From: Alphaproteobacteria bacterium
Lineage (GTDB): Bacteria > Pseudomonadota > Alphaproteobacteria > CAAGCB01 > CAG-977
DNA length: 64,000 nucleotides
Reading direction: 5' to 3'
NCBI GenBank assembly: GCA_017480385.1
Contig: JAFVAT010000007.1
Location: 90,334 to 154,333, forward strand
The notes beneath the pieces were generated by a model. It did no database searches. It saw only the letters and a list, made by a program, of their open reading frames with translations, and was not told the DNA's origin. Made by a program: the position numbers and the translations under genes. Of the stretch, positions 1 through 64,000 are shown in pieces. Numbering within the stretch: position 1 is the first letter of the stretch; the number at the start of each line of letters is the position of its first letter.

Positions 1-442
1 CGGGCGCATTTAATTGAATGGCCGCCATTTGCTCCCATGTTAGGTTTTCGCGGATCATTACCGGCGTAAAATTGCGTGACCGGCGAACATCTTTGCGAAT
101 TCTTTGAATTTCACCGTCCGTTAACGGCAGAATTTTATTCAAAGCCTCTAACGTCGCATTCAAATTTCCTTCTGTTTGTTCGGAGATGACCAAAACACGG
201 AAATTTTGGTTGTTTTGTGCCATTGGCTGACCAAAGCGATCAAAAATCAACCCTCTGGGCGGCGCAAGCAGACGTGTGCTGATTCTGTTTTCTTCCGCTA
301 ATGTCTTGTACCGATCCGATTCCAAAACCTGCAAATAATACATGCGGCTGAGCAGAACAGAAGACAAAAACAGCTGTCCTCCGGCCAGCATTGCCGCCCG
401 TCGGGTAAGTGTCTTTCCTTTATCGCCGTCCCGCGTAATCAT
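1..442 (-). CDS. mrdA: Penicillin-binding protein 2, N-terminal part (runs off the window)
   Basis: This is the transpeptidase of the elongation machinery, which crosslinks peptidoglycan of the side wall. Only the first 147 codons are inside the window. They show a short cytoplasmic start, one membrane anchor at about residues 14-32, and the PPRGLIFDRFG motif that opens the PBP2 dimerisation domain. The catalytic serine domain lies outside. The ATG at 442-440 overlaps the mreD stop as ATGA, so translation is probably coupled. Its place as last gene of mreB-mreC-mreD supports the call strongly. Confidence 0.93.
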   Translation of the reverse strand, partial: MITRDGDKGKTLTRRAAMLAGGQLFLSSVLLSRMYYLQVLESDRYKTLAEENRISTRLLAPPRGLIFDRFGQPMAQNNQNFRVLVISEQTEGNLNATLEALNKILPLTDGEIQRIRKDVRRSRNFTPVMIRENLTWEQMAAIQLNAP

Positions 443-975
443 TTTTCTTTATCCAACAAATAAACATGCAGCTTTGCGCAGGGCCATGAAACGACCGGAT
501 AGCACAGCAGCAGTAAAATATAGCTGATAAAGGCCGTTATTGCCGGCGTAAAGGCCGCATAGTTGATTGAAACGAACAACCATTTAAAAAAATAAGCGCC
601 AAATGAAAAAAGAGCAAATCCGAACCAAACAAAACAAAATGATTTTCCGATCAGATAACGGCGCTGCGTTTCTACAATCAAATAGAATAAAGTAAAAATA
701 AGCGTGTTGATTCCCAACGGCGTTCCGTCAAGCAAATCCAGAAAAAAACCGATAATAAACGCGCTTACAACAGAAAAATCATACGGTCTGTAAACGGCCC
801 AATAAAAAATAGGAATTAATGTAATATACGGTCTAACTGTTGAATAACCCGGCAAATATGTCGGCGTTACCGAAAATAGCAAAATTAAAAACGTCAGCAG
901 CTTGGGTGAATGCTGCCTCAACTTTGCACCCAAGAGAGAATAAAACGGCTGGTCATTTACGGTGAAACTTCGCAT
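439..975 (-). CDS. mreD: Rod shape-determining protein MreD
   Basis: MreD is an integral inner-membrane protein of the elongasome that links MreC and MreB to the wall synthases. The 178-residue product is very hydrophobic with about five membrane segments, and has the family stretch around GTPLGINTLIF in its middle. Length is normal for the family. The start overlaps the mreC end by 19 bases and the stop overlaps the mrdA start, so this is a tight operon. MreD sequences diverge fast, so the call rests partly on position. Confidence 0.9.
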   Translation of the reverse strand: MRSFTVNDQPFYSLLGAKLRQHSPKLLTFLILLFSVTPTYLPGYSTVRPYITLIPIFYWAVYRPYDFSVVSAFIIGFFLDLLDGTPLGINTLIFTLFYLIVETQRRYLIGKSFCFVWFGFALFSFGAYFFKWLFVSINYAAFTPAITAFISYILLLLCYPVVSWPCAKLHVYLLDKEK

Positions 976-1829
976 ATCGGATCCGGCAGCAAACCTGACA
1001 GTCCGTAATCAACAATACGCACCATTTCTAACCGGCTGCGGTTAAAAAAGGGTCGCATTTTGACTAAACCGTCATCAATAGAAACAATAACTCCGACCGG
1101 AAGACCTGCGGGATAAACGCCAGCCATTCCTGATGTAACAACTTTGTCGCCGACGGAAATTTTTGCGTTCCCCGGCAAAGAAATTAATTGGGGATATTCG
1201 GTATTATCTCCGGACAAAATTGCCGGCGTATCCAAGGGTTCTATTTTAACCGGCACGCGAGAGTTAATATCTGTGATCAATAAAATTCTGGCCGCATTAA
1301 TGCCGACAGAAGCAATACGTCCGACCAATCCGTCGCCCGTTAATACGACATTGCCTTTGCCGACTTTTTGTTTTTGTCCGACAAAAGCAATTAAAGACTG
1401 CGCAAAAGAATTGCCTGTATCTGCAATCACGCGCGAAGTAATGGAAACAGCCTGAGGAGGCGGAACATAGTTTAATAAATCGGCCAGATAAGCGTTTTCT
1501 TTACGCAGCTGTTCCGTATCCAGTTTAATCAGCGTCAATTCTCGGTTTTCTTCCCGCAAACGGGCATTTTCCTGACGAACGGCGACCAGCTCGCGCACAT
1601 TTTGCATAAAGCGGGAAGCCGCCTCAGCCGGTTTAGATAACAAAGATAAAATAGGTGTCGTAATATCGTTGAATAAAATTTGCGCTTTTTCAACCAAGAT
1701 TGTATCGGCTTTCCCAAGCAGCATCAGTCCAAAAGCCGCCACTACCAGCATTACAAGGCCAAAACGTTTTAATTTTGCCTTGATCTGATGCAACGATGCC
1801 GTATTGCCGGAATGCTGCTGTCCTACCAT
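957..1829 (-). CDS. mreC: Rod shape-determining protein MreC
   Basis: MreC is a bitopic periplasmic scaffold that activates PBP2 in side-wall synthesis. The 290-residue protein has a cytoplasmic start, one membrane segment at about residues 24-42, a coiled coil at about 70-120 (repeats of Glu, Arg and Leu around ENARLREENREL) and the beta-rich MreC domain, including GDGLVGRI and SGMAGVYPAGLPVG. It starts 31 bases after mreB. Nothing is unusual for the family. Confidence 0.96.
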   Translation of the reverse strand: MVGQQHSGNTASLHQIKAKLKRFGLVMLVVAAFGLMLLGKADTILVEKAQILFNDITTPILSLLSKPAEAASRFMQNVRELVAVRQENARLREENRELTLIKLDTEQLRKENAYLADLLNYVPPPQAVSITSRVIADTGNSFAQSLIAFVGQKQKVGKGNVVLTGDGLVGRIASVGINAARILLITDINSRVPVKIEPLDTPAILSGDNTEYPQLISLPGNAKISVGDKVVTSGMAGVYPAGLPVGVIVSIDDGLVKMRPFFNRSRLEMVRIVDYGLSGLLPDPICEVSP

Positions 1830-1860
1830 AGAATATTCCCCCGTTCAAAAGGGAGCCGAT

Positions 1861-2910
<1,050 letters not shown>

Positions 2911-2991
2911 TTAAATAACAATTAAACTTACATATTCATACACCTCACCTTGGCTTCAGACAAGCAAAGATGCGGCAGAGTCAGGTTTAAT

Positions 2992-3957
2992 TTACCCCAA
3001 AAAACGTAAAGCCTTAGTTAATAAGTACGGACTTTTCGCATCAGCAGTCATTATATCCGCGTGAAAACGGTGTTTGAACCATGTCAGCTGACGTTTGGCA
3101 TAGTTGCGGGTCATCTGACAAGCATGACTGATCGCTTGTTCCCGCGTTATTTCCCGATTTAACAACGCTCTGATTTCCGAAATGCCGACTGCTTTTAAAA
3201 TCAAACTGTCTGCCGGAGGATTCTTTGCCAAAAGCGTCCGGACCTCTTCTATCGCGCCGTTTTGCATCATTTTTTCAAACCGTTTATTGCAGCGGTCATA
3301 TAATTTTTCACGCGGCAAGTCTGTCAAAAAGCACAAATAATCCGCTTCGATTTCCTTTTGAAACGGCAAGGACTGCCAATACGTCATTGATTTTCCTGTT
3401 TCTTCCAGCACTTCCGCCGCCCGTAAAAGTCGCTGCGGATCAGTCAGGGCGAACGAAGGATCCTTTTGCTGAAAATCTTTTAAAAAGGCTTCATATCCCT
3501 GTTGTTCAAATTTTCTTCTGATTTCGGCGCGCGTATCCTCTTTCACCTGCGGCACGGGAGAAATACCTTTTATCAGCGTCTGCAAATAAAATCCGGTGCC
3601 GCCGACAATAACCGGCACTTTGTTTTCCTGCCATGCCCGCCGCATTTGCGCCGCCGCCAGCTGCGCCCATTTAAAAACAGAGCAGTTTTCCTCAGGCTCC
3701 AAAAAGCCATATAAACAGTGCGGAACCGCCTGTTCTTCCCCTGCAGAAGGACGCGCCGTCAGTGTCGGCACATCACGGTAAACCTGCATGCTGTCGGCAT
3801 TAATGACAACGCCGCCTAATTCTTTGGCCAGCCGCAAAGCCAATTCCGATTTGCCGGAAGCTGTCGGGCCGCCGACAACTATTGCTTTGTTTTTTGCCGG
3901 ATTTGCGTTACAAATATCCGGTTCTTTTTTTTCACAGGAGTTTGCCGTGGATACCAT
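2992..3957 (-). CDS. miaA: tRNA dimethylallyltransferase MiaA
   Basis: MiaA adds the dimethylallyl group to A37 of tRNAs that read codons starting with U. The 321-residue protein has the P-loop GPTASGKS at about residues 29-36, INADSMQVYRD for substrate binding and GGTGFYLQTLIKG. I chose the ATG at 3957-3955: a longer open frame exists upstream, but it only mirrors the DUF1015 gene on the other strand. This start places the first 11 bases of miaA inside the first codons of the divergent DUF1015 gene, an unusually tight head-to-head arrangement. Confidence 0.94.
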   Translation of the reverse strand: MVSTANSCEKKEPDICNANPAKNKAIVVGGPTASGKSELALRLAKELGGVVINADSMQVYRDVPTLTARPSAGEEQAVPHCLYGFLEPEENCSVFKWAQLAAAQMRRAWQENKVPVIVGGTGFYLQTLIKGISPVPQVKEDTRAEIRRKFEQQGYEAFLKDFQQKDPSFALTDPQRLLRAAEVLEETGKSMTYWQSLPFQKEIEADYLCFLTDLPREKLYDRCNKRFEKMMQNGAIEEVRTLLAKNPPADSLILKAVGISEIRALLNREITREQAISHACQMTRNYAKRQLTWFKHRFHADIMTADAKSPYLLTKALRFLG

Positions 3958-5191
3958 TCCTTTATTCCGTCCTTTTAAAGCCGTCCGACCCGCGCCGGAA
4001 TTTGCCGCTGAAGTTGTCGCGCCGCCGTATGATGTTCTTGATACAAAAGAAGCGCGCGAAAAAGCAAGTGGAAAACCGTATTCCTTCCTGCATATTTCCA
4101 AAGCGGAAATCGATCTGCCGGAAGATATCAATCCTTATGATCCTGCCGTTTATGCCAAATCCGCCGAAAATTATCAGGCTTTGCTGCATCAGGGTATTTT
4201 AATGCAAGAAGACAAACCATGCTACTATGTTTATCGCGCCGTTATGGGAGAACATACGCAGACAGGACTGGCCGTTGCCGCCAGCGTTGAAGCTTATGAT
4301 GCCGGAAAAATCAGACGCCATGAATTCACGCGCGTTGAAAAAGAAGACGACCGCGTGCGCCAAATCGATGCTTTAAAGGCGCAGACAGGCCCTGCTTTAT
4401 TGGCCTATCATCAAATCCCGGAAGTCGATCAGATCATTAAAAAAACCGTTCAGACCGCACCTTTGTACAAGGTCACCGCAGATCACGGCATTCATCATCT
4501 GATCTGGAAAATCGATAATGAGGCCGATCTTGCCGCGATCACCGCTGCGTTTAACCGGCAGGAAGTCGTTTACATCGCAGACGGTCATCATCGTTCCGCC
4601 GCCGCGTCCCGTGTAGCCAAAAAACGGGCACAAGCCAACCCGAAGCATACAGGACTGGAGGACTATAATTTCTTTTTAGCCGTCGCTTTTCCGATCGAAG
4701 AGATGAAAATTCTTGATTACAATCGTATTATCAGGGATTTGAATGGCCTGTCCCCCGCCGCTTTTTTAAAAGCTTTGAAAAAAGATTTTATCGTCACCCC
4801 TTCTGAAGCCGTCGTCAAACCTAAACAGAAAAATACTTTCGGACTGTACACAGACGGTAAATGGTATCTTTTAACATTGAAAAACAAACCGGAAACAACC
4901 GATCCTGTCAAATTATTGGACGTTTCTTTGCTGTCCGATCTGGTGCTGACTCCGATTTTAGGGATTCAGGACCTGCGCAAAGACAAACGCATTGATTTTG
5001 TCGGCGGTATGCGCGGTCTGAAAGAATTGGAAAACCGTGTCAACAATGATGGCTTTGCTGCCGCTTTCGCACTGTATCCGACACAAATGAACGAATTAAC
5101 CGCCGTTGCGGATACGGGGCAGGTCATGCCGCCGAAATCGACTTGGTTCGAACCGAAATTAACGGACGGATTATTGTCCAATCCAATATAG
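3947..5191 (+). CDS. DUF1015 family protein
   Basis: This is a 414-residue member of the DUF1015 family, whose role is not established. The start is read as the GTG at 3947, six bases after AGGAG at 3936-3940, which gives the typical N-terminus with PLFRPFKAVRP and VVAPPYDVL. The family signature IADGHHRSAAA is near residue 207. Length matches the family. It is divergent from and overlaps miaA, and ends at a hairpin terminator shared with the next gene. Confidence 0.88.
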   Translation: MDTIPLFRPFKAVRPAPEFAAEVVAPPYDVLDTKEAREKASGKPYSFLHISKAEIDLPEDINPYDPAVYAKSAENYQALLHQGILMQEDKPCYYVYRAVMGEHTQTGLAVAASVEAYDAGKIRRHEFTRVEKEDDRVRQIDALKAQTGPALLAYHQIPEVDQIIKKTVQTAPLYKVTADHGIHHLIWKIDNEADLAAITAAFNRQEVVYIADGHHRSAAASRVAKKRAQANPKHTGLEDYNFFLAVAFPIEEMKILDYNRIIRDLNGLSPAAFLKALKKDFIVTPSEAVVKPKQKNTFGLYTDGKWYLLTLKNKPETTDPVKLLDVSLLSDLVLTPILGIQDLRKDKRIDFVGGMRGLKELENRVNNDGFAAAFALYPTQMNELTAVADTGQVMPPKSTWFEPKLTDGLLSNPI

Positions 5192-5219
5192 AAAAAGCGG
5201 GAAATTCCCGCTTTTTTTT
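5192..5219. terminator. Bidirectional intrinsic terminator
   Basis: The stem AAAAAGCGGG / CCCGCTTTTT with a short AATT-type loop is followed by Ts on the plus strand and has As on the other side. It sits right after the DUF1015 stop and abuts the stop of the convergent lipoprotein gene, so it can serve both. Confidence 0.9.
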
Positions 5220-6135
5220 ATCGAATAGGGATAGTTACGCTCATCGGTTGAGTTGTATCCAGATCATGCGGCGGTCGCAGCAGCGGTTCAAAATATTTTG
5301 CAATGCAGGACCGAACATTTTCTTTTACCGGCGTTCCCAAAATATTAAATGTTTCCTTAAACCCGAAGGCCGGAAGCGTGCCGAACGGAGAAACCGTAAA
5401 AGCAATTTCGCGTTTTTCCGTCAAGCCACATTTTTTGAAATCATCGGCATGCGCATCCACACGAATTTGCAAATCGCGCAAATAACGACGGCGCATTTCC
5501 GGCTCTGTAACAAAAAGCGTCGAAGCCTCGGCAGCAGAATAGTTCAGCACATAACGCTGGTAAAATTCCGTATCCGACAGATTAGCTGAAATCCGACGGC
5601 CTGAATCCCGTTCAATAAAGTGAGACAGCAGATACAGTAATTTATCCTGTGATGATCTGAAATCCGGAGCATAATCTTTCAGCGAAACAACGGCTTTCCA
5701 CAGCGGCTTTTCTTCTTTGCCCGCCTGAACTGCCGTCAAAGAAATAAATTTCTCATACACCATGTGTCGGTTATATTGCGTAGTGGCCAAAACGGACGGT
5801 TCGTCAATCGGGTGAGCATATTCCGCCGTATCAATGGCGCTTTTAACGGTTACCGTTCTTTCCTGTCTGACACCGAAACTTAATCTTAAAATCACAGCGG
5901 AAGGCGTTGTCAGACGGTATCCTTTTGCTTCTAAAACCGGTTTGAGCTTTTCAAAAAACTGCTGATATTCAATATCGCTTTTGGATCTGTTTTCATCGGT
6001 CAAATGTACGACAGCCGTTTTGACGGCAGGAACCTCACGCAGATAAGAATCCACAGATAAGGGGATTTCCTTTTCTATCGGCAGCTGACAGCCGGCCATA
6101 AAGAACAAAGCAAACAGAAAAAGTTTTCTTCTCAT
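5218..6135 (-). CDS. Predicted outer-membrane lipoprotein of unknown function
   Basis: This 305-residue protein starts with a lipoprotein signal peptide: MRRKLFLFALFFMAGC, with the lipidated Cys probably at residue 16. The mature part is soluble and charged with no further membrane segment, so it should face the periplasm. The C-terminal 70 residues are less charged and begin with FTVSPFGTLPAFGF; a related carboxy-terminal domain occurs in some periplasmic proteins, but I cannot name it safely. It lies 5 bases after the small gene upstream, so the two are probably cotranscribed. Confidence 0.7.
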   Translation of the reverse strand: MRRKLFLFALFFMAGCQLPIEKEIPLSVDSYLREVPAVKTAVVHLTDENRSKSDIEYQQFFEKLKPVLEAKGYRLTTPSAVILRLSFGVRQERTVTVKSAIDTAEYAHPIDEPSVLATTQYNRHMVYEKFISLTAVQAGKEEKPLWKAVVSLKDYAPDFRSSQDKLLYLLSHFIERDSGRRISANLSDTEFYQRYVLNYSAAEASTLFVTEPEMRRRYLRDLQIRVDAHADDFKKCGLTEKREIAFTVSPFGTLPAFGFKETFNILGTPVKENVRSCIAKYFEPLLRPPHDLDTTQPMSVTIPIR

Positions 6136-6140
6136 CTGCT

Positions 6141-6458
6141 TTAGGCCAAAGAAACCAAGCCGGCTTCTATTGCTTTAAGCATCACGGCAACATCACGCCA
6201 ACCGGAAACGGGAAAGCCTTCATCGTCCAGCACATCAACACCTTTTTCACGGCAAAACGCAATCATTTCCTGTTCATCGGCATCAAAAACAACCTGCCAC
6301 AAATCCTCAAATTCCTTTTGCGTATAATCCGGCGCGGAACCAAACAAACGAACGGTCAGGCCGTCTGTTTCCGAAACTAACTCATCATTGGTTCCTTCCG
6401 CCAATTCCGGTTTTTTCGACAGATAATCCACAGCGCGAATAACGGTTTGTGTTTGCAT
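6141..6458 (-). CDS. Small conserved-looking protein of unknown function
   Basis: This 105-residue acidic protein has no signal peptide or membrane segment, so it is probably cytoplasmic. I do not recognise a domain. A good ribosome binding site (GAGGAG) lies 7 bases before the ATG. It precedes the lipoprotein gene by 5 bases and is divergent from purB, with about 70 bases between that must hold both promoters. The start, Shine-Dalgarno and codon use support a real gene. Confidence 0.65.
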   Translation of the reverse strand: MQTQTVIRAVDYLSKKPELAEGTNDELVSETDGLTVRLFGSAPDYTQKEFEDLWQVVFDADEQEMIAFCREKGVDVLDDEGFPVSGWRDVAVMLKAIEAGLVSLA

Positions 6459-6529
6459 TTTTTTCTCCTCACGTTCATATTACGGATATGTAATCACATT
6501 TTTATTTTTTCTGCAATAAAGGAAAGAAC

Positions 6530-7843
6530 ATGATCCCTCGTTACAGTCGCCCGGAAATGAGCGCTATCTGGTCTGATGAAAATAAATTTAAAACATGGTT
6601 TGAAATTGAGGCCTGTGCCTGTGAAGCTTTAGCCGAACTGGGCCAAATTCCAAAGGCCGCCGTTGAAGAGATCCGCACAAAGGGCAAATTCGATCCCAAA
6701 CGTATTGACGAAATTGAAGCGGAAGTCAAACATGACGTGATCGCTTTTTTGACCAATGTCGGTGAAAATATTGGCGAAAGCGCCCGGTTTATGCATCAGG
6801 GCATGACATCTTCGGACGTGCTGGACACTTCTTTTAATATGCGGCTGACGCAATCGATCGATATTTTATTAAAAGATATGGATCGCCTGCTGACCGCTTT
6901 GAAAAAACGGGCGGAAGAACACAAATACACGCTCTGCATCGGACGCAGCCACGGGATTCATGCCGAACCGACGACATTCGGATTAAAAATGTTGGGCTTT
7001 TATGCCGAATTCATCCGCAATAAAGAACGTCTGGAAGCCGCCCGCAAAGAAGTCTCCACCTGCGCGATATCCGGCGCTGTCGGCACGTTTGCCACGATCG
7101 ATCCGCGCGTGGAACAAATCGTTGCCGAAAAATTGGGCTTGACCCCCGAACCCGTTTCAACGCAAGTCATTCCCCGCGACCGTTACGCCGCTTTATTCGC
7201 CGCTATCGGCATCACCGCCTCCTCCATTGAACGGCTGGCCGTCGAAATTCGTCATTTGCAGCGCACGGAAGTCCGCGAAGCTGAAGAATATTTCTCCGCC
7301 GGACAGAAAGGCTCATCGGCTATGCCGCACAAGCGCAACCCTGTGTTGTCCGAAAATCTGACCGGACTGGCGCGGCTGCTGCGCTCTTATGTTATTCCGG
7401 CAATGGAAAACGTTGCTTTGTGGCATGAACGCGACATTTCGCATTCGTCCAACGAACGCATCATTGCGCCGGACGCGATGATTGGACTGGATTTCTGTCT
7501 GAACCGTTTGGCCGGTATTATTGAAAAGCTGTTGATCTATCCTGACAATATGATGGCAAATCTGAACCGTTTGAAAGGGTTGATTTTTTCTCAGCGCGTG
7601 ATGCTGGCAATGGTGGACAAGGGCCTGAAACGCGAAGATGCTTATCGTTTAACCCAGCGCAATGCGATGAAAGTTTGGGCAGGCGAAGGAACATTTAAAG
7701 ACTTGCTGGAAGCTGATGAAGAAGTCATGCAAACGCTTGCCAAAGAAGAACTGGAGGCTTTGTTCGATTTGTCATTCTACACAAAGCAGATCGATTTTAT
7801 CTTTAAAAAAGTCTGCTCCCCAATGGCGGCGTTACAAGCATAA
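6530..7843 (+). CDS. purB: Adenylosuccinate lyase
   Basis: PurB cleaves SAICAR and adenylosuccinate to release fumarate in purine synthesis. The 437-residue protein has the fumarase/aspartase superfamily signature GSSAMPHKRNP at about residues 261-271, the HQGMTSSD motif near 87 and the SHGIHAEPTTFG catalytic stretch near 141. Length fits the shorter Bacillus-type enzymes. A GGAAAG ribosome site precedes the ATG. No neighbour belongs to the purine pathway. The stop codon touches the first copy of a dispersed repeat. Confidence 0.97.
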   Translation: MIPRYSRPEMSAIWSDENKFKTWFEIEACACEALAELGQIPKAAVEEIRTKGKFDPKRIDEIEAEVKHDVIAFLTNVGENIGESARFMHQGMTSSDVLDTSFNMRLTQSIDILLKDMDRLLTALKKRAEEHKYTLCIGRSHGIHAEPTTFGLKMLGFYAEFIRNKERLEAARKEVSTCAISGAVGTFATIDPRVEQIVAEKLGLTPEPVSTQVIPRDRYAALFAAIGITASSIERLAVEIRHLQRTEVREAEEYFSAGQKGSSAMPHKRNPVLSENLTGLARLLRSYVIPAMENVALWHERDISHSSNERIIAPDAMIGLDFCLNRLAGIIEKLLIYPDNMMANLNRLKGLIFSQRVMLAMVDKGLKREDAYRLTQRNAMKVWAGEGTFKDLLEADEEVMQTLAKEELEALFDLSFYTKQIDFIFKKVCSPMAALQA

Positions 7844-7943
7844 CGTCCTCCGGGTGGCGGCGCCACGGGCTTAACGTCCTCCCGGCGGGAGATTAGGCCT
7901 TGCCCATTGGCACGATATAAAAAACTGACGCCCGTACGGCTAC
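7843..7943 (+). repeat. Dispersed repeat family I, copy A1
   Basis: This is an intergenic repeat of about 100 bases. It contains ACGTCCTCCGG, a GCCACGGGCTTAAC core, a CTCCCGGCGGGAG hairpin, a TGCCCATTGGCA hairpin and the tail ATATAAAAAACTGACG plus CCCGTACGGC. Its right two thirds are repeated at 7963-8030, and the whole unit recurs in reverse at 47031-47129. It starts directly at the purB stop. Its function is unknown; it resembles a small structured, REP-like repeat. Confidence 0.75.
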
Positions 7944-7962
7944 TCCCCGTAGGGGGGCATAC

Positions 7963-8030
7963 CCTCCCGGCGGGAGATTAGGCCTTGCCCATGGCACGAT
8001 ATAAAAAACTGATGCCCGTACAGCTAGTAC
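7963..8030 (+). repeat. Dispersed repeat family I, copy A2 (partial)
   Basis: This is a second, shorter unit 20 bases after copy A1. It shares the run from CCTCCCGGCGGGAG to ATATAAAAAACTGATG and CCCGTACAGCTAGTAC with few differences, but lacks the left third. The rest of the gap up to the HTH gene is AT-rich and holds the promoter described separately. Confidence 0.75.
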
Positions 8031-8084
8031 CCCTGCAGCTGGAAAATCGCAAAAGCGATATGCTCCTACAACTTTTCAAAAAAT

Positions 8085-8144
8085 ACATCTAATAGATGTA
8101 AAACGAAAGAACATATAGACAAAAGATAATTTCTATGATAATCC
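8085..8144 (+). promoter_or_regulatory. Putative promoter and operator of HTH gene A
   Basis: A -35-like TAGACA at 8116-8121 and a -10-like TAATCC at 8139-8144 are 17 bases apart. The other HTH gene has the same TAGACA with a 17-base spacer and TATACC, embedded in a shared ATATAGACAA context. An inverted repeat ACATCTAATAGATGT at 8085-8099 lies just upstream and its half-site ACATCT recurs at 8170, so it could be an operator. Paralogy of the two promoters is seen; their use is inferred. Confidence 0.5.
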
Positions 8145-8203
8145 TATTTAACGATATATGTTTTTGATATACATCTTTTGATTGTATTTTGGAGGGCTTA
8201 GAA

Positions 8204-8437
8204 ATGAAAGGAAGAAAAATCACAGAGAACAAAACGCGTATTTTAACACCGCGTCAATTTACGGTATTAACTTTTTTAGCGGCAGGATTGCGGAACAAAG
8301 AAATCGCGTACCGTATGGGATTAACGGTTTCTACAGTCAAACAACATATATCCGGCATTATGCTGCGATTGAACGTAAACACAAGGACGGCGGTAGTTCT
8401 CAAAGCTCAAAAACTGGGACTGATCGATCCGGAATAA
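8204..8437 (+). CDS. Stand-alone LuxR/GerE-type HTH protein A
   Basis: This 77-residue protein is essentially only a LuxR-type DNA-binding domain: LTPRQFTVLTFLAAG, then the recognition region NKEIAYRMGLTVSTVKQHIS, then the dimerisation helix. No receiver or ligand domain precedes it. The ATG at 8204 is chosen because GGAGG at 8191-8195 lies 8 bases before it; a TTG further upstream would overlap that site. It is about 60% identical by eye to the product at 43928-44149 and, like it, is followed by the conserved RNA-like element and an envelope gene. It probably regulates transcription; its target is unknown. Confidence 0.88.
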   Translation: MKGRKITENKTRILTPRQFTVLTFLAAGLRNKEIAYRMGLTVSTVKQHISGIMLRLNVNTRTAVVLKAQKLGLIDPE

Positions 8438-8543
8438 TCCTTTTTTATGCCCCCCAAGAGCGGCTTCGGTTATGAAACTGCCTTTGGAGTATTGTACTCA
8501 TAAAAAATCTTCACTGATCACGAATATTCCCTATCTTAAGGAT

Positions 8544-8796
8544 AGTGTCTTAACGGGCACGGAGCCGTCAGAAAGCTCTTTTACTACCCAGCGCAGATAT
8601 GCATCGTAAACCGATTTACCAATGGCAAAGCTGGAAAATATCCCCGATTTCTGAACAGAGGTCGGGGGCCTTTTGGCGTATGTCCAGAACACGCCCCGTC
8701 ATTATCTCTGAAAGAACGAGGGTGTTTAAAGGTCAAAAGGATCATTTGATACTATATGGTTTTTCTACTCCCCGACCGCCTAACTAAGGCGGTTTT
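8544..8796 (+). ncRNA. Candidate structured RNA element, copy A (leader of autotransporter gene)
   Basis: This non-coding stretch aligns over its whole length with 43541-43779 in reverse. It can fold into an 11-bp hairpin (8642-8652 with 8657-8667, GAAC loop); a closing stem CCUUUUGGC/GUCAAAAGG (8669-8677 with 8732-8740); a hairpin inside that stem (8688-8698 with 8717-8726); and a 3' hairpin CCGCC/GGCGG (8776-8792) followed by UUUUAGUUU. The 5' block around CUUAACGGGC and CCGUCAGAAAGC is also conserved. In copy B the paired bases change together. I do not recognise a known riboswitch. Position suggests a cis-acting leader of the gene at 8823. Confidence 0.68.
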
Positions 8797-8822
8797 AGTT
8801 TAACCGAAACAGAGAATTTTTA

Positions 8823-10801
8823 ATGAAACAATCCAAAACGACAATCAAAGAACTGACGAAACGTTATCGAGCAGTTTTGTTGAAATGTGCGCTGATGAAT
8901 ATGGCGGCATTTACAATCGCTTTTTCCGCAGCCGCGGCTCCGCTTACTGTTGGTTCGGGTCAAAGCGCTGCTCCTGATCCCGATACATATGATTATATCG
9001 AAGTTAACGGCGGAACATTGGCTTTGAAGAATGGAGAATTCAGCACGCTAAGAAACGATCCCTCCTCACTGACCGATGCAGAGATGTCTTTATCCGGCGC
9101 TTCTTTGGATATGAACAGCCCTGAATTTACAATCAGCAATTCTGCTCTGACAATCAATGCCGGCAGTCAAATCTTTAGCAGAGCGGTTATAATCAGTGAG
9201 TCAGAGCTGACTTTAAATTCCGCCAATTCAGAAATGTCCTTTGAAGCGGATTCTTTCACGATTAACGGTTCAACCGTTTCAATGTCCAGCGGCGGTTATG
9301 GACTGGTTTCGTCCTCTGATAACGGAATAAGCATCATAGATCCACTATTACTGCGAACTCGATCCATATTGCATAGATGGACGTACCTATTCTGATCCCG
9401 AACTGAAAATCAGCGGCACATCGGAATTTAATCATGGGAAACATAAAAGTCGATGCCGTTTCCGTAGACGGTGACGATGCTTCTTTCACAAAAGGAAAAA
9501 TCCTTTTTTTCGACGGCACGATTAACTTAAACGGCAGATTGACTGCCGATATAGAATCAACAGGCGGAACATTGGCATTCAGTTCTAATAATGCCGCGTT
9601 GGACGGGACATTGTCCGGTACGGTTAATCTGAAATTTAACGACAACTACGCATTCAGCAATATAAACGCTTCCGATGCAACGTTAGGCACGATCACGATC
9701 GCAGACGGCAAGACGCTGGACATCGGAACAGGCACCTTAACGTCAGGCACTGTCACGGGTGGCATTCTGAAAGCGACTTTGACCGACGCGGCAAATGAAA
9801 GTGCGATTATCACGGCTGAAGCGACGAAAGTGATCTTGAGTCTGGATATGTCGGCGGCTTCCGACGAAGCGGTGACGCTGCATCACATTACGGAAGGCTC
9901 CGGCTTTGCCTTCGGGGATTATGACTTAAACAGTTATGTTGTTTCCGGCGTTTTCTTTGATCTCGACGCTGTCGGAACAATCGGCGCTTTGGAAGGCTGG
10001 ACCGGCGGCGATCTGTATATTCTGCGGTTGGTCACCGTGCCTGCCGAAGAAGAAAATCAAAGCATTGCGGACAAGCTGAAAGACGACGGCGTGGAAATCA
10101 TTGCGAATGAAGAGTTGGCGCTGAATACATTTAACAGCGACATTAAAGAAGTCCTTTCTTCCGAACATAAAGACGCCGTAGAAAAAGTAAGCGCCTTATT
10201 GGAAGACGCCCTGACTGCCGGAGATCAAGGCCGCATAAAACAGATTGTGCGGGAAGTCGCGCCGGACACTTGCTCTTCCGCCTATGAAATGGCCCGATCC
10301 AACGCTGGCGCCGTGATGTCCGTTATCAGCACACGCATGGGCGGAGACTCTCCAATCCCGGCGGCTCGGGAACGTTCTGGCGGCGACTATACGCTTCTGT
10401 CTAAGCACAAGTCACATGCAACAAAGCCAAGCTGCATAAAACCGGCGGCTTCGCTTCCGATTCAGCCGGATTTGCCGCGGGCTTTGAATACAATATCAAC
10501 GATTCTGTCAAAGTCGGCGGCGGTTATGCCTTCACCTTAACCGATATCGACACGGACAGAAGCAAAAGCAGCGGTAACGTATGACTTTGAGCGGGACGGA
10601 CAGAACCGGACGGTCACTTTGGCGAACGGGTCAAGCTATGTGGCGGAAGGCGACAACATGAAACGCTTTGGCATAGAGGCCGGTGCGGGAGTCTCAATGC
10701 TTTTGGGCCGCCATACAGAGCTCGGTCTGTTTTATGAAGGCAAGTTCAAAGACCATTATAAGGATCATACCGGTTTGGTTAATTTGAAATATAACTTCTG
10801 A
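8823..10801 (+). pseudogene. Decayed autotransporter / outer-membrane beta-barrel gene
   Basis: The first 190 codons give a signal peptide (cleavage probably after FSAAAA near residue 39) and a Ser/Thr/Asn-rich passenger-like repeat region. The frame then shifts at about 9345, again near 9378 and near 9432, giving a second open piece to about 10390. Its end (REVAPDTCSSAYEMARSNAG) is typical of the linker before an autotransporter barrel. The barrel start (HKTGGFASDSAGFAAGFEYN) is in another frame after an in-frame stop, and most of the barrel is missing near 10580. The last strand, ending LVNLKYNF, is intact. It is therefore a broken surface protein, unless the frameshifts are sequencing errors. 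Confidence 0.82.
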
Positions 10802-10814
10802 TCGGAAATATAAC

Positions 10815-10850
10815 AAAAACGGCCTGCCATAAAAAGCGAGCCGTTTTTTT
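10815..10850. terminator. Intrinsic terminator between autotransporter remnant and holA
   Basis: The stem AAAAACGGC / GCCGTTTTT has a 16-base loop and a T tract on the plus strand. It lies after the autotransporter remnant and directly at the 3' end of the convergent holA. Confidence 0.8.
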
Positions 10851-11862
10851 ATTTCATTGCTTGCGCTGCAATTTGTAAAAAAACACGAGAACAAATCAGC
10901 TGCTGCGGACGCGCTGAAAATTTGCAGTCCCGCTCTGCCTGCGTCAGCAGGTCCAGAGCTCGTCCCGCTTTTGCTATATTCCACATTTTTAACTGCCGTT
11001 TAAATTCGTCAACACGTTTAAAATGCAAAAACAGTGCGGCAACAGCCGATTCTATCGGTGTTCCCTCCTCTATTTTGGCCAGCGTCAGGTGAATCTTTTT
11101 AAAATGCGCCGAAGCCGCCCTTAAAAGCCCTATTGCGCTTTGTCCTTCCGCAAACAGGCGGTCAAGCGTTTCGTGCAGTTCTTTTTGCCGCCCGCCCGAC
11201 AAAGCGTACAGCATCTGATCGATCGACAAAGCGGAGGCATCTCCGATACAGGCCATTGCGTCTTCGATTGTTATCGTTTTTTCCGTCCCCATATACGCAA
11301 ATAATTTCGCCAATTCAGAGCGGGATTGAAGCCTGTCCGCCCCCAAATTATCCGCAATAAAATTGATTACGTCCGGCGAAGCGGTCATGCCCTGATCCGA
11401 AATGCTTTGGAAAACAAAGCGTTTCAAGGCCTCTCCTTCATCTGAATAGCAGGGAAAAACGGCCAAATCAGATTCATTGGCAAATAAAACCGGCAGAGAA
11501 TCTTTTGTTTTCAATCCTCCTGCCGTCACGATAATCAGTGCGTCGCCTTTATAAGACGGTAAAAATTCCTTTAAAACAGCCGTAAAATAGTTATCCGCCC
11601 CACGCACCGTGATCACCCGTCTGCCGCCCATTAAAGAAAGAGCATTGGCCTCGGCAGACAGCAGCGCCGGATCTTCTTTAATTTTAGCCGGTGTCAATTC
11701 CGCCAGCCGGAACGGGTCTTTATCCGCGACAATGGCTTTTGTCAAGCGCTCACGGCATTCTTCCACCAATCCTTCGTCCTGACCGTAAAACAGCACCGCC
11801 TTTAAAGAAGGCGCCCCTGTTTTGAATAATGTTTCCAAAGAGGATTGGGTTAGTTTTGTCAT
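10849..11862 (-). CDS. holA: DNA polymerase III subunit delta
   Basis: HolA is the delta subunit of the clamp loader, which opens the beta clamp and loads it on DNA. The 337-residue protein begins with the family pattern (KAVLFYGQDEGLV at about residues 20-32), has RRVITVRGAD near 80 and a helical C-terminal collar domain. Length is typical. Its start overlaps the lptE stop as ATGA. The order leuS-lptE-holA is common in alphaproteobacteria. Confidence 0.93.
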   Translation of the reverse strand: MTKLTQSSLETLFKTGAPSLKAVLFYGQDEGLVEECRERLTKAIVADKDPFRLAELTPAKIKEDPALLSAEANALSLMGGRRVITVRGADNYFTAVLKEFLPSYKGDALIIVTAGGLKTKDSLPVLFANESDLAVFPCYSDEGEALKRFVFQSISDQGMTASPDVINFIADNLGADRLQSRSELAKLFAYMGTEKTITIEDAMACIGDASALSIDQMLYALSGGRQKELHETLDRLFAEGQSAIGLLRAASAHFKKIHLTLAKIEEGTPIESAVAALFLHFKRVDEFKRQLKMWNIAKAGRALDLLTQAERDCKFSARPQQLICSRVFLQIAAQAMK

Positions 11863-12482
11863 TCTGCCGGCTTTTCAGAGATTTGTGCCGCTTCAGGAGC
11901 CGGAACCTCCTTTTCCGACGGCGGCATTTCTTCCGAAACATTATAGCTTTTCAAAAAAGCCGCCAAACGCAACGCAATATCATCACCCATAATTTTTACC
12001 AATCGTTCTTTTGCCGCCTGTTCTGCCACATCTGTCGCATAAGGGGAACGCTGGACATCGTATCCGGTACGTTCTCCGATGCTGTCGGACAGCAAAAGCT
12101 TATTTTCAGGATATGAATACAGTTTGTACTGCGCCGTAAACCGCATGACATAGCGCGTCGCCAGATTGTCTTTCCGCACCGCCTGTTCCGAAATTGACGG
12201 GTTTGATAAATGAACGGAAAGTCTGTAATGCGGGTTTTCCGGTTCTCCTTGCGGCGTTAAACGATCCGCTAATGCCCGCCGCAAAATTTGTCCGATCCGT
12301 TCCGGAATTTCATCAATGAAAATCGACGCCATTTCCTGTGTCAGCTGTTGACCGGAAATAGAATCCTCTGTTTTCTGTCCGACATACAACGGGCGGAACC
12401 CGCAGGCGGAAACCAGCAGGATTCCTAAACATACAACCGATTTACCCAGCCACAATATTGATGATCTTATTTTTAACAACAA
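11859..12482 (-). CDS. lptE: LPS-assembly lipoprotein LptE
   Basis: LptE is the outer-membrane lipoprotein that plugs the LptD barrel and helps insert LPS in the outer leaflet. The 207-residue product has a lipobox LVSAC with the lipidated Cys near residue 27, followed at once by GFRPLY, typical of this family. The start is read as TTG at 12482 because GGAAGG lies 6 bases before it; a second TTG 12 codons later is possible. The gene overlaps the leuS end by 41 bases. The C-terminal 35 residues are Pro/Glu/Ala-rich and probably disordered. Confidence 0.9.
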
Positions 12483-15027
12483 TCACCTTCCGAATGGTTT
12501 TGCCTTCCAGCTGCGTTTGAACCGTCGGCAGCGCCAAAGCTGCCCTCTTGACCGTTTCATCATCACTGTCTTTGGCAATCTCGATCGTTCCGCGCATTTT
12601 GCCCATGACTTGAACAGCCATCGTTACCATGTTATCCGCCGTTAAAGCCGGATCGGCTTCAGGCCATTTTTCAGCGGCTAGCAACGTGTCATGCCCTAAA
12701 TGATGCCACATTTCTTCAGCAATATGCGGTGCAATCGGAGCCATTAGCCGAACGAGCGTTTCAAAAGAAAAGCGGTAAGCGTATTGATTGCTGTCATCTG
12801 CCGTTTTTAATTCGCCAATCGCATTCGTCAGTTCGCGCAGCCGTGCCAACGCCACATTAAACCGAAGTTTATCCAAGTCCTCCGTCACCAGAGCTATAGT
12901 CTTGTGCGCTGTACGGATCAGCTTTTCCGCCTCACCGGACAGTTTTTCCGGTTTGACCGCCGTTTCCGGACAGGCCAGCGCCATGCGCCATAACCGGTTC
13001 ACATACCGCCAAGCGCCGTCAATACCGGCTTCCGTCCATTCCAAATCGCGTTCCGGCGGCGTGTCGGACAGCATAAAGACGCGCGCCGCGTCCGCCCCAT
13101 ATGTCGATAAAATTGTTTCCGGATCAACCAGATTATACTTGGATTTGCTCATCTTTTCCACACGGCCGACCGTTACGGGCGTACCGTCAGCAATTTTCAC
13201 CGCCGTACCATCCGTTTTCTTTTCGACCTCTGTTGGGAAAAGCCAATTGCCGTTCTGATCCTTGTATGTTTCGTGGCAGACCATGCCCTGCGTAAACAGC
13301 CCTTTAAACGGTTCATCAATATTCAAATAACCGCAATCGCGCAAAGCTTTTGTAAAGAACCGCGCATACAGCAAATGCAACACGGCATGTTCAATCCCGC
13401 CGATATACTGATCCACCGGTAGCCAATGATCAGCCGCATCTTTCTTAAAACCGCAATCCGTTTCATGCGGGGAAGCATACCGCGCAAAATACCATGAAGA
13501 TTCAAAAAAGGTGTCAAACGTATCTGTTTCGCGCAAGGCGGGCTTGCCGCAAACCGGGCAAACCGTATGCTTCCATGTCGGGTGACGTTCCAACGGATTG
13601 CCGCCGGACGCTTCAAACGTCACGTCTTCCGGCAGCATGACCGGCAAATCTTTTTCAGGCACCGGCACAACGCCGCAATGTTCGCAATGAATGACCGGAA
13701 TGGGGCAGCCCCAATAACGCTGACGGGAAACGCCCCAATCGCGCAAACGGTACTGAACCGTCGCTTTGCCTTTGCCGATCGCTTCCAAGCGCCTGATCAT
13801 TTCAGGAATGGCGTCTTTGGTCGCCATACCGTCCAGAAATGCCGAATTAACCGCAACGCCGTCCGCGATATCATCAAAAGCTTTGTCTTCAACAACCGGC
13901 GTCCCTTCATTTTTATGCGCTACGACAACACGCACCGGCAAACCGTACTTGCGCGCGAAATCCAAGTCGCGCTGGTCATGCGCCGGACAAGCGAAAATCG
14001 CGCCCGTACCGTATTCCATCAAAACGAAATTCGCCACATACAGCGGCAGTTCCGGATTTCCGCCCAGCTTTTTAAATTCTTCCGCAAACGGGTGCATCAC
14101 CTTCAAGCCGGTATCAAACCCCTTCTTTTCCGCTGCTTCAATCGTTGCGACAGACGTTCCCAATGCTTCGCATTCCTTAATGAACTTAGCCAATTCCGGA
14201 TTTGTCTTTGCCAATTCCTGTGCGATCGGGTGACCGGCGGAAATCGCGCAGAAAGACGCACCGAATAAAGTATCTGCACGGGTTGTAAACACGGTCAGCG
14301 TCTTGTCCGTTCCGATGACGGGAAAATACATATACGCGCCGTAAGACTTGCCGATCCAGTTTTCCTGCATTGTGCGGACTTTTTCAGGCCAGCCGTCCAT
14401 TGTTTTCAGGTTTTCCAGCAATTCGTCCGCGTAAGCCGTAATTTTCAAAAACCACTGCGACAATTTGCGCTTTTCCACCGGAGCGCCCGTACGCCACCCT
14501 TTGCCGTCAACGACCTGTTCATTGGCCAAAACCGTCTGATCAACCGGATCCCAGTTCACCCAAGAATCCTTGCGATAGGCCAAACCCTTTTTCAAAAAGT
14601 CCAGAAACATCTTTTGTTCGTGGCGGTAATATTCGACTTCACAGGTAGAAACTTCGCGGCTCCAATCAATGGCAAGTCCCATTTTTTTCATTTCTTCGCG
14701 CATATTGGCAATATTTTCACGCGTCCATTTTGCCGGGTGAACGCCATGTTTAATTGCCGCATTTTCTGCCGGAAGTCCAAAAGAATCCCACCCCATCGGG
14801 TGCAGCACGTTATACCCCTGCGCCAGTTTAAACCGAGCAATCACATCACCTTGGGAATAGTTGCGCACATGTCCCATATGAATCTTGCCCGAAGGATAGG
14901 GAAACATTTCCAAAGCATAGTATTTCGGCTTGGACGGATCGTTCTTTGCTTTAAAAATATCGGCTTCTTCCCAAGCTTTCTGCCATTTTCCTTCAGTTGT
15001 ACGGAAATTGTATCTGTCTTCGCTCAT
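12442..15027 (-). CDS. leuS: Leucyl-tRNA synthetase
   Basis: LeuRS charges tRNA-Leu. The 861-residue class I synthetase has the HIGH-type motif [11 protein letters not shown] near residue 43, a CP1 editing insertion, zinc-type CxxC pairs around CEHCG and CPVCG, the KMSKSKYN motif near 625 and a C-terminal anticodon domain. I read the start as the ATG at 15027 (MSEDRYNF); a TTG six codons upstream is open but lacks support. It sits between the DUF3576 gene and lptE in the usual alphaproteobacterial order. Confidence 0.97.
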
Positions 15028-15049
15028 AATCAAACTTTCAAACAAAGGG

Positions 15050-15607
15050 TTAGTTGTTCAATGACTGGTTTACAATATCATTTTTTATTTTATCTGCAAG
15101 CTCTACATCATTTTTTTGATTAATCCATTCGCCGTTTTGATCCTTTTGACGGCAAAGAACCGTAATCCGAACATAATCCCCCGCTTTAACCGCATTTATT
15201 TTCAATTGCTTAGATGAATTTTGAAAATCAGAAAACCACTCTGTCATAATAAAAGAATCCTGATGAATTTCTGAAATGGGATATTGCGATAAAATCGGCA
15301 GAACATTTACCCATAACGGCTTTTGTTCAATCATATTTCCGCTGTGCGCTTCGGTTTCGGCAAAGGGTTCTTTTGCCTTTGCGGCAGGTGTTTCCGCTTG
15401 ATCTGTCCTGCGCGGCTTGTCCAAATTAAAAGTCAAATACTTCTTATCAAAAACTGTATCATTTTTCTTAACGGCTTCTTCTGCGGAAAGCATTTCATAC
15501 TTTCCCTTAATTTTTTGAGGATATTTATATTCAATCTGATCGGATTGACAGCCTGCGGCACAAAACAACAAAACAAAAGCAAAACATTTCGGCAAATTTG
15601 TATGCAT
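15050..15607 (-). CDS. DUF3576-type lipoprotein
   Basis: This 185-residue protein has a lipoprotein signal (LLFCAAGC, Cys near residue 20), a Lys-rich linker, and a C-terminal domain with [15 protein letters not shown] and a stretch [11 protein letters not shown]. That pattern and the position just upstream of leuS are those of DUF3576 lipoproteins of alphaproteobacteria, whose role is unknown. It is probably exported and anchored in the outer membrane. It is the first gene of a run through holA. Confidence 0.8.
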
Positions 15608-15791
15608 GATTTTAACAGTCCTTTTTCAATATCTGCGGTATACCATAACACGCTTTAAAGCGCCTTATAATAAAAATCGCTATATTTTTGAAAATGATCC
15701 GGCCTTTTCGCCAACTAATTTTTTATTTACAAACCGCATAGAATATATTTTACTAATTGTTCATTCCACAACCATAAATCAGGAATATCCT

Positions 15792-17000
15792 ATGAAAAAA
15801 CATTTTTTATCCGCGGCATTGTTTTCTACAGTCGCCGCCTTTTCCGCCCCCGCCTTTGCACAAACGGCGACAGTTGAAGCTTTTGATCAGCCGATCGAAC
15901 TGCAATTAGGCGGATATATGACCTGGTACGGTACTTACGGCAACCAACACAAATCAACTTTGACTTGGTACGGTTTAGACATCGGCAATTATAATCATGC
16001 CGATATTATGGGCAGTGCAGAAATTTATTTTTCAGGTAAAACAACCCTGCAGAACGGCATTGAAATCGGCGCAATGGTTCAGCTGAAAGCGGGAACGGAT
16101 CCCGATACGTCCAACCATGTGATTGATGAAAGCTATTTAACCGTTGATTCCAAGACCGGACGGATCATTCTCGGCAACGTGAAGAACGTTTCTTATCAAA
16201 TGTCCGTTACGGCTCCGACTGCCAGTTCAGTTGGTGAACAGGAATCCGACTTTACACGCGTTTTAATTGCACCCGCCATGTTTGCTTATAACAAAGCAAC
16301 ATACGCTTTGCTGGACGATGTATCGACTAAAGTTTCTTATATCACACCGACCTTTTCTGACTTGACTTTCGGCGTCAGCCTGATGCCCGGAAATAAAACA
16401 AAAGGAAAGGATAACAATGACTTATTAATCCCGGACGGCGGCATTAAGCTGTTTAAATACGGTGCCGACGCGACCGCGCTGTATCAGCATGACTTCGGAA
16501 AATTCAATGTTGAAGCCAGTGCCGTTTATACGCTGTACAAACCCAACTTACACGCGAACAGCACTGTTACTCCGGCACTCGGGCTTGATGCTGAAAAAGA
16601 AAAAGACATTAAAGAATATGGCACCGGATTGAATATCGGCATCGGAAACTGGACAATCGGCGGATCCTATCATTATACCAATATGTCCAAGAAAACTGCC
16701 GAATTTCTGATCCCCTATGCAAATGTTGCCAGAGGTGCCGCTTGGGACGCAGGCGTAAAATTTACAGCCGGTCCGATCGAAACCAGCGCAACAATATTCC
16801 AATCCAGAGCAGACAGTATCATGGTTGACGGCAAAAAGGATATTTATACACAGTATCAATTATCCGGAAAATACAATATTATTTCCGGCGTCAGCGCATT
16901 TATCGATCTGGCTTATCTGAATTTCAAATCAGCCTCCGATATTCGGGCCCTCAGCAACAAGGGACCGGCTGCTGCAATCGGCATGAATTTGAATTTCTAA
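15792..17000 (+). CDS. Outer-membrane porin
   Basis: This 402-residue Gram-negative porin would form a trimeric 16-strand beta barrel for passive uptake of small solutes. The ATG at 15792 follows AGGA and opens a clear signal peptide ending APAFAQ at residue 24. The mature start (VEAFDQPIELQLGGYMTWYG) is typical of alphaproteobacterial porins, and the protein ends LNLNF with the terminal Phe needed for barrel assembly. About 180 bases upstream hold its promoter. It is probably highly expressed. Confidence 0.92.
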   Translation: MKKHFLSAALFSTVAAFSAPAFAQTATVEAFDQPIELQLGGYMTWYGTYGNQHKSTLTWYGLDIGNYNHADIMGSAEIYFSGKTTLQNGIEIGAMVQLKAGTDPDTSNHVIDESYLTVDSKTGRIILGNVKNVSYQMSVTAPTASSVGEQESDFTRVLIAPAMFAYNKATYALLDDVSTKVSYITPTFSDLTFGVSLMPGNKTKGKDNNDLLIPDGGIKLFKYGADATALYQHDFGKFNVEASAVYTLYKPNLHANSTVTPALGLDAEKEKDIKEYGTGLNIGIGNWTIGGSYHYTNMSKKTAEFLIPYANVARGAAWDAGVKFTAGPIETSATIFQSRADSIMVDGKKDIYTQYQLSGKYNIISGVSAFIDLAYLNFKSASDIRALSNKGPAAAIGMNLNF

Positions 17001-17010
17001 GAAAAATGCC

Positions 17011-17679
17011 ATGGATATTCTAAAAAACCTGCAAACGGTTAACGATCGGATCAAACAAGCGGCAGCGGCTTGTGGACGATCGGAACAAGACATTACTTTG
17101 ACAGCTGTTTCCAAAATGCATGAGGCAGAAGAAATTCTGCCTCTATTGCAGGCGGGGCATCGTGTTTTCGGTGAAAACCGCGTACAGGAAGCAATGCGAA
17201 AGTTTCCGGCCTTAAAAGAACAGTTTCCCGATTTAAAATTGCATTTGATCGGTCCGCTTCAAACAAACAAAGTAAAGGAAGCCGTATCTCTGTTTGACGT
17301 GATTGAATCTGTGGACCGGATTGAACTGGCTGAAAAACTGGCTGCTGAAATGCAAAAACAAGGCAAAAACCTCCCCTGTTTTATTCAAGTCAACACAGGG
17401 GAAGAACCTCAGAAAAGCGGAATTGTTCCACGTGAAACATTTTCTTTGACCAAGCAATGCCGCGACCTGGGATTAAACATCATTGGGCTGATGTGTATTC
17501 CGCCTGTTAATGACGAACCCGCGCCGCATTTTGCTTTTTTGAAAAAACTGGCGCGAGAAGCAAACGTCAAAGAATTGTCCATGGGCATGAGCGACGATTA
17601 CGACTTTGCCGTTCAACAAGGCGCGACTTTTGTCCGTGTCGGTACCGCCCTGTTCGGCGAACGCAATTATTCAAAATAA
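17011..17679 (+). CDS. yggS: YggS-family pyridoxal phosphate homeostasis protein
   Basis: YggS/PLPBP binds pyridoxal 5'-phosphate and keeps its cytoplasmic level and amino-acid pools balanced; it has no known catalytic activity. The 222-residue protein has the PLP-lysine motif LTAVSKMH near residue 32, FGENRVQEA, HLIGPLQTNK and the C-terminal SMGMSDDYDFAVQQGATFVRVGTALFG pattern. It starts 10 bases after the porin gene and ends at a hairpin terminator. A parS-like site lies inside the gene at 17424-17439. Confidence 0.95.
   Translation: MDILKNLQTVNDRIKQAAAACGRSEQDITLTAVSKMHEAEEILPLLQAGHRVFGENRVQEAMRKFPALKEQFPDLKLHLIGPLQTNKVKEAVSLFDVIESVDRIELAEKLAAEMQKQGKNLPCFIQVNTGEEPQKSGIVPRETFSLTKQCRDLGLNIIGLMCIPPVNDEPAPHFAFLKKLAREANVKELSMGMSDDYDFAVQQGATFVRVGTALFGERNYSK
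17424..17439. promoter_or_regulatory. parS site (inside yggS)
   Basis: The 16-base palindrome TGTTCCACGTGAAACA differs at one base from the canonical ParB site TGTTTCACGTGAAACA. It lies within yggS and is about 31 kb from the probable origin. The same one-base variant occurs at 43850. Confidence 0.8.
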
Positions 17680-17695
17680 GTTTTCTTGTTTATAA

Positions 17696-17727
17696 AAAAT
17701 CCCGCATTAAGCGGGATTTATTTTTTT
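17696..17727. terminator. Bidirectional intrinsic terminator
   Basis: The stem AAATCCCGC / GCGGGATTT with loop ATTAA is followed by a T run on the plus strand. It closes the porin-yggS unit and lies just beyond the 3' end of the convergent HrgA-like gene. Confidence 0.88.
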
Positions 17728-17736
17728 GTAAAAACT

Positions 17737-18666
17737 TTAATCCTCAATCGCTTTGGGAATATCCCAATCACGATCTTTTATTTTTCCCGTCTGATAAAAT
17801 TCCGTAATCAGATTGATAAAATCCTTAAAATCAGGATTTTCTTTAGCAATTCTGTCAATCATATCCCAATCCAATTCTTTTTTCTCAATCGCAGGTATCA
17901 AAATCTGGCTTTCAGACGGATCCTCGCAATTCAACTGAATAACACCAATATTATGACCGCCGCATAAAATTCTAAGCTCGTCCATAGCACGTTCATCTAT
18001 TGATTGAGCGACAAGATAGGAATAATTAGCCCAACTTGAATTGGAAACTGTCTGGAAAAAACATTCTCTGACATTTGACAAGTTAATCGTAATTTTAACT
18101 TCAAAAGACCATAAAGACGTCTTATTGAAAGCGTGTTGATTAGAACAGGCTATTACGTCCTTATCCCATCCTTCGGATAAATTTTTCAATCCCACAATAT
18201 CCGGATGCAACCACTTATTTCCATTGTTTCCCTTTGAATTTGAAGACCTTTTTTCGTTAATCCGTTTGGGAAAAACGCTTAATTCGTTATATAAATATTC
18301 ACATAATTTAGGATAAGAATCATGCTCTTGATGTTTGTTCGTTTTTGTTTCTTTTTCAGCTTCTTTCACTTCTTCCGCATCAGATTTTTCAGAATAGTAA
18401 TATTTTCTGGGACGTTCTGAGGTCATTTTTATCTTGTCAGACGATAAAAACCATTTTTTTCTGGCTCCAATTTCTTTTGCAATCTGATCTATCAGAGCTT
18501 CTTCAGAATTTAACGGAATAACAGTCGCTTTACTTTTTTCCATTTTTTCAAGGCAATCTTTAGTTTTTACTCTAAAAATTTCCTGCGCCAACTGTTTAGC
18601 CGTATATCCTTTCTCCTGTTCTCTTTTTAAAATATCCTCAACAGTCTTACCTAAATTCAATGTCAT
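17737..18666 (-). CDS. HrgA-like protein: HARE-type HTH plus putative PD-(D/E)XK nuclease domain
   Basis: This 309-residue protein resembles the HrgA/COG2958 group, whose members are often found with restriction-type genes. The first 90 residues look like a HARE-type winged helix (TVEDILKREQEKGYTAKQLA). After a charged linker, the C-terminal part has the family stretch KRINEKRSSNSKG and an arrangement fitting a PD-(D/E)XK fold: HPDIVG with Asp156, then FEVK with Glu189 and Lys191. No methylase or other defence gene is adjacent. The start is the ATG at 18666 with GGAG 8 bases before it. Nuclease activity is inferred only. Confidence 0.68.
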   Translation of the reverse strand: MTLNLGKTVEDILKREQEKGYTAKQLAQEIFRVKTKDCLEKMEKSKATVIPLNSEEALIDQIAKEIGARKKWFLSSDKIKMTSERPRKYYYSEKSDAEEVKEAEKETKTNKHQEHDSYPKLCEYLYNELSVFPKRINEKRSSNSKGNNGNKWLHPDIVGLKNLSEGWDKDVIACSNQHAFNKTSLWSFEVKITINLSNVRECFFQTVSNSSWANYSYLVAQSIDERAMDELRILCGGHNIGVIQLNCEDPSESQILIPAIEKKELDWDMIDRIAKENPDFKDFINLITEFYQTGKIKDRDWDIPKAIED

Positions 18667-18731
18667 CTTAAAAACTCCGATAAAAGAAACTGATAACAGG
18701 GTATATGAAAGCGTTTGTTTTTCAATACAAA

Positions 18732-19187
18732 TCAAACCAGTTTTTCAAAATGTCCCGTTTGCCGCAGCGCTTCACCTAAAACAACTGCGCCGGCAATCGC
18801 GACATTAATTGAACGGGCGTCCGAACGCATCGGAATCCGTAAACGCGCGTCAACGGTGTTATGCACATAATCAGGAACACCCGCGCTTTCCCGACCTAAT
18901 AACAAAACGTCATTATCACAAAAAGTGAAAGATATATGCGGTTGCGCGCCTTTCGTTGTCAGCAAAACGATCCGCCCCCGATGCTGCGCATAAAAATCCT
19001 GCCACGAATTATGGCGTACACAATCAACCATATTCAAATAATCCATTCCGGCACGGCGCATTTTTTGATCGTTAAAAACAAATCCGCATGGTTCAATAAT
19101 ATCAACCGGCAGATTAAAACACGCCGCTAATCGCAGCAATGTTCCCGTATTTTGCGGAATATCCGGTTCAAACAGAGCCAAACGCAT
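18732..19187 (-). CDS. trmL: tRNA (cytidine/uridine-34-2'-O)-methyltransferase TrmL
   Basis: TrmL is a SPOUT-fold enzyme that methylates the ribose of the wobble base in tRNA-Leu. The 151-residue protein has the family start LFEPDIPQNTGTLLRLAACF, the middle LLLGRESAGVPDY and the knot-forming RSINVAIAGAVVLGEALRQ. Length is normal. It begins 11 bases after ychF and is followed by the HrgA-like gene after 65 bases. Confidence 0.95.
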   Translation of the reverse strand: MRLALFEPDIPQNTGTLLRLAACFNLPVDIIEPCGFVFNDQKMRRAGMDYLNMVDCVRHNSWQDFYAQHRGRIVLLTTKGAQPHISFTFCDNDVLLLGRESAGVPDYVHNTVDARLRIPMRSDARSINVAIAGAVVLGEALRQTGHFEKLV

Positions 19188-19198
19188 TTCAAGCAGCC

Positions 19199-20302
19199 CT
19201 AAACATTAAACAGGAAATGGCAAATATCTCCGTCCTGCATTACATACGTTTTGCCCTCTGAGCGAAGCCTGCCCATTTCACGGGCTTTTGCCTCACTTTT
19301 GCATGCAATAAAGTCGTCATAAGAAATGACTTCGGCGCGGATAAAGCCCTTTTCAAAATCGGAATGAATGACCCCTGCCGCCTGTGGCGCCGTCATACCA
19401 TCCTTAATTGTCCAAGCTTTGGATTCTTTTGGTCCGACTGTAAAAAATGTTTTTAAATTTAATAGCTTATATCCCGCTGCTATGACACGGTTCAATCCGG
19501 TTTCCTCTAGCCCCAGCGTTTCTAAAAATTCTTGCTGTTCTTCCGGATTTTCCAACAAAGCCACTTCAGATTCAATTGCCGCGGAAATAACAACCGCTTG
19601 ATTGCCTTGTTTTTCCGCCATTTCAAAAACGCGTTTGGAAAATTCGTTGCCTGTCGCGGCAGAAGCCTCGTCCACGTTGCAAACGTATAAAACGGGTTTG
19701 GAAGTCAGCAAAAACAATTGCTTATACAATTTCTGTTTTTCTTCATCTTCAAAATGAACTGTTCTTGCCGGTTTTCCGTCCCGCAAAGCGTCCAAAACGG
19801 GCTGCATCACGGCGACCATTTCCTTGCCTTCCTTTTCACCGGCGCGCGCTTTCTTTTCAAACGGAACGATACGGCGTTCCAGTCCGTCCAAATCCGCCAA
19901 CATCAATTCTGTTTCTATCGTTTCGGCGTCACGCACCGGATCGATCGAACCTTCGACATGCGTAATGTCGTTGTTTTCAAAGCAACGCAAGACGTGGACA
20001 ATCGCATCCACTTCACGAATGGAAGCCAAAAATTGATTACCCAGTCCTTCGCCTTTAGAGGCTCCTTTGACCAGTCCGGCAATATCCACAAATTCCAGCT
20101 GCGTGTAGATTGTCTGTTTAGAATTTGCCAGTTCGGACAAGATTTTCAGCCGCGAATCAGGCACAGCGACACGACCGACATTCGGTTCAATCGTACAAAA
20201 GGGATAATTGGCCGCCTGAGCCGCCATTGTTGAGGTCAAAGCATTAAATAAAGTTGATTTGCCAACATTCGGCAGCCCCACAATTCCGCAATTAAATCCC
20301 AT
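19199..20302 (-). CDS. ychF: Redox-regulated ATPase YchF (Obg-like)
   Basis: YchF is a ribosome-associated P-loop ATPase of the Obg family. The 367-residue protein has G1 GLPNVGKST at about residues 9-17, DIAGLVKGASKGEGLG with the switch II DxxG, NVDE for base recognition and the C-terminal TGS-type domain with FTVGPKESKAWTI. The ATG at 20302 with AAGGA just upstream is used rather than a further upstream start that would overlap pth. The gene directly follows pth, a common pairing. Confidence 0.96.
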   Translation of the reverse strand: MGFNCGIVGLPNVGKSTLFNALTSTMAAQAANYPFCTIEPNVGRVAVPDSRLKILSELANSKQTIYTQLEFVDIAGLVKGASKGEGLGNQFLASIREVDAIVHVLRCFENNDITHVEGSIDPVRDAETIETELMLADLDGLERRIVPFEKKARAGEKEGKEMVAVMQPVLDALRDGKPARTVHFEDEEKQKLYKQLFLLTSKPVLYVCNVDEASAATGNEFSKRVFEMAEKQGNQAVVISAAIESEVALLENPEEQQEFLETLGLEETGLNRVIAAGYKLLNLKTFFTVGPKESKAWTIKDGMTAPQAAGVIHSDFEKGFIRAEVISYDDFIACKSEAKAREMGRLRSEGKTYVMQDGDICHFLFNV

Positions 20303-20303
20303 T

Positions 20304-20888
20304 TTATTTTCCTTTTTTCTGCTGATATACCGCCAATCTGGACGTAAATTCCGCAATGCCGCCGGTTAAAGCGAACGGAAAAGTTTCCGCTATATCTTCC
20401 AATAAAACGTTAATTTTTTCCCGTTCCTCTTTGGGAAAATCAGAAACAATCCAGTTAATGACCTGTTCGCCGTGCTGCGGGCGGCCAACGCCGACCCTGA
20501 TCCGTGTATAGTCCGCAGAACAGTGACGGTCTATGCTTTTTATCCCGTTATGTCCGCCTGCTCCGCCGCCGATTTTGCCCTTCAGTTTGCCAATCGGGCA
20601 ATCCATTTCATCATGAATAACAATGATATTTTGAACGGGAATTTTATAAAAGGACATTGCGGCTTGAACGGCTTCGCCGGAGTTGTTCATATATGTATGC
20701 GGTTTAAGCAGCAAGACCTTGTTCCCGCCAATTTCTCCTTCCGCTGTTTCGCCTTGAAACCGTTTGCGCCAAGCGGAAAAATAATAGCGGCGGAACAATT
20801 CGTCCGCCGCCATAAACCCGATATTATGCCGGTTATTTTTATATTCCGATCCCGGATTCCCAAGACCAACAACTAAAAACATCGGCAA
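20304..20888 (-). CDS. pth: Peptidyl-tRNA hydrolase
   Basis: Pth releases peptides from tRNAs that dropped off ribosomes. The 194-residue protein shows the family start VGLGNPGSEYKNNRHNIGF with catalytic His21, then KPHTYMNNSGEAV and HDEMDCPIGKLK with the active-site Asp. Length is typical. It lies 11 bases after rplY and just before ychF, the usual operon order. Confidence 0.97.
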   Translation of the reverse strand: MPMFLVVGLGNPGSEYKNNRHNIGFMAADELFRRYYFSAWRKRFQGETAEGEIGGNKVLLLKPHTYMNNSGEAVQAAMSFYKIPVQNIIVIHDEMDCPIGKLKGKIGGGAGGHNGIKSIDRHCSADYTRIRVGVGRPQHGEQVINWIVSDFPKEEREKINVLLEDIAETFPFALTGGIAEFTSRLAVYQQKKGK

Positions 20889-20899
20889 TATCCTTTGAA

Positions 20900-21526
20900 C
20901 TAAGCCTTAGCTGCCGTATCAGCCGAAGCATCAGCCGCTGCAGCCGCAATCGGTTCTTCCATGGAAGAAGGCGCCGCAATCGCAGCAATTGTTGTATCCA
21001 TATCTTCGACGGGTTTAACGCCGGCGGGGAACTTGACGTCAGACATTTTGACGACATCGCCGATATTCAAACCGGTCAAATCAACAAATAAGGTTTCCGG
21101 AATATCTTTCGGTTTGCAGGAAACCTCAATCACGCGGTAAATCGCGTTCAAAGTGCCGCCCAGTTTCAAGCCGGTGCAGGCCAATTCGTTTTCGTACATG
21201 ACAGGAACTTCGATCTGCAGTTCCGCATTTTCGGAAACGCGCAAAAAGTCGATATGAATCGGACGATCCGTCAGCGGGTGTGTCTGGATATCCTGACAAA
21301 TGGCATGATACTTGTTTTTGCCGACTTCGATTTCGAACTGACGGGTCCAAAAGCCCTTCTGACGCATCTGTGCGTCCAAGTCCAAAGCGGAAATCGAGAA
21401 CATCACGGGTTCTTTCTTTTCACCGTAAATAACACCGGGAATCAGACCTGCGCGACGTTCTGCGCGGGCTGCCCCCTTACCTGCCGTTTTGCGTTCATTA
21501 ACGCGAATGGAAGTAGTTTTTGCCAT
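20900..21526 (-). CDS. rplY: 50S ribosomal protein L25 / general stress protein Ctc
   Basis: This long form of L25 binds 5S rRNA in the large subunit. The 208-residue protein has the N-terminal L25 fold (RKTAGKGAARAERRAGLIPGVIYG) and the C-terminal TL5/Ctc domain (VDLTGLNIGDVVKMSDVKFPAG), ending in an Ala-rich tail. It is the first gene of rplY-pth-ychF-trmL on the minus strand. A hairpin sits in its 5' leader. Confidence 0.95.
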   Translation of the reverse strand: MAKTTSIRVNERKTAGKGAARAERRAGLIPGVIYGEKKEPVMFSISALDLDAQMRQKGFWTRQFEIEVGKNKYHAICQDIQTHPLTDRPIHIDFLRVSENAELQIEVPVMYENELACTGLKLGGTLNAIYRVIEVSCKPKDIPETLFVDLTGLNIGDVVKMSDVKFPAGVKPVEDMDTTIAAIAAPSSMEEPIAAAAADASADTAAKA

Positions 21527-21549
21527 AATTTAAAATCCTTTTAGAAAAG

Positions 21550-21582
21550 AACGGTTCTGCCTCCAGGGGTGCCTGAACCGTT
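21550..21582 (-). promoter_or_regulatory. Hairpin in the 5' leader of rplY
   Basis: Arms AACGGTTC and GAACCGTT enclose a C/G-rich loop containing GGCACCCCTGGAGGC. On the minus strand it lies 24-56 bases before the rplY start and is followed by CTTTTC. It could be a leader control element or an attenuator. The rest of the 309-base gap holds AT-rich sequence and the terminator at 21775. Confidence 0.35.
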
Positions 21583-21774
21583 ATCCTTCCGCCCCATGCG
21601 GAAAGCTTTTGATGTTTACACCTTTTTATAAGGAAAAGCAAGCACTCTTTAACCGAATTGTGCAGCCCTGTTCATTCGTATGATCAAACCGTCCGCAAAT
21701 TCCTATTTGTTTTAAAAGCAATGTATTAAGGGATTTTTACGGCCTTTTTTGTCTGACAGCCGCCCTTTTAAAAA

Positions 21775-21811
21775 TAAAAAAAGAGGAAAAACAGTATTCT
21801 CCTCTTTTTTA
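21775..21811. terminator. Intrinsic terminator
   Basis: The stem AAAAAAGAGGA / TCCTCTTTTTT has a loop of about 12 bases and T tracts on either strand. It lies 25 bases beyond the stop of the unknown gene on the minus strand. Confidence 0.75.
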
Positions 21812-21835
21812 TTTCTTCTTTTTTACAAAAAGAGA

Positions 21836-22435
21836 CTATCTTGACCGACCTTGTATAGCACTCATGAGGGCCTGCCGATTTTTATCTTCTTGTTTTTCAG
21901 CTTTTGATTTTAATCTTTGAGGCTCTTTACAATCAGAACTTTTTGCTTCAACCTCTCTTAATTTCAATTCACGATTTAGACTGGCCGGCCTGTCACCGTT
22001 CGAAAAAGGAGTCGGCAGAGGGCCATTGTCAGAAAAATGCATTTGCTTTTGCAGCGCTTGAATAATTTTGGGATTTTTTGTTACAATCATTTCCTGTCTG
22101 CCTGCCAGATACGCCGAATAAACGCCATTATTGGAAGCAACAAGACCAGGCACTTTCTGTCCGACTTCATTCTTACATTCCATGTCAAAAAATTCCTGAT
22201 CGGACATATTATGGTATTCCATTCCCTGCGCATTCGTACGCGTTTCTTTAAAACTAAGACCGCCACCTAATTGTTCAATATCCGAAGACCCCACTCTCCC
22301 ATCTCGAGCTATTTTAATTCCCTCTTTCATGTTAATATACATAAAATCATTCGAATCCTCGCTGTATCCCATTTCTCCAAGAATTTCTTTGAAAGAAGAT
22401 TCCTGTGCTTTTTCAAAAGCTTCTTCTCTCCTCAT
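21836..22435 (-). CDS. Unknown protein under a poly-C/poly-G tract
   Basis: I do not recognise this 199-residue protein. It has no signal peptide or membrane segment. The first 140 residues are mixed and look folded; the last 45 are rich in Lys, Glu, Arg and Gln and probably helical. The start is the ATG at 22435, because GGGAGG lies 6 bases before it; an upstream in-frame ATG at 22501 has a weaker site. It stands alone between rplY and prs, with its own terminator. A 13-base homopolymer lies 84-96 bases before the start and could modulate its expression. Confidence 0.62.
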   Translation of the reverse strand: MRREEAFEKAQESSFKEILGEMGYSEDSNDFMYINMKEGIKIARDGRVGSSDIEQLGGGLSFKETRTNAQGMEYHNMSDQEFFDMECKNEVGQKVPGLVASNNGVYSAYLAGRQEMIVTKNPKIIQALQKQMHFSDNGPLPTPFSNGDRPASLNRELKLREVEAKSSDCKEPQRLKSKAEKQEDKNRQALMSAIQGRSR

Positions 22436-22518
22436 CGTTTCCTCCCTTAAAAAAATACATTTAATTGGATGTTCTGAACAATTAAACTCCTTAATTTTCA
22501 TCTTTTAAAGAAAAACAT

Positions 22519-22531
22519 GGGGGGGGGGGGG
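22519..22531. repeat. 13-base homopolymeric G tract (C tract on the gene's strand)
   Basis: An unbroken run of 13 G lies in the AT-rich region upstream of the unknown gene at 21836-22435. I saw no G or C run of comparable length elsewhere in the window. Such tracts change length by slipped-strand mispairing and underlie phase variation in other bacteria. Here it would act at promoter spacing, since it is outside the reading frame. Confidence 0.85.
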
Positions 22532-22700
22532 TATATTTGTAATAAAAACATAACAATATTTAAATTTTAAAAATAAAATACCCTTTTCCTCAGCTTTTTA
22601 TTTTCTCAACTGCCGGAAATTAAATGGGTTTTAACAGTCTCTCTCAGCGGTTTTTTTCCGAATAACGGTTATTTCATGGTCGCCGCCGTATTTATAAACC

Positions 22701-22740
22701 GGAACCAAGCGCCAGACACATGGTTTTCGGGGTATAAAAA
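22701..22740. repeat. Dispersed short repeat II, copy near prs
   Basis: The segment ends in TGGTTTTCGGGGTATAAAAA, which matches 35611-35630 at 19 of 20 bases; the 20 bases before it are also related. Both copies lie just beyond the terminator of a minus-strand gene. Nothing else stands out in the rest of the 22436-22783 gap. Confidence 0.6.
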
Positions 22741-22768
22741 AAGCCGTTGATTCCAACGGCTTTTTTTC
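22736..22768 (-). terminator. Intrinsic terminator of prs
   Basis: The stem AAAAAGCCGTTG / CAACGGCTTTTT with a four-base loop lies 16 bases after the prs stop on the minus strand. Confidence 0.88.
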
Positions 22769-22783
22769 AAAATCTGATCTAAT

Positions 22784-23716
22784 TTAATAAAACAGGCTGG
22801 TAATTGAACGTTCTTCGCTGATGCGCAGCATAGATTCGCCGACAAGTTCTGCCACGGAAACAACCCGAATATTCCGGGCGTCTTTTACAGCCTGAGTCGC
22901 AGCAATCGTATCTGTAATTACCAAAGATTCCAACGGAGAATCCGTTACGCGCTTAACCGCTTCTCCGGATAAAACGCCATGCGTTACATAAGCGTGGACA
23001 GAATTGGCTCCGGCGTTTTTCAAAGCAACCGCCGCATTGCACAACGTTCCCGCAGAATCAACAATATCATCAACCAAAATACAGTCTTGTCCGGCGACCT
23101 CACCGATAATGTTCATTACTTCGGAAACGCCTGCGCGTTCGCGGCGCTTGTCAATAATGGCCAGATCCGCATTCAGCCGTTTAGCAATCGCGCGGGCGCG
23201 AACAACGCCGCCGACATCCGGAGAAACAATCATCGGCGTTTTATCCCGGAAATGGTACAGAATGTCTTTCACAATCACAGGAGCCGCTGTCAGATTATCC
23301 ACAGGAATATCAAAAAAGCCTTGAATTTGTCCGGCATGCAAATCCATTGTGACGACTCTGTTGGCCCCGGCAGACACGATCAAATTTGCTACCAGCTTAG
23401 CGGAAATCGGCGTGCGCGGCGCGGAACGGCGATCCTGACGCGCATAGCCGAAATACGGAACAACAGCCGTGATCCGGCGGGCGGAAGACCGCTTAAATGT
23501 ATCAAGCATAATCAAAAGTTCCATCAGATGATCATTCACCGGAGAACTGGTCGGCTGAATAATAAAAACGTCCTGACCACGGACAGTTTCCTGAACCTCC
23601 ACAAAAATTTCATTATCTGCGAACCGCCGCACCGAACATTTCGACAACGCCGTATCCGTATAATTAGCCACCGCCTGTGCAAATGGAAGGTTGCTGTTTC
23701 CTGAAAAAACTTTCAT
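22784..23716 (-). CDS. prs: Ribose-phosphate pyrophosphokinase
   Basis: Prs makes PRPP from ribose 5-phosphate and ATP for nucleotide, His and Trp synthesis. The 310-residue protein has the start [14 protein letters not shown], the ATP flexible-loop region [10 protein letters not shown], the [11 protein letters not shown] motif and the PRPP-binding loop [13 protein letters not shown]. Length is typical. It is 19 bases downstream of pgeF in the same direction and ends at a strong terminator. Confidence 0.97.
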
Positions 23717-23735
23717 TGCTTATCCTTTACCCTGA

Positions 23736-24503
23736 TTAAAACAAAGCCTCGTCCAGCAGTCCTATAACGGAAATCTGCCGCCCGCTGGCTTCCCCCTTAT
23801 GCGACGAACGGCGGTAAGAAAAATACTCCTTTTCCAAGGCATACGTATCTTCACCGACCCATTCGGCCGCTCCGATTCCGGCATGTTCCAGTCTGGCCAA
23901 AACATAACCGGGCAAATCGAACCTGTATTTTCCCGCATCTGCAGGAACAAAAAATAAAGAAGCCCGTGCATCTTGATGTAAAAAGGCTTCTTTCATATCT
24001 TCACCGACTTCATAAGACTGCGGCGCAATGCACGGACCGATTAAAGCAGAAATATTTTGTGCTTTTGCTCCCATCTCAATCATTGTTTTGATTGTATTTT
24101 CCAAAATACCGCCGACAGCGCCACGCCAGCCGGCATGAGCCGCCGCAACAACGCCGTTTTCCGAATCTGCCAATAAAACAGGCGCGCAATCCGCCGTTTT
24201 GATGCCTAAAAAAAGATGAGACTGATTGGTGACCAACGCATCGCCGTAAGGTGTTTTTTCAAAGGGTTCCCGTGATACAACAGGAATAACAATAGAAGAA
24301 TGTGTTTGGTGCAACACGAACAGTTTTTCAACCGTACACCCTAAATTTCCGGCAACCCGCCGCATATTTTCACGAACTTTTGCCGGATCGTCCCCAACTT
24401 TGACAGAGCAGTTCAAAGAAGCGAAATCCCCTTCAGAAACGCCGTTTCTGCGTGAAAAAAAACGGTAACGGATATTTTCTGAAAAGTACAACGTCGTCTT
24501 CAT
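23736..24503 (-). CDS. pgeF: YfiH/PgeF-family laccase-domain protein
   Basis: This family was called polyphenol oxidase; members have been shown to be purine nucleoside phosphorylases or peptidoglycan-editing factors. The 255-residue protein has the metal-site residues of the family: VLHQTHSS near residue 67, KTADCAPVLL, AAHAGWRGAVGGI and GPCIAPQSYEVG. Its start overlaps the stop of the DUF2062 gene as TAATG, so the two are translationally coupled. Confidence 0.92.
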   Translation of the reverse strand: MKTTLYFSENIRYRFFSRRNGVSEGDFASLNCSVKVGDDPAKVRENMRRVAGNLGCTVEKLFVLHQTHSSIVIPVVSREPFEKTPYGDALVTNQSHLFLGIKTADCAPVLLADSENGVVAAAHAGWRGAVGGILENTIKTMIEMGAKAQNISALIGPCIAPQSYEVGEDMKEAFLHQDARASLFFVPADAGKYRFDLPGYVLARLEHAGIGAAEWVGEDTYALEKEYFSYRRSSHKGEASGRQISVIGLLDEALF

Positions 24504-25258
24504 TACGGAGCATTCTCCTTATGGCTTTCGATCGCGGCTTCTTCCCGCGCCGCAATCGTTTTTTCCAGCTTTTCTTCCAACTTTTTCTGCTTTATTTCAA
24601 ACTTTTGCTGTTTCGATTCCATTTTCAAACCTGCTTTTTCAACAGCACGTTCGAATTTTTCCTGCTTTGTTTTGATCTTTTGTTCCAATTTCTTTTGACG
24701 GTTTTCCAGACGCTGCATCAATGTCCTTTGACGGCGGCGAACATACCATAAAGTCCAGGCATAAGCCCCCCAACTGCCAAAAATAATCCATGGAATTGAC
24801 CCAAGCATCATCGCCGCGCCCCAATCCTTAATCAAAACAGCGCTCATTGCCTTTAAAGCTTCTGCAATGCCGCCTTCACTTAAAACCGTTTTAATTAAAT
24901 TATAAAACTTGGCATACGTTGTCCGTTCGGCAAATTCGCCCATCATCAGCTTTCCGGTGACATAAAAAGCGTAATAAAAAGGGGGCATCGTAAAAACATT
25001 CGTTACCCAGGTCCACGCCAACCCGACAGGCAGATTAAAGTCCCATTTAAAAACTTTTTTCGTAAACAGCCATGTCATAAAGACCAGATACATCTGGACA
25101 CCGACCAGCGGCGTCATTGCCCACGCCATGCCGACCATTGAACCGCGGGCCGTAATTTCCGGCGGATTTTTCGACCGAATCATAGGAATAACCAGCTTCA
25201 CGCGCACCAGTGAAACGACTGTTTTAAAAAAGCCCCGCTTCCTGAAGTTAATCGGCAT
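24503..25258 (-). CDS. DUF2062 membrane protein with C-terminal coiled coil
   Basis: This 251-residue protein matches the DUF2062 family: about three membrane segments between residues 40 and 180, including MAWAMTPLVGVQMYLVF and the family stretch around GLAWTWVTNVFTMPPFYY. The last 75 residues are a highly charged coiled coil of Lys, Gln and Glu facing the cytoplasm, not a core part of the family. It is the first gene of DUF2062-pgeF-prs. Its role is unknown. Confidence 0.82.
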   Translation of the reverse strand: MPINFRKRGFFKTVVSLVRVKLVIPMIRSKNPPEITARGSMVGMAWAMTPLVGVQMYLVFMTWLFTKKVFKWDFNLPVGLAWTWVTNVFTMPPFYYAFYVTGKLMMGEFAERTTYAKFYNLIKTVLSEGGIAEALKAMSAVLIKDWGAAMMLGSIPWIIFGSWGAYAWTLWYVRRRQRTLMQRLENRQKKLEQKIKTKQEKFERAVEKAGLKMESKQQKFEIKQKKLEEKLEKTIAAREEAAIESHKENAP

Positions 25259-25322
25259 AATTCCTCTTGTCCGAGCGTTCGTTATTCCTCTGTTATGAAA
25301 TAACAGAGAAACGATCAGATGT

Positions 25323-26126
25323 CTAAGATTTTTTCGCGGCCCAAATCATTATCCATAAACCGGCGATGAACATGGGAACGGTTAACAGCTGCCCCATTGT
25401 GACTCTGGCAAACAAAAATCCGATTTGAGCGTCCGGCTCTCTGAAATTTTCAATAACTCCCCGAATAACGGCATAACCAAGCAAAAACAATCCCGAAACA
25501 AATCCAGGACGAATCCGAACCCAAACACTGCTTGTCCAGAGAAAATATAAAATGCCGAACAAAAATAACCCTTCGAAACCGGCTTCATATAATTGGCTGG
25601 GGTGACGGGGCAAGGGGCCGCCGTTCGGGAAAATAATGGCCCACGGAACGGAAACCGTCACGCGGCCGAACAATTCCGAATTTGTAAAATTAGCCAACCG
25701 GCCAAAAAATAAACCGATCGGGACAACACAGGCCAGCAGATCCGTGAACTGAAAAAAGCTTACTTTAACACTGCGGGAATAGAAAAAAACCGCCAATATC
25801 ACGCCTAAAAGTCCGCCGTGAAAAGACATGCCGCCTTTCCATAAAGCGAAAACCTGAGCCGGGTTTTCAGCATAATAGCCGAAATTATAAAACAGGACAT
25901 AGCCCAATCTGCCGCCAATAATCAGGCCGACCGTTACCCAAAAAACAATATCGTCCACCATAGTCTGCGTAACCGCGCTGAGATAACGGCGCACCATTTT
26001 GCGCATTAAAATCCACCCCAGCATAATTCCGGCTAAATAGGCCAATGAATACCACCGCAGGCCAAAACTTCCGATATGAACAGCAACCGGATCAATATGC
26101 GGAAACTCTATTCCTTTATAAATCAT
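25323..26126 (-). CDS. lgt: Prolipoprotein diacylglyceryl transferase
   Basis: Lgt attaches diacylglycerol to the lipobox Cys of prolipoproteins, the first step in lipoprotein maturation. The 267-residue protein has about seven membrane segments, the catalytic His region (FHGGLLGVI) and the signature GRLANFTNSELFG, a close form of the canonical one. It lies 13 bases downstream of the hldD-like gene. Several lipoproteins in this window are its likely substrates. Confidence 0.95.
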   Translation of the reverse strand: MIYKGIEFPHIDPVAVHIGSFGLRWYSLAYLAGIMLGWILMRKMVRRYLSAVTQTMVDDIVFWVTVGLIIGGRLGYVLFYNFGYYAENPAQVFALWKGGMSFHGGLLGVILAVFFYSRSVKVSFFQFTDLLACVVPIGLFFGRLANFTNSELFGRVTVSVPWAIIFPNGGPLPRHPSQLYEAGFEGLFLFGILYFLWTSSVWVRIRPGFVSGLFLLGYAVIRGVIENFREPDAQIGFLFARVTMGQLLTVPMFIAGLWIMIWAAKKS

Positions 26127-26138
26127 TCAAACCCTCTG

Positions 26139-27125
26139 CTATCTGTACGGATCAGGCTGTTCCAAATAATCCCGAACATATTGAGTCACTCCGTCCTCCA
26201 AAGAGGTAAACGGCTTTGTATACCCGGCTGTTCTGAGCTTTTGAACATCTGCCTGTGTAAAATATTGGTACTTTCCTTTAATTTCCGCGGGCAAGTCCAT
26301 AAAATCCATTTCAGGCTTTTCGCCGACTGCTTCATATACGGCTTTCAAAACATCAGCATAAGTGCGCGCCTGCCCTGTTCCAATATTAAACAAACCGCTG
26401 ATTTCCCGATGCTCCATTAACCATAAAATAATGTCTACCGCGTCCTTAACCCATATAAAATCACGCATTTGTTCGCCGTCTTTATATGTCGGATTATCAG
26501 ATTTGAACAACGGAAACAGCTTGCCGTTTTTAGCCGCATTATAAATTCTGGGAACAACACTTTGATGACGCGTATTATGATATTCGTTCGGACCATACAA
26601 ATTAAAGCAGCGCAGCCCGATCCATTGAGGCGGTGTCACTTCTCCGCGGTTAATCGTATCAACAAGCTTGCGGTCCAAAAATAATTTCGTCCATGCCTCA
26701 GCCGATAAGGGACGCAATTTAGCCAAAGCTTCGGCTGAATCATCGTCCTTAAACCCTAGCGAACCGTCCCCATAGACCCCCGCTGTTGAATCATAAATAA
26801 ACGGTTTTTGATGTTCGGCACACCAAGACCATAACCGAAAGGTCAAATGGATCCGTTCCTCTATCAGGGCATCTACGTCATTTTCATCACTGAAACCGGT
26901 GTAATTGATATGAATAACAGCGTCTACGCTGCCCGCATGGCGGTTAAGATACTCAAATATTTTTTCCGGAAAAACAATTTCCCGCAGAGAACGTTTGGCA
27001 ATATTGCGCCACCGATCATCTGTCTGAAAACGATCGACAACAGTAATTTCCCCCATTTCCCGTTTTTCTATTCCGGCAGCCAGATTAGATCCCAGAAAGC
27101 CGGCTCCGCCCGTAATTATATACAT
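26139..27125 (-). CDS. hldD: HldD-like ADP-heptose 6-epimerase with altered active site
   Basis: HldD epimerises ADP-glycero-manno-heptose at C6 for the LPS inner core. The 328-residue protein has the NAD loop TGGAGFLGSN near residue 5, the family stretch DRFQTDDRWRNI, a C-terminal EQPD end and normal length. The start is the ATG at 27125 after GAGG; the longer frame upstream has no support. At the catalytic YxxxK position the protein reads SAEAWTK, with Glu143 in place of Tyr while Lys147 remains. It may therefore be impaired, or act on a related sugar nucleotide. The gene diverges from proC and precedes lgt. Confidence 0.85.
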   Translation of the reverse strand: MYIITGGAGFLGSNLAAGIEKREMGEITVVDRFQTDDRWRNIAKRSLREIVFPEKIFEYLNRHAGSVDAVIHINYTGFSDENDVDALIEERIHLTFRLWSWCAEHQKPFIYDSTAGVYGDGSLGFKDDDSAEALAKLRPLSAEAWTKLFLDRKLVDTINRGEVTPPQWIGLRCFNLYGPNEYHNTRHQSVVPRIYNAAKNGKLFPLFKSDNPTYKDGEQMRDFIWVKDAVDIILWLMEHREISGLFNIGTGQARTYADVLKAVYEAVGEKPEMDFMDLPAEIKGKYQYFTQADVQKLRTAGYTKPFTSLEDGVTQYVRDYLEQPDPYR

Positions 27126-27254
27126 ATCAGCCTCGTTGCTTTTTCTTCTTTTTCTTTTATATGTCAAAACAGGCTGTTTCCTCAAATGTTTTTCTTTAAA
27201 AAAAGAATTTACCGTTTTATTTTAGGAAAAATTCTTATTATCAGGAGCATGATT

Positions 27255-28076
27255 ATGTTGCAAAACACTTCTCTTTTATTGATCGGCTGCGGCAAAATGG
27301 GCGGCGCGGTATTAAACGGCCTGCTCAAGAACGGTCTTCCCGCAAAAAACATTCGCGTTGCCGAACCGAATGACGCAATTCGGGCTTTGTTAACCGAAAA
27401 AGGCATTTCCTCCGCGGCCAATATTGCTGATTTAACAGATTTCAGACCGGATATCGTGTTTTTAGCCGTCAAGCCGTTCCTGATCGAACAAGTGATTGAC
27501 AGCGTTAAGCCGTTTACTGAAAACGGAGCCGCGGTTCTTTCGATCATCGCCGGTCGTCCGATCAGGTGGTTCAAGGAAAAATTAGGAGCTGACACCGTTG
27601 TTTTCAGAGCGATGCCCAATACTCCGGCAGGCATTGGCAAAGGCATTACCGGCGTTGTCGCCTGTGACCAAGCTGCCGAACAGCAAAAACAGGCGGTGCA
27701 GGCCGTTCTTAACTCCTGCGGCAAAGTTGTTTGGCTGAATGCGGAAAGTCAAATTGATGCGGTAACGGCTGTTTCCGGCAGCGGTCCGGCATACGTTTTT
27801 TATTTAACGGAAGCTCTGACACAAGCGGCAAAAGCGCTAGGGTTATCTGATGAAAACGCAGCAAAACTGGCTAAAGAAACCGTCATTGGTTCCGCGGCAT
27901 TAATGGCGGAGGGAACTGAAACGCCTGCTGTTTTGCGAAAAAACGTAACAACGCCGAACGGAACGACGGCAGCAGCTCTGGAGGTTCTTATGAATCCGCA
28001 TACAGGGTTTGAACCTTTATTGACTCAAGCTGTCAAAGCCGCGGAAAAACGTTCCAAAGAATTGGCCAACGCATAA
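27255..28076 (+). CDS. proC: Pyrroline-5-carboxylate reductase
   Basis: ProC makes proline from pyrroline-5-carboxylate with NAD(P)H. The 273-residue protein has the Rossmann start LLIGCGKMGGAVLNG, AVKPFLIEQV, FRAMPNTPAGIGKG and the C-terminal dimer signature with VSGSGPAYVFYL and TTPNGTTAAALE. The ATG at 27255 is chosen, 7 bases after AGGAG; upstream extension is only antisense to hldD. It ends at a bidirectional terminator shared with grpE. Confidence 0.97.
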   Translation: MLQNTSLLLIGCGKMGGAVLNGLLKNGLPAKNIRVAEPNDAIRALLTEKGISSAANIADLTDFRPDIVFLAVKPFLIEQVIDSVKPFTENGAAVLSIIAGRPIRWFKEKLGADTVVFRAMPNTPAGIGKGITGVVACDQAAEQQKQAVQAVLNSCGKVVWLNAESQIDAVTAVSGSGPAYVFYLTEALTQAAKALGLSDENAAKLAKETVIGSAALMAEGTETPAVLRKNVTTPNGTTAAALEVLMNPHTGFEPLLTQAVKAAEKRSKELANA

Positions 28077-28104
28077 AAAAAGCCCGATAATCGGGCTTTT
28101 CTTA
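28077..28104. terminator. Bidirectional intrinsic terminator between proC and grpE
   Basis: The stem AAAAGCCCGA / TCGGGCTTTT with a short TAA loop and A/T tracts on both sides lies directly after the proC stop and at the 3' end of the convergent grpE. Confidence 0.9.
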
Positions 28105-28722
28105 AACGGTTGTGTCTATATGTGTTTCTTCTGTTTTCTGTCTCGGCAACGGACCGCCCTTGGTCACGATCACCACGGCCTCCCGCAGCACTCTGTCTCC
28201 GCCGATCATATAGCCCTTCTGCCATTCCTGAATGATCGTACCGGTCGGTTTAGTCGGATCATCTATTTCCTGCACAACTTTATGCAGATTGGGATCAAAA
28301 ACATGCCCGACGCTTTCAATCGGCGTGATATTGTTCTTTTCCAAAGCGGAATTTAAGTCCTTTTGCGTCAGCTCCAATCCGATTAAAAGATTTTTAATCA
28401 GATCGCTTTGTTCTTCCTTTTCCGTTTCGGGAATACTGGCCATGGCACGGGACAGATTGTCATTTACGGGCAAAAGATCCTGCGCAAAAGCAGAGACTGC
28501 AAATTTGGAACGCTTCTCTAATTCCTGCTGCGTTCTGCGACGCAGGTTTTCCATTTCCGCTTGAGCTCTGAGATATAAATCTTTAAATTTATCCGCTTCC
28601 GCCTGAAGCTGAGCGATTTTATCCTCCTGATCGCTTTTTTCCTCAGCAGCGGGAGCCTCTTCCTCAGGCATTTCCTGATCCAATTCTTTTATTTCTTCCG
28701 TATGTTTATGATGATGTGTCAT
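28102..28722 (-). CDS. grpE: Nucleotide exchange factor GrpE
   Basis: GrpE releases ADP from DnaK in the Hsp70 cycle. The 206-residue protein has an acidic N-terminal arm, a long coiled coil (about residues 35-90) with the family pattern DLYLRAQAEMENLRRRTQQE, a four-helix part and the beta domain with VGHVFDPNLHKVV. The ATG at 28722 has AGGG 8 bases upstream; a GTG three codons earlier overlaps the hrcA stop. It follows hrcA, as in many heat-shock operons. Confidence 0.95.
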   Translation of the reverse strand: MTHHHKHTEEIKELDQEMPEEEAPAAEEKSDQEDKIAQLQAEADKFKDLYLRAQAEMENLRRRTQQELEKRSKFAVSAFAQDLLPVNDNLSRAMASIPETEKEEQSDLIKNLLIGLELTQKDLNSALEKNNITPIESVGHVFDPNLHKVVQEIDDPTKPTGTIIQEWQKGYMIGGDRVLREAVVIVTKGGPLPRQKTEETHIDTTV

Positions 28723-28727
28723 CTTGA

Positions 28728-29777
28728 TCACCCTATTAATTTACTTACAACCTGTGACGTATAATTAACCAGAGGAATTATTCTGGCATAATTCATTCTT
28801 GTCGGACCAATAATGCCGACTGCGCCGATAATTTTTTCATCGCTGTTACGATAAGGCGCCATAATCATGGAACAGCCGGATAAAGCGAACAGTTCATTTT
28901 CTGATCCGATATATATCTGTATTCCTTCCGCATTTTCGGTTAAATCCAACAGTTTTGTCATACTTTCCTGTGCTTCCAGAACGGCGAACAAATGCCGGAT
29001 CCGTTCCAAATCTTCCGCCGCCTGAATATTTTCCAACAGATTAGCCTGTCCTTTGACAATTAAAAAGCCTTTTTTATCGCCGGCCCATGCCGCCAGCCCT
29101 TCGGCCACCAAACGGGAGGAAACCGCATCCAGCTGTGCTTTGTGTGAATCCATTTCCGATATGATTTCCGAACGCGCTTCCTCCAAAGTCCGCCCCTGCA
29201 GCCGTGCGTTCAAATAATTCGTCGCCTCGATCAAAGCGGCGGGCAAAGTTCCCGGCGGCACACTGATCAAACGATTTTCAACAGTTCCGTCTGCCGTTAC
29301 CATAACAACCAAAGCCCGTCCCGATCCCAAATGAACAAATTCAATATGTTTCAACGGTGCTTCTGTCTTTGGCGCAACGACAATGCCGGCACACTTCGAC
29401 AATCCGGAAAGCATCGTTGTTGCCTGAGTCAGCACTGTTTCCAGATTAATGCCCGTCGTGCGGCAATGCGCCTCTATCGCATGACGTTCTTCTTTTTCCA
29501 AAGAACCGATTTCCAAAAAACCGTCTACAAATAATTTCAAACCGCGCTCTGTCGGGATTCGCCCGGCTGACGTATGCGGCGACATCAATAAACCGGCTGC
29601 TTCCAAATCTGACATAACACCGCGAATCGTCGCCGGAGAAAGTGAAAAATTCAACAGCCGCGAGATCGTTTTTGATCCTACAGGCTCTCCCGTTTCCAAA
29701 TAAGCGTCCACTAACGACTTGAAAATATCGCGGAAACGGTCATTTAATTCTGATAATGTTGATATTTGCTTATTCAT
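28728..29777 (-). CDS. hrcA: Heat-inducible transcription repressor HrcA
   Basis: HrcA represses chaperone genes by binding CIRCE operators, with GroEL as co-factor. The 349-residue protein has the N-terminal winged helix (ETGEPVGSKTISR and SPATIRGVMSDLE), the HTSAGRIPTERGLKLFVDG motif and the C-terminal GAF-like part with GIIGPTRMNYARIIPLV. It is followed by grpE. I found no CIRCE sequence upstream, so the operon may not be autoregulated by HrcA. Confidence 0.95.
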   Translation of the reverse strand: MNKQISTLSELNDRFRDIFKSLVDAYLETGEPVGSKTISRLLNFSLSPATIRGVMSDLEAAGLLMSPHTSAGRIPTERGLKLFVDGFLEIGSLEKEERHAIEAHCRTTGINLETVLTQATTMLSGLSKCAGIVVAPKTEAPLKHIEFVHLGSGRALVVMVTADGTVENRLISVPPGTLPAALIEATNYLNARLQGRTLEEARSEIISEMDSHKAQLDAVSSRLVAEGLAAWAGDKKGFLIVKGQANLLENIQAAEDLERIRHLFAVLEAQESMTKLLDLTENAEGIQIYIGSENELFALSGCSMIMAPYRNSDEKIIGAVGIIGPTRMNYARIIPLVNYTSQVVSKLIG

Positions 29778-29778
29778 A

Positions 29779-29815
29779 GTTGACAAATGTAGTAATCATA
29801 ATATCAAACGTCAAC
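29779..29815. promoter_or_regulatory. Overlapping divergent promoter candidates for hrcA and rph
   Basis: Inverted arms GTTGAC (29779-29784) and GTCAAC (29810-29815) each contain a -35-like TTGAC(A/G). Read to the right, TTGACA-N16-TATCAA would serve rph; read to the left, TTGACG-N17-TACATT would serve hrcA with a very short leader. Alternatively the arms may be a repressor operator. The sequence symmetry is seen; the function is inferred. Confidence 0.4.
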
Positions 29816-29850
29816 AGAACAAATAAGATATTTTTACAAGGATTCGAAAA

Positions 29851-30567
29851 ATGGAAAGACCTTCAAAAAGACAGCCCGATGAACTGCGCAAAATCACCAT
29901 AGAAACGAACATCAACAAACACGCCGAAGGTTCCTGCCTGATCAAATGCGGCGACACGCATGTGATCTGCACGGCAACAGTGGAAGATAAAGTGCCTCTG
30001 TGGATGCGAAATTCCGGTCGCGGCTGGGTAACGGCTGAATACGGCATGATTCCCCGCGCAACCGGCACGCGTACGGACCGGGAAGCCAAAAAAGGACAAT
30101 CCGGACGCACACAAGAAATTCAACGCTTGATCGGAAGAGCTTTGCGTTCCGTCGTTGATTTAAAAGCGCTGGGTGAAATTTGCATTAAAATCGACTGCGA
30201 CGTTATTCAGGCTGACGGCGGCACAAGAACGGCCTCGATTACGGGCGGTTATGTCGCGCTGCATTTGGCTTTGCAGAAATTACGCGAACACCGCCGGTTT
30301 TATACCCTGCCTTTATTTGACAGCGTTTCAGCCATTTCCTGCGGTATTTATGAAGGGATTCCCGTTCTTGATCTGGACTATATGGAAGACTCCAATGCCC
30401 AAACCGATTCTAACTTTGTAATCACCGGCAAGGGCGGCATTGTCGAAATTCAAGGAACAGCAGAGCGCACGCCGTTTTCTTCCGAAGAATTTAAAACGCT
30501 CTATGAACTGGCCTGCAAAGGAACAGCAGAACTCAGCAAAATCCAGCATGAGATTTTAGGAGAATAA
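29851..30567 (+). CDS. rph: Ribonuclease PH
   Basis: RNase PH is a phosphate-dependent 3' exonuclease that trims tRNA precursors. The 238-residue protein has the family features [28 protein letters not shown], the phosphate-binding [16 protein letters not shown] and [21 protein letters not shown] precedes the ATG. It is one base from rdgB, the usual partner, and diverges from hrcA. Confidence 0.97.
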
Positions 30568-30568
30568 A

Positions 30569-31165
30569 ATGCGCAAGTTAATAGAAAAGCAAGTTGTCCT
30601 TGCCACGCATAACGCCGGAAAAGTCAAAGAAATGCAGGCAATTCTGGCTCCTTTTGGCATTCAGGTCCTTTCCGCCGCCGATTTAAACCTGACTGAACCG
30701 GAAGAAAACGGTCAAACTTTTATCGAAAATGCCAAAATTAAAGCCATTGCCGCAGCAAAAGAAGCCCGGCTGCCGGCTTTGGGCGATGATTCAGGGCTGT
30801 GCGTCCACGCTTTAAACAACCGTCCCGGCATTTACAGCGCCCGCTATAATGAACCGAAAAAAAACGGTTTTTTATATGCTATGGAAAAATTAAATGAAGA
30901 ACTGGGAAACCAAACAGACAGATCAGCACATTTTGCTTGTGCTTTGGTCATTGCCTGGCCCGACGGAGACACCGAAGAATTTGAAGGCCGCGTTAACGGC
31001 ACTTTATGCTGGCCGGTCAAAGAAGGAACAAACGGTTTTGGGTATGATCCGATGTTTGTACCGGACGGATATGACCGATCTTTTGCAGAATTGCCTGCGG
31101 AAGTAAAAAACACAATCAGTCACAGAGCGCGCGCTTTAAAACTCTTTACGGATAACTGTTTGTGA
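30569..31165 (+). CDS. rdgB: RdgB/HAM1 XTP/dITP diphosphatase
   Basis: RdgB removes non-canonical purine triphosphates (dITP, XTP) from the nucleotide pool. The 198-residue protein has the start LATHNAGKVKEMQ, the catalytic region ALGDDSGLCVHALNNRPGIYS, GFGYDPMFVP and the C-terminal ISHRARAL. It sits in rph-rdgB-hemW, a frequent alphaproteobacterial order. Confidence 0.96.
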   Translation: MRKLIEKQVVLATHNAGKVKEMQAILAPFGIQVLSAADLNLTEPEENGQTFIENAKIKAIAAAKEARLPALGDDSGLCVHALNNRPGIYSARYNEPKKNGFLYAMEKLNEELGNQTDRSAHFACALVIAWPDGDTEEFEGRVNGTLCWPVKEGTNGFGYDPMFVPDGYDRSFAELPAEVKNTISHRARALKLFTDNCL

Positions 31166-32280
31166 TAAATTTTGGCATTTATATTCATTGGCCGTTTTGT
31201 CGGTCAAAATGTCCCTACTGTGATTTTGTCAGCCTGCCGGCAAAAAATTTTGACTTTGACGCATGGAAAAAAGCATATGCCCAAAGTTTAAAATTTTATG
31301 CCGGACAGACGGCGGATAAAACGGTTACAAGTCTTTTTTTCGGCGGAGGAACTCCGTCTTTAATGAGCACAGATCTTGTTTCTTTCGTTATCGAAACAAT
31401 CCGTTCTTTTTGGACGGTAGCCCCCGATGCTGAAATTTCAATGGAGGTCAATCCCTGTTCTGTTGATCGGGAAAAAATGATCAGGCTGAAGCAAATCGGC
31501 ATCAATCGACTGTCCGTCGGCGTTCAATCATTAAATGACAAATCGTTAAAATTTTTAGGCCGGCTGCATACGACTGAACAAGCTTTGACTGTTCTGAAAG
31601 AAGCCCGAACAATATTTCCCCGTTTATCTGCGGATTTTATTTATGCTCTGCCGGGTCAGTCTTTGAACGACTGGCAAAACGAGCTTCAGGCTGTCTTAGA
31701 GTTGAATTTAAAGCATCTTTCTCTTTATCAATTAACAATAGAAGAGGGCACGTTTTTTTACAAAAAAGGAATACAGCCGGCAGAAGAGGAATTAGCCGCC
31801 GATATGTTCGAATTAACAGACCGTTTAACATATCAGGCCGGAACAGAACGTTATGAAGTTTCCAACCATGCCGCTGCCGGTCATGAATGCCGCCACAATT
31901 TGCTTTATTGGCATGGAGGAGAATGGATCGGCATTGGTCCCGCCGCACATGGACGCTTCACTAAAAAACAGCAATTTTATGCAACGGCTCAAAGCAATAT
32001 ATCGTCTCAATGGCTGCAGTCTCAAACACATGAAGAAATTGTTTTGACACCGAAAGAAAAGGCGCAAGAGCTTATTTTTATGGGTCTTAGAACACGGGAA
32101 GGCATAGACCGAGCCGCCTTTCTTGCGCAGATCGGGCAGCCGCCGGAAACTTTTATGCATGCAGGCACTCTGCAGGATTATCAGACAGACGGCTTTCTTA
32201 TCTGTGATTCCAAAGGTATCCGCACGACGGCAAAGGGCTTAATGATTCTGAACGCGTTATGCAGAACATTACTGAAATAA
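31162..32280 (+). CDS. hemW: HemW, radical SAM heme chaperone
   Basis: HemW is a radical SAM family protein related to HemN that binds heme and acts as a heme-transfer chaperone, not a coproporphyrinogen oxidase. The 372-residue protein has the CxxxCxxC cluster motif CRSKCPYC near residues 14-21, the SAM motif FFGGGTPSLM and the family stretch GVQSLNDKSLKFLGRLH. The GTG start at 31162 overlaps the rdgB stop (GTGA). Its 3' end overlaps the convergent LpoA-like gene by 12 bases. Confidence 0.93.
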   Translation: MINFGIYIHWPFCRSKCPYCDFVSLPAKNFDFDAWKKAYAQSLKFYAGQTADKTVTSLFFGGGTPSLMSTDLVSFVIETIRSFWTVAPDAEISMEVNPCSVDREKMIRLKQIGINRLSVGVQSLNDKSLKFLGRLHTTEQALTVLKEARTIFPRLSADFIYALPGQSLNDWQNELQAVLELNLKHLSLYQLTIEEGTFFYKKGIQPAEEELAADMFELTDRLTYQAGTERYEVSNHAAAGHECRHNLLYWHGGEWIGIGPAAHGRFTKKQQFYATAQSNISSQWLQSQTHEEIVLTPKEKAQELIFMGLRTREGIDRAAFLAQIGQPPETFMHAGTLQDYQTDGFLICDSKGIRTTAKGLMILNALCRTLLK

Positions 32281-33786
32281 CGGATGAAAATCATTTGATC
32301 CGTTTTCACTTTGTTCAGCCGCCGCTTCTTCTTCCCCTTCCGTAACGGGCAACGTAATTAAATCCGGTGAATGGCGGAAATCCTTTATATAAACGTCCGG
32401 AGAAAAAATAGGAACCGTTTCAAAAACTTCCGGTGCCGGAGACAAAGTGACGGTTCCTTTTTTCTCGACTCCCAAAACCTGCAGGCCGCGTTCGGATAAT
32501 CCGTTCGGCAGCAAACGGAACAAACCGTCTACCCCTTTAAAACCGGAAACTGCTGTTAAATTATTAAATGAAAAGCTGCCCGTTTCGGCCAATATTGCCG
32601 CCAAGGCAACGGCATCATAGGCCTGGGAAGCAATACGCGGCGGTTTTTCACCATAAATATCTTTATAACGTTCGGCAAAGACATTAAAGCCTTCCGACGG
32701 CAAATGAGAAAACCACCCGCCGATTAGGGCCGGTTCACGCGCGGGCTTGGAATCCGCCCATTGTGAGGTCCCCAAAATTCGAATATCCGACGGCACATCG
32801 TAATAAGAAAATAATGCGCCTAAAGAACGCAAACGACTGCCCTCTTCTGCTACAAGAATAGCGTCAAATTCAAACGGATCGCGCACAAGTTCCTGATCTT
32901 TCAGGACATCTATTGTTGCCTGCAGCTGTTCCATGGACATTTCTTGTTCTTCATATGCTCCGGTATCTTCATTTTTAATTAAAACCGGTTTTCCCAAAGC
33001 AACCTGTTCCCTTGCTTTTTCGAGCCTCTTTACTTCTTCTTCACGCTCTGCTTCCAGATCCTCCATCAATTTCGGCATAATAGACGAAACAGCCGATTGC
33101 AGATCTTCTGTTCTGGGATCATAAAAAGCAGCCTTGGTAATCATGCCGCCGCAAGTGTCAACTGCCGATTTTGCCGCCATGGAAATAATATCTCCAACAG
33201 CATTATCCTGAGATAAAACAGCAAATCTTTTATACCCTTTATCGCAGGCAAAATGAATAATATGCTCCACCTGCTGCGAGGTCAGTGTGCTGATTGTATA
33301 AACCCCATCGCCTAAATTAACAGGGTCAGAAGAAAAAGTAATCACGCCTACATTCGCTGAATGCGTCGCGGGACGAACAGCCCGCACAGCCTTGGCATAA
33401 ACAGGACCAATGATCAATTCGGCTCCTTGACTGATTGCCAGTTCTGCCGCTTTCCGCGCACCTTCAGCTGAACCTTCCGTGTTATAAAACTGCAAAATCA
33501 AACGCTGGCTGCCGATATCAAACAAAGACATCATCGCCGCATTGCGCAGGGCTTCACCTAACTTTGCAAAACTTCCGGTTAATGGCAGGAGAACGCCTAC
33601 ACGAACCATTTCAACGGGAGCTGCCGCTTCTTCGGCCTGTTCCCCCTTTTCCACAATATTGGCATCTGCCACATGAAAGGCGCTTTTATCAACGCGTTTT
33701 GAAAACAGCGGTATCCTGCCGGCGCATGAGGATAACAAAATGACAATCATAAAAAAAATAAAAAATCGGCGAATATTTTGATGCAA
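32269..33786 (-). CDS. LpoA-like penicillin-binding protein activator (lipoprotein)
   Basis: This 505-residue lipoprotein has a lipobox ILLSSC (Cys near residue 21) and a periplasmic binding-protein fold: VRVGVLLPLTGSFAKLGEALRNAA near residue 61, IGPVYAKAVRAVRP, and a second lobe ending in family-like KPPRIASQAYDAVALAA. Such proteins are annotated as PBP activators in alphaproteobacteria. An inserted charged coiled coil sits near residues 225-295. It diverges from rsmI, as in many Gram-negatives. Function in wall synthesis is inferred from family. Confidence 0.82.
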   Translation of the reverse strand: MHQNIRRFFIFFMIVILLSSCAGRIPLFSKRVDKSAFHVADANIVEKGEQAEEAAAPVEMVRVGVLLPLTGSFAKLGEALRNAAMMSLFDIGSQRLILQFYNTEGSAEGARKAAELAISQGAELIIGPVYAKAVRAVRPATHSANVGVITFSSDPVNLGDGVYTISTLTSQQVEHIIHFACDKGYKRFAVLSQDNAVGDIISMAAKSAVDTCGGMITKAAFYDPRTEDLQSAVSSIMPKLMEDLEAEREEEVKRLEKAREQVALGKPVLIKNEDTGAYEEQEMSMEQLQATIDVLKDQELVRDPFEFDAILVAEEGSRLRSLGALFSYYDVPSDIRILGTSQWADSKPAREPALIGGWFSHLPSEGFNVFAERYKDIYGEKPPRIASQAYDAVALAAILAETGSFSFNNLTAVSGFKGVDGLFRLLPNGLSERGLQVLGVEKKGTVTLSPAPEVFETVPIFSPDVYIKDFRHSPDLITLPVTEGEEEAAAEQSENGSNDFHPLFQ

Positions 33787-33850
33787 GGAATTGCTCCTTA
33801 TTTTAAAACATGGTTAGATACACATTAACCGTTTTTGCAATGGAGTGCAA

Positions 33851-34702
33851 ATGTCTGACGTTTCTTTTATCAAAGGATTATACCTTGTGGCAACACCTAT
33901 TGGCAATTTGGGTGATATTTCTGCCCGTGCAACAGATGTTTTAACCGCAGCGGACATTATTGCCTGTGAAGACACCAGAAACACAAAAAAGCTGCTGACC
34001 CTGCTGGGCATTACCAATAAAAGCCTGACAGCGTACCATGAATATAATGCCGATAAAGTTCGGCCCTCAATATTGAAACGGTTGCGAAATAATGAAATGA
34101 TTGCCTTGGTTTCAGATGCCGGGACACCCCTTATCAGCGATCCGGGATATCGCTTGGTACAGGACTGTATTGACCAAAATATTTATGTGACGGCCATTCC
34201 CGGAGCGTCAGCTGTTTTAACCGCGCTGCAGTTATCCGGTCTGCCCAGTCACAGATTTTTATTCGAAGGCTTCTTGCCGCCCAAAACTGCCGCCCGACAA
34301 AAAGAGTTGGCATTATTAGCCGACATACCGGCAACGCTTATTTTTTATGAAGCTCCTCAAAGATTACAGGAAACATTGCGGGATATGGCGTTTGTATTAG
34401 GCAATCGAAAAGCCGCCGTTGTTCGGGAATTGACTAAAAAATTTGAACAAACCGTGCGCGGCACTTTATTGGAATTACAGGCTTATTATCAAGAAAACGG
34501 CGCTCCAAAAGGAGAAATAGTCCTTGTCGTTTCGCCTGCGGAACAAAAACAGTTTTCCTCTGATGAAATTAATACGATGCTTGAAAAAGCCCTGATGTCC
34601 ATGAACGTAAAAGAAGCTTCTTCATTCATTGCCAACCAAACAGGCAAAGCAAAAAAAGAAATCTACCAAATGGCTTTGAAGATCAAACATGCCTCTGAAT
34701 AA
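33851..34702 (+). CDS. rsmI: 16S rRNA (cytidine-1402-2'-O)-methyltransferase RsmI
   Basis: RsmI methylates the ribose of C1402 in the decoding centre of 16S rRNA. The 283-residue protein has the SAM tetrapyrrole-methylase fold: LYLVATPIGNLGDIS near residue 11, CEDTRNTKKLL, ALVSDAGTPLISDPGYRLV and the GASAVLTALQLSG loop. The ATG at 33851 is favoured, with GGAG five bases before it. It overlaps yraN by 14 bases and is divergent from the LpoA-like gene, a classical arrangement. Confidence 0.97.
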   Translation: MSDVSFIKGLYLVATPIGNLGDISARATDVLTAADIIACEDTRNTKKLLTLLGITNKSLTAYHEYNADKVRPSILKRLRNNEMIALVSDAGTPLISDPGYRLVQDCIDQNIYVTAIPGASAVLTALQLSGLPSHRFLFEGFLPPKTAARQKELALLADIPATLIFYEAPQRLQETLRDMAFVLGNRKAAVVRELTKKFEQTVRGTLLELQAYYQENGAPKGEIVLVVSPAEQKQFSSDEINTMLEKALMSMNVKEASSFIANQTGKAKKEIYQMALKIKHASE

Positions 34703-35075
34703 GCAACAAATCGGCAAGCAGGCCAGAAAAAACGGTTATAAAGCAGAAAATATTGCCGTTTGGTACCTGCGTTTTAAAGGATATAAAATTTTAGAACGTA
34801 ATTTTAAACCACCCAGAGGCAGTGGTGCAGGTGAAATAGATATTATTGCCTCAAAACGCAATATCATTGTTTTTATTGAGGTTAAAAGCCGGTCTCATCG
34901 GGATATTGCGGCCGAATCCGTTACTGAACGCGTTCGGGCCAGACGCATTAAAGGAGCCGAATATTTCTTAATGACTCGACCGGATCTTATCGACAAAGAA
35001 CTGCGTTTTGATGTTATTTTAATCTCTCCCGGTCATTTGCCGGAACATATTGTAAATGCATTTATGTGTTCTTAA
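34689..35075 (+). CDS. yraN: YraN/UPF0102 nuclease-fold protein
   Basis: This 128-residue protein of the UPF0102 family has a predicted PD-(D/E)XK endonuclease fold and unknown role. The motif is complete: AENIAVWYLRFKGYKILERNF, then GEIDIIASKRNIIVFIEVKSR with the Asp and the ExK pair. It lies after rsmI with a 14-base overlap, typical in proteobacteria. Confidence 0.92.
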   Translation: MPLNKQQIGKQARKNGYKAENIAVWYLRFKGYKILERNFKPPRGSGAGEIDIIASKRNIIVFIEVKSRSHRDIAAESVTERVRARRIKGAEYFLMTRPDLIDKELRFDVILISPGHLPEHIVNAFMCS

Positions 35076-35334
35076 TTATCTTCCGAAAAGTAATTAATAA
35101 TGTGTCCTTATTTTTATTATTTATTTCATAAACAATAATTAAAAATAATCTTTTATTTTCTTATTTTTTATCTCTTTAGTTAATTTATCAAAATTCTTCT
35201 CAAGAACATCGTCTTTACTAATTTTTATTTTTTTCAAACACACAGTTTTTTGAGTATTTTTCCTATTTTATAGCATTTTTATGCAGAATACTTTGATCGA
35301 TACCTTGGCGTGAATACCAATATTACAATTTCAT

Positions 35335-35346
35335 GTCACATGTGAC
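35335..35346. other. Perfect palindrome in an AT-rich 640-base gap
   Basis: GTCACATGTGAC is a perfect 12-base palindrome that could be a regulator-binding site. It lies in the 35076-35715 gap between the convergent yraN and parB. The rest of that gap is AT-rich and holds repeat II and the parB terminator; I see no gene in it. Confidence 0.3.
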
Positions 35347-35590
35347 CTTATTTTTTATCATTTATCGTTAATTCTTCAGGTTCAGTTGCAGCAGACAGAC
35401 CGCAGTTTAAATTTGCCAGGTGAATTTTTTACGCAGAATTATAGAAAACACGCGTGCTCGGCATAGGATTTTTACATTATAACAGACACCGCATCCTCAA
35501 TACAAAGTTCTTTTTATCTAAGATTCTTTGTACATATTAGGTTTTCTGGAACCGCATGCCCGGAATATTAGAGGCCTCAAGCTGCAAAAG

Positions 35591-35630
35591 AAACCCACGC
35601 GCCTAGCGCGTGGTTTTCGGGGTACAAAAA
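35591..35630. repeat. Dispersed short repeat II, copy near parB, with perfect hairpin
   Basis: An 8-bp hairpin CCACGCGC-CTA-GCGCGTGG is followed by TTTTCGGGGTACAAAAA. The last 20 bases match 22721-22740 at 19 positions; there the hairpin is degraded. Both copies abut a terminator of a minus-strand gene. Confidence 0.62.
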
Positions 35631-35659
35631 GGCTGCAATATTTTTACCCCTTGCAGCCT
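35625..35659 (-). terminator. Intrinsic terminator of parAB
   Basis: Arms AGGCTGCAA and TTGCAGCCT pair; on the minus strand they are followed by TTTTTG. It lies 57 bases after the parB stop. Confidence 0.82.
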
Positions 35660-35715
35660 CTTGTTTTATTGGTAATTCAAGTTGTTAATCACGATACGTT
35701 TTTATTATTAAACGT

Positions 35716-36723
35716 TCAGTCCTCGTCCTCCGGTAAACAGACAATATCATCATTGAGCTCTTCTGAAAATGAATCATCAAAAATGATATCTCCTATTTCT
35801 TCTTCATCGGCCTGAACAACATCTTCTTCATTAACAAGATTTTCTTCAGCAACAAGCCTTTTGCCGGAATCCAATTTAACGCTGAGTTTGCGGATTAATG
35901 TATCTAATTGTTCTAAGGTTTCATAAGAAAGAATCAATTCTCCGCCAACAGACTTCGGTTTAATAGTGACCGTAATTCCTAAAATACGAGACAAACCTTC
36001 AGCCAAAGAATCACATTCTTCTTGTTTGTCCGATTTTTTTATAACAGAACGTTTCTTTTTAGGCGCCCCTTCCTGCGCTAATTTTTCCGTTTGGCGGACA
36101 TTTAATCCCTTTTCAATAACTGTTTGAGCTAAAATTTCCGGATTTTTTGCTGTCAATAAAGCGCGTGCGTGCCCTGAAGTTAAACGGCCTTCTTCCAAAA
36201 ATCCCTTCACTTTTTCAGGAAGCCCCAGCAAACGTATTGTATTGGCAACATGGCTTCGGCTTTTTCCAACAGCCTGTGCCAATTCTTCCTGTGTATTGGA
36301 AAATTCCTCCATTAAACGGCGGTACCCTTCAGCTTCTTCCAAGGCATTCAAATCCTGCCGCTGAAGATTTTCAATTAAAGCGACTTCTAAAGCTTCTTTA
36401 TCCGTCAAAGGCTTAATTAAAACAGGCACTTCTGTTAAACCGGCTAATTGAGAAGCCCTCCACCGACGTTCTCCGCCGACAATTTCATATTTGTCCTGAG
36501 AACCGTTTTTCATACGAACAATTAAAGGCTGCAGCACCCCCTTTGTTCGAATAGATTCGACCAAATCATTAATGGCTTCTTGATTAAAAACATGACGCGG
36601 CTGAAAAGGACTGGGCTCTAAATCAGACAACAAAACCATTTTGATTCCTTGGGCCTTTTCTTGGGAGTCATCAGTTCCGCCCAACAAAGCATTCAATCCC
36701 CGTCCAAGATTTTTAGCACTCAT
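35716..36723 (-). CDS. parB: Chromosome partitioning protein ParB
   Basis: ParB binds parS near the origin, spreads as a CTP-dependent clamp and works with ParA to segregate the origin. The 335-residue protein has the N-terminal LSDLEPSPFQPR, the CTP-binding GGERRWRAS, the ENLQRQDLNALEEA box and the HTH around VGKSRSHVANTIRLL, then a dimer domain. The last 45 residues form a very acidic tail (Glu/Asp-rich) that ordinary ParB lacks. It overlaps parA by 4 bases. Four parS sites are in the window. Confidence 0.96.
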   Translation of the reverse strand: MSAKNLGRGLNALLGGTDDSQEKAQGIKMVLLSDLEPSPFQPRHVFNQEAINDLVESIRTKGVLQPLIVRMKNGSQDKYEIVGGERRWRASQLAGLTEVPVLIKPLTDKEALEVALIENLQRQDLNALEEAEGYRRLMEEFSNTQEELAQAVGKSRSHVANTIRLLGLPEKVKGFLEEGRLTSGHARALLTAKNPEILAQTVIEKGLNVRQTEKLAQEGAPKKKRSVIKKSDKQEECDSLAEGLSRILGITVTIKPKSVGGELILSYETLEQLDTLIRKLSVKLDSGKRLVAEENLVNEEDVVQADEEEIGDIIFDDSFSEELNDDIVCLPEDED

Positions 36724-37505
36724 TTTTTAGCCTCCTGTTTTAAAACTTCTTTAGCCAAGCTGATATAAGCCTGCGCCCCTTTGCTTTTAAAATCATACAA
36801 TAAAATTGGTTTTCCATGAGAGGGCGCTTCCGAAACACGAACATTTCGGGGAATAATCGATTTATACACCTTGTTTCCAAAATAATTACAAACGTCTTGA
36901 GCAACAACTTCCGATAATCCCGTCCGTCCGTCAAACATGGTCAGGACAATACCCTGTAATTCCAAATCAGAGTTAAAGTTCTTTTTTACCCGATCAATTG
37001 TTTTCATCAAATCCGCTACGCCCTCCAATGCCAAATATTCGCATTGCACCGGCACAATAACAGATTTTGAGGCAACTAATGCATTGACTGTCAGCATACC
37101 GACCGCCGGCGGGCAATCAATGAAAATATAATCGTAAGCCAATTGCTCTCTCTCAATCGCTTTTTTCAAAAAAAACTGCGGAGAATCCTGATGCGATAAT
37201 TCAAAATCCGCTCCGGCCAAATCTTTAGAAGACGCAACAACTGATAAATTAGGAATCCTAGTCCAAACGATTGCCGAAGAAATTTTTTCTTCGCCCATTA
37301 AAACCTGATACATAGTCTTAGGCGCATTTTGACGGTCCAAGCCGAAACTGACCGTTGCATTTCCCTGCGGATCCAAATCAAGAACCAATACTTTTTTATT
37401 TACCGCTGCTAAAGCTGTCGCTAAATTAACGGCTGTTGTTGTTTTTCCGACACCGCCTTTTTGATTGGAAATTGAAATAACTCTGGGCTGTTGATTTAAT
37501 TTCAT
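36720..37505 (-). CDS. parA: Chromosome partitioning ATPase ParA
   Basis: ParA is a Walker-type ATPase whose nucleoid gradient pulls ParB-parS complexes. The 261-residue protein has the deviant Walker A KGGVGKTTTAVNLA near residue 15, DLDPQGNAT (A' region) and IFIDCPPAVGMLTVNAL (Walker B). Length is typical for chromosomal ParA. It overlaps both rsmG and parB by 4 bases, so the three form one operon. Confidence 0.97.
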   Translation of the reverse strand: MKLNQQPRVISISNQKGGVGKTTTAVNLATALAAVNKKVLVLDLDPQGNATVSFGLDRQNAPKTMYQVLMGEEKISSAIVWTRIPNLSVVASSKDLAGADFELSHQDSPQFFLKKAIEREQLAYDYIFIDCPPAVGMLTVNALVASKSVIVPVQCEYLALEGVADLMKTIDRVKKNFNSDLELQGIVLTMFDGRTGLSEVVAQDVCNYFGNKVYKSIIPRNVRVSEAPSHGKPILLYDFKSKGAQAYISLAKEVLKQEAKK

Positions 37506-38125
37506 TTCTTTTTTACCCCTGACAGCAAAAGAATAGTCCCTTCATCGCTTGAAATACTTTGTATTTTTTGAACGTTAAACCGGTATTTTTTCAAGGCCTG
37601 CGTTAATTCTTCTTCAGCCTTTACCCCTTTCATAAACAAACAGCGTACCTTTGTCTGCAAAAAAGGAAAAGCATACTTAATCAATTTATCCAAAGGCGCC
37701 AAAGCTCTGGCCGTAACCAAATCCACATTCAACAGTTTCATTTGTTCTATACGTTGATTATGGACTTCTGCGTTTAAATCACAAATTTTAATTACTTTAT
37801 TCAGAAACGCACTCTTTTTGCCGTCACTTTCCACCAAATGGAACACATATTTTCGATCAGTATCCATTGCCGCCAGTACCAAAGCCGGAAAACCGGCGCC
37901 GCTGCCCAAATCTAAAATCACATGATCCGAAGGCAAAAAAAGGGAAAACAACTGGGCTGAATCGAGAATATGTCTTGTCCATACGGCAGGCAAGGTAGAA
38001 GGACCGACTAAATTCATTTTTGTTTGTTCGGCCTCTAATAATTCAACGTATCTATCAAGCTTTTCAACAGCTGCCGGCGATAACTGCAGCCGTTTAATCA
38101 CCTGATCACGATCAGTTGTAATCAT
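37502..38125 (-). CDS. rsmG: 16S rRNA (guanine-527-N7)-methyltransferase RsmG
   Basis: RsmG (GidB) methylates G527 of 16S rRNA. The 207-residue protein has NLVGPSTLPAVWTRHILDSAQL and the SAM loop LDLGSGAGFPALVLA near residues 72-86. It heads rsmG-parA-parB on the minus strand. In many relatives mnmE and mnmG come right before it; here they lie 17 kb away, on the other side of the probable origin. Two parS sites lie just upstream. Confidence 0.96.
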   Translation of the reverse strand: MITTDRDQVIKRLQLSPAAVEKLDRYVELLEAEQTKMNLVGPSTLPAVWTRHILDSAQLFSLFLPSDHVILDLGSGAGFPALVLAAMDTDRKYVFHLVESDGKKSAFLNKVIKICDLNAEVHNQRIEQMKLLNVDLVTARALAPLDKLIKYAFPFLQTKVRCLFMKGVKAEEELTQALKKYRFNVQKIQSISSDEGTILLLSGVKKK

Positions 38126-38137
38126 TCTTTTTCCTTT

Positions 38138-38153
38138 TGTTTCACGTGAAACA
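38138..38153. promoter_or_regulatory. parS site upstream of rsmG
   Basis: TGTTTCACGTGAAACA is a perfect copy of the canonical 16-base ParB binding site, 13 bases upstream of the rsmG start and about 10.5 kb from the probable origin. A ParB complex here could also influence rsmG-parAB transcription. Confidence 0.95.
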
Positions 38154-38243
38154 TTTTGTTTAACGATTTTTTCTAAGATAACTTTTCTTCTTTGATAAAT
38201 TCAAGGAAAAATTTTTTATTTTATATTTCATATACAATTTTAC

Positions 38244-38259
38244 TGTTTCACGTGAAACA
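38244..38259. promoter_or_regulatory. parS site in the rsmG-hslU gap
   Basis: This is a second perfect TGTTTCACGTGAAACA, 106 bases from the first. The rest of the 755-base gap (38126-38880) is very AT-rich, with no gene, tRNA or clear hairpin that I can support, and no canonical DnaA box. Confidence 0.95.
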
Positions 38260-38880
38260 TTTTAATAAATAAAAACTCTTTCACCGCTGATATTAAAATC
38301 AAGCAAAGCGGTAAAGTGTCAAATCAGAAGCAAACGATAAAAAATATCATACATAATTCCTTTTTTAACCGACATCTTTCGAAGAGATGAGGTCTAAGTT
38401 AATGAAATATAAAAAATATAGGGACAAAAATTATCAAATATTAAAACATCTTTATATGAATATTCATCAACAGGATATGCAAAAAAGTTTGAATAAATCA
38501 TAATATTTCCAGAACGATATAATGAATTTTAACGCAAAATTTTAAATATATAAGCGAAATCAAAAATTTCGAGCATTGTGCCAAACGAAAATACATTAAA
38601 ATCAAAAGTTTAATTTATATCTTTTTAAAAATTGTTTTTGTCATGCTTAAGTTATTTTTTTGGAAAGCATTTTTCATACATCAACTCGACATAAAATCCA
38701 GATGAAAAATGCTTTCTCTTATCATTTGTAATCATCTTTTTAAATTCTTTATTACCAAGCCGTCCCTCCTCTATCGCAGCTTGATTGAATTTAAAAAATT
38801 TTTATGCATGGCCATAGACTTCCAAAGGAAAACCTTAGGCACATGCTTTTCCGGATTATAATTTTTCCGCAAGCCTGTTT

Positions 38881-40191
38881 TTATAAAATAAATTTAGAAA
38901 GATCAGATGTCTTTGTTAAAGAACCAACTTTTTCCAACACCTTTTCCTTGGTAATCGTTTCGGTCTCTCCTTGGCGTTCGGCAGCGGCAAAAGAAATGTC
39001 TTCCAGCAATTTTTCTAAAATCGTATGCAAGCGGCGAGCACCGATATTTTCAACGTTTTCATTGACTTCTGCCGCTAAAGCCGCAATTTCTTTGATTGCC
39101 TCATCTTCAAATTCCAATGTGAAATTTTCCGTTTTCAGCAATTCTTTATATTGCAGGATTAAATTAGCCTCCGGTTCACGCAGAATTTTATAAAAGTCTT
39201 CTTTCGTCAGCGGTTTTAATTCAACACGGATCGGCAAACGCCCCTGCAATTCAGGCAATAAATCAGACGGTTTAGAAATATGAAAAGCGCCAGAGGCAAT
39301 AAACAAAATATGATCCGTTTTAACCATGCCGTGCTTTGTCGTCACCGTCGTTCCTTCGATTAAAGGAAGCAGATCGCGTTGAACGCCTTCGCGGGAGACA
39401 TCAGGATTTTTGCCTTCGCTGCGACCGCAAATCTTGTCAAATTCATCAATAAAAATAATGCCGTTATTTTCAACGCTGCTAATTGCTTCCTGAATGACTT
39501 TGTCGGATTCGATCAGGTTATCACTTTCTTCTGTCACTAAAATTTCGTAAGAATCCTTAACAGTCATTTTCTTTTTACGCAAAGATATGCCCTTACCCCC
39601 CAGCAAATCACCCAAGCTGATCATACCCATTTGCGCTCCCGGCATACCCGGAATGTCAAAAGTCGGCATTGAATTGTTCGGCGCTTCCTGCACCTCGATT
39701 TCGATTTCCCTGTCGTCCAGAGAACCTTCGCGAAGCATCTTGCGGAATTTTTGACGTGTTTCTTCTGCAGCATTCACGCCGACCAAAGCATCAATGACAC
39801 GTTTTTCAGCGGCTTCTTCAGCCTTGACGTGAACGCTTTTGCGCATTTTTTTACGCGTCATTGTAATCGAAATCTCCAACAGATCCCGAATAATGCTTTC
39901 GACATCACGCCCGACGTAGCCGATTTCCGTAAACTTCGTCGCTTCCGTTTTAATAAAGGGAGCTTGTGCCAATTTCGCCAAGCGACGGGCGATTTCCGTC
40001 TTGCCAACGCCCGTAGGTCCGATCATCAGAATGTTTTTAGGAACGACTTCCTCTTTCAAAGCGGCGGGAAGCTGCTGGCGGCGCCACCGGTTGCGCAAAG
40101 CAACAGCAACAGCGCGCTTGGCTTCGGTTTGTCCGACAATGTGTCTGTCCAGTTCGGAAACGATTTCACGCGGAGAAAAAAACGTACTCAT
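38881..40191 (-). CDS. hslU: HslU, ATPase subunit of the HslUV protease
   Basis: HslU is the AAA+ unfoldase that feeds proteins into the HslV chamber. The 436-residue protein has Walker [16 protein letters not shown] near residue 57, the pore loop [12 protein letters not shown], Walker [11 protein letters not shown] and the C-terminal sensor 2 [13 protein letters not shown], ending SKFIL with the family Leu that docks to HslV. It overlaps hslV by 4 bases. Confidence 0.97.
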
Positions 40192-40730
40192 AGCTTTTCC
40201 ATAACAATGTTGTGATTAGTGTAAATGCAAATATCGGCAGCAATATCCATTGCTTTTTTAACAATTTCTTCGGCGGACATGTCGGTATCAATCAATGCCA
40301 AAGCCGCCGCCTGAGCGTAAGACCCGCCCGACCCGATGCCGATCAGGCCATGCTGCGGTTCCAGAACGTCGCCGTTTCCGGTAAGAACAAGCGTTGTTTC
40401 TTTATCCGACACGATCATCATCGCTTCCAACTTTCTTAAATAACGATCCGTACGCCAATCTTTTGCCAGTTCGACACAAGCGCGAGTCAGCTGACCGGAA
40501 AACTTTTCGATTTTTTCCTCCAGCCGTTCAAACAGCGTGAAAGCGTCCGCCGTTGCTCCGGCAAAACCGGCAATGATCGATCCGTTGCCTAACCGGCGTA
40601 CCTTACGCGCGTTGCTTTTTAAAACCGTATTGCCGAAAGTCACTTGCCCGTCACCGGCGATAACAACGGATTCATTCTTGCGCACACACAAAATTGTTGT
40701 TCCTCTTAAAGACGGCGTTTGATTGTCCAT
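40188..40730 (-). CDS. hslV: HslV, protease subunit of the HslUV protease
   Basis: HslV is the proteasome-like peptidase of HslUV. The 180-residue precursor has a short propeptide and then [10 protein letters not shown], in which the Thr after Gly is the expected N-terminal nucleophile; AGDGQVTFG and [11 protein letters not shown] are also family patterns. It is the first gene of hslVU and divergent from hisB, with 84 bases between for both promoters. Confidence 0.97.
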
Positions 40731-40814
40731 GTGATCTCCTTATTGCTTGCATAAAAGTAAATCTGCGTTAAAGTGATTTAAAACAGATTATCGTCAAAAG
40801 GAAGAAAAAAAGCA

Positions 40815-41402
40815 ATGCGGCAAGTTCAAATAGAACGAAATACTACAGAAACGCAAATTACCGTGCAGTTGAATTTGGACGGAACCGGTATTTATAATAT
40901 CCAGACCGGCTGCGGTTTTTTCGATCATATGCTGGAACAGTTGTCCCGTCACAGTCTGATCGATTTAACAATTCAAGCAACCGGAGACTTACATATAGAC
41001 GCACATCATCTGGTTGAAGATACAGGAATTGTTTTGGGCAAAGCTTTGCTTGAAGCATTGGCAGACAAAACAGGGATCAACAGATACGGTTCGGCGTGTA
41101 TCCCGATGGACGAAGCGTTGACCCGCTGCGTTCTGGATTTAAGCGGTCGGACGGCTTTTGTCTGGCATGTCAAATTTCCGACAGAAAAGGTGGGAGACAT
41201 TGATACTGAAGTCTTTAAAGAATTTTTCGCCGCCGTTGCCGATAATTTAAAAGCGGCAATCCATATTGAAAACCTCTACGGCGACAATTCACACCACATT
41301 GCGGAATCCTGCTTTAAAGCTTTTGCCAGAGCTTTGCGGCATGCCGTTGAGATTGATCCAAAAGCAGCAAACATCACGCCCAGCACGAAAGGAGCTTTAT
41401 AA
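40815..41402 (+). CDS. hisB: Imidazoleglycerol-phosphate dehydratase
   Basis: HisB dehydrates imidazole glycerol phosphate in histidine synthesis. The 195-residue monofunctional enzyme has the metal-binding motifs GFFDHMLEQLSRHS, DAHHLVEDTGI and DNSHHIAESCFKAF. Its neighbours hisH, hisA and hisF, which often follow it after hslVU in alphaproteobacteria, are absent; a flavodoxin gene follows instead. Confidence 0.97.
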   Translation: MRQVQIERNTTETQITVQLNLDGTGIYNIQTGCGFFDHMLEQLSRHSLIDLTIQATGDLHIDAHHLVEDTGIVLGKALLEALADKTGINRYGSACIPMDEALTRCVLDLSGRTAFVWHVKFPTEKVGDIDTEVFKEFFAAVADNLKAAIHIENLYGDNSHHIAESCFKAFARALRHAVEIDPKAANITPSTKGAL

Positions 41403-42014
41403 ATGAAATACGTTTTAGGAATTATTCTGGCGGCTGTTGTTATCGGCGGTATCGCGGGAGCCGTTCATCTTTACCGCGTTTCGGCGAAAAACAAAAAGGA
41501 AATGGCGCAATACGCGAATAAATCCGCCGAAGTGACAAATAACCTCGGCAAAGTTCTGGTCGTATATTATTCACTGACCGGACACACAAAGGACATTGCT
41601 GAAAAGATTGCCGCCAAAACGAATGCGGATATGTTTGAAATCAAAACAAAAGAACCGTATCCTGAGGGCGCGAAATTATACACGACCTCGAAAAAAGAGA
41701 TCAAAAACAAACAGTATCCGGCTGTTGAAGCTTTGCCAAATATCGCCGATTATGATGTGATTTTTGTCGGCGCGCCCGTTTGGTGGTATACAATGGCCCC
41801 GCCTCTTTTCACTGTTTTAGGGCAAGTTGATTTTCAAGGCAAAAAAGTCGTGCCGTTTTCAACACAGGGAAGCAACGTCGGCACATTTTTTGAAGACTTT
41901 GCCGCCGCGGCTAAAAACGCAACCGTTTTACAGCACGCGGACTTTAACAACATAGACAAGAAATACGACAAGCAAGTCGAAGCCAAAATCGCCGATTGGA
42001 TCAACGGATTATAA
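41403..42014 (+). CDS. Membrane-anchored flavodoxin-like protein
   Basis: This 203-residue protein has an N-terminal membrane segment (residues 3-24) and a flavodoxin fold with the FMN phosphate loop YYSLTGHTKDIA near residue 56 and a GAPVWWYTMAPP loop. The anchor would place the flavin domain outside the cytoplasm if the segment is a signal anchor, or inside if inverted. The ATG abuts the hisB stop (TAAATG), so it is read from the same message. The electron donor and target are unknown. Confidence 0.82.
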   Translation: MKYVLGIILAAVVIGGIAGAVHLYRVSAKNKKEMAQYANKSAEVTNNLGKVLVVYYSLTGHTKDIAEKIAAKTNADMFEIKTKEPYPEGAKLYTTSKKEIKNKQYPAVEALPNIADYDVIFVGAPVWWYTMAPPLFTVLGQVDFQGKKVVPFSTQGSNVGTFFEDFAAAAKNATVLQHADFNNIDKKYDKQVEAKIADWINGL

Positions 42015-42031
42015 TTTTACAAACCTTAACG

Positions 42032-42061
42032 AAAAAGCCGGAGAATTTCTCCGGCTTTTTT
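42032..42061. terminator. Bidirectional intrinsic terminator
   Basis: The stem AAAAAGCCGGAGAA / TTCTCCGGCTTTTT has a minimal loop and lies between the convergent flavodoxin and acyltransferase genes. Confidence 0.92.
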
Positions 42062-42063
42062 CG

Positions 42064-43524
42064 TTATTCCAACCATTTTTTCAAAGCGCGTGTTGCGGGC
42101 AATTCAACTGTATGATGAATGATAAAACCAATAAGGCAAAAAAACGCGATATATACCGCTATCCCCATTAAATTAGAGGAAAAAGAGGATGGAAGTATTT
42201 TAAAAGATCTTAAAATCGGTATGCCGACAGATTGATGCGAGATATAAACAGCTAAGACATATCGGCTGATTTTTGCAAAAACAGGTTTTTCAAAAAAGCG
42301 GGAAACATATCCTTTCTGGACAACAAACAGATAAAGCAGAAACGCATAGCATACGATCAACATCATAATACTGCTTGGAAATATTTTTTCGTTAAACATA
42401 CAAATACAGGGAAATATTAGAAAACAAATTTCCGCGATCGTATATTGCCATGGTTTAAACAGGTTTTTATCTTGTTTCCGATTTAAATAAAACAACGCTA
42501 TGAAAAAACCCAATCCAATTCCTCCTAATCCCCGTGTTAAAGATTGTGTAATTATATATCCGATGTTTTCCTTATTGCCCAATCCTCCAAATCTGCCCCA
42601 ACCGAAACGTGAGCTGGCAGCATACCCGAAAAAAGTCAAAACAGCGATAATGACATAAACCGTTTCTTTTCGTTGAGTTTTCAACAAATAAAAATATAAC
42701 GCAGTGATCCAAAACAGAACGGATATATACCAAGCCGCACCCGTATAGGAATCGCCATTAAACAGTGTATTGCCAAAGAAAAACCAATCGGCTGATAATG
42801 TTGAAAAATTAATTCCGGATTTAAAAATACCACATATGACAGAACAGAAAACGATAATCGGTGCAAAACGAATAATCCTCTTTTTCATAAAATCGTATAC
42901 TGAAGAACATCTGCCATAAGTTAAAGCAAAGAAAAAGCCACTTAAAATAAAGAAAAATTCAACGCCATATCGACCAAGTGAAAAATATTTAAAGTATCCG
43001 GATATATGAAAAAATAAAACAACGAAGGTAAACACAATCCTTAAAAACTCGATATTCATCATTTTCGGCGGCTTGGAATCATCTTTCGGAAACCCGTATT
43101 TCAAAGAATTAATGAGAAACCACCCCAAATAATATCCCAAGCTGCCCAGAACAATCAGATTATAACAATTTATACTGATGCGATTTCTTAAGGCTTTCCC
43201 TACATATTCATTCTGATCTGTTAAAATAATATCTTGTTTTTTCCAACCGCGAAAATGCGTTTTTTTTATCATTTTCTCTTTGGAAACATTGATTTTAAAC
43301 CAAGCCAGCGTTTTTCCTTTGACTGCAAAAGAAACCTTTCCGTCTGAAGATACTTTTTTCTTTTCCGAATACAAATGATTTTCTTTATTGTATTCAAAAA
43401 AAATTTCCGTTCCTGGTTTTGAATCTGTTGAAAAAGTTATTTTTCCTTTATACGAAAACCATAAATTATGTGCTGCCGCCAATATAATCAAAGCCGCGAA
43501 AACGCCAAAAATCTTTTCTTTCAT
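42064..43524 (-). CDS. Acyltransferase_3-type membrane protein with N-terminal extra domain
   Basis: The C-terminal 350 residues of this 486-residue protein match the acyltransferase-3 (OafA/YrhL-like) family: NIEFLRIVFTFVVLFFHISG with the conserved His, the RYGVEFFFILSGFFFA motif, and about ten membrane segments. Such enzymes acylate O-antigen, glycans or peptidoglycan. The first 125 residues add a membrane segment and a beta-like periplasmic domain, not part of the core. It lies directly after the second RNA-like element; its ribosome site GGGGG may be paired in that element's last hairpin. The substrate is unknown. Confidence 0.85.
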   Translation of the reverse strand: MKEKIFGVFAALIILAAAHNLWFSYKGKITFSTDSKPGTEIFFEYNKENHLYSEKKKVSSDGKVSFAVKGKTLAWFKINVSKEKMIKKTHFRGWKKQDIILTDQNEYVGKALRNRISINCYNLIVLGSLGYYLGWFLINSLKYGFPKDDSKPPKMMNIEFLRIVFTFVVLFFHISGYFKYFSLGRYGVEFFFILSGFFFALTYGRCSSVYDFMKKRIIRFAPIIVFCSVICGIFKSGINFSTLSADWFFFGNTLFNGDSYTGAAWYISVLFWITALYFYLLKTQRKETVYVIIAVLTFFGYAASSRFGWGRFGGLGNKENIGYIITQSLTRGLGGIGLGFFIALFYLNRKQDKNLFKPWQYTIAEICFLIFPCICMFNEKIFPSSIMMLIVCYAFLLYLFVVQKGYVSRFFEKPVFAKISRYVLAVYISHQSVGIPILRSFKILPSSFSSNLMGIAVYIAFFCLIGFIIHHTVELPATRALKKWLE

Positions 43525-43540
43525 AAAAAAAATCCCCCGT

Positions 43541-43779
43541 AAACCGCCTTTCAGCGGCTCGGGAGGTTGAGAAAATCACATAGAACAATGATCCTTTTGA
43601 CCTTTAAAGCAATCCAATGATAAATCGGTGCTTCTGGACATACGTCAAAAGCCCCCCGAACCATCAATAAAGACAGTCGGGGATATTTTCCGTTTTTGCG
43701 ACAGGCAAAACGGATAACGGCGCATCTCTGCACCGGTTCTATGAAGGCTTTCTCACGGCCTCGCGCCCGCTAAGGCACT
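43541..43779 (-). ncRNA. Candidate structured RNA element, copy B (leader of acyltransferase gene)
   Basis: This is the reverse-strand counterpart of 8544-8796. It forms the same stems with changed sequence: hairpin 43682-43672 with 43665-43654; closing stem CUUUUGAC/GUCAAAAG (43651-43644 with 43601-43594); inner hairpin AAGCACCGAU with AUUGGAUUGCUU (43633-43624 with 43618-43607), which shares almost no bases with copy A yet still pairs. The 5' block CUUAGCGGGC and CCGUGAGAAAGC is conserved. The 3' hairpin lies next to the GGGGG ribosome site of the acyltransferase gene. The class is unknown to me. Confidence 0.68.
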
Positions 43780-43849
43780 TTATTGACGACCCCATGTCAT
43801 CAATACAAAATCAGAATACAGGGAAAACAAGTTCCGTTCAAAAGAAAAA

Positions 43850-43865
43850 TGTTCCACGTGAAACA
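43850..43865. promoter_or_regulatory. parS site between HTH gene B and RNA element B
   Basis: TGTTCCACGTGAAACA is the same one-base variant of the ParB site as in yggS. It lies about 5 kb from the probable origin, the closest of the four sites. Confidence 0.85.
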
Positions 43866-43866
43866 A

Positions 43867-43894
43867 GGGCGGTTTTCTTTTAAGAAAGCCGTCC
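43867..43894 (-). terminator. Long hairpin after HTH gene B
   Basis: A 13-bp imperfect stem (arms GGGCGGTTTTCTT and AAGAAAGCCGTCC with wobble pairs) lies 34 bases after the stop of the HTH gene. The T run after it on the minus strand is weak (TTGTTT), so it may be a terminator or a processing signal before the RNA element. Confidence 0.45.
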
Positions 43895-43927
43895 TTATTT
43901 CAAACGTTAAAAAAAGTTCCCAATATT

Positions 43928-44149
43928 TTAAATCAGTCCCAATTTCTGTGCTTTGACAACCGCCGCCGTCCGCGTTTTGACATTTAACCGCAACAAAATA
44001 CCGGAAACATGCAGTTTAACCGTTGAAACAGACAAATTCATTGCTTGAGCAATTTGTTTATTAAGCAGTCCCTTTGCCAGATATTTCAACACCTCTTTTT
44101 GTTTAAAGGTCAGATGAAAGCTGTTTTCAAATATTTTTTTGCTGCTCAT
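43928..44149 (-). CDS. Stand-alone LuxR/GerE-type HTH protein B
   Basis: This 73-residue protein consists of a LuxR-type DNA-binding domain alone: LTFKQKEVLKYLAKG, NKQIAQAMNLSVSTVKLHVS and the end shared with protein A (LNVKTRTAAVVKAQKLGLI). GGAGG lies 8 bases before the ATG. No sensor domain is encoded next to it. It precedes RNA element B and the acyltransferase gene on the same strand, repeating the order of islet A, and is divergent from the PEGA genes. It probably acts as a transcription regulator by homodimer; signal and target are unknown. Confidence 0.88.
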   Translation of the reverse strand: MSSKKIFENSFHLTFKQKEVLKYLAKGLLNKQIAQAMNLSVSTVKLHVSGILLRLNVKTRTAAVVKAQKLGLI

Positions 44150-44208
44150 TTTTTAGTCCTCCATTTATACAATTTTAAATTGTATATATTATTTAATATA
44201 CATTATTT

Positions 44209-44237
44209 GGTATATATCACCAAAAAACGGTTGTCTA
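44209..44237 (-). promoter_or_regulatory. Putative promoter of HTH gene B
   Basis: On the minus strand TAGACA (44237-44232) and TATACC (44214-44209) are 17 bases apart, matching the layout upstream of HTH gene A. The -10 lies in GGTGATATATACC, a near palindrome, and further AT-rich inverted repeats follow before the start. This 297-base divergent region must also hold the promoter of the PEGA gene. Confidence 0.5.
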
Positions 44238-44446
44238 TATAGTCTTTTGAACTATTTTTTGAATATATGAAAAAAGCTTTTTTAAAGGGCTCTTCCTTAC
44301 TTTTCACAAAACTGCGGCAACGGTTCAGAAGCAAGCGATACACAAACATTTACCGATGACACTAAAGAAAAAATCCGCCTTGATAAAAGGAGCGCTTTGA
44401 TTTATTTTCATAAGGTTTTTCTTTATTGATTTACAGGATGTCAATC

Positions 44447-46279
44447 ATGAAAAGCGTTTATTTTATCCCTGTTTTATTTTTGGCGGCGTGCGCCCAATCA
44501 ACATATTCCGAAAGCGCGCCGTCCTGGGTCAATTCTTTGCGAAGCGGCAATTCCACGTTGAAAATCATCAGCGGCGACAAAGTGCTGTTCCGTTCCAATT
44601 TCAAAAGCGACAAAATTTCCGACCGTGAAGAACTTTGCAACCTGTCCGTCGAACAAAACGAAAAATTCATTCGCAAAACTTATCCGCACTCGCGAACTAT
44701 CCCGATGACGGTCGAACTGCGCTATTATGACCCTAAAGTCAAAGATTGCTCTACAACGATCAGCGTACCGCGCTCTTTTACGGACGGGGAAAACGATTCC
44801 GATAAAAAACTGGTCGGCGTTCAGGGAGAAAACACAGGTATTTTGAATCTGACGACAATTCCGACCGCGCAGGCGGACGTTTATATTGATGACATGCCTT
44901 TTTCTCAAAGCAATTCCAACATCAAAATCGCTTTGACGGCGGGAAAGCATACGTTGAAAATCGATCATCGCAATTATGAGCAGTTTGAGCAGAAAATCAC
45001 TATTCCGGTTAAAGGAGAAACTCCCGTTTCTGCTAAATTGGTTCCGGCAAAAGTGAATGTGACTGTCAATGTATTGAACAGCGACATCAAAGCAGATGTT
45101 TTCGTAAACGATGTTTATAAAGGCAAAACGCCGCTGACCGTTCCGGCAGAAATCAATCAGGACAATGTCTTTACCTTAAAACACGATGAATTTCTGGAAA
45201 ATTCCGTCACACTGAAGGCTTCGGATATGCGCCGCGGCGACAATGTCAAACTGAACAACATTGTCTTGACGGAAAAGCCGTCTTATATCAGCTTTACGAC
45301 TGATCCGGCCGGTGCGGAAGTCTTTATCGACAGCAAAAAGGCCGGTACGACGCCGCTTGAAAAATATGAAATCTCGCGCGGTTTTCACCGTTATGAAGTG
45401 TTTAAAAACGGCTTTTTCACAGCCAAAGGGGAAATCAACGCCGTCGGCGGAAACTCTATTTCCAAAAATCTGCGTTTGACCCGCGATGCCGATTTACAGT
45501 TTACCGTACTGGATACGCCTGAACAGCAGCAAAGCAAATCCGCTCCTGTTGCCGCCAAGAAAAAAGAAGCCATCGATATTGTGCTGCGTGATAAATACCA
45601 CACGTATGAATTTAAAGAAAATCCGGTTACCCTGCCTTTGATGCCGAACGCCGCCACGCGCGAAGATATTATTATGGCTCTGATGCGCTGGGATTATCCC
45701 GATCAATTGATCCGCGCTTCCGCTTCCTACAACAAAAACGGCGAGTTTTTTCTTAAGATTTCGTTAGATGAAGAAACATATCGGCAAACCGTTTATAACA
45801 AGATTCTGATGATTCTGAAAAAAATTCCAAAAAAATCGGACGCCTGCTTTGTTAAAAAAGAACGCGTCTGGACAGGAAAGTATGATAACAACAACTATAA
45901 AATTTACGAAACAAAGGTTACAAAAAATTGTCGGGAAGGAATAGAACTGGCCAAATCGACGACTTCTTCAGACACAAAAGATTTTAACATTCAGTTGTTA
46001 AGTGACAAACCTTATTTTTCCGTTTCAAATGTGCTGAAAAGAAAAATCAAAATCACCGCAGAACTGGAAAACGGGCATAAAAAATTCTTTTTTGTTCCTT
46101 TCAGCGTTCAGAAATTTAAAGTCGATAAAGAACGAATAAGCTTTGTTCCCGTTTTCGATATCGTTAAAAAAGATTTCACCGTCATCAAAAAAACAAAAAA
46201 TTCCGTTTTGATTATGAAAAAAATCAATACAAGCGACATTAAAAGCATCAAACTTACCGTTGAAACGGATAAGGATTAA
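44447..46279 (+). CDS. PEGA-domain lipoprotein (large)
   Basis: This 610-residue protein has a lipobox FLAAC (Cys near residue 15) and several PEGA-type repeats, short beta domains with patterns such as TIPTAQADVYIDDMPF, DVFVNDVYKGKTPLTVP and FTTDPAGAEVFIDSKKAGTTPL at about residues 145-330. PEGA modules occur on surface and wall-associated proteins. The C-terminal 250 residues are not recognised. The ATG at 44447 is chosen because it opens the signal peptide, with AGGA upstream. It is followed by a second PEGA lipoprotein after 4 bases. Confidence 0.78.
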   Translation: MKSVYFIPVLFLAACAQSTYSESAPSWVNSLRSGNSTLKIISGDKVLFRSNFKSDKISDREELCNLSVEQNEKFIRKTYPHSRTIPMTVELRYYDPKVKDCSTTISVPRSFTDGENDSDKKLVGVQGENTGILNLTTIPTAQADVYIDDMPFSQSNSNIKIALTAGKHTLKIDHRNYEQFEQKITIPVKGETPVSAKLVPAKVNVTVNVLNSDIKADVFVNDVYKGKTPLTVPAEINQDNVFTLKHDEFLENSVTLKASDMRRGDNVKLNNIVLTEKPSYISFTTDPAGAEVFIDSKKAGTTPLEKYEISRGFHRYEVFKNGFFTAKGEINAVGGNSISKNLRLTRDADLQFTVLDTPEQQQSKSAPVAAKKKEAIDIVLRDKYHTYEFKENPVTLPLMPNAATREDIIMALMRWDYPDQLIRASASYNKNGEFFLKISLDEETYRQTVYNKILMILKKIPKKSDACFVKKERVWTGKYDNNNYKIYETKVTKNCREGIELAKSTTSSDTKDFNIQLLSDKPYFSVSNVLKRKIKITAELENGHKKFFFVPFSVQKFKVDKERISFVPVFDIVKKDFTVIKKTKNSVLIMKKINTSDIKSIKLTVETDKD

Positions 46280-46283
46280 AAAA

Positions 46284-47000
46284 ATGAAAAAGCTTTTTCT
46301 GTTTTTTATTTCATCTTTATTTTTAAACGGCTGTACAACGCCTAAGAAAGAATATGTTTTCATTGATTCCAACGTGTCCGCCGATGTTTATACCGGCGAT
46401 AAGAAAATAGGGGAAACTCCGTTTTATGAAACTCTGTCCGGTAACGAAATCGAACATCTTTCCGTGCGTAAAAAAGGCTATAAAACGGTTATGTTAAAAA
46501 CATCGTCCGTCCGATTGAAAGAAAAATACACCCGCGGCGGATTATTCGCTGTTTCTCAAATATCATCGTCCAGTACGTCAGGCTGTGAAAAAATTCCGGT
46601 ATCTCTTCTTAATCAAGACAATAAAAACAAGAATAAAAACCAAAACGAAAGCAACCTTTGCGCAGTCAATAGCGTATACGTTTTAATGACGACCGCCTAT
46701 GGTTTGGGAATCACGACCGTTCTGGCGGATACGTTTTATGTGCCTTCTTACGCATTTGAATACGAAGACAACGAATATTACGTCGAAATGGTTCCGGACG
46801 GTAAAAACAAACTTTCACAGGCCGATAAACAATATTTCAGAAGAAACTTGTTCATTTTGAAAAATTTTGCGATGCTTCAGGTTGAAAATAAGGAATACGT
46901 TGAAGCTTTGAACGCTTTATCTGAAAACAAACCTGTTCTGTCCGCCATGAAATATATCCGTGCAACGGACTATCTGCGTACAATTAATCAAAGAAAATAA
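46284..47000 (+). CDS. PEGA-domain lipoprotein (small)
   Basis: This 238-residue protein has a lipobox FLNGC (Cys near residue 17) and one PEGA-like module (VFIDSNVSADVYTGDKKIGE) at about residues 25-70. A middle hydrophobic stretch (VYVLMTTAYGLGITTVLAD) could be a membrane segment or a buried helix. The rest is unrecognised. It is 4 bases after the large PEGA gene with AAGGA upstream, so they form one operon and probably one envelope complex. Confidence 0.75.
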   Translation: MKKLFLFFISSLFLNGCTTPKKEYVFIDSNVSADVYTGDKKIGETPFYETLSGNEIEHLSVRKKGYKTVMLKTSSVRLKEKYTRGGLFAVSQISSSSTSGCEKIPVSLLNQDNKNKNKNQNESNLCAVNSVYVLMTTAYGLGITTVLADTFYVPSYAFEYEDNEYYVEMVPDGKNKLSQADKQYFRRNLFILKNFAMLQVENKEYVEALNALSENKPVLSAMKYIRATDYLRTINQRK

Positions 47001-47030
47001 AAAACACCCTTCAAACGGAATTTTCCGCCG

Positions 47031-47129
47031 AGTACTAGCCGTACGGGCATCAGTTTTTTATATTGTGCTAACTGGCAGAGCTTAATTCCTGTTAAGCCCG
47101 TGGCACCGCCACTCCTGTCCGGAGGACGT
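47031..47129 (-). repeat. Dispersed repeat family I, copy B
   Basis: Read on the minus strand this copy has the same order as copy A1: ACGTCCTCCGG, TGGCGGTGCCACGGGCTTAAC, ATATAAAAAACTGATG and CCCGTACGGCTAGTACT. It has its own hairpin GCTTAACAGGAATTAAGC in the middle. It lies between the PEGA operon and the convergent rho gene. Its orientation relative to HTH gene B matches that of copy A1 relative to HTH gene A. Confidence 0.75.
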
Positions 47130-47148
47130 TTTCCCCGTATGGGTAATA

Positions 47149-48402
47149 CTAGGAATTCATTGCATCGAAAAAGTCGTGATTATTCTTCGACTGTTTCAGC
47201 TTTTCCATAAGGAATTCCATTGCATCAGCCGGTCCCATTGGCATTAACACGCGGCGCAACACCCACATTTTGGACAGCATATCCTTGCCGACCAGCAATT
47301 CTTCTTTGCGCGTACCGGATTTTGTAATGTCGATCGCAGGAAAGATACGTTTATCAGAAACTTTGCGGTCCAGAATGATTTCGGAATTGCCCGTACCCTT
47401 GAATTCTTCAAAAATCACTTCGTCCATGCGCGATCCTGTATCGATTAAAGCGGTAGCAATAATCGTCAAAGAGCCGCCTTCTTCAATATTTCTGGCCGCG
47501 CCGAAAAAGCGTTTGGGCTTTTGCAAAGCATTGGCGTCAACACCGCCGGTCAGGACTTTGCCGGAGCTGGGCACAACCGTGTTATAAGCGCGCGCCAGAC
47601 GCGTAATCGAGTCCAGCAGGATAACGACATCGCGCTTATGTTCAACAAGCCTCTTGGCCTTTTCAATGACCATTTCGGCGACCTGAACGTGACGGGAAGC
47701 CGGTTCATCAAACGTTGAACTGATGACTTCGCCTTTAATAGTCCGGCTCATTTCCGTAACCTCTTCCGGACGTTCGTCAATCAGCAGCACGATCAGATAA
47801 ATCTCCGGATTATTCTGCGTAATTGCGTGGGCAATATTTTGCAGCATTACGGTTTTTCCCGTTCTGGGCGGCGCAACGATCATGCCGCGCTGTCCTTTGC
47901 CCTGCGGACAGATCAGGTCAATAATTCTGGACGTCATATTTTTATTGTCCAGATCATTTTCCATTTTAATCTTTTCGTTTGGATGAAGAGGGGTCAAATT
48001 ATCAAAGTTAATGCGATAACGCACGTTTTCGGGATCTGCAAAATTGACTTTTGAAATTTTGGACAAAGCAAAGTATTTTTCACCGTCCTTGGGAGCGCGC
48101 AGTTCACCTTCAACCGTATCGCCTGTTCTTAAGCCGAATTTTCTGACTTGACTGGGAGAAACGTAAATATCGTCTGGTCCCGGCAGATAATTGGATTCGG
48201 GAGAACGCAGAAAACCGAAACCGTCCTGCAGAACTTCGATTACGCCTTCGTCCTGCAAGGTTTCCTCGTTATTCGCCAATTGCTTTAAAATGGAAAAGGT
48301 CAGATCCTGCGTTCTTAATGTTGAAGCGTTTTCAACACCTAATTCTTCCGCCATATTCAGCAGTTCAGCGGGAGATTTCTTTTTCAGATTCTTTAAATGC
48401 AT
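47149..48402 (-). CDS. rho: Transcription termination factor Rho
   Basis: Rho is the hexameric RNA helicase that ends untranslated transcripts. The 417-residue protein has the N-terminal RNA-binding OB fold ([23 protein letters not shown]), Walker [12 protein letters not shown] near residue 177, the Q and R loops ([22 protein letters not shown]) and normal length. The gene faces away from the probable origin, which lies directly upstream of it. Confidence 0.98.
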
Positions 48403-48479
48403 TTATGATCGTCTTTGTGTTATGATTGGAAAACGGCAGAATATCGCCGAAGAAAAGAGAGTTTTGTTTTATCTTTTTT

Positions 48480-48830
48480 ATCTTTTGTGGTCAAGCTGAA
48501 AAAAAATCTCCTTCAATAAATATAATAAAAAGGTTGTTGCTGTTTTTTGATCCTGTGGATAAGTGGGACGCTTTTTTATCAACAGGTTTTTAACAAAAAC
48601 AGTCACAGCCGGAACCTTCTGGAAAAGAGGAAGAACAAAAATTCAGAAATGAAATTTAGCTGCGAGTCGCTGTTGTTTGTGGATAACGGGGATAACATGT
48701 TGCTGCTGTTATTATCGATCGAATAAAAAATTTTATACACATCTGCATAAAAAACGGGACATAATGGCATAAAAGGGATAAAAATAAATCAGATGTCGTT
48801 TTATCAGACTTATGCACAGGAGTTTTGAAA
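48480..48830. other. oriC: Probable chromosomal replication origin (oriC)
   Basis: The 429-base gap between the divergent rho and maf genes holds five DnaA-box-like 9-mers: TGTGGATAA at 48554-48562 and 48678-48686 (perfect TTATCCACA on the other strand), TTATCAACA at 48576-48584, TTATACACA at 48733-48741 and TTATGCACA at 48810-48818. AT-rich stretches suited to unwinding flank them (48515-48535 and 48721-48740). Genes on both sides are read away from it, and parS sites and parAB are near. Gene context also matches alphaproteobacterial origins. Known consensus supports the boxes; origin activity is inferred. Confidence 0.78.
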
Positions 48831-48831
48831 A

Positions 48832-49422
48832 ATGTTGATATTGGCTTCTCAAAGTAAAAGCAGACAGGATCTTTTGGACGCTGCAGGTATTGAATTTGAA
48901 AGTATTTCTGCCGGTATTGATGAAGAAGCCATAAAAGCGGAAATGCGCGCTGCCGGTCAGGACAGCAAACAAACAAGTCTGAAATTAGCGACTGAAAAAG
49001 CAATGGCCGTTTCTAAAAAATTTCCGACCGCTTTTGTAATCGGCGCGGATCAGATTTTGGATATGAAAGGCGAATGGTTTTCTAAGCCGGCCGATTTAAG
49101 TATGGCGCATAAACATTTAAAGAAACTGCGCGATAAAACACATTTGTTGGTTAACGGCACAGCGGTTGTAAAAAACAGCAAATTAATCTGGTTTGATAAC
49201 TCTGTTGTTAAAGTGACAATGCGTGATTTTTCCGACAATTTTCTTGATGATTATTTGGCAGAAGCCGGTGAAGATGTTTGTAACTCTGTCGGTGCTTATT
49301 ATATGGAAGACTTGGGGGCACAGCTGGTCAAGTCTTTTGAAGGGGATTATTTTTCCATTTTAGGATTGCCTCTGCTGCCGCTGCTGGAATGTTTGCGCTC
49401 GTGTGGAGAATTGTCTAAATGA
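48832..49422 (+). CDS. maf: Maf-family nucleoside triphosphate pyrophosphatase
   Basis: Maf proteins hydrolyse modified or canonical nucleoside triphosphates and can delay septation. The 196-residue protein has the start LILASQSKSRQDLLDAAG, KAMAVSKKFPTAFVIGADQI and the C-terminal SVGAYYMEDLGAQLV. It is the first gene to the right of the probable origin and overlaps aroE by 4 bases. Confidence 0.93.
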   Translation: MLILASQSKSRQDLLDAAGIEFESISAGIDEEAIKAEMRAAGQDSKQTSLKLATEKAMAVSKKFPTAFVIGADQILDMKGEWFSKPADLSMAHKHLKKLRDKTHLLVNGTAVVKNSKLIWFDNSVVKVTMRDFSDNFLDDYLAEAGEDVCNSVGAYYMEDLGAQLVKSFEGDYFSILGLPLLPLLECLRSCGELSK

Positions 49423-50243
49423 CCTTGCAAAAGGCCGGTGTTATCGGATATCCCGTTCATCATTCCAAATCTCCGATCATCCATAATTATTGGCTGAAAA
49501 AATATCAGATTAAAGCCGAATATAAGGCCTTTGAAGTTCAGCCGGAGGGCTTGAGGGATTTTATTTCCGATTTAAGAACGGCGAATTTTTCGGGAATAAA
49601 TGTTACCGTACCGCATAAAGTTGCTGTCATGGATTGTGTTGACGAGCTGTCTGATGCGGCAAAAAATGCCGGCGCTGTCAATACCGTTATTGTTAAAGAA
49701 AACGGAACACTTTTAGGACACAATACGGACGGATTTGGCTTTTTAGCAAATATTCAGGAAAAAAAGACTGATTTTAATGTTAAACAAAAACCAGTTGTTG
49801 TTTTGGGAACGGGCGGAGCGGCTAGAGGAATTTGTGCGGCTTTGATTTCCGCCGGCGCGCCCGAAATCAGATTGGTTTACAGGACGAAAGAGAAGGCTGA
49901 AAATATCGCTTTGTCCATTGGTGGCAATTTTAGGCTGATTGAATGGAGTCAAAAAGAAAAGACTTTGCGGGAAGCGGGATTGTTGGCAAATGCGACAACG
50001 CTTGGAATGAACGGCTTTGATCCCTTGGAAATTGATCTGTCGGCTTTGGATTCTGAGGCAGTTGTTGCCGATCTAGTTTATTCTCCGCTGCAGACGGAAT
50101 TGCTGAAGCAGGCTGAACAAAAGGGATATATTGCGGCGGACGGATTGGGAATGTTGCTGCATCAGGCGCGTCCCGCTTTTCAGGCTTGGTTCGGAATTAT
50201 GCCTGAAATTACAGAAGAATTAAGGGAGCTTGTTCTGAAGTGA
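49419..50243 (+). CDS. aroE: Shikimate dehydrogenase
   Basis: AroE reduces dehydroshikimate with NADPH in aromatic amino acid synthesis. The 274-residue protein has GYPVHHSKSPIIHNYW for shikimate binding, NVTVPHK with the catalytic Lys, NTDGFGF with Asp, and the nucleotide loop VLGTGGAARGICAAL. It sits in maf-aroE-coaE-dnaQ, each overlapping the next by 4 bases. Confidence 0.97.
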   Translation: MTLQKAGVIGYPVHHSKSPIIHNYWLKKYQIKAEYKAFEVQPEGLRDFISDLRTANFSGINVTVPHKVAVMDCVDELSDAAKNAGAVNTVIVKENGTLLGHNTDGFGFLANIQEKKTDFNVKQKPVVVLGTGGAARGICAALISAGAPEIRLVYRTKEKAENIALSIGGNFRLIEWSQKEKTLREAGLLANATTLGMNGFDPLEIDLSALDSEAVVADLVYSPLQTELLKQAEQKGYIAADGLGMLLHQARPAFQAWFGIMPEITEELRELVLK

Positions 50244-50827
50244 CGAAAAGTGTCGTTATCGGACTGACCGGAAATATGGGAGCCGGGAAATCAACAACTG
50301 TCAAAATGATCCGTGAAATGGTCATTCCCGTTTTTGACAGTGATCAAACTGTGCATCGGTTAATGCGCGATAATCGAGAAATGAAGGCTTTGTTTTGCCG
50401 GAAATTTCCCGAAAGCGTTATGAATGACGAAATCAATCGTTTTGTATTGTCCCGTCTGATTGATGAAAAAAAACTTGATGTCCGTCAGCTAGAACAAATG
50501 ATTTACCCTTTTTTAGAACATGAGCTGCAAAACTTTTTTGTACGTCACAGCCGCGAACCGGTGGTTGTTTTAGATGTACCTTTATTGTTTGAAGCAAAGT
50601 GGGATCGGTTCTGCGATGAAATCATTGTCGTATCAGCCCCTGCAGAAGTATTGAAACAACGCGTTTTTGAACGTTTGGGCATGACGGAGGAAAAATATAA
50701 AATTCTGACTGCGCGGCAAATGCCTGATGAAGAAAAAAGGGCTAAAGCAGATTATGTGATCGAAACACAGTATGGACTTGAACCTGTCCGGCAGCGCTTG
50801 GCTGAAATTATGGAAGAAATACAATGA
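50240..50827 (+). CDS. coaE: Dephospho-CoA kinase
   Basis: CoaE phosphorylates dephospho-CoA, the last step of CoA synthesis. The 195-residue protein has the P-loop GLTGNMGAGKSTT near residue 9, FDSDQTVHRLM and the lid VLDVPLLFEAKW. The GTG start at 50240 overlaps the aroE stop as GTGA. The gene order is that of other alphaproteobacteria. Confidence 0.96.
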   Translation: MTKSVVIGLTGNMGAGKSTTVKMIREMVIPVFDSDQTVHRLMRDNREMKALFCRKFPESVMNDEINRFVLSRLIDEKKLDVRQLEQMIYPFLEHELQNFFVRHSREPVVVLDVPLLFEAKWDRFCDEIIVVSAPAEVLKQRVFERLGMTEEKYKILTARQMPDEEKRAKADYVIETQYGLEPVRQRLAEIMEEIQ

Positions 50828-51513
50828 GAGAGATTGTTTTAGATACGGAAACAACGGGACTTGATCCCTATTCGGGACATAAGCTGGTGTCAATCGGGTG
50901 TGTCGAGCTGGAAAATCATATGCCGACCGGAAAAACATATTATCAGCTGATCAATCCGGAACGAGATGTGCCCGAGGAAGTCGTTAAAGTTCACGGGCTG
51001 ACAAATGAGATTCTGGATAAAGAACCGCCGTTTCGCGATATTGTCGATGATTTTCTGGCGTTTATAGGGGATTCTCCTTTGGTTATTCATAACGCCGAAT
51101 TTGATATGAAGTTTATCAACGCGGAGTTGTCCTGGATAAAAAGAGATCCTATTCCAATGGATCGGGCAATTGATACATTGCTGATTGCCCGTCGGAAATT
51201 TCCGGGATCACGCGTTAATCTGGACGAACTTTGCCGTCGCTTTAACATTGATAATACCAAACGGACCAAACACGGGGCTTTGCTGGATTCCGAGCTTTTG
51301 GCCGAGGTCTATTTGGAATTGCTGGGCGGTCGGGAACCGGGCTTTATTCTTGGCATGAAAAAAGAAGAGAATGTTTTAGAAATTAAGGCACAGTCCTCTG
51401 GCCATACTAAAAAGCCCCGCAAAGAACCGCGGCCTGCTGTTTTTTTAGAAGGGGAAGCGGAAAATCACGAGGCTTTTTTGAAAAAGCTGAAAAATCCGAT
51501 GTGGCTTAATTAA
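50824..51513 (+). CDS. dnaQ: DNA polymerase III subunit epsilon
   Basis: DnaQ is the 3'-5' proofreading exonuclease of the replicase. The 229-residue protein has the three exo motifs: VLDTETTGLDP near residue 5, HNAEFDMKF near 90, and HGALLDSELLAEVY near 152. The C-terminal tail of about 50 residues is probably the polymerase-binding part. It ends with an 8-base overlap with the convergent secB. Confidence 0.96.
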   Translation: MREIVLDTETTGLDPYSGHKLVSIGCVELENHMPTGKTYYQLINPERDVPEEVVKVHGLTNEILDKEPPFRDIVDDFLAFIGDSPLVIHNAEFDMKFINAELSWIKRDPIPMDRAIDTLLIARRKFPGSRVNLDELCRRFNIDNTKRTKHGALLDSELLAEVYLELLGGREPGFILGMKKEENVLEIKAQSSGHTKKPRKEPRPAVFLEGEAENHEAFLKKLKNPMWLN

Positions 51514-51985
51514 CCGTAGCCGTTTCTTTTTGCTTTTTAATTTCTTCCAAGCGTTTGTGATACAGCCCGACGAAATCAATCGGATTGATCATCAAAGGCG
51601 GGAATCCGCTTTCACGCGTTAAATCGGCAATAATATTGCGCACAAACGGGAACAATAAACGCGGAATTTCAATCAGCAGGATCGGCTCGATATGTTCGGG
51701 AGAAACTTGAACGGTGGCAATACAGCCGTATTCCACTTCACATAAAAAAGCTACCTTGTCTTCCGCCTTGGCTTCAGCTTTAATCTTTAAATTGACCTGG
51801 TAAGTTGTTTCCTGAACTTTACCGGCTTGAACGTCAACGGAAACATTAATTTCGGGATTCGCTTTCAACTCGGTGAAAATTTGAGGAACATGCGGCGCTT
51901 CAAAAGAAATATCTTTGACAAACTGAGCATTGATCGCAATGGCAACTTGTTGTTGTTGGGTATTTTCGGTATTATTTTCGTTCAT
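51506..51985 (-). CDS. secB: Protein-export chaperone SecB
   Basis: SecB keeps preproteins unfolded and hands them to SecA. The 159-residue protein has NAQFVKDISFEAPHVPQIF near residue 18 and the family core FPFVRNIIADLTRESGFPPLMINPIDF. AGGAG lies 7 bases before the ATG. It is divergent from the Tim44 gene, the usual alphaproteobacterial layout. Confidence 0.96.
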   Translation of the reverse strand: MNENNTENTQQQQVAIAINAQFVKDISFEAPHVPQIFTELKANPEINVSVDVQAGKVQETTYQVNLKIKAEAKAEDKVAFLCEVEYGCIATVQVSPEHIEPILLIEIPRLLFPFVRNIIADLTRESGFPPLMINPIDFVGLYHKRLEEIKKQKETATVN

Positions 51986-52062
51986 AAGTATTCTCCTGAA
52001 TTAAAAATCTGGTATACTCTATCCTAATTGAATCGGGAAAGAAAGAAGGAAGGTTAAAAATT

Positions 52063-52749
52063 ATGTCACAACAGTTTCAGTTTTTGGATATCATTTTTTT
52101 GGGAATAGTTGTTCTGCTGTTAATTAATCGTTTGCGCAGTGTTTTGGGAACACGCCCTTCCTCAGATGACCCTGTCAAAAATGAAACGGGGCAGCCGTCA
52201 AAGGTTGTTAATATTTCCGAATACAGGACTTTGGAAAGCACAACCGGTTCAAAAATGGAACAAGACATTGAGGCCAGTACGAATTTTGAAGAAAATGCTG
52301 AAGTCGTTCAAAACCTGAGAAAAATTAAAGAAGCTTTTCCGTCTTTTGATTTAGTTGATTTCATGCAAAAAGCACCGCGTGCTTTTGAATATATTGCCTT
52401 GGCTTTTGCCAAAGGAGATAAAGAAAGCCTGAAACCGCTGCTAAGCGCCAATATTTATCAAAGCTTTGAAAAGGCCATAGACGAACGGCAGGAGCGCCAT
52501 GAAACGGCAGATTTCAGTCTGATCAGTTTTAAAACGATCAAGCTGATCCAAGCGGAAATGTTCGGCAATGAAGTTGAATTAACCGTCGAATTTGAAACCG
52601 AACAAACCAATATTATTAAAAATGCCGAAGGTGAAGTTATCGTCGGCGATCCGACTTATATTGAAACGGTAACGGATATCTGGACGTTAAAAAAGAATAT
52701 GCGGTCTTCTGATCCTGTCTGGGTTCTTACGGCAACACACAGCAAATAA
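52063..52749 (+). CDS. Tim44/TimA-domain inner-membrane protein
   Basis: This 228-residue protein has an N-terminal membrane anchor (DIIFLGIVVLLLINRL) and a C-terminal Tim44-like domain, with AFEYIALAFAKGDKESLKPLL and the end WTLKKNMRSSDPVWVLTATHS. Alphaproteobacterial Tim44 relatives are probably periplasmic or membrane-bound chaperone-like proteins. It is divergent from secB and 9 bases before mltA, the conserved order. Confidence 0.9.
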   Translation: MSQQFQFLDIIFLGIVVLLLINRLRSVLGTRPSSDDPVKNETGQPSKVVNISEYRTLESTTGSKMEQDIEASTNFEENAEVVQNLRKIKEAFPSFDLVDFMQKAPRAFEYIALAFAKGDKESLKPLLSANIYQSFEKAIDERQERHETADFSLISFKTIKLIQAEMFGNEVELTVEFETEQTNIIKNAEGEVIVGDPTYIETVTDIWTLKKNMRSSDPVWVLTATHSK

Positions 52750-52758
52750 TTTTTCAAA

Positions 52759-53895
52759 ATGAAACGTGCTCTTTTCATCTGCTGTGCTGTTTTAACGGCC
52801 TGCCTGTCGTTTCATTTCAGAAAAGCATCGGAAAAATCGGCGCCCGCGGTTTCTTTATTGTCAGAATTTTCCAAAGAATTGAAGCTGTCCGCTGTTGAAT
52901 TTGATGACCTAAAAGGATTTGAAAACGATCATGTTTTGGAAGCTTTGCCGGCTTTGCAAAATTCCTGTTCTGTTTTAAAAAAGAAATATCAGCAGTGGCA
53001 GACGGTTTGTAAAAAGTTAAATGAAACTTTTCAGTCTGATAAAGAATTTAGAATTTTTTTGAAAAAAAACTTCCGGCCATTTTTAGTAAACGGGGGACAA
53101 AAGGGGCTGTTTACAGGATATTACGAACCCGAAATAAAAGGGGATCTTGTTCAAAGTGCCGATTATTCTACGCCGGTTTACGGGTTGCCGCATGATATTG
53201 TCCGGATTAATTTGGGCAGGTTTGATCCTAAATTTAAAGGCTATGTTCTGTTTGGTAAACGAAAAGGGAAAGAGATCATTCCTTATTTAACCCGTCGTGA
53301 AATTGAAACGGGAGAAGAAGCCCTTCCGGCTGAAATTATTGCCTGGGTCAAGGAACCAGTCGATCTGTTTATTCTGCAAATTCAGGGATCTGGCATTTTA
53401 GAGCTGCCGAACGGAAAAAAAATAGGCATCGGCTACGATGGCAGCAACGGTCATATTTTTACCGGAATAGGCAGTGTCATGGCTAAAAAAGGGCTGCTGA
53501 AAAAAAATGTCTTTACAATGTCAGAAATCAGAGATTGGTTAATTGCAAATCCCGAAAAAGCGCAAGAGCTGATGCATGAAAATAAGCGTTATATCTTTTT
53601 TAAAAAACTGAATAAACCCGGAGCAATCGGTTCTTTGGGCGTTCCTTTAACGGCGGGCAGAAGCTTGGCCGTTGATCCGAAGTATATTCCTTTGGGCAGC
53701 TTTTTGTGGCTGCAAACAACCCGACCGGACGGAGCGGATTTGCACCGCTTGGTAACAGCGCAGGATACCGGCAGTGCGATTAAAGGCATTGTCAGAGGTG
53801 ACTTTTTTTGGGGAACGGGAGAACCGGCCCTGAAGGAAGCCGGACGAATGAAAAGCAAAGGAAATTATTTTTTGCTTTTGCCGAAAACAAATTAA
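52759..53895 (+). CDS. mltA: Membrane-bound lytic transglycosylase A
   Basis: MltA cleaves peptidoglycan glycan chains to anhydromuropeptides. The 378-residue protein has a lipobox-like VLTAC (Cys near residue 15), the domain signature FTGYYEPEIKG, VDLFILQIQGSGILELPNG, and the C-terminal 3D region with catalytic Asp in AQDTGSAIKG and GDFFWGTG. It lies between the Tim44 gene and a small membrane protein gene in the typical alphaproteobacterial run. Confidence 0.95.
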   Translation: MKRALFICCAVLTACLSFHFRKASEKSAPAVSLLSEFSKELKLSAVEFDDLKGFENDHVLEALPALQNSCSVLKKKYQQWQTVCKKLNETFQSDKEFRIFLKKNFRPFLVNGGQKGLFTGYYEPEIKGDLVQSADYSTPVYGLPHDIVRINLGRFDPKFKGYVLFGKRKGKEIIPYLTRREIETGEEALPAEIIAWVKEPVDLFILQIQGSGILELPNGKKIGIGYDGSNGHIFTGIGSVMAKKGLLKKNVFTMSEIRDWLIANPEKAQELMHENKRYIFFKKLNKPGAIGSLGVPLTAGRSLAVDPKYIPLGSFLWLQTTRPDGADLHRLVTAQDTGSAIKGIVRGDFFWGTGEPALKEAGRMKSKGNYFLLLPKTN

Positions 53896-53910
53896 ATAAG
53901 GTCTTTTAAA

Positions 53911-54408
53911 ATGAATAAATTTTCTTTACATCCGCCGACAAGACAGGATTTGATAGCTTTTCAAGGGCTGCAGCGCGCATTGACCGAAAAAAAAGCATAT
54001 ATAAAAATTAATTTTAAACGGTTAAACAAGTTCAGATCTCCCTTTTTTAATCCATGGGAAAATGTGTTGCCGCTTTTGTTTATTTTAGGCTTGTCTTTAG
54101 CATTGATGATCGCTGATAACCTGATTGTCGGTACAGCCGTGTTAATGGTTTTGTGTATCGGTTACGCATTTTTAATGCCTTATTTTTTAGAACCTTTTAT
54201 GCAAAATCGTGTCACAAAACGTATTATTCCAAGAATAGAAAAGTTTTTGGTCGCCTGGCATTACGGCGGAATTTCCATTGTACTGGCGGCAGACCCCAGG
54301 TATTCCTGTCAGGCGCCGTCAGGAAATTGGCAGCAATTTATCGAAGCGTATTTTTCAGATTTAATCCCGCAGGACATGATATCAAAGGACGCAGAAAAAA
54401 ATGCCTGA
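53911..54408 (+). CDS. Small two-segment membrane protein of unknown function
   Basis: This 165-residue protein has two membrane segments at about residues 50-88 (VLPLLFILGLSLALMIAD and the following stretch) flanked by basic cytoplasmic-type parts. I recognise no domain. It lies 15 bases after mltA and overlaps the Smr gene by 8 bases, so it belongs to this operon. Confidence 0.7.
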   Translation: MNKFSLHPPTRQDLIAFQGLQRALTEKKAYIKINFKRLNKFRSPFFNPWENVLPLLFILGLSLALMIADNLIVGTAVLMVLCIGYAFLMPYFLEPFMQNRVTKRIIPRIEKFLVAWHYGGISIVLAADPRYSCQAPSGNWQQFIEAYFSDLIPQDMISKDAEKNA

Positions 54409-54922
54409 GGAAAATGACGATCTGACTTTGTGGAAAGCGGTGACGGAAACGGTTAAGCCGCTGAATTCAAAAACCCCTGCTAAAAAAGCCGAACATGTCT
54501 CTTTGCGCAAAAAACTGACCGTTGAAGTGTATCATTCCCGCCATAGTCCTGATTTCGATTATGCTGTCTGCACTCCTTTGACCGAGGGCGATATTCATTC
54601 TATGGATAAAAAAACAGGACAGCGCTTTAAAGCCGGAGCGATGCAGATTGATGCGCGCTTGGATCTGCATGGATATACCTTGGAAAAGGCATTTGAAGTT
54701 TTAAAAAACTTTATTCACAGCCAAAGCCGCCGGAATGCCCGCTGTCTGTTGGTCATTACCGGAAAAGGCGGCATGTTGGGCCGCGGCGTTTTAAAGGCTG
54801 AAATGCCCGTTTGGATGAATTCGGCAGAAATCCGCAGTTTGATTTTATCCTATACGACAGCACAGCCGAAAGACGGCGGCGACGGCGCTTTTTATATTCT
54901 TTTAAAACGGAACAGATCGTGA
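54401..54922 (+). CDS. Smr-domain protein
   Basis: The C-terminal 85 residues of this 173-residue protein are an Smr domain (related to the MutS2 nuclease end): LDLHGYTLEKAFEVLKNFI with the LDxHG motif and LLVITGKGGMLGRGVLK with the TGKG motif. Stand-alone Smr proteins can be endonucleases; some act in ribosome rescue. Its place between mltA and mnmE is usual for alphaproteobacteria. Confidence 0.9.
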   Translation: MPEENDDLTLWKAVTETVKPLNSKTPAKKAEHVSLRKKLTVEVYHSRHSPDFDYAVCTPLTEGDIHSMDKKTGQRFKAGAMQIDARLDLHGYTLEKAFEVLKNFIHSQSRRNARCLLVITGKGGMLGRGVLKAEMPVWMNSAEIRSLILSYTTAQPKDGGDGAFYILLKRNRS

Positions 54923-54959
54923 TAAGACAGGCTTAACAAAAGTTTTAAGGGACAGAACA

Positions 54960-56267
54960 ATGAACGCAACAATTTTTGCACCGGCAACGGCTTTGGGAAA
55001 GGCGGGAGTAGCTGTCGTGCGCATTTCCGGTCCGCAGGCTTTGCAGGCCGTTGATCAAATGACGTCCGTGCAAAATCCCATTCCGCGAAAGGCAGTTCTG
55101 TCCGAAGTGCATACGCTTGACGGCATGCCGATAGATGAAGCTCTGATTATTTTTTTTCCGATGCCAAACAGCTTTACAGGAGAAAACGTCGTTGAGTTTC
55201 AAACGCACGGCGGGCGAGCAATCACGGCAATTCTGTTAAACGAGTTGGCAAAAATAGACGGATTCAGGCCAGCAGAACGCGGTGAATTTACCAGACGCGC
55301 GGTTGAAAACGGCAAAATGGACCTGACAGCTGCCGAAGGATTGGCCGATCTGATCGATGCCGAAACAGAACAGCAAAGACGGCAGGCGCTGCGCCAAATG
55401 AACGGCGCTTTAGCACAGATTTACGAACGCTGGCACGGAGATTTGAAACACGTTTTAGCATGGATGGAGGCGTATATCGACTTTCCTGAAGAAGAAATTC
55501 CCGATAATGTTTCTGCTGAAGTCCGCGACAAGATCATTTTTTTAAAAGAAGAAATAGAAAAACACTTAAACGACGGGCGACGCGGAGAACGGCTGCGCGA
55601 CGGACTGCAAATTGCGATTATCGGCGCGCCGAACGCGGGCAAGTCCAGTCTGATGAACCGTTTGGCGCAGCGCGATGTGGCAATCGTGTCTTCTACGGCG
55701 GGCACGACGCGTGACGTAATTGAAGTCCGATTGGACATTAACGGTTATCCGGTGATTGTCGCGGATACGGCGGGATTGCGCGATACGGCGGAGGAAATCG
55801 AAGCTGAAGGCGTGCGCCGTGCGAAAGCCAGAGCGGAGGAAGCCGATCTTGTGTTGTGGCTGACGGACGCCAACGGACTAAAAGACGAAACGGAAACACA
55901 GGGGCTTGATCCTGAAAAAATCATTCCGATTATGAACAAGGCGGATCAGGTTTCATCTCAAAACGACGGCAATTTTTGGATTTCCGCCAAAACAGGGCAG
56001 GGAGTTGACGCTTTGCTGAAAAAAATCGGAAAGTATGTTGAAGACAAGCTTTCGATGCAGGAAGAGCCATCTCTTACCCGATTGCGCCATCGCAGCGCAT
56101 TGGAAGAGTGTATGGAATTTTTAAAATCTTCTTTAAATGCTCCGGAAATAGAGTTAATGACAGAAGATCTGCGCATGGCCATGCGTGCTTTAGGAAAAAT
56201 CACCGGACAGGTGCAGACGGAAGAATTGCTTGATGTGATTTTTAAAGATTTTTGCATAGGAAAATGA
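54960..56267 (+). CDS. mnmE: tRNA modification GTPase MnmE
   Basis: MnmE, with MnmG, adds the carboxymethylaminomethyl group to U34 of certain tRNAs. The 435-residue protein has the N-terminal formyl-tetrahydrofolate domain ([18 protein letters not shown]), a GTPase domain with [10 protein letters not shown] near residue 223, [17 protein letters not shown], and the C-terminal FCIGK with the key Cys. The stop overlaps the mnmG start. Confidence 0.97.
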
Positions 56268-58129
56268 TGACGAATACGTTTGATGTGATTGTTGTCGGTG
56301 GCGGTCATGCCGGTTGTGAAGCAGCGGCGGCAGCGGCGCGTATGGGCGCAAAAACAGCTTTGTTAACGCATAAAATTTCAACGCTCGGGGAAATGTCGTG
56401 CAATCCGGCAATCGGCGGGCTGGGAAAAGGTCATCTGGTACGCGAAATTGACGCTTTGGACGGCGTTATGGGACGTGTTGCCGACAAAGCCGGAATACAA
56501 TTCCGTATGCTGAACAGTTCGAAAGGTCCCGCCGTTCAGGGATTAAGAACGCAAGCGGACAGAAAGCTTTACCGGCAGGCGATGCAGGCGGAATTGCTGA
56601 ATTATGAAAATCTGACGGTCATTGAAGCCGCTGTCGAAGGCCTGATGTATCGGGAAAATCCAATACAAGTAACCGGCGTTATTACATCTGATGGGACGCA
56701 ATACGCAGCGGGAGCGGTTGTGCTGACGGCGGGAACATTTTTGCATGGCTTGATGCATGTGGGCGAAACAAAGACGGTCGGCGGTCGTGTCGGCGATATT
56801 TCCTGCGAACATTTATCTGATTTTCTGATCCGTTTGGGATTAAGAATAGGGCGGCTGAAAACAGGAACGCCTGCGCGTTTGGACGGCAAAACGATTAACT
56901 ACGATGTTCTTCAACGGCAGGAAGGCGATCCCGACCCTGAGCCGTTTTCTTTTTTGGACGATAAAATTACAACGCCGCAGATTGCCTGTTACATTACGGC
57001 GACTAATCCGGAAACACATAAAATCATTCGGGCGAATATGCATCGCGCGCCGTTGTTTTCAGGGCAAATCAAAGGAGTCGGCCCCCGTTACTGTCCCAGT
57101 ATTGAGGATAAATTGGTCAAATTTGCCGACAGAGATTCTCATCATGTTTTTTTGGAACCGGAGGGATTGGACGACGATACGGTTTATCCGAACGGCATTT
57201 CCACATCTTTGCCCGCTGATGTGCAGGACGCAATGATTCATACAATAAAAGGATTGGAAAATGTTCGGATTATCCGTCCTGGATACGCAATTGAATATGA
57301 TTATATTGATCCTTTGGAAATGCGGACGACTTTGGAAACAAAAAAGGTATCCGGTTTGTTTATTGCGGGACAGCTGAACGGTACAACAGGATATGAAGAA
57401 GCCGCTGCGTTAGGACTTTTAGCGGGGGTCAATGCCGCTTTAAAAGCAGGCGGTTCGGATAAGGAATTTACGTTGGATCGAGCAGACGCTTATTTTGGCG
57501 TGATGATTGACGACCTGACGACCAAAGGCGTGGACGAGCCTTACCGTATGTTTACTTCCCGTGCCGAATATCGGCTTTTGTTGCGGTCGGACAACGCGGA
57601 TATGCGTTTGACGCCGAAAGGCATCGAGATTGGCTGCGTCGGGGCAAAAAGGCAAAAGGCGTTTGAAGAAAAAGCCGCAGCATTGAAAATCGCGCGTGAA
57701 AAATTAAATTGTATCGGCGGCACTCCAAGGGAATTATCAAAGTTAGGTTTTGAAGTCAATAAAGACGGATCACACCGCAACGGATTTGACTTGCTGGCTT
57801 ATGAACAAATCAATTGGGAAAAGCTGGCTGCCGTTTGGCCGGAATTGAACAATACGCGTGCCGATGTCGTCGAACAATTGGAAATAGGGGCCAGATACCG
57901 CGGTTATCTGCAACGGCAGGAATCGGATATAGCGGCTTTCCGCAAGGACGAAGCGTTAAAAATTCCCAAAAACATTGATTATAAAAAAATCGGAGGATTA
58001 TCGAACGAAGTCATTATAAAACTGTCCAAAGTCCGTCCCGAAACTTTGGGCGCGGCATCGCGCATTTCAGGTATAACTCCTGCAGCCGTCACAGCGGTTT
58101 TAGGCTATATCAAATCGGCTAGAAACTAA
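56264..58129 (+). CDS. mnmG: tRNA U34 carboxymethyl synthase MnmG
   Basis: MnmG is the FAD partner of MnmE. The 621-residue protein has the FAD loop [19 protein letters not shown] near residue 10, [20 protein letters not shown], the [14 protein letters not shown] motif and the C-terminal helical domain ([15 protein letters not shown]). Two tandem ATGs at 56264 and 56267 are possible; the second has better spacing to AGGA. It is followed by a convergent gene, not by rsmG as in many relatives. Confidence 0.97.
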
Positions 58130-59370
58130 TTTTCTTTTTTGCCGCACATAAAGCGTCGGATTTGTGCATTAATGAAATTTTGCAGCCATTCCAAATCTTC
58201 TTTCGGCAGGCCGCGTCCGATATGTGTCGTTTGGCCGTCCGCTCCGATGACCAGCGTGTATTTAAAATCATAACTGTTATGAATAACGTGAATATATTGC
58301 AGCTGTTCCGGTTTGATTAAAAATCCGATTGACGGGAAAAACAGCCACTTTGATTTAATCCGAATTCCTTGGCGCGAAATAATGATTCTTTTACGTCGGA
58401 AGAAAAGAGCCAAGGGAACGGCGATGAACAATACTAATCCGGCCAACAGCAAAGGCAAATAGGACAAGGAAAGACGAAAAACAAAGCTGAAGAAAACAAT
58501 GGCAAAGAAAGTCGAAAAACATAAAATGCCCGAAAAAACAGAAAACGCGCTGTCACGGATTTGAGGATCTATCTGGCAGTTTTCAGCATCTTCAATGATT
58601 TTAAAAGAGTGTGGAATTTTATACAGATTATTTTCGGAAACACTGACTTTTTCTTCAGAAATCAGATCCGGAAGAGCCTTTTGAATATTTTGCGGTTCGA
58701 TTTCAATAATGCCTTCCGCCGTATTGAAAAGAGCAGGCATTTGCAGCTGACGCGCCAGCTCCTCCCATTTTTTGGAAATATTTTCTCCGTTTTTTGTGAT
58801 ATAAAGCGGAATTGTTTTTGTTTCATTCGGGTGTTGCAGATCAATAATATGCTGTGTAAAAGACGTTAGTCCCAAAACATTAACAATACGCGTCCTGTAC
58901 CGCACGCCTAAATATTCATTTAAAGAATCCGCCATTCTTTTGCTGTGTTCAAAGGGTTTTTGAATAACAACGGCGGCAAATTTGTGGCCGATAAAAAAAT
59001 CGCGTCCGTAGGAAAGCAGCATCAGCCGTGTAACAATCAGGAACAATCCCAGTCCGACGAACAACCATGAAGAAAAAAAAGAACTGGTGACGGGCAAGGG
59101 CGAAGAATCGACCTTGGCGAATAACGAATTATCAACGCCGCCAAAATCACCCAAGAACCCTAAAGCGATCAGAACGACGCCTAAAGAAATGCCAATATAA
59201 ACATTCTTTTTGGAAACACGATCCTTTGCCTGCGTCGGACGTCGGGAAACATCAAACTCCAAAAAAGAAGCCAAAGGACGCAAACGTCTGGTTTCTATCC
59301 TTTCTTCATTAACGGACAAGCTTTCCAGCTCGTCTAAATCTGTGTTTTCCATCAATTCGGTTTGGACCAT
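58126..59370 (-). CDS. Multi-pass membrane protein of unknown function
   Basis: This 414-residue protein has two membrane segments at about residues 56-115 and two at about 275-325, with a soluble part between and a C-terminal part ([22 protein letters not shown]) that looks like a small PH-type domain on the cytoplasmic side. I do not recognise a family. It overlaps the mnmG end by 4 bases and is divergent from the GGDEF gene. A role is not inferable. Confidence 0.65.
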
Positions 59371-59484
59371 ACCGTTCCTCGAAACAATGTTTTTTTTCAG
59401 TTATGACAAATTCGGCTTTGCTCTGCAAGAGCAATATACTATAAATAAGAGAGGAAAAGAACATTTTTTCGTAACGGATACTCT

Positions 59485-62142
59485 ATGGAAACAACTCTTA
59501 CATCAACCGCAGGCCTTATTCCGATGATGCTCAGTTTGGTCGGCGTTTTAGTTGCTCTGCAATATTTAAAGGGAATGGCTGAGTTTTCAGAGGCTGTTCG
59601 TTTTATTTTTTGGGGATTTGTTTTCGTTTTTTTTACAAAGGTTTTGATTTTTGCCGCGCATTTTATGTCGGCGGAACATTACTATTTTGCGTCTTTGCTG
59701 TTCCATTTGTGGTCTGCTGTTTTGTTAATGGCCGGTGCCGCCAGCATCAGAGGAAGCAAATTTTTTAACCGAAACGTTGTTATTTCCGCATGCCTGCTGG
59801 CTGGGGTATGGAGCTGGTATGTCGTTATAATTACACGGGACGGCACATCTTTAACTGTTTCTTTGGCTTCTTCGGTCGCCGGATATGCGTTTCTGGCCGC
59901 TTCTTTGTGGCGCAGAAAAATGCTGCGCAATTCAATCGGTTTTGTCATTACGGGGTGGTTCAGCGTTTTTTTGGCGCTGTACAACTTGCTGATGTTGATG
60001 TCTTGGGGGCAAAGTCTGCTGTCGCCGGCATTTGAAACGTTCCTGTATATTGCTGTTATGTGCGGCTGGATTTTAATTTCCAATAATTTAATGGCGCATC
60101 AGTTTGATACGTTGGAACAGGAGGCGGAGGAAAGCAAGGAACGGCTTCGTTTGATGATTCAAATGTCTCCGTTTCCGATCATTATTTCCCGTCTGAAGGA
60201 CGATCAGCTGATGCTGATTAACAATAAGGCCGGCGCTTTATTCGGATTGGACGTAAAGCACCCCGGTAATTTTAAAACAGTAGATTATTTTGCCGAACCG
60301 TCTAAAAGAACGGAACTGCTGGCAAAATTGGAAAAGCATCCGGTTGTTGATGATTTTGAATTTTTAGTCAAGCCGCGCAAAGGCGATCCGTTTTGGCTGC
60401 TGCTGTCGGCGCGCGTTATCGATTTTGAATATGAAATCGCGCTGTATATGGCATTTCAGGATATTACGGACCGTAAGAAAAAGGAATTGCAGCTGTTTGA
60501 TCAGGCGACCAGAGATCCGTTGACGAAATGTTACAATCGCCGTCAGTTTGACGAACTGGCAAAGAATGAAGTTCAGCGTTCACGGCGCTATAATCACCCG
60601 TTCTGCCTGTTTATGATTGACGCTGACCACTTTAAAAATGTCAATGATACGCATGGACATGCCGTCGGCGACTTGGTTTTGCAGGCATTGGCGGATTGCT
60701 GCCGCAGGACATTGCGCGAATCGGATATTGTGGCGCGTTTCGGCGGGGAAGAATTTGTAATTTTATTGCCCGAAGCAACAGTTGAAAATGCACACCGCGT
60801 GGCCGAACGGTTGAGGATTAAAATTTCCAAACTGGTCGTTAAAAATGAACAAAATCAAGATGTTCAGTTTACAGTCAGTATCGGTTTGGTTTCTTCAACG
60901 GTGACAGACGATATTCCGGAAATGCTTAAAATGGCTGACGAGTCGCTGTATGTCGCGAAGGAAAACGGCAGAAATCAGGTTGTTGTTTACGAGGCTGACG
61001 GTCCGAATAAAGATTTGCCGCATCCTGACGGGGAAGATATTGAAAAAGCGAAGGCCGAACCGTTGTATTACTTTAAACCGTCTGTTGCGCCCGTGATTAT
61101 GAATCACTCTGATGAACCTGTTGAAACCGGTGTTGTCGGGTTAAGCGGGGATGTTGCGGATGAAGAAGAATATCTTGATGATGACGAAGAAGAACAGCCG
61201 ACAACAGGAGTTTCTTTAAACTCTTTATATGAGGAGGAAGAAGACACTTCATTTGTTCCGACAAACAAACCTGTTGCGCCGCCGATTGCTGTTGCGCCGC
61301 CGGTATTTGAACCGGAAAATGAAACGCCTTTGGAAGCGGAATTGCCGCCTGAAACAGGATTTTTGCTGTCTGATATTGATACGGGATTTTCAGCGGAAGA
61401 ATTGCAAGGACTGCCTCCGGAAGAAAGTGATCTGCCTGAGGAGTTGCCTCCGGAGGAATTCCCCGATTTGCCGGCACAGAATGATATTTTGCCGCCGGAA
61501 ACGGAAATGCTGCCGGATAATGAAACGGATCAGGAGACTGAATTGCCTCTTGAAGAAGAAGATTTTCCTGTCCCTGAAACGCCTTTGGAAGAAGAGCTGT
61601 ATCCGGATCAGGAAGAAATCGGGGAGGAGCCGCCGCTTGAAGAGGATATTTCCTTTGTTCAGGACGGAAATTCTTCGGTTGAAATACCGGCACAAGATTT
61701 TCCTTTGCCCGTAGGGGAGGAGGAAGAGTTTTCCGGTGATCATCAGGAGCAGGAAGACTTGCCACCGATTGAAGAACCAGCTCCGGCTGCGGAAGAATTT
61801 TTAGAACCGACTCCACCGGCTGTTGCTGAATATTCTGTTCCTGAAGAAGGATTTCCGGAATTGTCGGTAAGTGAAAATGAAGAATCGGAATTTAGCGGTT
61901 TTATGCCTCCGCCGATTGCTCCGGCACCGGAACCGATACAGGAAATGCCTGCTCAGCCATTGCCGGTCGCTCCTGTTGTCAAAGCGCCGATGATTAAAAT
62001 GCCCGTTATGAAAAAAATACCGATTAAAATGCCGCCGGGAATGGTCAAAGTCCCTAAAATGCCGGGAATTGTACGGGTTAAAATTCCAAAAGCGCTGCAT
62101 CAAAGTGAACCGGTTTCTCCCAAGCCTTCGGGGCAAGAATAA
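59485..62142 (+). CDS. Diguanylate cyclase with PAS domain and long acidic tail
   Basis: This 885-residue membrane protein starts with about seven membrane segments (residues 10-205), then a PAS domain (about 215-330) and a GGDEF domain (about 340-500). The active site reads FGGEEF near residue 418, and an inhibitory I-site RESD lies five residues before it, so it should make and sense c-di-GMP. From about 505 on, 380 residues are Pro/Glu-rich and probably disordered, ending in a basic Lys/Pro/Met-rich stretch (KMPVMKKIPIKMPPGMVKVP). This tail is unusual. No effector is next to it. Confidence 0.9.
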   Translation: METTLTSTAGLIPMMLSLVGVLVALQYLKGMAEFSEAVRFIFWGFVFVFFTKVLIFAAHFMSAEHYYFASLLFHLWSAVLLMAGAASIRGSKFFNRNVVISACLLAGVWSWYVVIITRDGTSLTVSLASSVAGYAFLAASLWRRKMLRNSIGFVITGWFSVFLALYNLLMLMSWGQSLLSPAFETFLYIAVMCGWILISNNLMAHQFDTLEQEAEESKERLRLMIQMSPFPIIISRLKDDQLMLINNKAGALFGLDVKHPGNFKTVDYFAEPSKRTELLAKLEKHPVVDDFEFLVKPRKGDPFWLLLSARVIDFEYEIALYMAFQDITDRKKKELQLFDQATRDPLTKCYNRRQFDELAKNEVQRSRRYNHPFCLFMIDADHFKNVNDTHGHAVGDLVLQALADCCRRTLRESDIVARFGGEEFVILLPEATVENAHRVAERLRIKISKLVVKNEQNQDVQFTVSIGLVSSTVTDDIPEMLKMADESLYVAKENGRNQVVVYEADGPNKDLPHPDGEDIEKAKAEPLYYFKPSVAPVIMNHSDEPVETGVVGLSGDVADEEEYLDDDEEEQPTTGVSLNSLYEEEEDTSFVPTNKPVAPPIAVAPPVFEPENETPLEAELPPETGFLLSDIDTGFSAEELQGLPPEESDLPEELPPEEFPDLPAQNDILPPETEMLPDNETDQETELPLEEEDFPVPETPLEEELYPDQEEIGEEPPLEEDISFVQDGNSSVEIPAQDFPLPVGEEEEFSGDHQEQEDLPPIEEPAPAAEEFLEPTPPAVAEYSVPEEGFPELSVSENEESEFSGFMPPPIAPAPEPIQEMPAQPLPVAPVVKAPMIKMPVMKKIPIKMPPGMVKVPKMPGIVRVKIPKALHQSEPVSPKPSGQE

Positions 62143-62161
62143 TAAGAGATATAAGTTATTC

Positions 62162-62197
62162 AAAAAGCCGCTCTGTTTAAGAAAAAAGAGCGGCTTT
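62162..62197. terminator. Bidirectional intrinsic terminator
   Basis: Arms AAAGCCGCTCT and AGAGCGGCTTT pair around an A-rich loop. It lies between the convergent GGDEF gene and gmk. Confidence 0.85.
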
Positions 62198-62227
62198 AGA
62201 AATTGCGGATACTGTTAAAAATCTGAA

Positions 62228-62866
62228 TTAAGCCGTTTGAGACCGCATACTGTTAACAAAACCGGCCAATCCGTTTTGGCGCTGGCGTTTCAGACGTTCC
62301 GCCTGAATAATGGACCGCACGTTTTTGACGCTTTCTTCAAAGTCTATATTAACAATAACGTAATCATATTCGTTCCAATGACTCATTTCAGCCGCAGCGG
62401 TCGCCATGCGCTGACGGACAACTTCTGCTGAATCTTGCGCGCGTGAAAACAGCCTGCGTTCCAATTCAGCCATAGACGGCGGCAAAATGAAAACGCTAAC
62501 AAGGTCTTCCCGTGCGTTTTCGGCAATTTGCTGCGTTCCCTGCCATTCAATATCAAACAAAATGTCTTTTCCTTCTTCCAAAGCCTTACGGACGGGTTCC
62601 CGCGGCGTACCATAGCAATTATTGCAGAATTTGGCATGTTCCAGAAATTCATTGCGTTGAACCATGCCTTCAAAAGCGGGCATATCCACAAAAAAATAGT
62701 CTTTGCCGTTAATTTCACCGGGACGTGCCGGACGCGTTGTAACCGAAACGGAAAGGGACATATTGTTTTCTGTTTCTAAAATACGATGTGCAATTGCTGT
62801 TTTTCCGGCACCTGACGGCGAAGATAAAACCAGCATAAATCCTCTGCGTTTAATGGAATTTGACAT
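62228..62866 (-). CDS. gmk: Guanylate kinase
   Basis: Gmk makes GDP from GMP. The 212-residue protein has the P-loop LSSPSGAGKTAIAHRIL near residue 14, SVTTRPARPGEINGKDYFF for GMP binding and the lid RRLFSRAQDSAE. It follows yicC by 10 bases, a common pair in proteobacteria. Confidence 0.97.
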   Translation of the reverse strand: MSNSIKRRGFMLVLSSPSGAGKTAIAHRILETENNMSLSVSVTTRPARPGEINGKDYFFVDMPAFEGMVQRNEFLEHAKFCNNCYGTPREPVRKALEEGKDILFDIEWQGTQQIAENAREDLVSVFILPPSMAELERRLFSRAQDSAEVVRQRMATAAAEMSHWNEYDYVIVNIDFEESVKNVRSIIQAERLKRQRQNGLAGFVNSMRSQTA

Positions 62867-62876
62867 TTAAACCCTC

Positions 62877-63749
62877 CTATTCGATATTTTGAATTTGTTC
62901 TCTTAGCTGATCAATGACCGTTTTTAGGGCCATGCCGATTCTTGTCAATTCTATATCGGCGGATTTGGAACACAGCGTATTCGCTTCCCGATTAAATTCC
63001 TGACATAAAAAGTCCAGTTTTCTGCCAACAGGACCTTTTTCCGTAAATAATTCCCGCGCCGTATGGACGTGAGCCGTTAACCGATCTAATTCTTCACGCA
63101 CATCTGCGCGCAGCATACAAGCCGTGACTTCCTGCATAAAGCGTTCTTCTGACAGCTCTGAATCCTCTTTAATAAGCGCCAAACCTTCTTTTAAACGTTT
63201 TTTAATGTATTCAGGCTGAACGGCGGCCTGACTGCGGGCCTCTGTGATCAGGGCTTCAATCTGATTAACCTGATCATTTAAACAGGCTGTTATTTTTTCT
63301 CCTTCTGCCAGTCTGGCTTTTTTAAGCGCTTCAGCCGCGTTTCCCAGTGAAGACAGAAATAAGACTCTCATTTCATCATGATCTTCTTCAAAGTCCGGAT
63401 TGATTTCCGCAACACCGCGCACATTGATCAGGCCATCAATCCGCGCCGGCTGCAAACGAGGGTATTGTTGCTGCAATTGCTGGGATAAAAGGCATAATTC
63501 TTCTAAAAACGGAATATTAATCCGGGGTTTTTGCTGCATCAAATCAAATGTTAAATCCAGTGAAACATAGATACTGCCGCGTGTGAAAAACGAACGCAGG
63601 CATTCCCGGATTTTTTGTTCTAAATCCTCATATCCCTGCGGGTAGCGGCATCGTATTTCCAGCCCCTTGCTGTTCACACTGCGCAGCGTCCATGTCCAAG
63701 AAGCCCTTTCTTGTCCTGAAAAAGAGCCAAACCCTGTCATACTTTCCAT
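62877..63749 (-). CDS. yicC: YicC-family endoribonuclease
   Basis: YicC is linked to stationary-phase survival and has endoribonuclease activity in E. coli. The 290-residue protein has the family start SMTGFGSFSG, RSVNSKGLEIRCRYPQG and the C-terminal LDFLCQEFNREANTLCSKSAD with the conserved Glu and Asn. It precedes gmk and is divergent from the SDR gene. Confidence 0.94.
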   Translation of the reverse strand: MESMTGFGSFSGQERASWTWTLRSVNSKGLEIRCRYPQGYEDLEQKIRECLRSFFTRGSIYVSLDLTFDLMQQKPRINIPFLEELCLLSQQLQQQYPRLQPARIDGLINVRGVAEINPDFEEDHDEMRVLFLSSLGNAAEALKKARLAEGEKITACLNDQVNQIEALITEARSQAAVQPEYIKKRLKEGLALIKEDSELSEERFMQEVTACMLRADVREELDRLTAHVHTARELFTEKGPVGRKLDFLCQEFNREANTLCSKSADIELTRIGMALKTVIDQLREQIQNIE

Positions 63750-63820
63750 TTTAAAGCCTCTTTATTTATTAAGTTGTTTGCATTACCTTACATAAAACAA
63801 TTCAAAACGGGAATTTAAAA

Positions 63821-64000
63821 ATGAAAAATCCTCACCATATTTTAATTACCGGCGCTTCCAGCGGGATCGGAGAAGCTTTAGCCCTATTTTATGCGCAAAA
63901 AGATGTGACGTTGTTTTTATGTGCTCAAAATACGGAACGATTAGGCAAAGTGACACAGCAGTGTCGGGAAAAGGGAGCAGAGGTTTTTGCGGAAAAAGTT
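63821..64000 (+). CDS. Short-chain dehydrogenase, N-terminal part (runs off the window)
   Basis: Only 60 codons are visible. They show the SDR nucleotide loop ITGASSGIGEALALFYAQK with the TGxxxGIG motif, so this is a classical SDR family oxidoreductase. The substrate cannot be told; the Tyr-Lys site is outside the window. Confidence 0.88.
   Translation, partial: MKNPHHILITGASSGIGEALALFYAQKDVTLFLCAQNTERLGKVTQQCREKGAEVFAEKV

Follow-up and report, generated by a model that had tools for sequence, protein, structure and literature searches.

The elements A and B of the 64,000-nucleotide stretch of DNA analysed here (the window) are members of one RNA family, copy A lying at 8560-8774 on the plus strand and copy B at 43560-43763 on the minus strand. 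They represent a pseudoknotted structured RNA that occurs across Alphaproteobacteria and in some Acidobacteria and that is undescribed relative to Rfam 15 and the open literature we searched. The reading that we consider best is that of an orphan cis-acting, riboswitch-like expression switch. We regard this as likely (probability of about 0.7), with both the ligand and the switching being inferred in the absence of expression or transcript data.

Identity and distribution of the RNA family

Scanning the window against Rfam 15 produced no gathering-level match. The scan of 20 class-level homologue loci returned tRNAs only, and that of 15 further loci gave no gathering-level match over the element; apart from tRNAs, the only match in these 35 loci was a single ar15 located approximately 6 kb from the element. 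With a permissive threshold, element B showed two chance matches of 10-11 bits (best 11.4, gathering threshold 42). No description of the family was found in the open literature searched, a search that did not cover subscription papers and preprints. The RNA resembles the candidates of earlier surveys (PMC2864571, PMC8632094, PMC11109978) in being an orphan leader RNA defined by covariation, but no fitting candidate was found among them: none of the Rfam models matches, and searching PMC8632094 and PMC11109978 by term returned nothing.

To define the family we used two covariance models. Model R1 was trained on 13 copies from the window's own genus, which include B (L024) and A (L003), and gave 212 bits for B and 143 bits for A. 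For model R2 we used 21 compact sequences, none of them from the window's own taxonomic family; it recovered both elements, B with 46 bits (E 2.8e-9; span 43557-43781, minus strand) and A with 37 bits (E 3.4e-7; span 8548-8777). Because R2 contains no own-family sequences, this is independent proof of membership. By BLASTN, three copies were found in the window's own genome and copies were present in the 7 genomes of the genus (7/7). A further own-genome copy outside the window (G000:C40:178604-178814, minus strand) was found by R2 alone. R1 detected 43 copies within the genus. Over the taxonomic family it detected 67, spread over 11 of the 12 genomes, which are the entire order in the genome collection; copy numbers ranged from none (G010) to 14 (G003). 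At the class level, R1 matched 26/385 genomes, many with a compact core of approximately 150 nt, and R2 matched 49/385 alphaproteobacterial genomes belonging to 40 of 276 genera. In a phylum sample R2 matched 22/398 genomes, five of them outside the class.

An exact-pattern scan of 84,980 genomes found at least 119 stretches, in organisms such as Rhizobium, Shinella, Devosia, Methylobacterium, Sphingobium, Roseovarius and Acidocella, and in the Acidobacteria Terriglobus and Granulicella; the model did not confirm a match in Albitalea. When one compact element was searched by BLASTN, 385 plasmid records were hit, 218 of them from Agrobacterium and including Ti plasmids. A phage element as the main nature of the RNA was rejected, as only two short phage records match. 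The Agrobacterium vitis genome carries ten copies, seven of them chromosomal and mostly before the same small protein. These chromosomal copies (L395-L401) mostly precede paralogous small membrane proteins (MADYNVWADLFDTWQ...) of no known function and without a Pfam match.

Architecture and covariation

The RNA begins with hairpin P0, followed by hairpin P1; PK1 joins the P1 loop to the strand that immediately precedes CUCCCCG. P2 forms between the loop of P8 and the strand that follows P1, and further helices are P3, P4 (in the own taxonomic family), P5, P6 and P7. The internal loop of P6, GUAUGUCCAGG / CUAAAGG, is invariant. P9 is formed by GGUCGGGGAG and CUCCCCGAUC. Helices P5 and P9 compete for one strand, UCGGGGAG. 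The positions of these features in the window are given in Table 1.

Table 1. Coordinates of the features of copies A and B and of neighbouring genes in the window
Feature	Coordinates	Strand	Basis or remark
A, hairpin P0	8545-8560	+	sequence
A, RNA core	8560-8774	+	203/203 model positions, 143 bits
A, PK1 5' strand AGAAA	8570-8574	+	pairs with TTTCT 8762-8766
A, alternative P5, CCCCGA strand	8642-8647	+	pairs with TCGGGG
A, P9 5' strand GGTCGGGGG	8660-8668	+	pairs with TCCCCGACC 8769-8777
A, stem P6	8669-8740	+	conserved GTATGTCCAGAA 8678-8689, hairpin P7 8688-8726
A, 3' hairpin CCGCCTAACTAAGGCGG	8776-8792	+	sequence
A, gene behind, 190-aa ORF	8823-9395	+	start MKQSKTTIKELT matches proteins behind other copies
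A, LuxR-type HTH gene	8189-8437	+	beside A
B, -35-like TTGAAC	43836-43841	-	sequence; 17 nt from -10
B, -10-like TATTCT	43813-43818	-	sequence; -10 peak across RNA family
B, 5' hairpin P-1 TTGATGAC...GTCGTCAA	43783-43803	-	by eye; variable sequence in own taxonomic family
B, hairpin P0	43763-43778	-	covaries in 101-sequence alignment
B, RNA core	43560-43763	-	212 bits, model matched over its full length (203/203)
B, hairpin P1 (AGGC/GCCT)	43745-43761	-	loop TGAGAAA 43755-43749 is PK1 5' side
B, PK1 3' strand TTTCTCA	43568-43574	-	pairs with 43755-43749
B, P2 5' strand CATAGAAC	43736-43743	-	pairs with GTTCTATG 43586-43579, in P8 loop (P8 43592-43575)
B, hairpin P3	43718-43735	-	model match, sequence
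B, hairpin P4	43690-43713	-	model match, sequence
B, hairpin P5 CCCCGA/UCGGGG	43654-43682	-	43682-43677 with 43659-43654; 3' strand common to P9
B, P9 5' strand GGTTCGGGGGG	43652-43662	-	pairs with CCTCCCGAGCC 43566-43556
B, stem P6 CTTTTGAC/GTCAAAAG	43594-43651	-	conserved GTATGTCCAGAA 43643-43632, inner hairpin P7
B, putative competing terminator/sequestor CCTCCCGAGCCGC..GGCGGTTTACGGGGGA + T8	43525-43566	-	sequence, fold; family statistics
B, gene behind, membrane acyltransferase, 486 aa	42064-43524	-	Acyl_transf_3 PF01757, E 1.3e-22
B, LuxR-type HTH gene	43928-44149	-	beside B

We analysed covariation in an R2-based alignment of 101 sequences. In it 93.6% of the cells are paired, 51 of 54 pairs show double changes (1,419 double-change cells vs 388 in shuffles), and the covariation score is 0.671 vs at most 0.083 with slid partners. 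The helices of the R2 structure, to which this alignment was fitted, are favoured by that fit; P1, P8 and P9 were not among them. P9, though outside the fitted structure, had 91.9% of its cells paired and double changes in 8 of its 10 pairs, and within the own taxonomic family its outer pairs fitted the strand of the same copy better than swapped-in strands in each of 2,000 trials. PK1 had 98.8% of its cells paired, with double changes present, and P0 and P2 covary as well. In the 21 compact sequences none of 500 shuffles reached any covariation measure; P1 and PK1 were paired in all 21, and one position of PK1 showed three types of pair. P5 is paired in 84.9% of the cells, often by G-U, and opposite GGGG the bases remain C or U. 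A MAFFT-only covariation scan misaligned P4 between subsets and subset models were used. Altogether, these results show a structured RNA of this strand with nested pseudoknots. A further pairing of the P3 loop with the strand before P5 (PK3) was seen by eye only and is not claimed, and kissing of the P0 loop with the loop of the 3' hairpin (GUACGC/GCGUAC; UUAGCGG/CCGCUGA) was discarded as an eye-read pairing that is inconsistent across copies.

The strand-specific signal bears on whether the element works at the DNA level; in that case mobile elements would use it for attachment or recombination, and its RNA-like fold would be incidental. Speaking for this is a shared junction, CTCCCCGAT or CTCTCCGAT and then ATGG..., that stands behind three different RNA copies, two from G003 and one from G001, and is followed in G001 by a serine recombinase (PF00239); in addition, copies often lie at contig ends and many are on plasmids. 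Against it, G-U cells number 407 vs 49 A.C mismatches, which means selection on the RNA of the stated strand, and the promoter and start-codon spacing argues likewise. We thus hold the DNA-level explanation to be very unlikely. The shared junction at the RNA 3' strand may itself be a recombination or integration junction; past CTCCCCGAT or CTCTCCGAT, the three copies (L035/L124, L051/L129 and L044/L142) have the same downstream sequence (ATGGTTTTAAAGCG...), with contig breaks in G003.

The first-pass annotation had described A and B as two copies sharing stems, and this observation held, all the strings that it gave being found where it placed them. A stem maintained by a G-U to A-U change was confirmed: CCTTTTGGC (8669-8677) pairs with GTCAAAAGG (8732-8740) by G-U in A, and CTTTTGAC (43651-43644) with GTCAAAAG (43601-43594) by A-U in B. 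The same is true of an inner hairpin with different bases in each copy (AACAC 8688-8692/GTGTT 8722-8726 in A, AAGCACCGAT/ATTGGATTGCTT in B), and of the conserved block GTATGTCCAGAA at 8678 (+) and 43632 (-), which has 2 matches at up to 1 mismatch vs a shuffle mean of 0.19. Its claim of selection on RNA structure is supported by strong covariation in many more homologues, and neither outcome named as refuting it, an Rfam match to a known class (in the window and the homologue loci) or a lack of covariation in more homologues, occurred. Other claims needed correction. The CCCCGA/UCGGGG hairpin, said to keep its base and change its upper part, is nearly invariant in the own taxonomic family, and its 3' strand also forms the covarying long-range helix P9 with CUCCCCGA. 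AGAAAGC, listed as single-stranded, is partially the loop strand of a pseudoknot. The extent of A, given as 8544-8796, was adjusted to approximately 8545-8792 and that of B to 43778-43525, with promoter-like boxes upstream. Copy A, moreover, is a degenerate one in which P2 is unpaired and P3 and PK1 are partly mismatched. The pseudoknots, the P5/P9 conflict, the position in a gene leader and the breadth of the RNA family had been overlooked.

Leader position and downstream genes

Across the family, the positions of promoter-like -35 and -10 boxes form peaks that lie a constant distance upstream of P0, from which we infer, without transcript data, that the RNA would begin at this hairpin. A same-strand ORF lies behind 264 of 277 copies, its start (assigned by rule) at a median of 57 nt downstream of the conserved CUCCCCG strand. 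The element thus meets the position of a leader, being on the same strand and 5' of the ORF with promoter-like boxes upstream. These data argue against an independent ncRNA, either trans-acting or structural, that would have a promoter and terminator of its own and lie before genes by chance. In favour of such an ncRNA are the promoter-like boxes, a terminator-like end in many own-family copies and a few copies without a near downstream ORF; against it, besides the same-strand ORF shortly behind nearly all copies, are the matching of the 3' strand to the ribosome-binding site of the downstream gene (see below) and the fact that own-family copies precede unrelated genes. We find this explanation unlikely.

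According to Pfam, the proteins encoded downstream include DNA modification enzymes (EcoRI-type and other DNA methylases, type ISP enzyme), surface proteins (autotransporters, pilin-like proteins and beta-barrel outer-membrane proteins), envelope enzymes (glycosyltransferases, acyltransferases and polysaccharide enzymes) and regulators (TraM, RovC-like, XRE and AraC). The theme of the targets is surface, DNA modification (restriction-modification) and mobile-element control; no recurrent metabolic pathway was found among the downstream proteins by Pfam. A guess of the ligand from the target genes was rejected, the targets falling into about 186 groups. Annotated traM leaders on pTi and related plasmids contain a complete copy of the element (L319 on NZ_CP048521.1, L320 and L323), and it is also present in the leader of an annotated XRE regulator on a Rhizobium plasmid. 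TraM is a quorum-sensing antiactivator, the brake on quorum sensing in the conjugation of Ti plasmids. The traM leader is not mentioned in the main text of an Agrobacterium RNA-seq survey (PMC3738593), and no RNA control of traM was found in the literature searched.

In the window, the start MKQSKTTIKELT of the 190-aa gene behind A matches autotransporter-type proteins of 878-1013 aa behind other copies. This gene is likely truncated, and copy A and its gene may both be decayed; a second ORF of 368 aa (9434-10540) follows in another frame. Directly upstream, A and B each have a gene for a small stand-alone LuxR-type HTH protein (82 aa and 73 aa, respectively) with GerE as its only domain. As a partner of the RNA the LuxR-type gene was rejected, since it occurs beside A and B only and is not general. 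The window also holds four perfect parS-like sites (TGTTYCACGTGAAACA; 17424-17439, 38138-38153, 38244-38259 and 43850-43865), one of them directly upstream of element B, with a chance expectation of 0.06 matches with 2 mismatches; the window is therefore probably near the chromosome origin.

Position right after a promoter, covarying structure and surface-polysaccharide and accessory operons downstream would also suit a processive antiterminator, which, like put of phage HK022 or EAR of the Bacillus eps operon, would alter RNA polymerase for long or foreign operons. Like these, the new RNA is a structured leader before surface or accessory genes. It differs from them in its structure, in its short monocistronic targets (many are single short genes, such as TraM of 102 aa and RovC-like proteins of about 100 aa) and in its pairing with the ribosome-binding site, which would not be expected of an antiterminator. 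This alternative is unlikely. HEARO/omega RNAs are likewise large structured RNAs directly upstream of ORFs, with many copies and a mobile context, but membership is not met because no IscB/IsrB-type gene was present among the downstream proteins scanned and no Rfam match was obtained.

The proposed expression switch

The preferred reading, a cis-acting switch, rests on two features. One is that UCGGGGAG pairs back to CCUUGA/CCCCGA (P5) or forward to CUCCCCGA (P9), and these pairings are mutually exclusive. The other is that the 3' strand of P9/PK1 is complementary to the ribosome-binding site of the downstream gene. In the predicted folds, pairing of this 3' strand with the 20 nt that precede the start was seen for 35/41 own-family and 73/100 other copies; the mean number of pairs was 7.22 vs 5.99 (sd 0.34) and 5.40 vs 4.12 (sd 0.27), respectively, against swapped partners. 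An initial pairing test was discarded because it was inflated by overlapping segments and base composition; the tests reported here used row/column correction with reversed and swapped controls. Duplex energies gave a z of -9.0 for 144 pairs vs -3.4 and -4.2 for the reversed controls, and of -3.2 for 43 strictly different pairs vs -2.1 and -3.0. In the fold test with strict redundancy removal, the CUCCCCG part had 3.50 vs 2.83 pairs, above 200/200 swaps, and the PK1 part 2.00 vs 1.54, not above all swaps. The statistic weakens after redundancy removal because the copies are related. Notable single cases are ACUCCCCGAU with AUCGGGGAGU (G561), GUUCAAUC with GAUUGAAC (G002) and UCUAACUUCC with GGAGUUAGA (G198); the strands that face each other are CUAACCC and GGGUUAG on Ti plasmids, and CCAACC and GGUUGG on pAtCFBP5499b. 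In B, sequence and fold indicate that the 3' strand forms the stem CCUCCCGAGCCGC..GGCGGUUUACGGGGGA, after which come U8 and the start codon. From this we infer a structure shaped like an intrinsic terminator, in which the ribosome-binding site is buried as well; this site is likely the GGGGGA arm of the terminator itself.

In the proposed mechanism, P9 and PK1 would retain the 3' strand within the core in the ON state, so that the ribosome-binding site would be accessible and, in B-like copies, the terminator could not form. In the OFF state P5 would form and the released 3' strand would pair with the ribosome-binding site and, in B, also complete the U8 terminator. The putative sensor is the pseudoknotted domain of P1/PK1, P2/P8, P3 and P6/P7 with the invariant GUAUGUCCAGG...CUAAAGG, and the sensed signal, a small molecule or a protein, would bias P9/PK1 against P5 and the sequestor/terminator. 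Two caveats apply: P5 may be a permanent short hairpin and not an alternative, and targets so diverse point to no ligand. With riboswitches in general the RNA shares a covarying 5'-leader domain and, as far as predicted pairing goes, mutually exclusive helices that would be linked to a sequestered ribosome-binding site or terminator; unlike them, it has no ligand, binding or switching data, and its targets are too diverse.

It is possible that the leader responds to a protein instead, with the ribosome or a conserved RNA-binding protein, and not a small molecule, running the P5/P9 switch. The lack of a common metabolic theme among the targets, as with global RNA-binding regulators, and a ProQ/FinO-family gene just upstream of traM on pTi1D1609 favour this. 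Against it, the large and deeply conserved internal loops and stacked pseudoknots exceed the needs of most protein sites, and the neighbourhoods of the copies have no dedicated partner gene in common.

For the riboswitch-like reading, the diversity of the gene set, from adhesins to AraC regulators, suggests a general signal and not a single metabolic pathway. The c-di-GMP-I (GEMM) riboswitch occurs in many copies per genome before adhesin, pilin and other surface genes. The new RNA resembles it in having many copies before surface genes and no common metabolic pathway, but is much larger, has another pseudoknotted architecture and has no ligand shown; GEMM membership is not met, as no gathering-level Rfam match was obtained over the element, either in the window or in the homologue loci. 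A bolder reading, to which we give clearly less than even odds, is that this is an overlooked widespread riboswitch class for a global signal (a second messenger, an alarmone or an ion) that spread with its promoter by duplication and horizontal transfer and would place surface, restriction-modification and conjugation (traM) genes under one RNA-level control in many Alphaproteobacteria and some Acidobacteria.

The RNA is strongly supported and common, in 49/385 sampled alphaproteobacterial genomes and 385 plasmid records, has interlocking pseudoknots and is absent from the catalogues. Its presence in the traM leader places it in the classic quorum-sensing system of the Ti plasmid. As it marks a set of surface and DNA-modification genes across genomes, one search for its ligand or partner could reveal a global signal.
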